Part shown: positions 1-32,797 of the stretch, piece by piece
How the letters are laid out: each line of letters starts with the position of its first letter
How positions within the stretch are numbered: position 1 is the stretch's first letter
From: a virus
IMG/VR virus record: IMGVR_UViG_3300011115_000648
Coordinates: 1 to 32,797 of that record
Reading direction: 5' to 3' (one strand)
DNA: 32,797 nt
The notes under the pieces: generated by a model
Seen by the model: only the letters and a program-made list of their open reading frames with translations
The model's database searches: none
What the model was told of the DNA's origin: nothing
Position numbers and translations under genes: made by a program

Positions 1-127
1 ATTAAATCCTTTTGGTTTTCTCATAGGAGTTAGTTTAAAAATTTAACAGGAAGCCAATTCCATCTTACCCATAATTGTATCCAATATCCTTCAACCTTTA
101 CAAATTCTAACCATCTTGTTTCATTGC
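1..127. repeat. Left copy of the 127-bp terminal redundancy
   Basis: These 127 bases recur without a mismatch as the last 127 bases of the window (32671-32797). The window is therefore a closed circle of 32,670 bp written out with its overlap. An overlap of exactly 127 bases is what an assembler run at k=127 leaves on a circular contig, so I read it as an assembly overlap rather than a biological terminal repeat. That reading is inference. Confidence 0.95.
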
Positions 128-209
128 CAATAGTTACTGGTAAAAATGCAAAGTATTTCCGAATATATAATTTGCCTTCTTCAGGCAATGGCTCGTTTTT
201 CCATCTCAT
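30..209 (-). CDS. Hypothetical tryptophan-rich protein, 59 aa
   Basis: Short gene directly after the small terminase gene, whose stop lies 11 bases upstream of this ATG. The product begins MRWKNEPLPE and ends WLPVKFLN with a TAA stop. Tryptophan is strikingly frequent (positions 3, 33, 43, 47, 50 and 52 approximately). I see no signal peptide or clear membrane segment. The family is not recognised. Its place between the two terminase genes on the circle (with 32515-32694 and 32119-32295) suggests a role in or around packaging, but that is only positional. Its 3' part is repeated at 32699-32797 because of the contig overlap. Confidence 0.65.
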   Translation of the reverse strand: MRWKNEPLPEEGKLYIRKYFAFLPVTIGNETRWLEFVKVEGYWIQLWVRWNWLPVKFLN

Positions 210-220
210 AGTTTTTCAGT

Positions 221-634
221 TTAATCTCCAAAGAATGGTTGCTCAACATGTACTTTTGTTTCGTTCTTTTCAACCAGGTTATTCAATCGCTGTGTGATGC
301 TTGGATTGTATATCCCCGCCATACCACCCTCTATTTGGTCTTGGCGAATTACTTCTTTTATCGCATGACAGATCTCGGAAAAATCGTTGTAAGCTTCATT
401 CTTATTACCAAAATAATCATGTATTCTATGTACAATTCCATGCTCAAAACAATAAACAGAAAAGCCTTCTAAAGTCAATGGTTTTTCTTTATGCCTACTT
501 ACTTCTTTTGCCATGCCACCAACCCAATCGGTAACAACAAAAGGACTGTTTTTAATTTTATTTTTATAAGCCAAAAAGTATTCCCACATTTTTTCAGGTG
601 ATTCAATCTTTAATGGTCTGCCTTTTTTAGCCAT
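221..634 (-). CDS. Terminase small subunit (gp3-type DNA packaging protein)
   Basis: Probable small terminase, which recognises phage DNA and passes it to the large subunit. The 137-residue product starts MAKKGRPLKIESPEKMWEYF and has the pattern I associate with gp3-type DNA-packaging proteins in Bacteroidota phages: a basic GRP start, then SPEKMWEYF, a central KPLTLEGFSVYC helix, and a C-terminal QIEGGMAGIYNPSITQRLN block. The ATG at 634 is preferred over the one at 676. It gives an 8-base overlap with the upstream gene rather than about 50, and the family signature begins exactly there. On the circle the large terminase is only three small genes downstream. Confidence 0.75.
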   Translation of the reverse strand: MAKKGRPLKIESPEKMWEYFLAYKNKIKNSPFVVTDWVGGMAKEVSRHKEKPLTLEGFSVYCFEHGIVHRIHDYFGNKNEAYNDFSEICHAIKEVIRQDQIEGGMAGIYNPSITQRLNNLVEKNETKVHVEQPFFGD

Positions 635-962
635 GATCTTCGAAATTATATTGATAGTTGTGTCGTTCAGTTTCAAATTTCACCAATTCCAATGCTCTTA
701 TGCCAGCAATATGTGAATCAGTTGGGAAGAAATATTTCCACCCTTTGCTCATACCCTTTTGAATATAGTAGAAAAAAGCAATGCCTATCTTTCCGGTAGG
801 TTGCTTTTTAAACTTTACTACAGCAGTTTGATCAGATGTTGGGATTATTTCATCTACCTCAAATACTTCTTGATTGAAATTCATTTCTCTATCGTTGCGA
901 CTAAATCGCTGACAAACAACATCAACTGCTGATTTTAATTCTATTGCTATTTGCTTATTCAA
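627..962 (-). CDS. Hypothetical phage protein, 111 aa
   Basis: Unrecognised product of 111 residues. It overlaps the upstream gene by 4 bases (ATGA) and the small terminase start by 8 bases, so it is translated within the same unit. The middle reads like a small beta-rich fold (DQTAVVKFKKQPTGKIGIAFFYYIQKG). No signal peptide, membrane segment or metal-binding motif is visible. Its fixed position ahead of the small terminase suggests a late-gene or packaging accessory; the sequence itself gives no function. Confidence 0.7.
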   Translation of the reverse strand: MNKQIAIELKSAVDVVCQRFSRNDREMNFNQEVFEVDEIIPTSDQTAVVKFKKQPTGKIGIAFFYYIQKGMSKGWKYFFPTDSHIAGIRALELVKFETERHNYQYNFEDHG

Positions 963-1309
963 TCTAATTTGCTTTTATAATGGTCACATATCTTTTCCAT
1001 CTTTGCCAAATAATATGTGGTGAAATCTTGGTATCCTTCATTATTTTGCTCATAGTTTCTAAATAGAATATTGCGCAACCTTTGTGATGGGGTTTTATTG
1101 GTATCCAAATCAGCTTTTAAAGTATCCAATGCTTCTACTTCATAGGACTGAAAGCTTTCTTCTTTAATGCCGATAAAACAAAACTTTTGATTCAAGTTAA
1201 ATAAAGATGCTGCATCATTGGGCGATAACTCTTGTGTGCCAAAAGTTACCCTGACCGTTTTGTCTTTTCTTGAAGCAATGCCTTCTATTTGTGCAGGTAG
1301 TAGGAACAT
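959..1309 (-). CDS. Conserved phage protein of unknown function, 116 aa
   Basis: The ATG at 1309 is chosen over an earlier in-frame start at 1453. The residues between (MQGDGWHKNERQNRKP...) are read from the HNH gene in another frame and look unlike protein, while FLLPAQIEGIASRKDKTVRV begins a convincing domain. The C-terminal half has TPSQRLRNILFRNYEQNN followed by a helix with YYLAKMEKICDHYKSKLD, a pattern I have seen in proteins of many phages without an assigned role. The gene overlaps the HNH gene by 25 bases upstream and the next gene by 4 bases, so coupling is likely. Confidence 0.7.
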   Translation of the reverse strand: MFLLPAQIEGIASRKDKTVRVTFGTQELSPNDAASLFNLNQKFCFIGIKEESFQSYEVEALDTLKADLDTNKTPSQRLRNILFRNYEQNNEGYQDFTTYYLAKMEKICDHYKSKLD

Positions 1310-1560
1310 GATGTGACCAGTCTTTCGGTATGAATCGTTGTTAAAAATTCCAAATATTGTTTCTTGTCTCCGTACTGCAAATGACATTTTCTGCAAACTG
1401 CCATTAGGTTTTCTATTTTGTCTTTCGTTTTTGTGCCACCCATCCCCCTGCAATCAAGATGATGAATATCAACAGCTTTGCTATCGCATACTTCACATGG
1501 GATAAAGTCTTCCAATCCATAGCCAAAATGCTTTAGATAAACTTTGGTGTGATTTTTCAC
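1285..1560 (-). CDS. HNH endonuclease, 91 aa
   Basis: Small HNH nuclease. It has a zinc-type pair CEVC near residue 22, the DIHHLD motif near residue 31 that supplies the catalytic and metal-binding histidines, and NLMAVCRKCH near residues 52-61 with the final asparagine, cysteine pair and histidine. The start is GTG, sharing its first G with the TAG stop of the upstream gene. In many long-tailed phages an HNH protein near the terminase genes helps cut or package DNA. That role is plausible here because the small terminase is three genes downstream, but a simple homing nuclease cannot be excluded. Confidence 0.85.
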   Translation of the reverse strand: MKNHTKVYLKHFGYGLEDFIPCEVCDSKAVDIHHLDCRGMGGTKTKDKIENLMAVCRKCHLQYGDKKQYLEFLTTIHTERLVTSCSYYLHK

Positions 1561-1778
1561 TACTTCTTTTTTGCTTCCAACTTTGCTGCATTGTCAAATA
1601 CGAACTTTACCATGTAATTCACACATGGTTGGCAACCTCTCCATGAGAAATCCCCGTTGGGAGAAATCTGCAATGCTAATTTTTCAAACTCGATTAACTC
1701 GCTTTCTGATGGGTGCAAGTCGATGCCTACGTTTACACGCTCCTGCATGAATATTCTGTCTTGTAAGAATGGTATCAT
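1560..1778 (-). CDS. Hypothetical protein, 72 aa
   Basis: Unrecognised small protein. The ATG overlaps the sigma-like gene upstream by 4 bases (ATGA) and its TAG stop overlaps the GTG of the HNH gene by one base, so it is tightly coupled on both sides. Its centre reads SPNGDFSWRGCQPCVNYMVKF, with a CQPC pair that could bind metal or form a disulphide, and it ends in a lysine run. An internal ATG ten residues in (MQERVNVGIDL) is an alternative start. Confidence 0.65.
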   Translation of the reverse strand: MIPFLQDRIFMQERVNVGIDLHPSESELIEFEKLALQISPNGDFSWRGCQPCVNYMVKFVFDNAAKLEAKKK

Positions 1779-2239
1779 ATGAATTGTTTTATTTCTTTTT
1801 TTGCTTGTTTAACGGTGTTATAAATCGAACACATGGGAATATGTGTGATGTCTGCTACTTTTTGGTAAGTTCCCAACTCTGCATACAACTTCAATACTTC
1901 CGACTTATACCAGTGCAGCTTGTGCATGGGTAGGTTTATCTCTTGCGGTTCACTATCATCCACGATGTCACTAAAATCTTCCGTTGGGGTTTCCCTTCCC
2001 AATTGTTTTTTCAAAGTGCCGTTGCTCCAGTTCGCTGTGTTATATATCAGCTTCACGCAGAAATGCTGCAATTTTCCCCTTGCGTGCAAATCCTGAATCA
2101 ATTCCTCACTTAACAAACAGAGTTCTAAAAATGCGTGCTGAATAACATCGTCAGCAATATCAGCAGGCTTTATCTTTCCTTTTATTATCCCAATGTCTTT
2201 GGATAAATACAAGTCGCTGATTAATTCATTTTTAGTCAT
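1775..2239 (-). CDS. Sigma-factor-like DNA-binding protein, 154 aa
   Basis: This resembles a reduced sigma-70-family or late-transcription regulator. An acidic helix (ADIADDVIQHAFLELC, near residues 26-43) resembles region 2 of small sigma factors. After a loosely conserved middle, the last 40 residues (VLKLYAELGTYQKVADITHI... then SIYNTVKQAKKEIK) have the spacing of a region-4 helix-turn-helix. It sits between the replication genes and the packaging genes, where phages often encode the activator of late transcription. It overlaps its neighbours by 8 and 4 bases. The sigma resemblance is by pattern only; a plain helix-turn-helix regulator is the alternative. Confidence 0.6.
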   Translation of the reverse strand: MTKNELISDLYLSKDIGIIKGKIKPADIADDVIQHAFLELCLLSEELIQDLHARGKLQHFCVKLIYNTANWSNGTLKKQLGRETPTEDFSDIVDDSEPQEINLPMHKLHWYKSEVLKLYAELGTYQKVADITHIPMCSIYNTVKQAKKEIKQFI

Positions 2240-2537
2240 ATACCCACTCTGCTAATTTTACGTTGCCGTTTTCTGCTGTTGCCATCAAACAAAAACAACC
2301 TGCTTTTTTTGCCCTTGTTAAAAATTCAATCTGTTCCTCACTCAACCGATCCGTTGCCGTTTTCACTTCACAATACACTGCAATGCCAGTATGCTTCTGA
2401 AACCCTACAATGTCCGGCACGCCCTTCAATCCAATAAACTTTCTGCCACGTACTGCCAAGTTATTGTTGCGCCAAACAAAGCATTCCCTTTGCTCTAAAA
2501 GTTGTGTTGCCGTCTTTGTGATTTCACTCGCATTCAT
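2232..2537 (-). CDS. VRR-NUC domain nuclease, 101 aa
   Basis: Single-domain VRR-NUC nuclease of the PD-(D/E)xK fold. The active-site pattern is visible as KGVPDIVGF (near residues 38-46) followed by YCEVKTATDRLSEEQIEFL (from about residue 54), giving the D...ExK triad. Such proteins are common in phage replication modules, where they probably trim branched or recombining DNA. An operator copy (2553-2565) and an imperfect -7 element lie just upstream of the ATG, so this gene may have its own repressible promoter. The next gene overlaps it by 8 bases. Confidence 0.85.
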   Translation of the reverse strand: MNASEITKTATQLLEQRECFVWRNNNLAVRGRKFIGLKGVPDIVGFQKHTGIAVYCEVKTATDRLSEEQIEFLTRAKKAGCFCLMATAENGNVKLAEWVYD

Positions 2538-2552
2538 ACGTGTATAAATTTA

Positions 2553-2565
2553 TAAACTTTGTTTG
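2553..2565. promoter_or_regulatory. Operator copy upstream of the VRR-NUC gene
   Basis: TAAAC-TTT-GTTTG. On the minus strand a TAAATTTA element (one mismatch to the -7 consensus) follows it, but no TTTG is found at the -33 position, so the promoter is weak or absent. Confidence 0.5.
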
Positions 2566-2573
2566 TGTTTTTG

Positions 2574-3173
2574 CTAACTTTTTTTACTTAAGTTATACAC
2601 ATTCATGGCTGTTCGGTGTTTGTTCTTTTCGGTTTGGTCTAAAAGTTCGCTGGTGCGGTTGCTATCTCCCATGGCTTTGTGTTGGCTTTCTATTTCTTCT
2701 TTAAAATCCATGTAAGCTTTATGCCTTTCTTCCCGATACTTTTCCAACAGTTCAAAGAAGGTAGGGATGTCCATGCGGTCATACACTTTGCCGTATTTGT
2801 TTTTTACCAATCCATCTAAAAAAAGCAAGATGTCTTCCAGTGCCAACTGATCTTCTTCTGCGGATTCTATGAGCATGTAAGCAAGGTCAACCACCTGCTC
2901 AGCGGTCATGCCCACCCGAAGATTGAAGTTGGATAAAGCTTTCTGAATGGCTTTGCTCAGCACTGCACCAACTATGGCTTCCCCATACTTTTTTGCAAGT
3001 GCCGGCAAACGATCTTCCCTTCGTATTTGCTGAATGACTTTTAAGGGAACAGGATTGCCTTTGTCTTTGAATGGGGCAAGCAATGGAACAAGACTATTGC
3101 CCTGCCTGATGCCGTTTAATAATTGCCTCGTTGAGTTGTTGGTCTGTAATGTGGTTAACTCTTGATTTTGCAT
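2574..3173 (-). CDS. Conserved phage protein in replication module, 199 aa
   Basis: Helical, charged protein of 199 residues. A mid-region VVDLAYMLIESAEEDQLALEDI and a block reading YDRMDIPTFFELLEKYREER look like a conserved core; I recognise the type from Bacteroidota phages but not a function. The first 27 codons lie within the 3' end of the upstream initiator-like gene in another frame, an 80-base overlap. No later ATG is available before residue 88, so the overlap is probably real, although a TTG start near residue 29 would remove it. Being next to the initiator-like gene suggests a helicase-loader or replication accessory role (inference). Confidence 0.7.
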   Translation of the reverse strand: MQNQELTTLQTNNSTRQLLNGIRQGNSLVPLLAPFKDKGNPVPLKVIQQIRREDRLPALAKKYGEAIVGAVLSKAIQKALSNFNLRVGMTAEQVVDLAYMLIESAEEDQLALEDILLFLDGLVKNKYGKVYDRMDIPTFFELLEKYREERHKAYMDFKEEIESQHKAMGDSNRTSELLDQTEKNKHRTAMNVYNLSKKS

Positions 3174-3798
3174 GTTCGTTGTTTTTTATTTCAAAAAATC
3201 CTTTCCATCCATTTGCCATTGATTGCTGTATCACGCTGCAGGCAATGCTTTCATTGCCATTGCAAATCTTCACCAGGTTCAATATGGCTGCTTGTTCTGA
3301 TTGCGGGGTTTTGTAGGAAAACTTGTGGTGTGTTTTTTTGTAGTCAATCCATAGCTGCCAATGATTCAAAAAATTTTGCGTTTCAAATGGCATTTTAACT
3401 TTATTTTCTTTTTCAATTATATTTCTATTTTCATTTTCATTTTCATTTTCCATATGATTGCTCATATGTTTATCATATGTTGTATCATATGATGGTATGG
3501 AAGGTTCTTTTTTACCTAACCGATTGTTTTTTCTACTTTCAGTGTAGCTTTTACGCTTGCTCGCTTCCTCATCCAACTTGGCATTAAAAAATAATCCTTG
3601 CGCATCTTGCTGCATTTTTTCCATAATGTCACTATCATATGTTTTACATATGTGCAACACTTGTTTTTCAGAAAGGTGTCCATGTTGGTGCTGAGCGCAT
3701 AATAAACGAATAAATTTCCCTACTTGCTCATCGGTAAAAAACATAGTTCCGGTAAGAAAATCACCAGGATAAAATAGAAAGGCGGGGTCTTTAGCCAT
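3094..3798 (-). CDS. Replication initiator-like protein (DUF1376-type N-terminus), 234 aa
   Basis: The N-terminus MAKDPAFLFYPGDFLTGTMF with FTDEQVGKFIRLLC matches the winged-helix start typical of phage replisome organisers. A low-complexity acidic linker (ENENENENR) leads to a C-terminal helical domain that ends MANGWKGFFEIKN, as in DnaD-like phage replication proteins. An upstream in-frame TTG at 3909 was rejected, because residues between it and this ATG read like untranslated sequence and contain the promoter downstream region. A well-formed promoter with two operator copies lies at 3907-3937. It probably opens or marks the phage origin for replication. Confidence 0.7.
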   Translation of the reverse strand: MAKDPAFLFYPGDFLTGTMFFTDEQVGKFIRLLCAQHQHGHLSEKQVLHICKTYDSDIMEKMQQDAQGLFFNAKLDEEASKRKSYTESRKNNRLGKKEPSIPSYDTTYDKHMSNHMENENENENRNIIEKENKVKMPFETQNFLNHWQLWIDYKKTHHKFSYKTPQSEQAAILNLVKICNGNESIACSVIQQSMANGWKGFFEIKNNEHAKSRVNHITDQQLNEAIIKRHQAGQ

Positions 3799-3906
3799 AA
3801 AATAAAAAGGGGAAGTCTGTGTAGTGAAAAACAGAAATCCCCCAGTTTGATTTAACCAAAAACCAGTCAGCAAATCACTACTTCTGCGGACTGATGTTGT
3901 ATCCTC

Positions 3907-3937
3907 CAAAGTTAAAACTTTGTTTTTGTTTTACAAA
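3907..3937 (-). promoter_or_regulatory. Promoter of the replication initiator-like gene
   Basis: On the minus strand TTTG (3937-3934), a 19-base spacer and TAACTTTG (3914-3907) match the Bacteroidota consensus exactly. Two operator copies overlap it: one in the spacer against the -7 box (3914-3926), one over the -33 box (3934-3946). Confidence 0.75.
3914..3926. promoter_or_regulatory. Operator copy against the -7 box
   Basis: AAAAC-TTT-GTTTT with the exact 11-mer core at 3915-3925. It occupies the same position relative to the -7 box as the copy at 7184-7196. Confidence 0.6.
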
Positions 3938-3946
3938 CTTTGTTTT
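3934..3946. promoter_or_regulatory. Operator copy over the -33 box
   Basis: CAAAC-TTT-GTTTT, 20 bases from the neighbouring copy, about two helical turns, which would put two bound dimers on the same face. Confidence 0.6.
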
Positions 3947-3948
3947 GT

Positions 3949-4218
3949 TTATTGTGCAAAAAAATTTACTTTCCAAAAGTTGACGGTTCTTTGGGTATCA
4001 AAATCTTTGCCCCTGAATGCATGTTGTATTAATCCGAATTGAAGTAATTCTCCTCTGCGTGGAGTAACTCGGTTAATGGGCCAACCCAGTAAGTCAGCAA
4101 TCTGACTATCGTTGCAATTGCCCAATACTTCAATCGCCTTAAAAACGGCTTCTTGTTTTTCATTGATGTTTGTTTTGGCTGCTGCATAAGCAGGTAGGCT
4201 GGTTTGGTAATCGTACAT
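3949..4218 (-). CDS. Winged-helix DNA-binding protein, 89 aa
   Basis: Small winged-helix protein. The core reads KQEAVFKAIEVLGNCNDSQI, then ADLLGWPINRVTPRRGELLQ, then a wing ending TVNFWKV, the layout of MarR or ArsR-like helix-turn-helix proteins often found among phage replication genes. Its ATG shares one base with the stop of the micropeptide gene upstream (TAATG). It may regulate the replication unit; the sequence does not show the target. Confidence 0.75.
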   Translation of the reverse strand: MYDYQTSLPAYAAAKTNINEKQEAVFKAIEVLGNCNDSQIADLLGWPINRVTPRRGELLQFGLIQHAFRGKDFDTQRTVNFWKVNFFAQ

Positions 4219-4280
4219 TAGGATAGTATTAGGTAAAAAATTAGAATGGTAATAATAATTTCAACAATTACTTTTTTCAT
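4218..4280 (-). CDS. 20-residue hydrophobic membrane peptide
   Basis: A 20-codon reading frame giving MKKVIVEIIITILIFYLILS. The sequence is two lysines then one hydrophobic span of about 17 residues, the layout of a single-pass membrane peptide. Its ATG overlaps the stop of the DnaA-like gene as ATGA, and its TAA overlaps the next ATG as TAATG, so it fills the gap between two genes with coupled junctions on both sides. That arrangement is the main reason to call it. The function is unknown; small membrane peptides can modulate ion flux or inhibit membrane enzymes. Confidence 0.6.
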   Translation of the reverse strand: MKKVIVEIIITILIFYLILS

Positions 4281-4648
4281 AAAAACATAATAACGGATTG
4301 ATAATCTCTTTTTACTGCATCATCGTATTTGAGATGACCGGAAAAAGTGCGGACTGCATGAATGATGGTGGTGTGGTCTTTGCCGAATATTTCCCCAATT
4401 GCCTTTAAAGACATATTGGTTTTTTCTCGCAGCAAATACATGATCATTTGTCTGCCGGTAACAATGGCTCGGTAGCGTTCCCTTCGCTTTAATTCATCGA
4501 ATGTAAGCTTGTAATAATCACATACCGCATAGATGATTCTATCCACCAACATTTTGTTTTGGTCTTGCTTTTCAATCAAGCCGGGTATAGCATAGCAGCA
4601 AATATCTATTTTATTGCTGTGGCTATTTTTAACAGTTGCTTCCATCAT
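4277..4648 (-). CDS. Stand-alone DnaA C-terminal (domain IV) protein, 123 aa
   Basis: Contains the DNA-binding domain of the bacterial initiator DnaA without the ATPase. RQMIMYLLREKTNMSLKAIG and the signature GKDHTTIIHAVRTF (from about residue 89) match domain IV, which binds DnaA boxes. The first 35 residues do not match DnaA. Such truncated proteins can bind the phage origin, compete with host DnaA, or act as repressors at DnaA boxes. I saw no clear cluster of TTATCCACA boxes in the early region. The gene shares an identical 21-base leader with its upstream neighbour (4646-4666 and 4933-4953). Confidence 0.85.
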   Translation of the reverse strand: MMEATVKNSHSNKIDICCYAIPGLIEKQDQNKMLVDRIIYAVCDYYKLTFDELKRRERYRAIVTGRQMIMYLLREKTNMSLKAIGEIFGKDHTTIIHAVRTFSGHLKYDDAVKRDYQSVIMFL

Positions 4649-4666
4649 AGTCAGTCGGTTTTTTAA
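4646..4666 (-). repeat. Shared intercistronic leader, copy 1
   Basis: 21 bases identical to 4933-4953, running from the start codon of 4277-4648 back through the stop codon of the previous gene; the common part is ACCGACTGACT just before the ATG. Confidence 0.6.
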
Positions 4667-4935
4667 TTGCTTTTCATTGCCGTCTCAACGGCATTATCAA
4701 TAATTTGTTTCAACTTTTCTAATGTCATATTATAAACAGCAGGCTTTTGAGTAATTGCTATTTCATAATCTGAAATCATTAAATGCTGTAAATCTTCAAG
4801 CCTGTAACGTGGTCTGCCATTTATCCGGCAATAAGGTTTTATTTTCCCAAATCTTTGCCATTGCTTTACAGTTTGTGGCTTTACATTAAAGTAGTTTGCT
4901 ACTTCCTTTCGTGTCATCATTTGATTGTTTTCCAT
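4663..4935 (-). CDS. MerR/excisionase-like helix-turn-helix protein, 90 aa
   Basis: MMTRKEVANYFNVKPQTVKQ followed by WQRFGKIKPYCRINGRPRYRLEDL is the pattern of the HTH_17 family: a helix-turn-helix, a basic wing, then the Y-R-L-E-D-L helix cap. Family members act as excisionases or small regulators. The short C-terminal helix may dimerise. An excisionase usually lies near its integrase, and this gene is about 3 kb away among replication genes, so regulator is as likely as excisionase. Confidence 0.75.
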   Translation of the reverse strand: MENNQMMTRKEVANYFNVKPQTVKQWQRFGKIKPYCRINGRPRYRLEDLQHLMISDYEIAITQKPAVYNMTLEKLKQIIDNAVETAMKSN

Positions 4936-4953
4936 AGTCAGTCGGTTTTTTAA
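4933..4953 (-). repeat. Shared intercistronic leader, copy 2
   Basis: Identical to 4646-4666 and placed the same way, between the SSB-tailed protein gene and the MerR-like gene. Confidence 0.6.
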
Positions 4954-5162
4954 AATGGCAAATCAGTTTCTTCAAGCTTTTGTGGTTGATTATATTGTGG
5001 TTTCTCAAATGGTTTATCTTCCACAATATTGAAGTCCGGATGCTTTGATTCTTTTTTATAGGTATTCACCCACATCGAATATTTTTTGCCTTCAATACTG
5101 AAGCTGATCACTTCGCCTTTTGCTGTTTGCTTGCGCCATGCGCCGATTTTTTGGTTTGTCAT
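4950..5162 (-). CDS. Small protein with SSB-like C-terminal tail, 70 aa
   Basis: The N-terminal 45 residues (TNQKIGAWRKQTAKGEVISF, then KYSMWVNTYKKESKHPDF) look like a small beta-barrel of the kind found in short phage replication proteins. A proline/glutamine-rich linker leads to the final residues EETDLPF, which resemble the D-D-D-I-P-F tip by which SSB recruits repair and replication proteins. The gene overlaps the upstream reading frame by 4 bases and lies downstream of the ERF gene. I infer a minimal ssDNA-binding or SSB-mimic role; the fold assignment is by eye only. Confidence 0.6.
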   Translation of the reverse strand: MTNQKIGAWRKQTAKGEVISFSIEGKKYSMWVNTYKKESKHPDFNIVEDKPFEKPQYNQPQKLEETDLPF

Positions 5163-5593
5163 TTTGGTATTTGAATTTTAAAGGTTACGGTAGATTGTTT
5201 TACAGGTAAGTCGCCTTTGTAGTAGGTCTTTTGAAAGTCCTCAATTTCTTTTTGTTTGGCTTTCAGTTCGTTGATTTGGGCATCTAATTCCCCCCACCCT
5301 TCTATATGTGCAAAATCATATTTGATGCTGCTCATTTCGGCTATTTGCACACCATTGATTTCTGCTTTGCCTTTGGGATATTTGCCCAACTCACTCAGCA
5401 CTTCCTCTGCAATTTTTTCTTTGGCACTCTTTACCAGTTGCTCCATTGCGTTCAAACGAATGGCAACATTTACGGCATTGATATGTCCTTCCCTTACTTG
5501 CTCTGCTATGGTTTCTGCAAGTAGGTCAATGCTGAATTTGGTGGGAGCAATTTCCCCCACCTTATAATCATCAAGCTGTCTTTCTAAGTTCAT
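5159..5593 (-). CDS. Hypothetical recombination-module protein, 144 aa
   Basis: The start at 5593 (MNLERQLDDYKVGEIAPTKF) overlaps the ERF gene by 23 bases; a start at 5638 would add 15 unlikely residues. The protein is helical and charged in its first two thirds (VKSAKEKIAEEVLSELGKYP), with a central NGVQIAEMSSIKYDF strand-like region, a second helix, and a final strand TVTFKIQIP. I do not recognise the family. Lying between the annealing protein and the SSB-like protein, it is probably part of the same recombination unit. Confidence 0.7.
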   Translation of the reverse strand: MNLERQLDDYKVGEIAPTKFSIDLLAETIAEQVREGHINAVNVAIRLNAMEQLVKSAKEKIAEEVLSELGKYPKGKAEINGVQIAEMSSIKYDFAHIEGWGELDAQINELKAKQKEIEDFQKTYYKGDLPVKQSTVTFKIQIPK

Positions 5594-6230
5594 CTTTTTT
5601 GGTTGTAAATTGTGAACGAATATTGTTGGTTTCTGCAAGCTTACTGTTGGTGTGATACAGGGTATTCAACTGCCCAATGGTTTCACAGCTATCCAATACC
5701 ATCAGCAAATCTTCTACGGTTTTGTACTCTGTTTTACAAAGCGCATCTACCGGATTTTCTTCTTGCTTAATTTTTACCGGAGCTTTCACTGGCTTTGGCA
5801 ACACTTCATGGGTGTGGTATTCGGTGTCTAACTTTTCTTCCGTTGGGATTAAAAACATTTGCATCAGTGCATACTTTAATGCAGTACTCATGGCTTTGTT
5901 GGTAGACTTGTCTGCACTGTCCATTGCCTCACCTTCCAGTGTAGATTCAACACAGCTACCATCAACAGTGCAAAACTTAAATTGACACTTGGCAATGGTG
6001 TAAATAAGCGTTCCGCCATTTCTTGTTTGTCGTTCTTCACGCTTGCTCTCTAATACATTCGATACAATGAATACCGAATGCTTTTTAAATAAAGGTTGCA
6101 GTGCATTGTACATGTCATCAATGCCTCTGAACTTGTAGCCCTGTTGGGCATTGGTTTTGCTCTTACCAATAGCCTCCACATCTTGCATGATGTTATTGAG
6201 TGCTTGGTAAATGTTGGTTGTCTGATTCAT
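5571..6230 (-). CDS. ERF-family single-strand annealing protein, 219 aa
   Basis: ERF-type recombinase that anneals complementary single strands during phage recombination or circularisation. The signature is clear: NIYQALNNIMQDVEAIGK, then GYKFRGIDDMYNALQPLFKK (near residues 31-50), then strands with GGTLIYTIAKCQF and the ALKYALMQMFLIPT helix near residue 117. The C-terminal third is a variable tail rich in lysine and proline, probably for partner binding. The ATG lies 38 bases inside the preceding gene. The small genes around it, including the SSB-like one, form its likely operon. Confidence 0.9.
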   Translation of the reverse strand: MNQTTNIYQALNNIMQDVEAIGKSKTNAQQGYKFRGIDDMYNALQPLFKKHSVFIVSNVLESKREERQTRNGGTLIYTIAKCQFKFCTVDGSCVESTLEGEAMDSADKSTNKAMSTALKYALMQMFLIPTEEKLDTEYHTHEVLPKPVKAPVKIKQEENPVDALCKTEYKTVEDLLMVLDSCETIGQLNTLYHTNSKLAETNNIRSQFTTKKDELRKTA

Positions 6231-6417
6231 GGTTGGTTGTTTGGTTAAATAATATTTTTGATTTGATATATCCTTTATTCTTGAACTTATCTATTAGGTT
6301 TTGAACTTCGATGACTGCAACGCCGCTGTAAATCATGGCATCAATAATTTCGCCTAATAGCTGATGCCTTTCGTGTTGCACCATCTCGCACCAGGTGGGC
6401 GGCTTCTGATTATGCAT
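6193..6417 (-). CDS. Hypothetical protein, 74 aa
   Basis: The start at 6417 (MHNQKPPTWCEMVQHERHQL) gives an 8-base overlap with the upstream gene. A longer frame from 6486 would overlap it by 77 bases and adds unlikely residues. The middle is a single helix (LLGEIIDAMIYSGVAVIEVQ) followed by a lysine-rich segment and a polar tail that overlaps the ERF start by 38 bases. The family is not recognised. Confidence 0.6.
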   Translation of the reverse strand: MHNQKPPTWCEMVQHERHQLLGEIIDAMIYSGVAVIEVQNLIDKFKNKGYIKSKILFNQTTNHESDNQHLPSTQ

Positions 6418-6715
6418 GGGATAAAATTTTATTGAGTGAAAGTTGAAGGTTGAATGCATCCACAAAGTGAATGGTGATGTAGTCACTGATGTCGCCTGTT
6501 ACGTAAGGAGATTGCCAGTAGTCTTCCATGTTGAATCTGCCGGAGCTTTGCACGTGGCTGCCGGAGTGATCTGCATGGTTGCTTTCCCAATCCAAACGAT
6601 CTGTGCGGTCTAACCAAGCTTCAAAATCACTGAGGTTAATGTGGCAAGTTTCCTTGTCAGTATCTACTGTTAGAAGGTTGTTGCGGGTGTCTTTGGTAAA
6701 ATCTTGAATGTTCAT
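6410..6715 (-). CDS. Hypothetical early protein, 101 aa
   Basis: Acidic 101-residue protein with several tryptophans and histidines (FEAWLDRTDRLDWESNHADH). It is the first gene after a well-formed promoter at 6732-6763. I recognise no family, signal peptide or membrane segment. Small acidic proteins at the start of early operons can be DNA mimics or host-takeover factors, but nothing in the sequence proves that. Confidence 0.65.
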   Translation of the reverse strand: MNIQDFTKDTRNNLLTVDTDKETCHINLSDFEAWLDRTDRLDWESNHADHSGSHVQSSGRFNMEDYWQSPYVTGDISDYITIHFVDAFNLQLSLNKILSHA

Positions 6716-6731
6716 ATTGGCTTATTTTAAA

Positions 6732-6763
6732 CAAAAATAGTAAAAGATGTTTTACTAAACAAA
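6732..6763 (-). promoter_or_regulatory. Bacteroidota-type promoter for 6410-6715
   Basis: Read on the minus strand, TTTG at 6763-6760, a 20-base spacer and TATTTTTG at 6739-6732 fit the Bacteroidota consensus TTTG-N19-TAnnTTTG. A 27-base block overlapping the -33 box (6750-6776) recurs with one mismatch at the promoter at 12000-12031. Two CAAAC half-sites, 11 bases apart, lie at 6760 and 6771. Confidence 0.6.
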
Positions 6764-6795
6764 CATTTTGCAAACTATTTTTAAAAAAAGTTTTG

Positions 6796-7110
6796 TTAAA
6801 GGTCATCATAGTGGTTTCCACTGGCAATTAATGCTTCATTTTTCAGCCTTACAATACTTTGTTTTTTAAACATTATTCGGTTGCCTTCTCGTATCCAATC
6901 TGCATCCCGTATCAGGTTTTCGTTCACATTCATGCCCGGCAATAATCTTTTTTGCATTCTTACTTGTAGCCATGTTCTGCTACGTTGCAAGAGATTCATG
7001 GCTTCCTTGAAATTGAGATAATTCTTTGATTCCGTAGTAGTTTGGCTCGATTTTAGCCATTCAATATTTTGGTTGAAACGCTTGATTTCTTCGAATTGGG
7101 CGGGAGTCAT
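6796..7110 (-). CDS. Helix-turn-helix early regulator, 104 aa
   Basis: Divergent from the repressor gene and therefore in the position of a Cro-like or early regulator. Residues 32-90 (LNFKEAMNLLQRSRTWLQVR, then IMFKKQSIVRLKNEAL) follow the HTH_17 layout of excisionase-like proteins: a helix-turn-helix, a wing, and a terminal helix beginning with a basic residue plus serine. The first 30 residues are a helix that may dimerise. A near-perfect promoter with an embedded operator lies 68-98 bases upstream. It could also be the excisionase. Confidence 0.65.
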   Translation of the reverse strand: MTPAQFEEIKRFNQNIEWLKSSQTTTESKNYLNFKEAMNLLQRSRTWLQVRMQKRLLPGMNVNENLIRDADWIREGNRIMFKKQSIVRLKNEALIASGNHYDDL

Positions 7111-7177
7111 AAAAATTTTATTTAAAAAATAACAGCAGTTTTAAAAATTTATTTGTACTTTACTTAACGATATGGCA

Positions 7178-7208
7178 CAAAATTAAACAAAGTTTTGCTA
7201 AATACAAA
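7178..7208 (-). promoter_or_regulatory. Early promoter with operator in its spacer
   Basis: On the minus strand, TTTG (7208-7205), a 19-base spacer and TAATTTTG (7185-7178) are an exact match to TTTG-N19-TAnnTTTG. The 11-mer operator core (7185-7195) sits in the spacer and shares one base with the -7 box, so a bound repressor would block polymerase. It drives 6796-7110. Confidence 0.75.
7184..7196. promoter_or_regulatory. Operator copy inside the early promoter
   Basis: TAAAC-AAA-GTTTT, containing the exact 11-mer AAACAAAGTTT that recurs seven times in the window. A related half-site (CAAACTTTTTAAAC) starts 21 bases away at 7205, about two helical turns, so cooperative binding is possible. 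Confidence 0.6.
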
Positions 7209-7246
7209 CTTTTTAAACAAAATTTAAACTAATACCCAAATTGAAT

Positions 7247-7669
7247 ATGCAGCACGAAAATCCCCTACTCGAGCGAGCGGTTCAATATCTTAAAGGAAAA
7301 GGAGAAATCCGAAGGGATATTGAAATTGCAAATGCGCTTGGCTACAACAAAGCCACTGTTAGTTCTTACCTACAAGGCAAGGTAAAGGCATCCCAAAAAT
7401 TTGAAAGAGAATTTGAAAATACTTTTAAAATAAAGTTGACTGATTTTGCTTCGGGAAATATACAAGAAACTATTTTGAAGCCGGATGGATTGCAGTTATT
7501 GAGTGAAGCAATTTTACAAATTAAAGCGGAGTCACAAACGAATCGTCAGCTGTTGGTTGAAGTGCTGGCTGCGACTTCTCAACGCTCTGTGACAGAGATG
7601 CAAGTGTTGGCTGAGAGCTTGCTGCAACGTAATCTAACAAAGATTTTACACGAATTAAAACAGGGATAG
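7247..7669 (+). CDS. XRE-type phage repressor (CI-like), 140 aa
   Basis: The only plus-strand gene. The N-terminal 65 residues carry a lambda-repressor-type helix-turn-helix (RRDIEIANALGYNKATVSSY with LQGKVKASQKF). The C-terminal half is long helices (LLSEAILQIKAESQTNRQLL and on) that probably form a coiled-coil oligomer. There is no LexA-like self-cleavage domain, so induction would need another route. The ATG at 7247 is preferred to the TTG at 7241. Its divergent position, and the operators spread around the early region, make it the likely lysogeny repressor. No clear promoter of its own was found. Confidence 0.75.
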   Translation: MQHENPLLERAVQYLKGKGEIRRDIEIANALGYNKATVSSYLQGKVKASQKFEREFENTFKIKLTDFASGNIQETILKPDGLQLLSEAILQIKAESQTNRQLLVEVLAATSQRSVTEMQVLAESLLQRNLTKILHELKQG

Positions 7670-7679
7670 CGTCCAATTG

Positions 7680-7741
7680 CATACGGTAATTTTCTACAAT
7701 GTTATAGAAAAAATTCGAAACGTATGAAAAAAAAAAAAAAA
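7680..7741. other. Nested hairpin and A15 run between repressor and integrase
   Basis: CATACG (7680-7685) pairs with CGTATG (7721-7726), and inside it TTTTCTA (7690-7696) pairs with TAGAAAA (7705-7711). A run of 15 A follows at 7727-7741. The two convergent genes end on either side, so it may terminate or insulate them, though the A-run is on the wrong side for a standard terminator in either direction. Confidence 0.4.
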
Positions 7742-7750
7742 CATGTTATT

Positions 7751-8830
7751 TTACACATATAGCAGTGCTTCCGCCTGTTGTTTGATGTTTTCTCCGGTTA
7801 AGTGGTAGTACACTTTTACCGTCTTTGCAGATACCCCTAATAGAGCAGCAGTCGTGCTTTCAGGCAATCCCTTACCCGCACACATGCAACCAAAGGAATG
7901 CCTTCCGGAGTGGGTAGTGATATTTTTTTCTATCCCCGCTACCGCTGCAATCCCTTTCAATAACTGATTGCTTTTTTGATTGCTCAGTGGCTTGGGTAAC
8001 TTTTCTATTTTCGCCAACACTTTGGTGAGCGTGATGCCAATGGGTAACACCACAAAGGTTTTGTTTTTCTTTGCCCTCAGCTTCACATAGCCATCTTCTA
8101 CCCTGGTCATATCAAACCGTACCCAATCGCTATGCCTAAGTCCTGTGTAACAGCCAAGCAAGAAATAGCATAAAGTAACGTGCATGGATTTTTGCATGGG
8201 GTAATCCATCCATGCTACCAACTTCTCCAGTTCAGACTCTACCAAGTAAACCCGATCTGATTGTTGGTATTTTGGTTTGGTGTATTGCTCAAAAGGATTG
8301 TCCTTTATCAACCCTTCTTTCTTTGCCTGATTGATGATCCTTCCCACATACTTGAAAGTAATGTTCATCGTATTTTGCGAATACTTTTTTTGTCGTAACC
8401 AAGTCTCAAATTTCCTAAGCCATTCAACCGTTATATCCGTAAGCATTAACTGTGTGCCGGCATAAGCAATGATACGGTTGAGTCTTGTTTGGTCATAGCG
8501 TACTTCCTTTGCATAGACCACAAACAATTTACTTGCAATGGCTTCCCCTTTGATGATACGCTTGGTGAGTTGTATGCCTTGCATTCCCGCATTGATTAAT
8601 TCCCTTTCAATATCGGCTATTTGTCTGCGGATAGATACATTCATCACGTTGGCATTTTCATGCTTCACAACAGCCTTATTCGCATCATTCCATTGGTGAA
8701 TATTTATCCTGAATGGTGTTGGGATGTAGGTTACTTTTCTTTGCACCGTTACTGCAATCTTAATAGAAACCATATCTTGACTGTTTTTTCGATGGGCAAG
8801 AATAACGGGGTGGATGGTAAATTTTTGCAT
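7751..8830 (-). CDS. int: Tyrosine recombinase, phage integrase, 359 aa
   Basis: Integrates and excises the phage DNA at the adjacent att site. An arm-binding N-terminal domain (about 1-95) is followed by a SAM-like core-binding domain (about 100-185) and the catalytic domain. Arg232 lies in GLRHSDW, Lys in AKKNK near 254-257, and His307 and Arg310 in THSGRHSF; Tyr341 in VKVYYHLT is the likely nucleophile. The second box III histidine or tryptophan is replaced by Val333 (LLGVSAKT), a variation tolerated in some relatives. A promoter lies at 8904-8933 and three arm-type repeats lie between it and the ATG, so the integrase may repress itself. Confidence 0.95.
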   Translation of the reverse strand: MQKFTIHPVILAHRKNSQDMVSIKIAVTVQRKVTYIPTPFRINIHQWNDANKAVVKHENANVMNVSIRRQIADIERELINAGMQGIQLTKRIIKGEAIASKLFVVYAKEVRYDQTRLNRIIAYAGTQLMLTDITVEWLRKFETWLRQKKYSQNTMNITFKYVGRIINQAKKEGLIKDNPFEQYTKPKYQQSDRVYLVESELEKLVAWMDYPMQKSMHVTLCYFLLGCYTGLRHSDWVRFDMTRVEDGYVKLRAKKNKTFVVLPIGITLTKVLAKIEKLPKPLSNQKSNQLLKGIAAVAGIEKNITTHSGRHSFGCMCAGKGLPESTTAALLGVSAKTVKVYYHLTGENIKQQAEALLYV

Positions 8831-8845
8831 AAAAATTGATTTGGG

Positions 8846-8880
8846 ACAAACAGTGGGACAAACAAATGCACAAACAAATG
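8846..8880. repeat. Left integrase arm-type repeats
   Basis: Three direct copies: ACAAACAGT at 8846, ACAAACAAATG at 8858 and at 8870, at 12-base intervals. They lie between the integrase promoter and its start codon. Confidence 0.6.
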
Positions 8881-8903
8881 TACTAAATAGCGTTAATAAT
8901 AAC

Positions 8904-8933
8904 CAAAAATAGTTAATTGTTTACAAACTCAAA
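8904..8933 (-). promoter_or_regulatory. Integrase promoter
   Basis: On the minus strand, TTTG (8933-8930), an 18-base spacer and TATTTTTG (8911-8904) fit the Bacteroidota promoter consensus. The predicted transcript starts about 65 bases upstream of the integrase ATG and would pass through the left arm repeats. Confidence 0.55.
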
Positions 8934-8959
8934 ATCGGCTGAAATGCAGTAGGGGCAAT

Positions 8960-8986
8960 AAAAAAACCCCATTTTATTGGGGTTTT
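8960..8986 (-). terminator. Terminator beside the att core
   Basis: AAAACCCC (8963-8970) and GGGGTTTT (8979-8986) form a perfect 8-bp stem with an 8-base loop. On the minus strand it is followed by seven T (A7 at 8960-8966 on the plus strand), so it stops leftward transcription. In the circle it ends the accessory operon; see the finding on integration. Confidence 0.75.
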
Positions 8987-8987
8987 A

Positions 8988-9000
8988 CAAACTTTGTTTG
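8988..9000. promoter_or_regulatory. Perfect palindromic operator copy at attP
   Basis: CAAAC-TTT-GTTTG, the most symmetrical of the seven operator copies. It lies between the terminator and the tRNA-like core. It could be bound by the repressor, or by the integrase, since its minus strand reads ACAAACAAAG like the arm repeats. Confidence 0.55.
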
Positions 9001-9054
9001 TGATCTCGCTGGGACTAATCTTTTCTTTGACTATCAGTTAGTTACAAAGGTTGC

Positions 9055-9077
9055 ACAAACAAATGTACAAACAAATT
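9055..9077. repeat. Right integrase arm-type repeats
   Basis: ACAAACAAATG at 9055 and ACAAACAAATT at 9067, again 12 bases apart and in the same orientation as the left arm. The second copy overlaps the stop region of the gene at 9076-9297. Confidence 0.55.
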
Positions 9078-9297
9078 AAAAGTTTACCCCTTCAATATCC
9101 TTAATAATCTTTTTTGCTGCCTTATTCATTAACTGCTTTTCTTCTGCGGAAAAGTCAATGGGCTTTTTATTTCCATCCAACCCACGAAGCTTATGGTAGA
9201 AGTTGGTTACCTCCGGGCAATAGAGTTTAAAAAATTGGCGTGCAGGTATTATCCTAAAAAATTCTTCTCTCGTCATTGGGGCAATTTTCTTGTGCAA
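9076..9297 (-). CDS. Hypothetical accessory protein, 73 aa
   Basis: Last gene of the accessory operon, ending at the right arm of attP. It is basic and helical (MTREEFFRIIPARQFFKLYC, then SAEEKQLMNKAAKKIIKDIE). No family is recognised. It is the gene nearest the prophage end after integration, a place where phages often carry lysogenic-conversion or immunity genes, but the sequence does not show such a role. Confidence 0.65.
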   Translation of the reverse strand: MHKKIAPMTREEFFRIIPARQFFKLYCPEVTNFYHKLRGLDGNKKPIDFSAEEKQLMNKAAKKIIKDIEGVNF

Positions 9298-9318
9298 GAT
9301 AATTGTTTTTTTTATTTA

Positions 9319-9651
9319 TTAATTTAAAGAATGAACATTGTAATGTTTTTGCAATATTGATTTTACCTCTTCATATTTTATTTTAGTATAATCGTAAAGA
9401 AATATTCCCATCAACTCAACTTCTCCTTTTTTGAAATTTGCATTTGCAACAGCTTCAACAACTTCATTTGTAACCAATCTTACATTTATCAATTTTGGCA
9501 TCATATTAAAATTGTAATTTTTATCCCTTTCGGCAATACCAAACAATAAATCTAAAATGGCATCTAATTGACCACAGTATAATATATTTTCATTTTCAGG
9601 AGTTACCCAAATAATATTTTTTCTTTTTAATTCAATTTGTAATGCTTCCAT
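9319..9651 (-). CDS. Hypothetical accessory protein, 110 aa
   Basis: A mixed alpha/beta protein of 110 residues without a recognised family. It begins MEALQIELKRKNIIWVTPEN and has two hydrophobic strands (KLINVRLVTNEVVEAVAN and VELMGIFLYDYTK) with a helical end. No signal peptide or membrane segment. It is separated by 21 bases from the next gene and 49 bases from the previous one. Confidence 0.65.
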   Translation of the reverse strand: MEALQIELKRKNIIWVTPENENILYCGQLDAILDLLFGIAERDKNYNFNMMPKLINVRLVTNEVVEAVANANFKKGEVELMGIFLYDYTKIKYEEVKSILQKHYNVHSLN

Positions 9652-9700
9652 AATTTATTTTTAATAGGTACAAATTTGAAAAATTGCGTCAACACATCTA

Positions 9701-9916
9701 TTAACTCAATAATCTTTCTTCCGGTATAAATCCTGTGCCTGCTGATCTTCCAGTTGCACGTATAAAATCAACTTCTATTTTGGCACTATTGACAATCACC
9801 TGTGCAACATCTGCAATAGACTTTGCTCTCTCTATTTCCATTGGTTTTTCTTCATCTTGCAAAGCTTCAAGCGTTGCAAATAAATGGTTGCGTAAATCTT
9901 CAATCTTGTTTCTCAT
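9701..9916 (-). CDS. Conserved small phage protein, 71 aa
   Basis: Helical protein beginning MRNKIEDLRNHLFATLEALQ and continuing with a long helix (ERAKSIADVAQVIVNSAKIE), ending TGFIPEERLLS. I have seen this pattern in phages and prophages of many bacteria, always without an assigned role. The start overlaps the HNH gene's 3' end by 17 bases, consistent with cotranslation. Confidence 0.7.
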   Translation of the reverse strand: MRNKIEDLRNHLFATLEALQDEEKPMEIERAKSIADVAQVIVNSAKIEVDFIRATGRSAGTGFIPEERLLS

Positions 9917-10535
9917 GAATACTTCTTTTTAATTTGTTGACTAATTTTATGGTTGATTTTAATTCAGTTGGAAAACGGTGTATGCTATTGCGCTGCATGT
10001 TTTCTTTTTTGGTTATCAGTTCAAGGTTATCCAGTGCAATGTTCATCGGGTTTTTATCTTTGAAAACAATGATGTATCCTTCAGAAATTTTGCCGTTTGA
10101 TTGCTCCCATACATGCCGATGTTTTAATACATACTTTCCTTTGTCTATGCGCATTTCAAGGTAACCGTCTTTGCTAATTCTTTCATGTCCATTGTACTTG
10201 GTATTGTGTGGCTGATTGCCTTTCTTAAACATCGTCAGCTTTGCTTTTTCATATACCGCTTCAGGCATTTGCTTGCCCTTATTAACAGGTAGATGACCTT
10301 TACTATACCTACTATTTACTCCAATTATTTTAAGCCTTTCAGCTTGCTTTTGCAATTCCATTTTTAAAAACGATGGAGATTTTTTCAACCTCATCAAATT
10401 GGCTTGTGCAAATACAGATGACAAAGAACGGTTGAGTTTTGTAGCAATTTCTATGGTGTAATTATCGGCATACATTTCAGCAACAATTGCACGCTCCTGG
10501 TCTGTCCATAACCGTCTTTTATATTTTTGTGGCAT
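9900..10535 (-). CDS. HNH homing-type endonuclease, 211 aa
   Basis: An N-terminal helix-turn-helix resembling a Myb or resolvase-type domain (RRLWTDQERAIVAEMYADN, then TIEIATKLNRSLSSVFAQA) is joined by a basic linker to an HNH_3-type nuclease. The nuclease reads KHRHVWEQSNG, then GYIIVFKDKNPMNIALDNLE, then LITKKENM near residues 140-185. The start at 10535 (MPQKYKRR) gives a 17-base overlap with the gene upstream; the 3' end also overlaps the next gene by 17 bases. Free-standing proteins of this type copy themselves into related phages. Whether it targets a neighbouring gene here is unknown. Confidence 0.85.
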   Translation of the reverse strand: MPQKYKRRLWTDQERAIVAEMYADNYTIEIATKLNRSLSSVFAQANLMRLKKSPSFLKMELQKQAERLKIIGVNSRYSKGHLPVNKGKQMPEAVYEKAKLTMFKKGNQPHNTKYNGHERISKDGYLEMRIDKGKYVLKHRHVWEQSNGKISEGYIIVFKDKNPMNIALDNLELITKKENMQRNSIHRFPTELKSTIKLVNKLKRSIHEKQD

Positions 10536-10785
10536 TGGTAAATGTTTCGTTGTAGTATTGATTAAATGACTTGCCACCTTGCTCTGTGCATTTCATTCCC
10601 CCTTGCCAAAATTCAAACGCTTTTTTTCTTTCCTTTTCTTTTTCTTTTTCACATTGAGTTTTGATTTCTTTTAGCATTTTATGAAATACTCTCATTGAAA
10701 TTTCAACTCCATTTTCAAAATCCATTTCAACTATTTTAAGTTGAAAATCTACTTTATCAATTATTTTGTCTATTGATGTTTTCAT
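10519..10785 (-). CDS. Hypothetical accessory protein, 88 aa
   Basis: Charged helical protein (KMLKEIKTQCEKEKEKERKK) that ends FNQYYNETFTNATKI. The phrase QYYNET also occurs in the next gene upstream (10782-11258), so the two may share a short motif or be distant relatives. The start overlaps that gene by 4 bases. No function is recognised. Confidence 0.65.
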   Translation of the reverse strand: MKTSIDKIIDKVDFQLKIVEMDFENGVEISMRVFHKMLKEIKTQCEKEKEKERKKAFEFWQGGMKCTEQGGKSFNQYYNETFTNATKI

Positions 10786-11258
10786 AGTTTATTTTTTAAT
10801 TGTTCTCTATAAAGTTTCATACCTTCTATAACCCATGCTCTTTTTTGGTCATTATATAAGACATATTCTTTTGCTACTTTCTCTATCTCCTCATCTGATA
10901 TTTCTGTTTGGTTTTGTTTACCAATTTTAATAACACAGTCCATACATATATTATGTGTAGGTTTAGCTTCATCACAATTTATGCAATCTGATATTTCTGT
11001 TATAACTTTACTTTTTGATTGGTTTTGTAAAGAAATACCTTTACTTCCATAGGTTTCGTTGTAGTATTGTTCTGCTTGTTTATCGAAGATTTTTCCTAAT
11101 GCTATCATATTAGGTGTTTTACCATCCTTACCGTAAGCAGACCTATGAGCATCTATTATCTGTTGCTTCTCCATTTCTTTGGCTTTGTCAAAAACTTTTC
11201 TTCGGTTTTCATCAATATTTGCAAATTGACTTTCTAACCATTCTACTGCTGTTTGCAT
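10782..11258 (-). CDS. Zinc-ribbon-like accessory protein, 158 aa
   Basis: The first 75 residues (AVEWLESQFANIDENRRKVF, then EKQQIIDAHRSAYG, then EQYYNETYG) are a helical domain I associate with small Bacteroidota phage proteins of unknown role. The middle has CINC and, twelve residues on, CMDC, a likely zinc ribbon, followed by a helical end. It shares a 17-base intercistronic leader with its downstream neighbour (10783-10799 and 11256-11272). Confidence 0.7.
   Translation of the reverse strand: MQTAVEWLESQFANIDENRRKVFDKAKEMEKQQIIDAHRSAYGKDGKTPNMIALGKIFDKQAEQYYNETYGSKGISLQNQSKSKVITEISDCINCDEAKPTHNICMDCVIKIGKQNQTEISDEEIEKVAKEYVLYNDQKRAWVIEGMKLYREQLKNKL
10783..10799 (-). repeat. Second intercistronic leader, copy 1
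   Basis: CATAGTTTATTTTTTAA on the plus strand, identical to 11256-11272. It spans the start codon of 10519-10785. A similar leader precedes 11269-11478. Confidence 0.5.
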
Positions 11259-11272
11259 AGTTTATTTTTTAA
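11256..11272 (-). repeat. Second intercistronic leader, copy 2
   Basis: Identical to 10783-10799, spanning the start codon of 10782-11258 and the stop codon of the gene before it. Confidence 0.5.
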
Positions 11273-11478
11273 AGGTTTTGAATTTCAGTTTTTACATTTT
11301 GCCAATACTTGTATGGCATGATAGTTTGCCCATCATCAATATCAACCAGTTCATCCATGATTTCATCTACTGCTATCAATGCACATTCTTTGGCTTGGAT
11401 TTTTGTTAATGACCAATAAAGAATGTCATGCTGACTGTACCTATGGATTAATGCTTCCGCTTTTTCTTTTGGTGTCAT
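11269..11478 (-). CDS. Conserved small phage protein, 69 aa
   Basis: MTPKEKAEALIHRYSQHDIL followed by AKECALIAVDEIMDELVD and a polar end. This K-A-E-x-L ... C-A-L-I-A-V-D-E-I pattern is frequent in small proteins of Bacteroidota phages; the role is unknown. Its leader (11479-11573) has an unusual long-range inverted repeat, see the feature at 11492-11566. Confidence 0.7.
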   Translation of the reverse strand: MTPKEKAEALIHRYSQHDILYWSLTKIQAKECALIAVDEIMDELVDIDDGQTIMPYKYWQNVKTEIQNL

Positions 11479-11491
11479 AGTTTAAGTTTTT

Positions 11492-11566
11492 AAAAAACTC
11501 CTGCCCTCTTCAAATAACTACCAATCAACCACCAAGTTTTTTAATAATGATTATGGTAGGGCAGGA
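11492..11566 (-). terminator. Candidate attenuator in the accessory operon
   Basis: On the minus strand TCCTGCCCT (11566-11558) can pair with AGGGCAGGA (11507-11499), and the second arm is followed by GTTTTTT, as in an intrinsic terminator. A competing pair, CTACCA with TGGTAG (11554-11559 and 11518-11523), overlaps the first arm, so two folds exclude each other. The 50-base loop is unusually long. It lies between 11574-11780 and 11269-11478. Confidence 0.45.
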
Positions 11567-11573
11567 ATAAGCT

Positions 11574-11780
11574 TTATAATTTTATAGATCGTACAACAAC
11601 TGTTCTGCCATTGTACTCAAATCGTTTTTTATTCAATGGATTCATGGCTTTGCGAACTGCATCATGATGTATGTTTAGCATTCTGCTTGCTTTTGAAATA
11701 GATTGTATAATAATGGTCTCTTGTGTATCAATGTAAATCATGCGCAGCTTGATGGCATTTTCCAATCCTTTGACTTGCAT
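11574..11780 (-). CDS. NUMOD1-like DNA-binding protein, 68 aa
   Basis: Small basic protein starting MQVKGLENAIKLRMIYIDTQ. Residues 25-60 (IQSISKASRMLNIHHDAVRK, AMNPLNKKRFEYNG) have the helix-turn-helix pattern of the NUMOD1 modules found next to homing endonucleases. An HNH nuclease lies 1 kb downstream in the same operon, so it may be a detached module or an operon regulator. The short frame from the ATG at 11780 is chosen over a longer one from 12041, which would cover the membrane-protein gene and the promoter. An operator copy lies four bases from the start. Confidence 0.65.
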   Translation of the reverse strand: MQVKGLENAIKLRMIYIDTQETIIIQSISKASRMLNIHHDAVRKAMNPLNKKRFEYNGRTVVVRSIKL

Positions 11781-11782
11781 AA

Positions 11783-11968
11783 TTAAACAAAGTTTGCATC
11801 CTGTAAATAAGCCGCCACACAGCCAATTAATACAATGGTGAAGATTGCCCTTATTTTTTTGGAAACTTTGTAATGGTCTATAACAGTGATGTACAATGCA
11901 TATACAATCAATGGAGACGAGATAATAATGCACAAAATAAAGTACAAAATGCGGAGTGTCTTTTTCAT
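11783..11968 (-). CDS. Small membrane protein, 61 aa
   Basis: Two predicted membrane segments: residues 6-27 (RILYFILCIIISSPLIVYAL) and about 39-54 (IRAIFTIVLIGCVAAYL), joined by a short basic loop with HYKVSKKIR. First gene of the accessory operon after the promoter at 12000-12031; the next gene starts 2 bases after its stop. Small two-span proteins expressed from prophages can block superinfection at the membrane, which would suit the position, but nothing in the sequence shows it. Confidence 0.65.
   Translation of the reverse strand: MKKTLRILYFILCIIISSPLIVYALYITVIDHYKVSKKIRAIFTIVLIGCVAAYLQDANFV
11784..11796. promoter_or_regulatory. Operator copy at the 11574-11780 start
   Basis: TAAAC-AAA-GTTTG with the exact 11-mer core. 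It overlaps the last codons of the membrane-protein gene. On the minus strand TAATTATG, a one-mismatch -7 box, follows it directly, as in the stronger promoters. Confidence 0.5.
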
Positions 11969-11999
11969 TTGGTTGGTTTGATTTGGTTAAATGATAACA

Positions 12000-12031
12000 C
12001 GAAATTAGTAAACAATATTTTACTAACCAAA
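12000..12031 (-). promoter_or_regulatory. Promoter of the accessory operon
   Basis: On the minus strand, TTTG (12031-12028), a 20-base spacer and TAATTTCG (12007-12000) fit the consensus with one mismatch. The block 12018-12044 is a near copy of 6750-6776 at the early promoter (one difference in 27 bases). Confidence 0.55.
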
Positions 12032-12049
12032 CATTTTGCAAACTTTCTT

Positions 12050-12062
12050 TAAACTTTGTTTA
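12050..12062. promoter_or_regulatory. Operator copy upstream of the accessory promoter
   Basis: TAAAC-TTT-GTTTA, a perfect palindrome outside the three central bases. A related half-site CAAACTTTCTTTA starts 11 bases away at 12039, one helical turn. Confidence 0.5.
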
Positions 12063-12065
12063 AAT

Positions 12066-12095
12066 AAAAAACCCCGCTATAGAAATAGCAGGGGG
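12066..12095 (-). terminator. Terminator of the late operon
   Basis: On the minus strand CCCCC-T-GCTAT pairs with ATAGC-GGGG around a four-base loop (one bulged base) and runs into six T. It lies 26 bases after the stop of 12121-12387 and just before the accessory promoter, so it separates the two units. Confidence 0.8.
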
Positions 12096-12120
12096 AAAAT
12101 ATGCCGTTATGAAGAAAAAT

Positions 12121-12387
12121 TTATAGGCTTCCGTCTTGTAGGGGAATGCTGTCCTCACTATCAATTCTTCGGTAGTTTTCTTTCCATAATACTTTTATAA
12201 GCGCAGTAGATATTCTGACAATCTCCTCTTCGTTAAATGAAGGAAGTAAAATATGCAAATATTCGTGAGTCAATATCTCGAGATGCTTTCGCCCTTTTAA
12301 TCTAATATCCAAAGTAATAGTGCCATCATCCAAGTCTGCCTCGCCCCATAGCTTTTCTCTGCCTAATTTTTTATAAATTACTTTCAT
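12121..12387 (-). CDS. Small HExxH protein, possible metalloprotease, 88 aa
   Basis: The start at 12387 (MKVIYKKLGREKLWGEADLD) gives a 17-base overlap with the metallophosphoesterase gene; a longer start at 12429 adds methionine-rich junk. The centre is EILTHEYLHILLPSFNEEEI, with HEYLH the zinc-binding and catalytic motif of many metallopeptidases. At 88 residues it is close to the minimum for such a fold. It is the last gene of the late unit. Roles could be anti-repressor cleavage or virion or host processing; none is shown. Confidence 0.7.
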   Translation of the reverse strand: MKVIYKKLGREKLWGEADLDDGTITLDIRLKGRKHLEILTHEYLHILLPSFNEEEIVRISTALIKVLWKENYRRIDSEDSIPLQDGSL

Positions 12388-13234
12388 AGTTGCCATCATA
12401 AACCACTCCATCATAGTAGCATCTGCCATCTATAATTTGATGGGGTTGTATAAAAAAATAAATGTCTTTGCCTTCTTTATAAAAACTGATCGTTGAGAAT
12501 CCATTCTGCCAATCCGGTATCTTCCCTGTTGGAAAATATTCCACTTCCGTTCTTACCCTTCCGCAACCCACTTCCACCCACACATAAGGATTGTTTCGAT
12601 TGGTGATGGGCTTGTAGTTCAACCGGTGGGTATGCCCTGAAGCACCACTGCCCATGTATTCATAAATATTTTTCTCTCCGGCATTCTTGGCAAGGCTCAA
12701 CCCATGCACGCCGGTAAATAAATCAAACCAGTTGATATAGTCTTTGCCATCCCAATCAATGCCAAACTCCTCAAAGGATAATATCTTTTCGTACTCGGTT
12801 GACTTGTATTCTTTGAACAATACTGCCAACCTTGCCAACTGTCCTTTGCTGTTCATGTGTGGCTTGGTAATACGCTCATCATGGTTACCCGGTATGAATC
12901 GTATTTTGGCGTCAGTAGAAGCTCGTAGCGGTTTTAAAATTTGTTCCTTGGTATATTCTACTTCCTTGATTTCTGAATAGCCGGAAAGGATGCCATCGTC
13001 AAACAATTTCTTTTCATGCCTTGATACATAAGGTAAGTCCATCAAGTCCCCAAGCAATGCCACTTCATCAAACTTGTTTTTCTGCAATACTTTGTTGATG
13101 CATCGTTGAACGGATTGATCCGTCAACCACCCATGTTCATCGCTTTTAAGCAGAACCTTGTATAGTTTTTTGTCGTGTAATTTCTTTAGCTGCCACCAAT
13201 TGTACTCTGTTTCATTCAGTCTTGGTCTTATCAT
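12371..13234 (-). CDS. Calcineurin-like metallophosphoesterase, 287 aa
   Basis: Metal-dependent phosphoesterase. All motifs are present: D32 and H34 in SDEHG, GD at 62-63, GNHDE at 116-120, GVHG at 175-178 and SGHTHR at 199-204. The N-terminal 25 residues (LNETEYNWWQLKKLHDKKLY) are not part of the usual fold. Phage enzymes of this family can act on nucleic-acid ends or nucleotides. It lies between the endolysin (4-base overlap) and the HExxH gene, so it is late-expressed; its substrate cannot be read from sequence. Confidence 0.9.
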   Translation of the reverse strand: MIRPRLNETEYNWWQLKKLHDKKLYKVLLKSDEHGWLTDQSVQRCINKVLQKNKFDEVALLGDLMDLPYVSRHEKKLFDDGILSGYSEIKEVEYTKEQILKPLRASTDAKIRFIPGNHDERITKPHMNSKGQLARLAVLFKEYKSTEYEKILSFEEFGIDWDGKDYINWFDLFTGVHGLSLAKNAGEKNIYEYMGSGASGHTHRLNYKPITNRNNPYVWVEVGCGRVRTEVEYFPTGKIPDWQNGFSTISFYKEGKDIYFFIQPHQIIDGRCYYDGVVYDGNYESNL

Positions 13235-13743
13235 AAAATGATTTTACTGGCGGATTGATACAAGCTTTTAAAGTTGTTGATGTCCGGCATCTTTTGTATT
13301 GCTTGTTGGTAAGTAAGCCCAACCCACTTTTGTAAATAATTAATGGCTAAATCGTTGCTGTTCTTCACACCAGGACTACCCACAAACAATCCCCTTTCCT
13401 TTACTTTAAAGCACATAAACTCAAAGCAAGTTTCAAAGCCTTTTTCATTGAAACAGATAAATCTTCTCACATCACCGGCATTGTCTTTTTTGATGCAAGT
13501 GCCAATAATGTTGGTGCTGTCCAATCCTCTCCATACTGCATTGTCTGCCTGTATGCCGCCATAGTTATTGTTCACTCCATTCTTGCCATTGGCAGATTCA
13601 TTTCTAAACATACAATAAGCCGTTTTTATAACTTCCTTATCGTACTTCCCTACCAGTTCTTTGGCATAAACTTCCACCATGCTCATAGGCACAGATGTTT
13701 TTTGGTAAGGGATTTCAGGGAATGCAGGGTAACAGTTTTTCAT
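13231..13743 (-). CDS. Putative endolysin (lysozyme-like), 170 aa
   Basis: Likely peptidoglycan hydrolase. The middle has the layout of a lysozyme or transglycosylase active site: a helix ending CMFRNESANGKNG with the candidate catalytic Glu at position 49, then NNNYGGIQADNAVW as in muramidase-type proteins, then a beta/alpha C-terminal part. There is no signal peptide, so release through a holin is expected. The ATG shares one base with the spanin stop (TAATG), and the two holin-like genes are just upstream. The family is assigned by motif and context only. Confidence 0.65.
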   Translation of the reverse strand: MKNCYPAFPEIPYQKTSVPMSMVEVYAKELVGKYDKEVIKTAYCMFRNESANGKNGVNNNYGGIQADNAVWRGLDSTNIIGTCIKKDNAGDVRRFICFNEKGFETCFEFMCFKVKERGLFVGSPGVKNSNDLAINYLQKWVGLTYQQAIQKMPDINNFKSLYQSASKIIL

Positions 13744-14237
13744 TAGATGTTTGATTTTAGGATTTTATATAAAATGAATAAAATAATTGGGATGATCAGC
13801 AGCAGCCAAAACTTAAACCGCCAACCATTTGCTCTGTGCTGTTGCACTTTGGTTTCAGCAGTTTGTGCTTCATATTGCACTTTGTAGTATGCAGATAAGC
13901 CTTTGTAGTAGTTTACGGAATCAAGGGCAATGTTGAGCCTCCTATTGTCATTGATGAACACTTTGAATGTATCTCTTATCTTGATGGTCTTATTGATGAA
14001 TACCGTATCAACCAATTCAACTATGCTCAGATTATTGATTGTATCAAATTTGTATTTGTAGGTAGTATCTGTCTTTGTTAAAGTATCACTTAAATAGGTA
14101 ACAAAGCTATCATTGACACAAGGGTTTTTCTTTTCCCATTCTCTGCCAACAACTTCCACTTTTGCAGGGTCTTTTAAAACACTTTTGACTGCAGAACATC
14201 CGGCAATTACTAAGCATAAAATTAAAAGGTATTTCAT
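13743..14237 (-). CDS. Putative unimolecular spanin, 164 aa
   Basis: The protein begins with a lipoprotein signal (MKYLLILCLVIAGCS; lipobox cysteine 14). A polar, strand-rich periplasmic stretch with repeated short DT/KT segments (TKTDTTYKYKFDTINN, VDTVFINKTIKIRDTF) and a helical part follow. A single membrane span is at about 142-159 (FKFWLLLIIPIILFILYKIL). An outer-membrane lipid anchor plus an inner-membrane anchor in one chain is the layout of unimolecular spanins, which fuse the two membranes in the last lysis step. Position between holin-like and endolysin genes supports this. Confidence 0.75.
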   Translation of the reverse strand: MKYLLILCLVIAGCSAVKSVLKDPAKVEVVGREWEKKNPCVNDSFVTYLSDTLTKTDTTYKYKFDTINNLSIVELVDTVFINKTIKIRDTFKVFINDNRRLNIALDSVNYYKGLSAYYKVQYEAQTAETKVQQHRANGWRFKFWLLLIIPIILFILYKILKSNI

Positions 14238-14500
14238 AAGTTTTTACTTTTTACCAACTTGTTAAAGATTGATTGATTGCCATATCCTAACAACAAAGCT
14301 GTGGCAGGAGTTAATGGGTAAATGTCTTTGATGTCATTGCCCAAATAAATCATGATACCAGTTACAATGATGGATATGACAAACGAAGGCAATTCAGCCT
14401 TGTAGTTAACCTGTTTGTTTTCATCAACACATTCCTTCCATCTGAAAAGATAGTGCAGCAATAAGCCTACATAAGCCAATAATAAAAAACTATAATCCAT
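14234..14500 (-). CDS. Holin-like membrane protein, 88 aa
   Basis: Three hydrophobic segments: about 3-18 (YSFLLLAYVGLLLHYL), 39-54 (FVISIIVTGIMIYLG) and a weaker one near 62-76 (LTPATALLLGYGNQS). Such a small multi-span protein next to a spanin and endolysin is a probable holin. The first segment is followed by RWKECVDENKQ, a charged loop. It overlaps the 14490-14666 gene by 11 bases and the spanin gene by 4 bases. Confidence 0.65.
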   Translation of the reverse strand: MDYSFLLLAYVGLLLHYLFRWKECVDENKQVNYKAELPSFVISIIVTGIMIYLGNDIKDIYPLTPATALLLGYGNQSIFNKLVKSKNL

Positions 14501-14666
14501 CTTTTTTTATTTTTTTAAGATTAAGATATAAGGTAGTTCCACCCGCAGCTAATGCAACACATAGTGATACAAACTGCAAAACGGGTGTGATGTTTTGAAA
14601 ACTAAAATAAGAAGCAATAAAAGTGATGATTGTTCCCCTTATGCTGTTTGTATCAACTTGATGCAT
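14490..14666 (-). CDS. Second holin-like membrane protein, 58 aa
   Basis: Product MHQVDTNSIRGTIITFIASY... ending KKIKKDGL with a TAG stop. It has a hydrophobic segment near residues 12-22 and a longer one at about 28-48 (PVLQFVSLCVALAAGG then TTLYL), then a basic tail. That is a two-span class II holin or antiholin layout. It overlaps the next gene by 11 bases. With 14234-14500 it could form a holin/antiholin pair; which is which cannot be told. Phage proteins with this N-terminus (DTNSIRG) are common next to lysis genes in Bacteroidota phages, as I recall. Confidence 0.7.
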   Translation of the reverse strand: MHQVDTNSIRGTIITFIASYFSFQNITPVLQFVSLCVALAAGGTTLYLNLKKIKKDGL

Positions 14667-14671
14667 GGTAT

Positions 14672-15004
14672 TTATTTGAAAATAATATTGTAAAGCTTTC
14701 CTACAAATGTGAAAGGGAATATAGCATTACCATTCCATGAGGTATAGTCAGTTCCGCTGATGGTTGCATTACCATCTAATACTTGGGTGTTGTCTGCATA
14801 CAATGCCCAATATAAAGTACAAGTAGATTTCAAATCATCGGAAATGATTTTCACTCCTAAATAATTAGCATTTACGCTATCGGTAAACTTTGCTTTAAAT
14901 GGCACTACTTTACAGGCAGTCATTGTTTTGAATGTGGTATCGATTGTCTGTGCTTTTAAATTTAGAGCCGCAAAGCATAAGGCTGCAAACATTACTTTTT
15001 TCAT
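14672..15004 (-). CDS. Secreted protein of the fibre cluster, 110 aa
   Basis: MKKVMFAALCFAALNLKAQ is a standard Sec signal peptide with the A-Q cleavage end seen in Bacteroidota. The mature part is about 90 residues of short strands (YLGVKIISDDLKSTCTLYWA and so on) and ends with a hydrophobic strand. The stop of the previous gene lies 2 bases upstream. Family not recognised. It is one of three neighbouring genes with signal peptides in the tail-fibre region. Confidence 0.7.
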   Translation of the reverse strand: MKKVMFAALCFAALNLKAQTIDTTFKTMTACKVVPFKAKFTDSVNANYLGVKIISDDLKSTCTLYWALYADNTQVLDGNATISGTDYTSWNGNAIFPFTFVGKLYNIIFK

Positions 15005-15006
15005 TT

Positions 15007-15219
15007 TTATTTTTTTAATTGTTTAGGCTTGTCCATTACTAATTCGTACTTACTTAATGCTTCAAGAATATAATTACTTGCTGCTTTGCTATCTACTTGT
15101 TTTTGAATGATAGCAATGATGTTTTTAAAAGTGGTTGTATCCATTTTTACTACCAATGAATCTTGACTCTTTGCCGATAGGCTGATTAAAATTGCTGCGA
15201 TGAATGTTAGTTTTTTCAT
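15007..15219 (-). CDS. Secreted protein of the fibre cluster, 70 aa
   Basis: The start at 15219 (MKKLTFIAAILISLSAKSQD) begins a clear Sec signal peptide with cleavage after AKS. A start at 15276 would place 19 polar residues before it. The mature peptide is about 50 residues, helical and charged (DTTTFKNIIAIIQKQVDSKA), and ends PKQLKK. It starts 11 bases after the fibre stop, which suggests it is made with the fibre, perhaps as an assembly partner. Confidence 0.7.
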   Translation of the reverse strand: MKKLTFIAAILISLSAKSQDSLVVKMDTTTFKNIIAIIQKQVDSKAASNYILEALSKYELVMDKPKQLKK

Positions 15220-15230
15220 TTTTATTTTGT

Positions 15231-17969
15231 TTATAATGATGTTATAGTTTCCCATACTGTACCTGTAAAAACACATAACTTATTTAAGGTTGTATCATAA
15301 ACCATGAGACCTGTTGCAGGACTGCTGATTGCATTCTTTTGTGTTGTTGTCATTCTTGGTGGAAGGAAGCCACGAGTAGTAGAAGTTGCCGATAATAATG
15401 CACTTGCAATGGTTGTTTCTCCATTTCCTATTTGTAAACTTCCATCAGCAAAAAAACAAGCAGTATTTACACTATTCATATTTATTAATATACGCGATGT
15501 TGGACCATCAGAATATTGATTAAATATTGTAAGCCTTGAACCACCACCACCATAAGTAGCAGCTATTCCAAGCATTGTACCTGATAGCCTTTCTGTAAGT
15601 AATAAAGAACCACTACCTACACCCGAAGCTCCTGTTAAAACATTATATCCTTGTAACCTTAATGGTGTATTTGATAAATCACTAATAATATTTGTTTGAT
15701 TAGAATTACTATAAGTAATACCTACATTTAATTTATCAAAATATGAAGCATTCGCATAAATAGCATATGAATTTAAAGAACCACCACTTCCTGAATATGT
15801 TGGATTTGTAACGTATAAAGATGCAATTGCTTGACTACTTATTGCACCATTTAATTGACCTGTTATACTTGAAGCATAACTTAAAGTTCCCGCTATTTGT
15901 GGTGTTGCAGTTGCTCCTGTTATACTAATATTTGTTGTTCCTGTAATTGCACCCTGCACCCTTGCCGTTCCATTAACATCAAGTTTATATCCTGCATCGG
16001 TTGTTGTTCCGATTGCTACATTTCCTGTTGAAAAGAACCTTGCATTTTCAGTTTGATTTACTGATATTCTTAAAGGTAAACTTAAATAATTTCCAAATTT
16101 AACTCCTGTTGCATCTGCTCTCCATTCAGGTAAATTATTTGCTATACCTGTCGCTTCCCAAGTCACATTGTTTCCTGAAAATTGAATACTGTTTGTTCCA
16201 ATAAGTACAGTTGAATTTAAATATGTTCCACCATTTACAAATAATTTTGGAATTGCACTATATAACATTGTACTATAAGTTGTTGCACCTATTACAGTAT
16301 TCCCTTGTATTCTTGCAGCATGGTTTTGTACCCCTGTAAACGCACCATTCGTGAAAGTTGGATTCACATCTAATCCTACTAAAACATCATTGTTTGCAGC
16401 AGCAGTTAATGTAGATGTTATATTTTGACCTCTTGCAATAGCTGATGCAGCAGTAACTGAACCACCTACTGATAATTTAGCACCTGTAGTTGTTGATGAA
16501 CCTATAACTGTTTCTCCTGAAGTTGAGCCTAATATAACATTTCCCGTTACTGTTTCAATTGCATTATGAGATGTATTTGCAAGTAATCCACTTATAGTAG
16601 GATTATAATAAATTCCTTTAAATGTAGATGTAGCATTATCAGTTGATAGCGTTGGTTCTATGTTTAAAATTCTAACATTACCTCCTGTTTGCGTTGAATT
16701 TGTTGAATTTATATTAAGATTATAACCAAGTCCTGTTGCTCCTGACAAACCACCTGCAAAATTAAAGACTGCACCACTTTGGATAGTGCCATTTGTTCTT
16801 AAGTTTAAAGTTCCACTAATTGAACCTATATCAGTAACTCTAACATTTGCACTTGCGTTTATATAAATTCTATTATTTGTAGTTGTTATTGACACCCCTC
16901 CAGTACTTCCATTTGTCATCATTGTAGCATTATTGCTTACAATAGTGCCATCGTTTGTTAAGTTGCCTACTACTCTTGCCGTTCCATTAACATCTAATAA
17001 ATACCCCGCATCAACCGTTGTATTAATGCCAATGTTTCCATTGGTATTGATGCGCAGCCTTTCAGTATTTGCAGTTGCCAACATCAAGCTTCCGCCATTC
17101 TGTGTGCCTATGGCAAAGTTGGAAGCATAGTTGCTGAAAAAGGTAGCAAGGTTAACCCTTGATATATTAAAATCAGTTCCCGTTGCACTGGAAGAATATT
17201 GTCTAAAATAAGAGGTAGAAACTGAACCCGCATTCCTTGCTGCTATTTCAGAATAGGAAGTGGTATTGTTGGTTTCCAATAAAAAAGAAACGCCATTTGC
17301 TCCATCATATACGTGCAACCTTGCCAAGGGTGAAGCTGTGCCTACCCCCAACCTAAAATTGGTATTGTCCCAAAATAAGTTATTTGTTCCTGTTTGTGTA
17401 TTTGTTCCATTCCAATATGCCACTTGTCCATTTGCCCCACTGCCGCCAACCTTAACTGCTCCCAAGCTATCCAAACCCTTTTGTCTCCATGCCTTTGTTG
17501 ACAACAAAGAACTATCTACCAACAAGGACTGACTTGATTTTATTAAGCCATATCCCGCAGTTCTAAGATAAGGCGATAGCATAGCCGCAGAATCGCTGTA
17601 TTTTATCCTCGCATTGATTCTGTTGGATAAACTACTTGTATCTACCGGACTATAATTGGCTGTTCTTAAATAAGGGGCAAGCATAGCAGCGGAGTCGCTG
17701 TATTTAATTCTATCATTGATCCTGCTGCTTAAAGAAGTGGTATCCGCACCTGTCGCTGTCCACTTAACCCCATTGCCCACAAACAAAGCATTGCCAATTG
17801 TGGCAACTCCATATTTGTTGTACGTTGTATCCATTGGCAACAACATTACTTTGGAAGCTTTCAGCCTTTCAAAGATCATCCCATAATTCGTTGCCTTATT
17901 CCATTTTGAAGTATCCTGTGCATAAGCAAAAGACACCACCATTGTCAGTATTAAAATTAGTTTTCTCAT
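15231..17969 (-). CDS. Tail fibre protein with Sec signal peptide, 912 aa
   Basis: Very likely the receptor-binding fibre. Residues 1-18 (MRKLILILTMVVSFAYAQ) form a signal peptide. Two 34-residue repeats follow at 76-106 and 110-140 (D-T-S-L-S...RIKYSDSAAML, PYLRTA), then a long beta-structured shaft rich in Ser, Thr and Asn. Two copies of DAGYxLDVNGTARV lie in the shaft. The end (RGFLPPRMTTTQKNAISSPA, then GLMVYDTTLNKLCVFTGT) is a knob found in Bacteroidota adhesins and phage fibres. A signal peptide is unexpected in a virion protein assembled in the cytoplasm. The gene's ATG overlaps the upstream stop by 4 bases. Confidence 0.8.
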   Translation of the reverse strand: MRKLILILTMVVSFAYAQDTSKWNKATNYGMIFERLKASKVMLLPMDTTYNKYGVATIGNALFVGNGVKWTATGADTTSLSSRINDRIKYSDSAAMLAPYLRTANYSPVDTSSLSNRINARIKYSDSAAMLSPYLRTAGYGLIKSSQSLLVDSSLLSTKAWRQKGLDSLGAVKVGGSGANGQVAYWNGTNTQTGTNNLFWDNTNFRLGVGTASPLARLHVYDGANGVSFLLETNNTTSYSEIAARNAGSVSTSYFRQYSSSATGTDFNISRVNLATFFSNYASNFAIGTQNGGSLMLATANTERLRINTNGNIGINTTVDAGYLLDVNGTARVVGNLTNDGTIVSNNATMMTNGSTGGVSITTTNNRIYINASANVRVTDIGSISGTLNLRTNGTIQSGAVFNFAGGLSGATGLGYNLNINSTNSTQTGGNVRILNIEPTLSTDNATSTFKGIYYNPTISGLLANTSHNAIETVTGNVILGSTSGETVIGSSTTTGAKLSVGGSVTAASAIARGQNITSTLTAAANNDVLVGLDVNPTFTNGAFTGVQNHAARIQGNTVIGATTYSTMLYSAIPKLFVNGGTYLNSTVLIGTNSIQFSGNNVTWEATGIANNLPEWRADATGVKFGNYLSLPLRISVNQTENARFFSTGNVAIGTTTDAGYKLDVNGTARVQGAITGTTNISITGATATPQIAGTLSYASSITGQLNGAISSQAIASLYVTNPTYSGSGGSLNSYAIYANASYFDKLNVGITYSNSNQTNIISDLSNTPLRLQGYNVLTGASGVGSGSLLLTERLSGTMLGIAATYGGGGSRLTIFNQYSDGPTSRILINMNSVNTACFFADGSLQIGNGETTIASALLSATSTTRGFLPPRMTTTQKNAISSPATGLMVYDTTLNKLCVFTGTVWETITSL

Positions 17970-18685
17970 ATGTTTCGGTAAAGGATTTGTAGTGATTTTA
18001 CAAAAGTGCCAAACTCAAACTTGCCAGTTGCAGCTGTGTATTTGTACTGATCCGCAGTTGGTGTGCCACTGGTAATCGGTATCAATGGCTGTATGCCTTC
18101 CATCAATAACACAATGTATTTATTTGCCAACGTGCCAACGGTAATTTCCTCCACCCCATTGTCATTGGTGTATATGTAGTTGTAAATTATTTTCATATCT
18201 GTATTGTCATATTCGAAGGTTACATCGGTTGCAGGCACTTGGCATCTATTGCTATCAAACCTTGTGCTGATTGCTACGTCAAGGCTCACACCGGCACACA
18301 AATCTTGCAGCTGATAATCCAAAATCTTCATGTTTGCATCCGTTGCTATATCCCAGTCTGCTTGGTAATCCGTAAATCCTAACATTGCCATGTAATCCTG
18401 TGCAACGCTTACCATGTCACTCTTTACCTCAAATTCATTTTGTAAGCTGTTGCTTGTTGTATCCAACAAATCCAAAAAATACAAGCTGAAATTATAGGTT
18501 GTTTGTCTATTTGCCTTGCTGATAGATCCCGTATTCAACTCACAAAACAATGCAGGATAGGTCACATCTTTGCTGTCTAAGAACTCGTCAATACTGCCAA
18601 TAAAAAAATGGTTAATTTGTTTGTGGCTGAGTGCTAACTTTTCTATCCTTGCTATTACTTGTTTTAGTGTTAGAGAATTGCTCAT
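17966..18685 (-). CDS. Structural protein near the fibre, 239 aa
   Basis: Unassigned structural protein. The N-terminal half has the pattern of phage tail-completion proteins (LTLKQVIARIEKLALSHKQI, then FFIGSIDEFLDSKDVTYPAL, where it reads like a terminator or connector fold), and the C-terminal half ends GKFEFGTFVKSLQILYRNI. Proteins with this YRN-I end sit before fibre genes in some Bacteroidota phages. It follows the connector gene and overlaps the fibre by 4 bases. A tail-completion or fibre-attachment role is inference. Confidence 0.6.
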   Translation of the reverse strand: MSNSLTLKQVIARIEKLALSHKQINHFFIGSIDEFLDSKDVTYPALFCELNTGSISKANRQTTYNFSLYFLDLLDTTSNSLQNEFEVKSDMVSVAQDYMAMLGFTDYQADWDIATDANMKILDYQLQDLCAGVSLDVAISTRFDSNRCQVPATDVTFEYDNTDMKIIYNYIYTNDNGVEEITVGTLANKYIVLLMEGIQPLIPITSGTPTADQYKYTAATGKFEFGTFVKSLQILYRNI

Positions 18686-18745
18686 TTTTTTGCTTTAATA
18701 AAAAAATTCTTAATTTTTCTTCGTTTTTTTTGCTTATGTTTTTAC

Positions 18746-19342
18746 TCATAAATAATAAGGGTCGTTAGAATTATAGTTGATTGGTTTTTGATTCAATGAA
18801 TAATCTCCTTTTGGCATCTCAGTTTCATCACCTAAATAAATCGGGCAACTGTAAGAAGTTCTATCCGGTGCAATCACATCAATACCCGCTACAAATGTGT
18901 TGTACTCAGGGAACTTAGATGGTGAATTTTGCAGCAAATACATCCTACAAACCTTGCTGTAATGCTCTGCTCTGTTCACATACCTTGCACGTATATCATA
19001 CAACTCCGCCATGCTTGGCTGTGTGGCATTGTCAACCGTTTTTTGACTTACCCCTTTGTTCCAAATTTGGTTGTTGATGGAAGATGAAATCTCCGCCATC
19101 GCATAATTGCAAATGCAATCAATCAAATAATTATCCATCAATGTTTTGTAGTTGCCGGATAAAGTATTGGCAGCAATATCTGCAATGATTTTATTGAATA
19201 AATTACTACCGAGCAATGGAAGAATATATAAGTCCTGTGCTGCTTTGATTTCAGGATAGATCAGTTTGTCATCCACATTCTCATGGATGCTCATTCTTTC
19301 CTTTACAACACTGGGTAATACTAAGTAAGTGATTGTTGCCAT
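18746..19342 (-). CDS. Head-tail connector-like protein, 198 aa
   Basis: Helical adaptor with the pattern of the DUF6712-type connector proteins of Bacteroidota phages: VDDKLIYPEIKAAQDLYILP, LLGSNLFNKIIADI, then LIDCICNYAMAEISSSINNQ, then ELYDIRARYVNRAEHYSKVC. Such proteins join portal and tail. It starts 4 bases after the portal stop, as expected. The last 30 residues are polar and probably flexible. Confidence 0.65.
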   Translation of the reverse strand: MATITYLVLPSVVKERMSIHENVDDKLIYPEIKAAQDLYILPLLGSNLFNKIIADIAANTLSGNYKTLMDNYLIDCICNYAMAEISSSINNQIWNKGVSQKTVDNATQPSMAELYDIRARYVNRAEHYSKVCRMYLLQNSPSKFPEYNTFVAGIDVIAPDRTSYSCPIYLGDETEMPKGDYSLNQKPINYNSNDPYYL

Positions 19343-19345
19343 TGA

Positions 19346-21346
19346 TTATTTTTTTTCTAATACGATATGTTTGAACCATTCATGTCTGCACTGGTAATCA
19401 ACTGTGCCATTGTTATTCCAAAAGCCACCGGCACGCTTGAATACGCTGTATCCCAACCTCTCTGAAATCTGTTGAATGTCTTGTCTGCTGAATAATTTTG
19501 TTTTGCTCAACCCTACCATCTTTACACAAAATGGTCTGCTGGTCGGCAGCAATTCCGGACCGGATGCAATGCTTCTTTTTTCATAAGAATACATCACCTT
19601 AATTGCAGGCAATGCAATCTTTGGAGTCGGGGCAACAATTCTTCTGATGATGTTACCACTGACTGCTTCTTTTTTGATAATATCCTTTGCTATCAAAACA
19701 GCAATGGTTGCTGCTACTTCTTCAATAGATATGCCCAAAGTTTCTGCAAGCTGCTCATTGGTTGCCTTTGGGTCTTTCTTTAGTATTTCTGCTACCTTTG
19801 ATTGGGTTTCATTCAACTCTGCAACTGCATCAAATCCAAATTGTAGTACGTCATCCCCTTCCTTATAAATGGCTGATTTGATGATAGTAAAATCTTCTCT
19901 ATTGCTACCACAAGCTGCAAACATTTCTGCTACATCAAACTCATTGTACACTGCATTAAAATCTTCGGTCATAGGATCATCATCAATGCCTAAATAAACA
20001 TTCACATCACCATCCGTAAAGCCATAGCCATTCTTCAACATCAATGCAGCCTGTGCCTTGGTTACTTTGCCTTGCTGAAATTGTCTTACAATCCTATCAA
20101 TGCCTTGCTTTTGTCTGCCAGTTAAATTAGTCAATACATCATTTACCATTTGGGTAGTTGGCTGTGGAGTTGATGCAGTAACAACATTGTATTTTGCAGC
20201 ATCTATTCCCAACTTTTCCAATATCCATTCTTTGGGGGCAACGGCTAAAATCGTTTGTTCGGTAAACACAATTGGCGGCTCAACTTCTACCAATTTAGGT
20301 GCAGCCAAAATGCCTGTTTGCTTCAAACAAAAACTCACCAATTTCTCCAAATTAGCCTGTTTCTTTTGCGCATAGGTGTTTTTAAATATCTCGTAAGCTA
20401 TCTTTAATCTAACCCCGCCATCAGCCCCTAAGCCCTCTTTTTGTGGCACACCAAATAATTGCGGAAGCGTAACGGAGTGACCGGCAAATATGTTGCCTGT
20501 AATCAAGTCATCTACCACCGAAAAATCTTCTTTAGTCAAATCGCTTTCCCCCAAATCATCAATGGTGGGTTTCTTATTCGGATCGTTGTTAAACCCTATC
20601 AATAATTTTTTACCCTCTGCACCTGTTGCTGCATTTTCCAACCTTCTTTCAATCGCTTTCTTTTTTCTTTCCTCCGGTTCACCATTGTAAAAGTTGATGA
20701 ACTTGCTTGCGCTAAATCCACTCTTTGCATTGGTTAAGGTATGCTTGCTGACTTCAATGTCACTTTCTATCCAGTTGCAAATTGCCACCCATGATGGTAA
20801 GGCATATACATTCTTGCCGCTTCTGTATTCTTTGTAATACAATACACTTGGCTCTTTGATACCCTCATAAAATGCCGGTAGTTCCTGCTCCCCTTCTTTA
20901 TTCCAAAGCTTGCTCCAATCTTTTTTATAAAAGTATTTGGTGTTGCTTTCATCCGTTCTCACGTTCACATAATTCAAGTGATAGTAATTGTAACCACCAC
21001 CCAACTTAGGAATGACTTGTAAATAACAACCCCCAAAGTTTTCAATGTCTAAATTCACCGGCTCTAACAATTCATTCCACGATTGCTTTTCATTTGCCGG
21101 ATAATCCTGATCCAACCCTTTGCCCAAGATATACGTACACTTGCCGTTGATGATACTGGAGTGCTTGCCGGACTTATTGTACAACTCCAATAAATAATTG
21201 GGGTAGTCATTGTTCATCCCAAATGGCACATACTCTTTACCCGATACTTTTTTCATATCCGGTATTCTGCTATCAGCAAATTGCATGTTAATTCCAAGTA
21301 TATCAGCCTGCATATCCTTTGATTGTTGTTGCGGTTGTGTATCCAT
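19346..21346 (-). CDS. Portal protein with C-terminal fusion, 666 aa
   Basis: The portal through which DNA enters and leaves the head. Residues 1-390 have the Bacteroidota portal layout (FGMNNDYPNYLLELYNKSGK near 43-62, then INGKCTYILGKG, then LITGNIFAGHSVTLPQLFGV near 281-300). Three further parts follow: a linker helix near 410-440, a winged-helix-like module at about 514-560 (SKVAEILKKDPKATNEQLAE, TLGISIEEV) and an end at 590-663 with RPFCVKMVGL, GGFWNN and CRHEWFKH. That end resembles the C-terminus of Mu F-type head proteins. So one gene probably covers portal and minor head protein. It overlaps the upstream gene by 44 bases. Confidence 0.85.
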   Translation of the reverse strand: MDTQPQQQSKDMQADILGINMQFADSRIPDMKKVSGKEYVPFGMNNDYPNYLLELYNKSGKHSSIINGKCTYILGKGLDQDYPANEKQSWNELLEPVNLDIENFGGCYLQVIPKLGGGYNYYHLNYVNVRTDESNTKYFYKKDWSKLWNKEGEQELPAFYEGIKEPSVLYYKEYRSGKNVYALPSWVAICNWIESDIEVSKHTLTNAKSGFSASKFINFYNGEPEERKKKAIERRLENAATGAEGKKLLIGFNNDPNKKPTIDDLGESDLTKEDFSVVDDLITGNIFAGHSVTLPQLFGVPQKEGLGADGGVRLKIAYEIFKNTYAQKKQANLEKLVSFCLKQTGILAAPKLVEVEPPIVFTEQTILAVAPKEWILEKLGIDAAKYNVVTASTPQPTTQMVNDVLTNLTGRQKQGIDRIVRQFQQGKVTKAQAALMLKNGYGFTDGDVNVYLGIDDDPMTEDFNAVYNEFDVAEMFAACGSNREDFTIIKSAIYKEGDDVLQFGFDAVAELNETQSKVAEILKKDPKATNEQLAETLGISIEEVAATIAVLIAKDIIKKEAVSGNIIRRIVAPTPKIALPAIKVMYSYEKRSIASGPELLPTSRPFCVKMVGLSKTKLFSRQDIQQISERLGYSVFKRAGGFWNNNGTVDYQCRHEWFKHIVLEKK

Positions 21347-21683
21347 TTTGAATAATATTTGTTGAAGGATTGAGTTTCATTTTGCCACACTCGACCATAT
21401 TCAATCCGGTTGTAACTAAGTTAGTTCTGCTTGTTTGTTCATAAACATCATAATACCATTGTCCACAGGGCATGTTGGTAAATAATGCAACTACATCAAC
21501 GGCAAACTCATTGTACCTACTTGGGTAATTACTTAAATCTGCGCCTGATGGGTAGATGGTTTTGACAATATCATTGGTGGTGATGTTGGTAAACACAAAT
21601 AAATAGTAAGGCTCACTTAGTGTCTTACTATCATTTAAAGTGACTACGATGTTGCTATTTGTACCTTGCGTTAATACCAGCAT
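21303..21683 (-). CDS. Small structural protein, 126 aa
   Basis: Beta-rich protein (LTQGTNSNIVVTLNDSKTLS, then YYLFVFTNITTNDIVKTIYP, then CGQWYYDVYEQTSRTNLVTT). This reads like a small virion or tail protein of Bacteroidota phages, where such genes precede the portal. The start is preceded by a 12-base leader shared with the protease gene (21680-21695). Its 3' end overlaps the portal gene by 44 bases. A strong terminator lies upstream of it. Confidence 0.7.
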   Translation of the reverse strand: MLVLTQGTNSNIVVTLNDSKTLSEPYYLFVFTNITTNDIVKTIYPSGADLSNYPSRYNEFAVDVVALFTNMPCGQWYYDVYEQTSRTNLVTTGLNMVECGKMKLNPSTNIIQNGYTTATTIKGYAG

Positions 21684-21695
21684 ACTATGTAGTGT
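21680..21695 (-). repeat. Shared start-codon leader, copy 1
   Basis: Minus-strand ACACTACATAGTATGC, identical at 24566-24581; the ATG within it is the start codon in both cases. ACTA-CA-TAGT inside it is an inverted repeat. It may be a ribosome-binding or operator element for the two genes. Confidence 0.5.
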
Positions 21696-21720
21696 AAGAA
21701 AAGATGTTTTTTTTTAAATT

Positions 21721-21748
21721 AAAAAAGCCTTTCTAAAAAGAAAGGCTT
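21721..21748 (-). terminator. Strong terminator downstream of 21792-22304
   Basis: AAGCCTTTCT (21725-21734), loop AAAA, AGAAAGGCTT (21739-21748): a perfect 10-bp stem that on the minus strand runs into six T (plus-strand A run at 21721-21726). It separates the highly expressed capsid region from the portal gene. Confidence 0.85.
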
Positions 21749-21791
21749 CCAACCAAGAAGAACTATGATAAACTAAAACCCCTGCCGATTT

Positions 21792-22304
21792 TTATACTGT
21801 CAAGGAAGTAAGTGTTGCAGCATCTAAAGCCACACACAATTCTTTTTCTTCCCCTTCAAAAGATAACTCATATCCGTTTCTATCTGCCAAAGCTTTGCCA
21901 GTCTTTGCATTTGCTGATGCAAGTGTTAAGCCGTAGCCTTTACCATACAACCATGCAGTTCCATTCTCATCAGTACAAACAATTAATAACCTATTTTTTG
22001 CAAGTAATAAGATTTCGTTTCTTACTGCTGTGGTCATTTTGTTGATAGGGAAAGAAACCGTTTGCTTGTTGCTGATTGTTCCCATTTCACGAGATGCAGT
22101 TAATGCATCACTCCCTTCCGCTGTGTGTGCAATCAAAGCATACTTTCTAAATACTTTAGTACTAACTTTTGTAATCGCTGTTACAACGCCCGCAGTCTCA
22201 GTGATTGCTGTGGCATTGTCAAATTCCATGATATATATATCCTTCACACCACCGTAAGAATCCCGGCAGTCTAAAAGGTAACTCTGTGTTAAAGCACAAG
22301 GCAT
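21792..22304 (-). CDS. Structural protein, possible tail-tube or head decoration, 170 aa
   Basis: LTQSYLLDCRDSYGGVKDIY at the start and NGYELSFEGEEKELCVAL near the end are typical of a structural protein that follows the capsid gene in Bacteroidota phages. In between there is a conserved run of strands. Its placement between two hairpins, right after the major capsid gene, suggests that many copies are needed, as for a major tail protein. Identity as tail tube is inference from fold-like pattern and abundance context. Confidence 0.65.
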   Translation of the reverse strand: MPCALTQSYLLDCRDSYGGVKDIYIMEFDNATAITETAGVVTAITKVSTKVFRKYALIAHTAEGSDALTASREMGTISNKQTVSFPINKMTTAVRNEILLLAKNRLLIVCTDENGTAWLYGKGYGLTLASANAKTGKALADRNGYELSFEGEEKELCVALDAATLTSLTV

Positions 22305-22325
22305 GTCTTAAAATTTATTAAGTGA

Positions 22326-22347
22326 AAGGGGATATTGCTATCCCCTT
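22326..22347 (-). other. Stable hairpin downstream of the capsid gene
   Basis: AAGGGGATA (22326-22334), loop TTGC, TATCCCCTT (22339-22347), a perfect 9-bp stem 13 bases after the capsid stop codon. Only weak T-richness follows on the minus strand, so it is more likely an mRNA-stabilising or partial attenuation element than a full terminator. Confidence 0.55.
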
Positions 22348-22359
22348 AATTATTGTTTA

Positions 22360-23382
22360 TTATCCTACGTACAATACGTTGAATTTCTGATTAACAACGT
22401 GAGCTTGGATAGTCATGTTGTGCTTGATGAACATGTCCTCTCTGTTGTTAGCAATCTTATTCAACTCTAATTTGTTGATGTCAGAAGCTAAATCAGTACA
22501 CCAGATTAAGTGTGATTTTAAAGCTGCGATAACTACTTTCTCCGGTAATGGAACGAAAACAATTTTCAAACCGTTGAAATAGAACTCAGTTGCTGCTGCA
22601 TTCACATCGAAAGGCTTCTTGTAATCAGTTGTTACATTGTTCGCTTGGATGATGAATTGCTTGTGGCTTTTTGGAGCGTAGATCATTGGCATTTCAGAAC
22701 CATTCAATACTACTGCTGGGATAGCTGCGAATACTTTGTCGTATTCAGCCTTGATGTTGCTTGCGCTGATTGTAGTTCCGGCAACCTTTACACGACCACC
22801 TACACCTGCTGTTGCAGTTGCATTGCTGTTGTTGTAAATCATCTTAGCCAAGATACCATCAGTTTGAGATGCAGTTAACGCTGCAACTGCTGCTTTTTCT
22901 TCAGTTCCAACACTTGTTTGTGCTGTACCTGCAGTCAATGCTGCAACCGCTGTTTTAGTAGCTGCTTTTACACCATTCCAAAACTCAACCTCTGCTGCAT
23001 AAGATACTTGCTTTGCATACAAACCACCTACAACGATTCTTTCAAATTCATTGCTGAAGATTTCCCATGCACCTGGTTTCATGTCTCTTTTGAATCGAGA
23101 GAAACGCAAACTGTTAGGATCAAATTCTTGGTAGAACTGAACCTTCGTTGGAGTTACTGCTACATCAAAAGCGGTTAATGAACCTGCACTTGTTGGAACA
23201 CCTGAAGTGTAAGCTTGCAAAGATGCAGTTGCTGTTGCTTCAGTAAATATTGTTTCAGCTTTAACGTCTTCTTCAAGCGTTACTAATCCATCAGCGATGG
23301 TTTTGTTTTCAAATAGAATTTCTTCTATAATTGGCTCAGCTGCTTTGCCTCTGATGTCTACAACATTGTAAGATATTGCCAT
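22360..23382 (-). CDS. Major capsid protein (HK97-like fold), 340 aa
   Basis: Main head protein. The start (SYNVVDIRGKAAEPIIEEIL) and the block VTPTKVQFYQEFDPNSLRFS with RFKRDMKPGAWEIFSNEFER resemble the capsid proteins of Bacteroidota siphoviruses. Residues 240-330 (MPMIYAPKSHKQFIIQANNV, and FYFNGLKIVFVPLPEKVVIA) fit the A-domain. An internal AVAALTA repeat (near 145 and 165) lies within an alanine/threonine-rich insertion. The scaffold-like gene and the protease are immediately upstream, and strong stem-loops follow, in keeping with high expression. Confidence 0.85.
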   Translation of the reverse strand: MAISYNVVDIRGKAAEPIIEEILFENKTIADGLVTLEEDVKAETIFTEATATASLQAYTSGVPTSAGSLTAFDVAVTPTKVQFYQEFDPNSLRFSRFKRDMKPGAWEIFSNEFERIVVGGLYAKQVSYAAEVEFWNGVKAATKTAVAALTAGTAQTSVGTEEKAAVAALTASQTDGILAKMIYNNSNATATAGVGGRVKVAGTTISASNIKAEYDKVFAAIPAVVLNGSEMPMIYAPKSHKQFIIQANNVTTDYKKPFDVNAAATEFYFNGLKIVFVPLPEKVVIAALKSHLIWCTDLASDINKLELNKIANNREDMFIKHNMTIQAHVVNQKFNVLYVG

Positions 23383-23413
23383 TGTATTTGTTTTTTATTG
23401 TTTGATTAAAAAT

Positions 23414-23935
23414 TTAATTTCTTGTTGCTCTGAATTTTTCTAAAGGAGTCATTTCATCAAATGATTTCTTAGGTGCTTCTACTGGCTTTACAACACTGTT
23501 GTTTGCGATGGTTTCCAATAAAGAAAACATTTGCTTGTGTACTTCTTTCATTGCTGCAATCTCATTTTTGATAGAAAGATTGTCAGATGAAATAGCCGCC
23601 ATTTGTTGTGGTAATACTTTCATTTCTTCCGGTAACAAATCTTCTTGAGGAGAAGATAATTCAACGATTGCACCGCCTGAAGTTTGCACCATTGTGCCAT
23701 CTTCCAATTGGTATTCACCATCAGCTGCAGGATCTGCGCCTACCAATACTGTTCCACCAACTACTAACTCAGAAATTGACAATACAATACCGTCTTTGGT
23801 TTTGTAGTCAGTAGCCATTTTAACTGGCTCAACAACTGGCTCTGCATTTGGAACAGGCTCAACTGCAGGTAAAGGGTTTGGGTCTGCTTCACCAAAAAGG
23901 ACTGCTTTGATTTTTTCTATTGCTTCTTTATACAT
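23414..23935 (-). CDS. Scaffold-like protein, 173 aa
   Basis: Lies between the protease and the capsid gene, the usual place of the scaffold. A short N-terminal helix is followed by a proline/valine/glutamate-rich stretch (PLPAVEPVPNAEPVVEPVK), then a glycine-rich strand domain that may be a cleavable region, and a long C-terminal helix (SIKNEIAAMKEVHKQMFSLL) ending DEMTPLEKFRATRN, which would contact the capsid protein. Composition and position support the call; the middle domain is unusual for a scaffold. Confidence 0.65.
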   Translation of the reverse strand: MYKEAIEKIKAVLFGEADPNPLPAVEPVPNAEPVVEPVKMATDYKTKDGIVLSISELVVGGTVLVGADPAADGEYQLEDGTMVQTSGGAIVELSSPQEDLLPEEMKVLPQQMAAISSDNLSIKNEIAAMKEVHKQMFSLLETIANNSVVKPVEAPKKSFDEMTPLEKFRATRN

Positions 23936-23975
23936 AATATGCTTTAAACCTTAGTGTATAAAGTGCAATCGATTT

Positions 23976-24569
23976 TTAATTTAACTCTGAAATTATTTTT
24001 AAGATAGCATCGTATTGCTGCTGTTCAATAGGCATCGGCATGGCTTTGTAGCCGAATATTCCCTCTACACTCCATCCTTTGATTTCGCCTGATTTTACCT
24101 TTGCCCACACTTCATCATTGTAAACCTTTGCACCTAAAAACCAAGTGCCGTCTATATAATCACCGGTCATGCCTTCAATTCCTTTGTTGCTATCCTTGAT
24201 GAAGGATTGAAAGAAAACAACCCCATCCATTTTCAAGTTGGGGTCATGCATTAAATTGAAGTTGTTCTGAAACCCTTTTGCAAAGAATTTAACGGCTATT
24301 TTTTCAATGGTATCTTTTGAAAAGAAAACATCATATTCTTCCCCGGTTGCTTCATCAATTCTTCTGATGGGGGTATTGGGAATCATTGCCGGGCCGACAA
24401 GTATTCTTTCATCCTCGTTTACTTCCACAAACTGCATGGGAGTATTGGATTCGTTGAATGCCAAGAACCCACGCTCAATGGCGGGTCTGTCTACCCCGGA
24501 TACACAACTTACCTCCAATTCATTGTCCAATTCTTCATTGATGACTAACTCGTATAATTTCCTTTGCAT
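23976..24569 (-). CDS. Prohead serine protease-like protein (XkdF type), 197 aa
   Basis: Head maturation protease candidate. Core signature ERILVGPAMIPNTPIRRIDE, followed by YDVFFSKDTIEKIAVKFF, then NLMHDPN with the likely catalytic histidine near residue 106, then GTWFLGAKVYNDEVWAKVKS and GEIKGWSVEGIF with the serine. These match the XkdF family of phage serine proteases. It starts with the leader shared with 21303-21683 and precedes the scaffold gene. Confidence 0.8.
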   Translation of the reverse strand: MQRKLYELVINEELDNELEVSCVSGVDRPAIERGFLAFNESNTPMQFVEVNEDERILVGPAMIPNTPIRRIDEATGEEYDVFFSKDTIEKIAVKFFAKGFQNNFNLMHDPNLKMDGVVFFQSFIKDSNKGIEGMTGDYIDGTWFLGAKVYNDEVWAKVKSGEIKGWSVEGIFGYKAMPMPIEQQQYDAILKIISELN

Positions 24570-24581
24570 ACTATGTAGTGT
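24566..24581 (-). repeat. Shared start-codon leader, copy 2
   Basis: Identical to 21680-21695 over 16 bases and placed identically at the ATG, here of the protease gene. Confidence 0.5.
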
Positions 24582-24614
24582 TGAATTTTTCTCTATTTTT
24601 TTATTTATCTTTTT

Positions 24615-26525
24615 TTATCCCAGCCTTGCCGCCCTGTTCAATCGGCTTGCACGCTCTTGGTTATTGGAGATGTCGGTTTCTAAAACAAAGGATCTGTTGA
24701 TGCCACCGGCAGCAGCTTGCCCAATTCCTTGTATAGATGCAGCGTTTAATTGGGTATTCATTTGCTGAGGGGTAACCGGTGCAGGAATATTTGGTGGGCT
24801 TGGAGTTGAACCTGCCCCACCACCGCCTGCTTTCACTTGTGATAGTGCTTGTTTTGCTTTACCTATTGCACCTAATACTGCTGCTATTTGTGTTGCATAA
24901 AATATTGGAAATGCAAATGGTGCTGCAGGGCCAGTTCCTTTAGCTCCCTTTTGTGCAATATCTAAGCCATTGATAAAACCTGTTGCAGTTCCTAATGCTA
25001 TTTCAGCTAATGCAGCAATTTTACTTGCAGCCGTTCCTTGTTCAAATAAAGAAGATAATTGACTTAATACTGCACCAACAGCATTAGCAAATTCCATTTG
25101 TGCTGACCTTCTTGCTTGAAAAATAGCTGTATCATCCGCCAAAGTTTGATCGGCTGCATCTTTATTGGATTTGATTCTTGCATTATCACTTGCAAGCTGT
25201 GCATCCGCTTTTTTATTCAGATTAGTTACAAAAGAATCATGTGCATCTTTGTCTTTTTTATCCTTTTCTTCTTTTGTTTTAGCCTCTAATTGGGTATTTA
25301 GAATTTCATATTTTTTATTGATTAATTCTAAAACATCCTGCTCTTCTTTTTTGCTAAATTTCTTTGCTTCTAATTCCCGAATATCCCTTTGCCTTTGCCT
25401 ATCTAACTTTTGTTTTTCTGATTTGTCTTGTAAGTCTTCTAAGTCCTTGATGTATTTATTTGTAATACTTGTTAAATCTTCCAAGTGTTTCTTTGCATCT
25501 GCCAATTCTTTTTCTCTTCTCGCTTTCGCCTTACTCTCTGCCTCTTTCCTGATTGCTTCACGTTTGCTTTCTTCTTCCCTTTCTAATGATGTGATTGCCG
25601 ATTGTGTTTTCTTCCCAATCTTAGCAGATTGTGCGCCTGCATTCTCTGCGGCAATTATTTGCTGATCAATTGCGTATAACTTTTCTTTGTCAACATTTTT
25701 CAAACTTGCTAACTCTATTCTTGCAGCTTTCAATTGTTCAAGACTGCCGCTTTTAATCATGTCAATCAACCCTTGCCTTGCACCCAACTCCATGGCAATA
25801 GACTCCATTGTTAATTGAGCCTTTAACTGGTTCATTTTAACAACTTTATCCAATTCTTCCTTTTCTATTTTACCTGCTTCTTGTAATGCCGCAATCCTTT
25901 CTTTGATTGGCACGTTGGCATCTCCTGCAATTTCCCTTGCTTCCTGCAACTTACGGTTACTCTCTGCTGTTGCAATTGCTGCATTCTTTTCGCTATCCGT
26001 TAAATCATCCAGTGCATCGGTAATTTCGCCAAATCTATCTGCTGTTTTTTTACTGGATATACCTAAGAAATCCAATGCTTTTGTCAACCCACCTGTCACC
26101 AACTCAGTCATCTTAACAAAACCATCAATTAATGGGGTTAAAATGTTATTTAAAAACTGATTGAATATACCACTAAGCGTTCCAAATGCTTTCCCCAATG
26201 CATCGGAAACGGATTCCATTTGCTTAAACTTTTGAAACAAGCCAATCACTACCCCCGCTAATACAGCAATGACTGCAATGATTGGATTTGCTTTTAATAT
26301 ATTTAAAGCATTGTTGAATAAGCTTGCCCCCTCTGTTGCTGATTTTGCAGCGGGTGAAATAGATGTCAAACTATTTTTTAAGTTTTCAAAATTTGCACCG
26401 CTTAATTTATTGGTTTCTTTGCTGGTATTTGACAACTCTTTTTTTAACTCACTTACCCCCGAAGTTGCACCGCTGGTATCCGCTGTAATGGTTGCTTTAA
26501 TATTTACTTGCTCATTCTGTGCCAT
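24615..26525 (-). CDS. Tail tape measure protein, 636 aa
   Basis: Tape measure that sets tail length and passes through the tail tube. The N-terminus (NIKATITADTSGATSGVSEL and KKELSNTSKETNKL) and a membrane-active span near 79-100 (ANPIIAVIAVLAGVVIGLF) are typical. A charged coiled coil covers about 300-440 (REEESKREAIRKEAESKAKA). A hydrophobic stretch then precedes GGGGAG and the ending SNNQERASRLNRAARLG, a conserved end in Bacteroidota phage tape measures. With about 1.5 angstrom per residue a tail near 95 nm is implied, so a long, non-contractile tail is likely; no sheath gene was found. Confidence 0.85.
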   Translation of the reverse strand: MAQNEQVNIKATITADTSGATSGVSELKKELSNTSKETNKLSGANFENLKNSLTSISPAAKSATEGASLFNNALNILKANPIIAVIAVLAGVVIGLFQKFKQMESVSDALGKAFGTLSGIFNQFLNNILTPLIDGFVKMTELVTGGLTKALDFLGISSKKTADRFGEITDALDDLTDSEKNAAIATAESNRKLQEAREIAGDANVPIKERIAALQEAGKIEKEELDKVVKMNQLKAQLTMESIAMELGARQGLIDMIKSGSLEQLKAARIELASLKNVDKEKLYAIDQQIIAAENAGAQSAKIGKKTQSAITSLEREEESKREAIRKEAESKAKARREKELADAKKHLEDLTSITNKYIKDLEDLQDKSEKQKLDRQRQRDIRELEAKKFSKKEEQDVLELINKKYEILNTQLEAKTKEEKDKKDKDAHDSFVTNLNKKADAQLASDNARIKSNKDAADQTLADDTAIFQARRSAQMEFANAVGAVLSQLSSLFEQGTAASKIAALAEIALGTATGFINGLDIAQKGAKGTGPAAPFAFPIFYATQIAAVLGAIGKAKQALSQVKAGGGGAGSTPSPPNIPAPVTPQQMNTQLNAASIQGIGQAAAGGINRSFVLETDISNNQERASRLNRAARLG

Positions 26526-26527
26526 TG

Positions 26528-28585
26528 CTAATATATTTTATTGATTACTTTTAATAATTCTACTTTGCAGGTATCCGGTTCACTTGCGTTGAAATCCTCT
26601 ATTTTATTCAATCGGTATAGGTTGCCATCGATGTAGATCAACTTACTAAAATCCAATTGGTAAATGTCTTTGTAAGCCAACCTTACTGTGCAACTCAACA
26701 ACCTACTGTCCTTGTCGGTTATCTCTGCCAAATAAGAACTCCAATACACATTGAACTGGTTGATATTGATTGCCCCACTTACCAGTGCAAAAAACAATTC
26801 CTTTGGAACGCCAAACTCTAAGCTGTTAGCCGGTGCATCCGGATTGTCGAACATCCCTGCCCATAGGTAAGCAGTATTTGTGCTAATTGTTGAACCGCCA
26901 CTGGTAATATTCCAACTGGCAACACCGGTGATTTTCTTTGCTTGTAGGATTCGGATATTACTGTCGATTTGTTCTTCGCCTACTCCCACTACATCCCCTG
27001 AACGCTTGAAGATGGTTGAGTAAACTTTGTCTTGCCCTACATAACCCACCGCAGGAGTTGCGCTGAATATCAACTCTACCTTTGTGCTTTCATTGGCAAA
27101 CTCAAACTCACTATCATACTTGTACGAACCATAGGAAAGGTTGTATCGCTTGTTGTATAAGTCGTTGTAGTAATCGCTATCATTTTTGAAGTTAAACTCA
27201 AAATATCGGCTGTTGAGTTCACTCATTGGCTTCACTTTCATCGGCTTGCTTCTATCTACCTTGTTGCTCCAATCGATTGCCGTTGCCCCTTCGTAGAAAT
27301 CTACAAATGGCATAATCTTCAATACTTTGTCATTTTGATAGTCCTCGAATAAGTAAAGGTTGAATAGCTTTACAATGGATGAAATGAAATCCTTTTGCAG
27401 AATGTTTTGCGGGATTGTACTATTTACATAAATATCCTCTCCAATATTTACTTGAACGGTTTGCAAGCTATTGCTATCCTCGAATTTTAAATGGGCATTT
27501 TCTATCTCAATGAAGTCAGCGGGATTGCCACCAACCGTTCCTAATATTACTGCACTGATTGAAAGGGATGCAGAAATTGTTCCCGACCATGAAAGGGATA
27601 CTGGATAATTTATTGCATCATAAGGAATTATTTGTGCAGCAACAAAAGTGCCATTTGCATAAATAGCTACAGTAAAATAATCATAGGTAGGATTATTAAT
27701 AAAGGATTGGATGACATTTAAAGTAAGAGTTGCAGTTGATGTGATAGCTGTTGCACCATTTGTAAAAATCGTATTCCCACCGGATGCAGTAAATGAACCC
27801 AATACGTTGGTGGTATTTAATGGAACAAATCCTGTACTGTCTCCTGTAGAGGTATAAATTGTTGCATCTTGTTGAACATCTAACAAAGTGCCACTTTTTC
27901 TTGTCAGCTGCTTTTGGTTGTGTGGAACAATCAGGTTTTTAAACCTTGTTGTATTGAACAATGCACAGTCATAAGCATATCCTACCCCTTCAAAAATCTT
28001 GTCAATGTATTCCTTTACGAATAATGCCGGTCTGAATGTTTTGTAGTCCCAATTGGCTTTACCGGATGAATAATTGCCATAATCAATCAAAGGGTAAACA
28101 TACCCACTTCCAAAGGTTGCACTCCAACTATTGACAATATTGGCGGCAGTATAACTATGGTTATAAGCGGAGAAATCCAACTCCTCTAATTTCTTATTGC
28201 CTAACTTAGCAATGAATCCACCCATCTCCCCAAAACATGCACATTCGTAAGAAATTTCACCGTCATCAATAACGATTTCCAGTATGCGAAATATGCCCTT
28301 GAACACTTGCATATTATCGGCAAAAATGTAAGCCTTTGCACTGATAGCTGCATTGAAGTTGTAGGCAATATTCGTGTCATTGGGGTTGTAGGTTGCACCT
28401 GCATTGATGTTGAAGATATTGCCAAACAATACATTGTTGTTCTTCGTACCTGGTAAGATAATGGTCTTACTAAAAGTGCTGTTCTTTGCCCCAAAATCTT
28501 TGATGTCATCAATTGCCAATGAAAGGATGGTGCTGAATCCTTTGTCAATATCTACCCGCTTATTTTCAACAAATAATTCTATCAT
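26528..28585 (-). CDS. Tail tip or baseplate protein, 685 aa
   Basis: A large tail protein in the position of distal-tail or tail-associated proteins. The start MIELFVENKRVDIDKGFSTI and TFSKTIILPGTKNNNVLFGN are typical of a Bacteroidota tail-tip family, and the centre contains a jelly-roll-like insertion (ASGGNTIFTNGATAITSTAT) that could bind carbohydrate. The C-terminus (FSKLIYIDGNLYRLNKIEDF) closes a beta-sheet region. It overlaps the upstream gene by 4 bases and precedes the tape measure by 2 bases. Placement of tail-tip before tape measure reverses the usual order. Confidence 0.65.
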   Translation of the reverse strand: MIELFVENKRVDIDKGFSTILSLAIDDIKDFGAKNSTFSKTIILPGTKNNNVLFGNIFNINAGATYNPNDTNIAYNFNAAISAKAYIFADNMQVFKGIFRILEIVIDDGEISYECACFGEMGGFIAKLGNKKLEELDFSAYNHSYTAANIVNSWSATFGSGYVYPLIDYGNYSSGKANWDYKTFRPALFVKEYIDKIFEGVGYAYDCALFNTTRFKNLIVPHNQKQLTRKSGTLLDVQQDATIYTSTGDSTGFVPLNTTNVLGSFTASGGNTIFTNGATAITSTATLTLNVIQSFINNPTYDYFTVAIYANGTFVAAQIIPYDAINYPVSLSWSGTISASLSISAVILGTVGGNPADFIEIENAHLKFEDSNSLQTVQVNIGEDIYVNSTIPQNILQKDFISSIVKLFNLYLFEDYQNDKVLKIMPFVDFYEGATAIDWSNKVDRSKPMKVKPMSELNSRYFEFNFKNDSDYYNDLYNKRYNLSYGSYKYDSEFEFANESTKVELIFSATPAVGYVGQDKVYSTIFKRSGDVVGVGEEQIDSNIRILQAKKITGVASWNITSGGSTISTNTAYLWAGMFDNPDAPANSLEFGVPKELFFALVSGAININQFNVYWSSYLAEITDKDSRLLSCTVRLAYKDIYQLDFSKLIYIDGNLYRLNKIEDFNASEPDTCKVELLKVINKIY

Positions 28586-29652
28586 TGGAATTGTGTTTTG
28601 TAGCTTGTATTAAATTCAATATTTAAACTCAGGGTTTGCAGCTTATCGGTATTGTATTGCTTTACATCGTAGTTGGTATCAGTTAAAGTAACTGGATAAA
28701 TGGTGCTGCCATCTTGCAAATAAATATCAGGAGAAGCTACTAACTGCAACAACCATTGGTGTTCGCTATCTTCTAAAAAGTCGGTTTGTATTTTTAGCTT
28801 TTCCGTAAACTTGGAAGCAAAAGTTGTTTTTTGCTTATTCATGATGCTGCCCGATTTGAGAGACACCACACCACTCCCATCTACTCGGTAAGGTAATTGC
28901 TGAAAGGTTTTTCTTTCAATATCAAACGTGCTTTTGTTTGCTTTGTTGAATAGCATGCTTTCATATCCGCCAAACTGATTCAGGAAGTGAACCACATAGT
29001 TTTTGTAAAATCCACTGCATTGCACTTTTACATTGTACACTACGCCGTTGATAGATACATTGTAATCACTCGTTGCACCAATGGCTATATTGATATTCTG
29101 TATGGTAGTTGCTTGGCTTGGAGTGATGGTAGAACTTATTCCATTTTTAACAACTGTTATGCCTGTTGTGCTTGTGGCAAAATATGGTAAGTAATACGTT
29201 GTGCAACCGCTTTCCATGTAGATGGTTTTGGGTCTTGTACTGGCTACTTTGTTTGCATAGGTAGGCAATAGGGTAAAGTCATTGTATCTGCCATTGTAGT
29301 GGTTGGTAAATATTCTGCTGTCACTTGTGGCAACTACTGCCCCAACTGTTCCGCTGTATTCCTCCCGTATTTTTACTTGCACATACAAACAAAAATCATT
29401 CTCCTTCAATTCACTTTTAAGAGAAGTATTGATATACTCCCGTATCACGTTATCAATGGCAATGATGCCCCTGTTGGTATCGGGTTGGGGGAAATACTTT
29501 CCGGTAAATTTCTTTACACCGCCTATCCATACCTCTGCAACATATTTGTAGTTGGGGTAAGTGGTTGGATTGGCAGCGTGTGCATCATACACTACGTAAA
29601 CGATGCTATCATTTACGCTGCTGTAATCTATTGGTGTTGTTTCAAATGTCAT
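28582..29652 (-). CDS. Tail protein, 356 aa
   Basis: Beta-rich virion protein (TPIDYSSVNDSIVYVVYDAH, then NYKYVAEVWIGGVKKFTGKY, then LNQFGGYESMLFNKANKSTF). The F-x-N-Q-F-G-G-Y-E-S block is a signature I have seen in tail proteins of Bacteroidota phages, probably at the tail tip or baseplate. The gene overlaps its neighbour by 4 bases on one side and shares one base on the other. A more precise role cannot be read. Confidence 0.65.
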   Translation of the reverse strand: MTFETTPIDYSSVNDSIVYVVYDAHAANPTTYPNYKYVAEVWIGGVKKFTGKYFPQPDTNRGIIAIDNVIREYINTSLKSELKENDFCLYVQVKIREEYSGTVGAVVATSDSRIFTNHYNGRYNDFTLLPTYANKVASTRPKTIYMESGCTTYYLPYFATSTTGITVVKNGISSTITPSQATTIQNINIAIGATSDYNVSINGVVYNVKVQCSGFYKNYVVHFLNQFGGYESMLFNKANKSTFDIERKTFQQLPYRVDGSGVVSLKSGSIMNKQKTTFASKFTEKLKIQTDFLEDSEHQWLLQLVASPDIYLQDGSTIYPVTLTDTNYDVKQYNTDKLQTLSLNIEFNTSYKTQFQ

Positions 29653-30242
29653 TATGTTATACTATTTATGATGTCAATTTTAAATGCCAACCCTAATTCA
29701 TGGGCAAGCTGCACTTTGAATACATCGGTTGCGTTAGTCCAAAAATGCCTTGGCTTAATACCGTATTTCTTAATCATATAAGCCGTTTGTACTGCTGCTT
29801 TCGTACTTGCATCAGTCATTGTTTTTCCCTTTGCCTCTCTGCTGCTGATGCTTACTTTTACATTTCTTGCAGACTTCCCTTCCCTTGCTAAATACGATTT
29901 GATGGACTTTACAAACTGCCCTTTGGGGTCAACTCCCTTTGTCTTGAACTTAAACTTGCTGCCTCTGCCCCTTGCCCAACCGTCTACCCCTTCATCCACA
30001 TAGGTCGCATACTCAGGGGCAACAATAGAAACGCTTAGGGTTGTTCCATTTACTTGTAGTTCTGTTGGGCTAATCAAATCTTGCATTCTTCCACTACTGG
30101 CAATGTCTTGCTTGTCAATTTGAGTGCTTATTAAATTAACGTAAGTAACCGCCATTTTGGTCATGACATCCCGCACTTCCTTTAAGTCAAATTCTTTTTT
30201 GTCTCTGCCCAGTGTATCCAAAAATGAAAGGTTCTCAGCCAT
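29652..30242 (-). CDS. HK97 gp10-like tail-completion protein, 196 aa
   Basis: Probably the tail-completion or neck protein that finishes the head end of the tail. The middle has the gp10 pattern: APEYATYVDEGVDGWARGRG (near 74-93), a basic strand with FKFKTKGVDPKGQFVKSIKS, then KKYGIKPRHFWTNATDVFK near the end. It overlaps the upstream gene by 8 bases. Confidence 0.65.
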   Translation of the reverse strand: MAENLSFLDTLGRDKKEFDLKEVRDVMTKMAVTYVNLISTQIDKQDIASSGRMQDLISPTELQVNGTTLSVSIVAPEYATYVDEGVDGWARGRGSKFKFKTKGVDPKGQFVKSIKSYLAREGKSARNVKVSISSREAKGKTMTDASTKAAVQTAYMIKKYGIKPRHFWTNATDVFKVQLAHELGLAFKIDIINSIT

Positions 30243-30891
30243 TGATTTTCTTTTGGTATTGTTGTTGTGCTTTTAAATATGCCAAGTCATTGAGTGCTTG
30301 TATGATGGGCAGCTTATACGCTTGCTCTAAAGTTATTTCCTCAAACTCTGCCACTTGCTTTGCGGAATATATCCAACCGTATTGCTCAATAAAATAGTGT
30401 GGCTTTTCGGGTTTTACTTCAGGATCAATTGGCTCATCACTTTCAAACAACCCCGAATAAGATTGCAATAATTTGGTAAAAGACAATAAGAAATCACGAA
30501 TGTCTGCCAACACATATTTCACGTTGGTATTCTCCAACTTTTGTGTTGCTTTCTTATGGTCTTTGCTGTTCAATAAACTTGCAGCCACCAAATGCAAGCT
30601 TTCGATTTCACCCATTTTAAGCCAGTGCTGTATCTCAATGAACTGTCCGAGTGTGATGGTGTTGGCATCGGTATTTAAGCGCAGCCATACTTGGTAGAAA
30701 GGCTTTTTGTCTATGTTGGTGAATTGCTTGGTTATCTTTTTAGATAATTGCATGAACTTTTTCGGCTGCATATTATCCACCTCATGGTAGGAATAGCCGA
30801 ACAACTCACAAATAATCAATGCTACTTGTGTGATGTCATCATTTGCCGGATTGAATAGTGTTGCCAACCTTTGGTATTCTTTCAGCTTCAT
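30235..30891 (-). CDS. Unassigned tail-module protein, 218 aa
   Basis: The start at 30891 (MKLKEYQRLATLFNPANDDI) is preferred over 30930, whose extra residues overlap the terminase end. The protein is helical with a central polar tract (ESDEPIDPEVKPEKPHYFI) and ends with EEITLEQAYKLPIIQALNDL, which resembles the C-terminal part of tail assembly chaperones. I saw no slippery frameshift site. Assignment as chaperone is speculative. Confidence 0.6.
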   Translation of the reverse strand: MKLKEYQRLATLFNPANDDITQVALIICELFGYSYHEVDNMQPKKFMQLSKKITKQFTNIDKKPFYQVWLRLNTDANTITLGQFIEIQHWLKMGEIESLHLVAASLLNSKDHKKATQKLENTNVKYVLADIRDFLLSFTKLLQSYSGLFESDEPIDPEVKPEKPHYFIEQYGWIYSAKQVAEFEEITLEQAYKLPIIQALNDLAYLKAQQQYQKKING

Positions 30892-30923
30892 ATACCTAAG
30901 TGTAAGGAATTGATGATTTTTTT

Positions 30924-32117
30924 CTACCAATCATCTTCATCTGAAAAGAAATATTCCCCATTACCTTCAAATTGGGATAGTTTGTTGAGTGCCACATAGC
31001 GCAGCGCATCAATGGCATGATTGTAGGAATCAATCGGGGCATTTACCTGTGCGCCATCTTTTTGCTTTGCCCAAGCGTAATTGCGGAGTTCTTTGATTAA
31101 GTTGAGTGATGTTGCAGTAACATAGATTTGGTACTGTTGTAGCCTATCTATGGAGTTGGTAATGCTATCCTTTCCTTTCATTGCACCCTCTACATAATAG
31201 CCGGCATTGGTTAAATCTTGAATGGATTTTGGTTCAGCACTATCTGCTACAATACATTCATTGCTTTTTACATTGAATGATTGTAACCTATTGACAATGT
31301 CGGAGTTGGTAAGCCTTGTTTGGTAAAGTAATTCATCTACATAGATGCCGCCGTTGTATCGGTAAACTTTCAGCAAGGCAGTGGGATCATTGGTAAACCC
31401 CCAATCCAATCCGTAAGCAATAAATTCTGCTGCTTCCGGTATGGCATCACATTGCTTCCAGTTGTTGAAAATAACCCCTTCTAAATTGCCAATCTCTCCC
31501 AAGCCATATACCCGATACCAGTTCTGCCAAAAGCTATTGCCTTGCTCCGCTTTCTCTTTTGCTTTAAGGATAAAGTTTAAAGCAGATTCAGGGCATGCTT
31601 CATTGTCGGTGTAGTTAATGATCAGGAAATCTACATCGGCATCTTTTTGCAGTTCTTCATGAAACCAAAATTGATTGGTGGGATTCCAGTCTAAATAAAC
31701 TCCTTGTTTGGTTCTGGATGCCAACTCCGTATAAGAATGGAAGGTCATGTTGTTGCACTCATTCATATACAACCAATCCCTTCTTGCACCTCGCAGCTTG
31801 GCATCGTTATCAGCGGAGAAAAACTCTATTTGTGAGCCATTGGCAAAAGTATATTTGAAGTCCGATGCATTCCAACGGCTATCATCAAATCGCCCTGTTT
31901 CCACCATGATTTTCTTAAAGTCTTTCATTGCACCACGCTTCAAGTGGGGAATGGATTCAGCAACAACACTGATTTCAGAGAGTGGGTTTTTGGTGGCGAT
32001 GTCACAAAGGATCGGTAGTATGGCAAAGGTCTTACCGGCAGATGTGCCACCCTGTACTGCACGAACAAACTTAGTCAGCTTGCGGATTTTGTTGATGGCA
32101 GTGGTTTTGATGAACAT
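30924..32117 (-). CDS. terL: Terminase large subunit, 397 aa
   Basis: ATP-driven packaging motor with nuclease. Walker A is QGGTSAGKT near residue 23-31, Walker B is LYMNECNN near 120-127, and the ATPase coupling segment is TKQGVYLDWNPTN. The nuclease domain shows YGLDWGFTNDPTALL, IVADSAEPKSIQDL and YNHAIDALRY with the conserved acidic residues. It belongs to the PBSX-like (Terminase_3) group. The ATG at 32117 is chosen over TTG at 32138 because it leaves a one-base gap after the upstream stop. Followed by the tail module rather than the portal, see finding. Confidence 0.9.
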   Translation of the reverse strand: MFIKTTAINKIRKLTKFVRAVQGGTSAGKTFAILPILCDIATKNPLSEISVVAESIPHLKRGAMKDFKKIMVETGRFDDSRWNASDFKYTFANGSQIEFFSADNDAKLRGARRDWLYMNECNNMTFHSYTELASRTKQGVYLDWNPTNQFWFHEELQKDADVDFLIINYTDNEACPESALNFILKAKEKAEQGNSFWQNWYRVYGLGEIGNLEGVIFNNWKQCDAIPEAAEFIAYGLDWGFTNDPTALLKVYRYNGGIYVDELLYQTRLTNSDIVNRLQSFNVKSNECIVADSAEPKSIQDLTNAGYYVEGAMKGKDSITNSIDRLQQYQIYVTATSLNLIKELRNYAWAKQKDGAQVNAPIDSYNHAIDALRYVALNKLSQFEGNGEYFFSDEDDW

Positions 32118-32118
32118 C

Positions 32119-32295
32119 TTACTTTTTTTTAAATCCAAACAAATCTTTTAAGAAAGTGACATCGTCTATCTCTTCAACCTTGACAAACTTAATCTTGTCC
32201 TTTACTTTTTCTTTTGCTTCCTGCTCATTCTTGGCGGATAGTTTGATTTTCATTTTGCGGGAAAAGAACTCAAAGAATACCTCAAATCTTTTCAT
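32119..32295 (-). CDS. Hypothetical protein upstream of terL, 58 aa
   Basis: Small charged protein starting MKRFEVFFEFFSRKMKIKLS, with a helix rich in Lys and Glu (AKNEQEAKEKVKDKIKFVKV) and ending FLKDLFGFKKK. Its TAA lies one base before the terL ATG, which argues for translational coupling. Unknown family; possible terminase accessory. Confidence 0.7.
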   Translation of the reverse strand: MKRFEVFFEFFSRKMKIKLSAKNEQEAKEKVKDKIKFVKVEEIDDVTFLKDLFGFKKK

Positions 32296-32431
32296 GGTAA
32301 TGGATTAGTGATTAATTTATTTTACATTTTTTCGTTTGAATAAGTGTGTTTGATTACAATTTATTAAACTATTTTTTGTCACAATTCTTTAAATATTTGT
32401 CCAGTTTTTTGCTCAGTTTACTTGACTTTTT

Positions 32432-32513
32432 TTATACCCTTTCAGTTATAATTTGCAGTCGCAATATGCGACTTATACCCTATCGGTGACTTATCGGTGA
32501 CTTTATCAGTGAC
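32432..32513. repeat. Repeat and hairpin cluster between packaging genes
   Basis: Three tandem copies of TATC(G/A)GTGAC begin at 32481, 32492 and 32504 (11 and 12 bases apart). Just left of them a hairpin GTCGCA-ATA-TGCGAC lies at 32458-32472, and TTATACCCT occurs at 32432-32440 and 32473-32481. The cluster is in the 219-base gap (32296-32514), the longest gap outside the att region. Candidates are a binding site for the small terminase, a late promoter-operator, or an origin element. No TTTG/TAnnTTTG promoter was seen in the gap. Confidence 0.55.
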
Positions 32514-32514
32514 C

Positions 32515-32694
32515 TTATACTTTCTCCAAATCAGGTCTTTCATAATCACTTAACTCTACCTTCTGACCACCACGAACAATTGCCAACTGTTTGCTATTTG
32601 CTGCCAACGCTTTATTGATTGCTTCCCTTTCTGCAATTAACCATATCTCTTGCTCTCTTAATGTCATCTTATTAAATCCTTTTGGTTTTCTCAT
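32515..32694 (-). CDS. Hypothetical basic protein, 59 aa
   Basis: Product MRKPKGFNKMTLREQEIWLI... ending DYERPDLEKV. A basic start, an amphipathic helix (REQEIWLIAEREAINKALAA) and an acidic end. Its ATG is in the contig overlap; on the closed circle it follows the gene at 30-209 by 5 bases. The tandem repeats 32481-32513 begin directly after its stop. Unknown family; the helix could bind DNA. Confidence 0.65.
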   Translation of the reverse strand: MRKPKGFNKMTLREQEIWLIAEREAINKALAANSKQLAIVRGGQKVELSDYERPDLEKV

Positions 32695-32797
32695 AGGAGT
32701 TAGTTTAAAAATTTAACAGGAAGCCAATTCCATCTTACCCATAATTGTATCCAATATCCTTCAACCTTTACAAATTCTAACCATCTTGTTTCATTGC
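32671..32797. repeat. Right copy of the 127-bp terminal redundancy
   Basis: Exact copy of bases 1-127. It contains the 5' end of the 59-residue gene at 32515-32694 and a second copy of the 3' part of the gene at 30-209. Neither gene is interrupted once the circle is closed at this overlap. Confidence 0.95.

Follow-up and report, generated by a model that had tools for sequence, protein, structure and literature searches.

The window analysed here, 32,797 nucleotides of viral DNA spanning positions 1 to 32,797 of IMG/VR record IMGVR_UViG_3300011115_000648, contains exactly seven copies of the 11-mer AAACTTTGTTT, five of which lie in early promoter regions. With a probability somewhat better than even, these five serve as operators for a dimeric repressor that the phage itself encodes. 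The most likely candidate is the XRE-type protein encoded at 7247–7669, which would bind them cooperatively and block early promoters. The observation is genuine, the gene-control system is a fairly ordinary one for a phage, and the phage belongs to freshwater Chitinophagaceae-type bacteria.

Copies of the word in a complete phage genome

The first ~127 bases of the window recur at its end (1–128 and 32670–32797), and the phage genome is therefore complete and circular, with a length of about 32.67 kb. Start positions of the genes were assigned manually. The exact copies of the word are these:

2554–2564, plus strand: putative operator copy in front of the VRR-NUC gene, whose ATG is at 2537
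3915–3925, plus strand: putative operator copy, flush against the -7 box in the promoter of the O-like replication gene
3935–3945, plus strand: putative operator copy overlapping the -33 box of the same promoter
7185–7195, minus strand: putative operator copy, flush against the -7 box in the leftward promoter of the HTH_17-like gene, in the intergenic region between the repressor and HTH_17-like genes
8989–8999, plus strand: copy in the attachment site
11785–11795, minus strand: copy at the 3' end of ORF 11783–11968
12051–12061, plus strand: putative operator copy upstream of promoter P11968

A first-pass annotation had described seven exact copies at these positions, all but that at 11785 intergenic and none between 12.1 and 32.7 kb, with well under one copy expected by chance, and the recount agrees on each point. 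The expected number is 0.18, and none of 100 shuffles reached seven. Six copies fall within the 2.4 kb of intergenic DNA (71% A+T), where 0.05 are expected, and in 400 shuffles of this DNA no 11-mer of at least three letters exceeded four copies. The scan of 12.1–32.7 kb yielded zero copies of AAACTTTGTTT, an absence that is real since the genome is complete. Apart from these seven the window has no AAAC-N3-GTTT word, and in each of them N3 is either TTT or AAA; the centre of the word is thus conserved as well as its arms. The palindrome AAAC-TTT-GTTT is common to all of them, but the longer form put forward earlier, CAAAC-N3-GTTTG, occurs in full only at 8988.

The copies differ in their surroundings. 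By shuffling the flanks we obtained, for each site, the P value for a second or degenerate copy nearby; this is 0.004–0.09 for the five promoter-associated copies (2554, 3915, 3935, 7185 and 12051, which represent four early promoter regions), 0.33 for 8989 and 0.56 for 11785. Partner copies are found 11–30 bp away beside all five, although only weakly beside 2554, and the spacings of 11, 20 and 21 bp noted in the first-pass annotation are among them, with 30 bp occurring also. The copy at 11785 has no partner site, is compatible with the chance rate, and may be a chance occurrence. The proposal of a seven-site regulon is thus partly supported, for the five copies at early promoter regions; as 8989 is mostly attachment-site and tRNA-Lys sequence, and 11785 is partnerless and possibly due to chance, the putative operators number five, not seven.

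Predicted promoters that carry or adjoin the word

A -33/-7 promoter consensus is documented for Bacteroides (PMC7366714), and promoters in the window were predicted by matches to its boxes, TTTG and TAnnTTTG. The predicted promoters and the features around them are as follows:

3094–3798, minus strand: O-like replication gene behind P3798 (phrog_678, E 6e-5)
3907–3937, minus strand: promoter P3798, TTTG-N19-TAACTTTG, perfect consensus match
7178–7208, minus strand: promoter P7110, TTTG-N19-TAATTTTG, perfect consensus match
7215–7225, minus strand: degenerate partner AAACAAAATTT, one mismatch, 30 bp from 7185
6732–6763, minus strand: promoter P6715, TTTG-N20-TATTTTTG
6738–6757, no strand assigned: second palindrome TAGTAAA-N6-TTTACTA, perfect, in the P6715 spacer
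6772–6793, no strand assigned: degenerate tandem pair AAACTATTTTT and AAAAAAAGTTT, upstream of P6715
12000–12031, minus strand: promoter P11968, TTTG-N20-TAATTTCG, one mismatch in the -7 box
12006–12025, no strand assigned: second palindrome TAGTAAA-N6-TTTACTA, perfect, in the P11968 spacer
12040–12050, plus strand: degenerate copy AAACTTTCTTT, one mismatch, 11 bp from 12051

Two copies had been said to sit against the -7 boxes of well-formed promoters, and this is borne out at P7110 and P3798, both of which match the TTTG-N19 consensus perfectly on the minus strand. At P7110 the copy at 7185 is accompanied by the partner at 7215 (P 0.02). At P3798 the second copy is itself exact, with 3935 lying 20 bp from 3915 (P 0.004–0.012), and its GTTTG arm supplies the TTTG of the -33 box. 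We propose that a dimeric repressor, most likely the 7247–7669 product, would bind the AAAC-TTT-GTTT palindrome, cooperatively with another copy, in many cases a degenerate one, at a distance of one to three helical turns. Binding would occlude the -33 and -7 boxes of P7110, and so block transcription of the HTH_17-like gene and probably of an early operon, and would block replication functions at P3798 in the same manner. The excess of the word in the genome and in intergenic DNA, its conserved centre, the copies abutting the -7 boxes of two perfect promoters, and the presence of partners at the promoter-associated copies together with their absence at the attachment-site and in-gene copies all support this interpretation. 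The orientation of the word relative to the -7 box is mixed (sense at 7185, antisense at 3915), as it may be for a dimer site.

Control would be less direct in the upstream regions of 2537 and P11968. Copy 2554 adjoins a weak -7 box, TAAATTTA (2545–2552), and its partner TAACTTTTTTT, 21 bp off, is poor (P 0.09). Copy 12051 and its partner at 12040 (P 0.03) align with the degenerate tandem pair upstream of P6715, and at both P11968 and P6715 the AAAC copies are positioned upstream of the -33 box and not in the spacer. This arrangement speaks against the repressor interpretation, as the spacers of these two promoters carry the other palindrome and activation would be equally possible there. The two promoters with TAGTAAA-N6-TTTACTA have upstream sequence in common, and this palindrome may belong to another regulator.

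The upstream position of the P11968 copies would also suit a promoter-type spacer or upstream element of the phage, read by host RNA polymerase or by an activator, in place of an operator. The same idea draws support from G398-type phages, where the word is inside a conserved 47-bp module, co-directional with the genes, with a -33 TTTG and a -7 TAATATTG. We nonetheless consider such an element quite improbable, in that the window copies occur in both orientations relative to the -7 box, the palindrome and paired copies are more operator-like, and the word is not enriched in two genomes of the likely host lineage. In these, AAACTTTGTTT occurs 13 times in 2.4 Mb (G001) and 19 times in 2.5 Mb (G002), and is no commoner than a reversed control word (29 and 22 copies, respectively); 17 of the 20 host-lineage copies examined fall in ORFs. 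Occurrence at the background rate in these two genomes indicates that the word is phage-specific.

The location of 3915 and 3935 just upstream of the O-like gene raises a further alternative, in which the copies would serve the O-like initiator as replication iterons. There is a precedent in other phages (L023, L027, L032, L037, L047 and L066), in which the same 11-mer recurs every 21–24 bp inside O-like replication initiator genes, apparently as origin iterons. For the window this is very improbable, however, as the copies lie at promoters dispersed across 9.5 kb and the O-like gene has no copy of the word inside it, but has instead an internal cluster of CATATG (3451, 3463, 3474 and 3486) beside an A-rich run. 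CATATG is repeated at 11–12 bp intervals at 3451–3491 and 3636–3652 within this gene, and these repeats are likely the replication origin iterons.

The attachment site and the candidate binding proteins

The attachment site and three genes are relevant to copy 8989 and to the identity of the protein that would bind the operators:

6796–7110, minus strand: HTH_17-like protein, divergent (HTH_17 E 0.0011, below cut-off), possible Cro or excisionase
7247–7669, plus strand: XRE-type putative repressor, 140 aa, with no peptidase domain
7751–8830, minus strand: tyrosine integrase, with Pfam Phage_integrase, SAM-like and arm-binding domains
8992–9016, minus strand: attP core, a 25-bp identity with Chitinophagaceae genome G001 that covers the 3' end of tRNA-Lys(UUU) and sequence flanking it downstream

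The attP 25-mer is present in G001 alone among 396 Chitinophagaceae genomes. Eight of the 11 bases of copy 8989, which has no partner site, are inside this attB identity, and the copy is therefore mainly attP core. The notion that the word is integrase or attachment-site sequence is true of this one copy, where the core consists of the tRNA-Lys 3' end plus AAACAAAG, but is hardly credible for the set, since the other copies are far from attP and the repeats that probably bind the integrase arm domain consist of another word, ACAAACAAAT. Direct repeats of ACAAACAAAT flank attP at 8841–8879 and 9050–9076, and are probably the integrase arm sites. Just beyond the attP core on the phage side there is a C-rich hairpin (AACCCC...GGGGTT) with a T run, which could replace the tRNA terminator.

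The 7247–7669 protein is likely XRE-type, judging from its sequence. Its HTH_3 match is sub-threshold (E 0.006) and no HMM match exceeds a curated cut-off, and its first ~65 residues are 43% identical to a Chitinophagaceae HTH_3/Peptidase_S24 protein. This resemblance to the DNA-binding part of an S24-type repressor supports the operator interpretation. Against it count the want of an HMM match over a curated cut-off and the poor single-sequence structural model (pLDDT 43); the models of both this protein and the HTH_17-like protein are too poor for a fold search. We regard the XRE-type protein as a reasonable candidate binder, and favour it on account of the palindromic form of the site and the pairing of its copies.

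The HTH_17-like protein could act instead as a Cro- or Cox-like regulator, repressing its own and other early promoters and serving as excisionase at attP. Its own promoter, P7110, carries the word, a point that also counts against the XRE-type protein; one copy is at attP as a Cox-type protein would explain, and it has the weak HTH_17 match. In another phage (L083) the word precedes a small HTH-like gene whose product weakly matches Phage_Cox. We judge this role unlikely, if far from negligible. The attP copy is mostly explained by the tRNA-Lys attB identity and is partnerless, a better HTH_17/excisionase candidate is encoded at 4663–4935, and MerR-type excisionases tend toward direct repeats, not palindromes. 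No result separates the XRE-type protein from the HTH_17-like protein as the putative binder.

Searches of viral contigs and phage records yielded no homologue of the XRE-type repressor, and a search of viral contigs likewise yielded none for the HTH_17-like protein. Among the 396 Chitinophagaceae genomes, two match the DNA-binding part of the repressor at E 0.001 or better and none matches the HTH_17-like protein. The locus of the repressor's best Chitinophagaceae match has repeated GTTCTAA-type words (read by eye) in place of the window's word.

The word in other phages and in known operator systems

A scan of viral sequences for paired copies returned 55 stretches. Among those read by annotation are iterons within replication genes, repeats in the coding sequence of a coiled-coil-like protein, and intergenic modules. 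The intergenic modules are found in phages with a terminase about 50% identical to that of the window; the Bacteroidota-type phages L075–L079, L082 and L084–L086 share a conserved promoter module, 47 bp long, in which the 11-mer is embedded, with up to five per genome (G398; IMGVR_UViG_3300040793_000007). As in the window, G398 and its relatives have the 11-mer with a TTT centre flush against the -7 box and a second copy, perfect or degenerate, over the -33 box, and the module is repeated four to five times in the best-covered genome. In G398 four promoters score 59–66 bits against it and a fifth scores 42 bits; at the fifth the degenerate module precedes a small protein gene. These phages differ from the window in that all copies are co-directional and belong to a conserved module of greater length, neither of the window's regulators has a detected homologue in them, and no integrase domain was found in G397–G400, some of these records being fragments. 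The occurrence of the word against the -7 box in repeated promoter modules of integrase-less phages, with the degenerate module before a small protein gene, lends support to its proposed role as an operator. P7110 scores 15.1 bits against the G398 module, barely above the best shuffled intergenic DNA (14.9 bits), and we do not take this as proof of common descent.

Relatives with the same replication gene (L003–L009) argue against the operator interpretation, as they do not have the word in the stretches scanned; the full records of three of them contain 0, 0 and 1 copies. A separate scan for TTTG...AAACNNNGTTTTAnnTTTG returned 53 contigs, most with a single AAAC-N3-GTTT in the stretch scanned, and was judged to be background. 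A literature search for the 11-mer and its complement gave no phage regulator topic among the titles listed, and one for prophage repressors with operator sites in Bacteroidetes found nothing on the subject in the collection searched.

Among characterised systems, mycobacteriophage BPs with its dispersed operators comes nearest. The short BPs repressor gp33 (103 or 136 residues) represses several promoters through a 12-bp palindrome, exact copies of which lie in a number of small intergenic regions and are each accompanied by a degenerate partner (PMC4557955). The window is similar in having a short putative repressor and an exact palindrome repeated in intergenic promoter regions, with partners beside the copies other than 8989 and 11785 and with promoter overlap at P7110 and P3798. 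The word and spacing differ, the BPs operator being CGACATATGTCG with 5 or 8 bp between half-sites; the BPs attP is inside the repressor gene, whereas that of the window is 1.3 kb from it; and binding was measured for the BPs repressor, whereas for the window it is predicted from the sites. The sites are also reminiscent of the L5 stoperators in being scattered over the genome and mostly intergenic. Stoperators are asymmetric, number about 24, and have one orientation relative to transcription (PMC5712189), whereas the window sites are palindromic, of mixed orientation, and at early promoters only; with a palindromic core on both strands, the L5-type arrangement was rejected as a misfit.

It is rather improbable that AAAC-TTT-GTTT is a promoter-operator element common to unrelated temperate and integrase-less Bacteroidota phages that share no phage regulator; were this true, it would imply either that a host factor is conserved or that phages have converged repeatedly on a palindrome in which the GTTTG arm also serves as the -33 box. 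For the phage itself, an 11-bp site, two promoters with the site flush against them, and one candidate repressor would constitute a small and directly testable lysogeny switch, which can be compared with the integrase-less phages in which the same site recurs.
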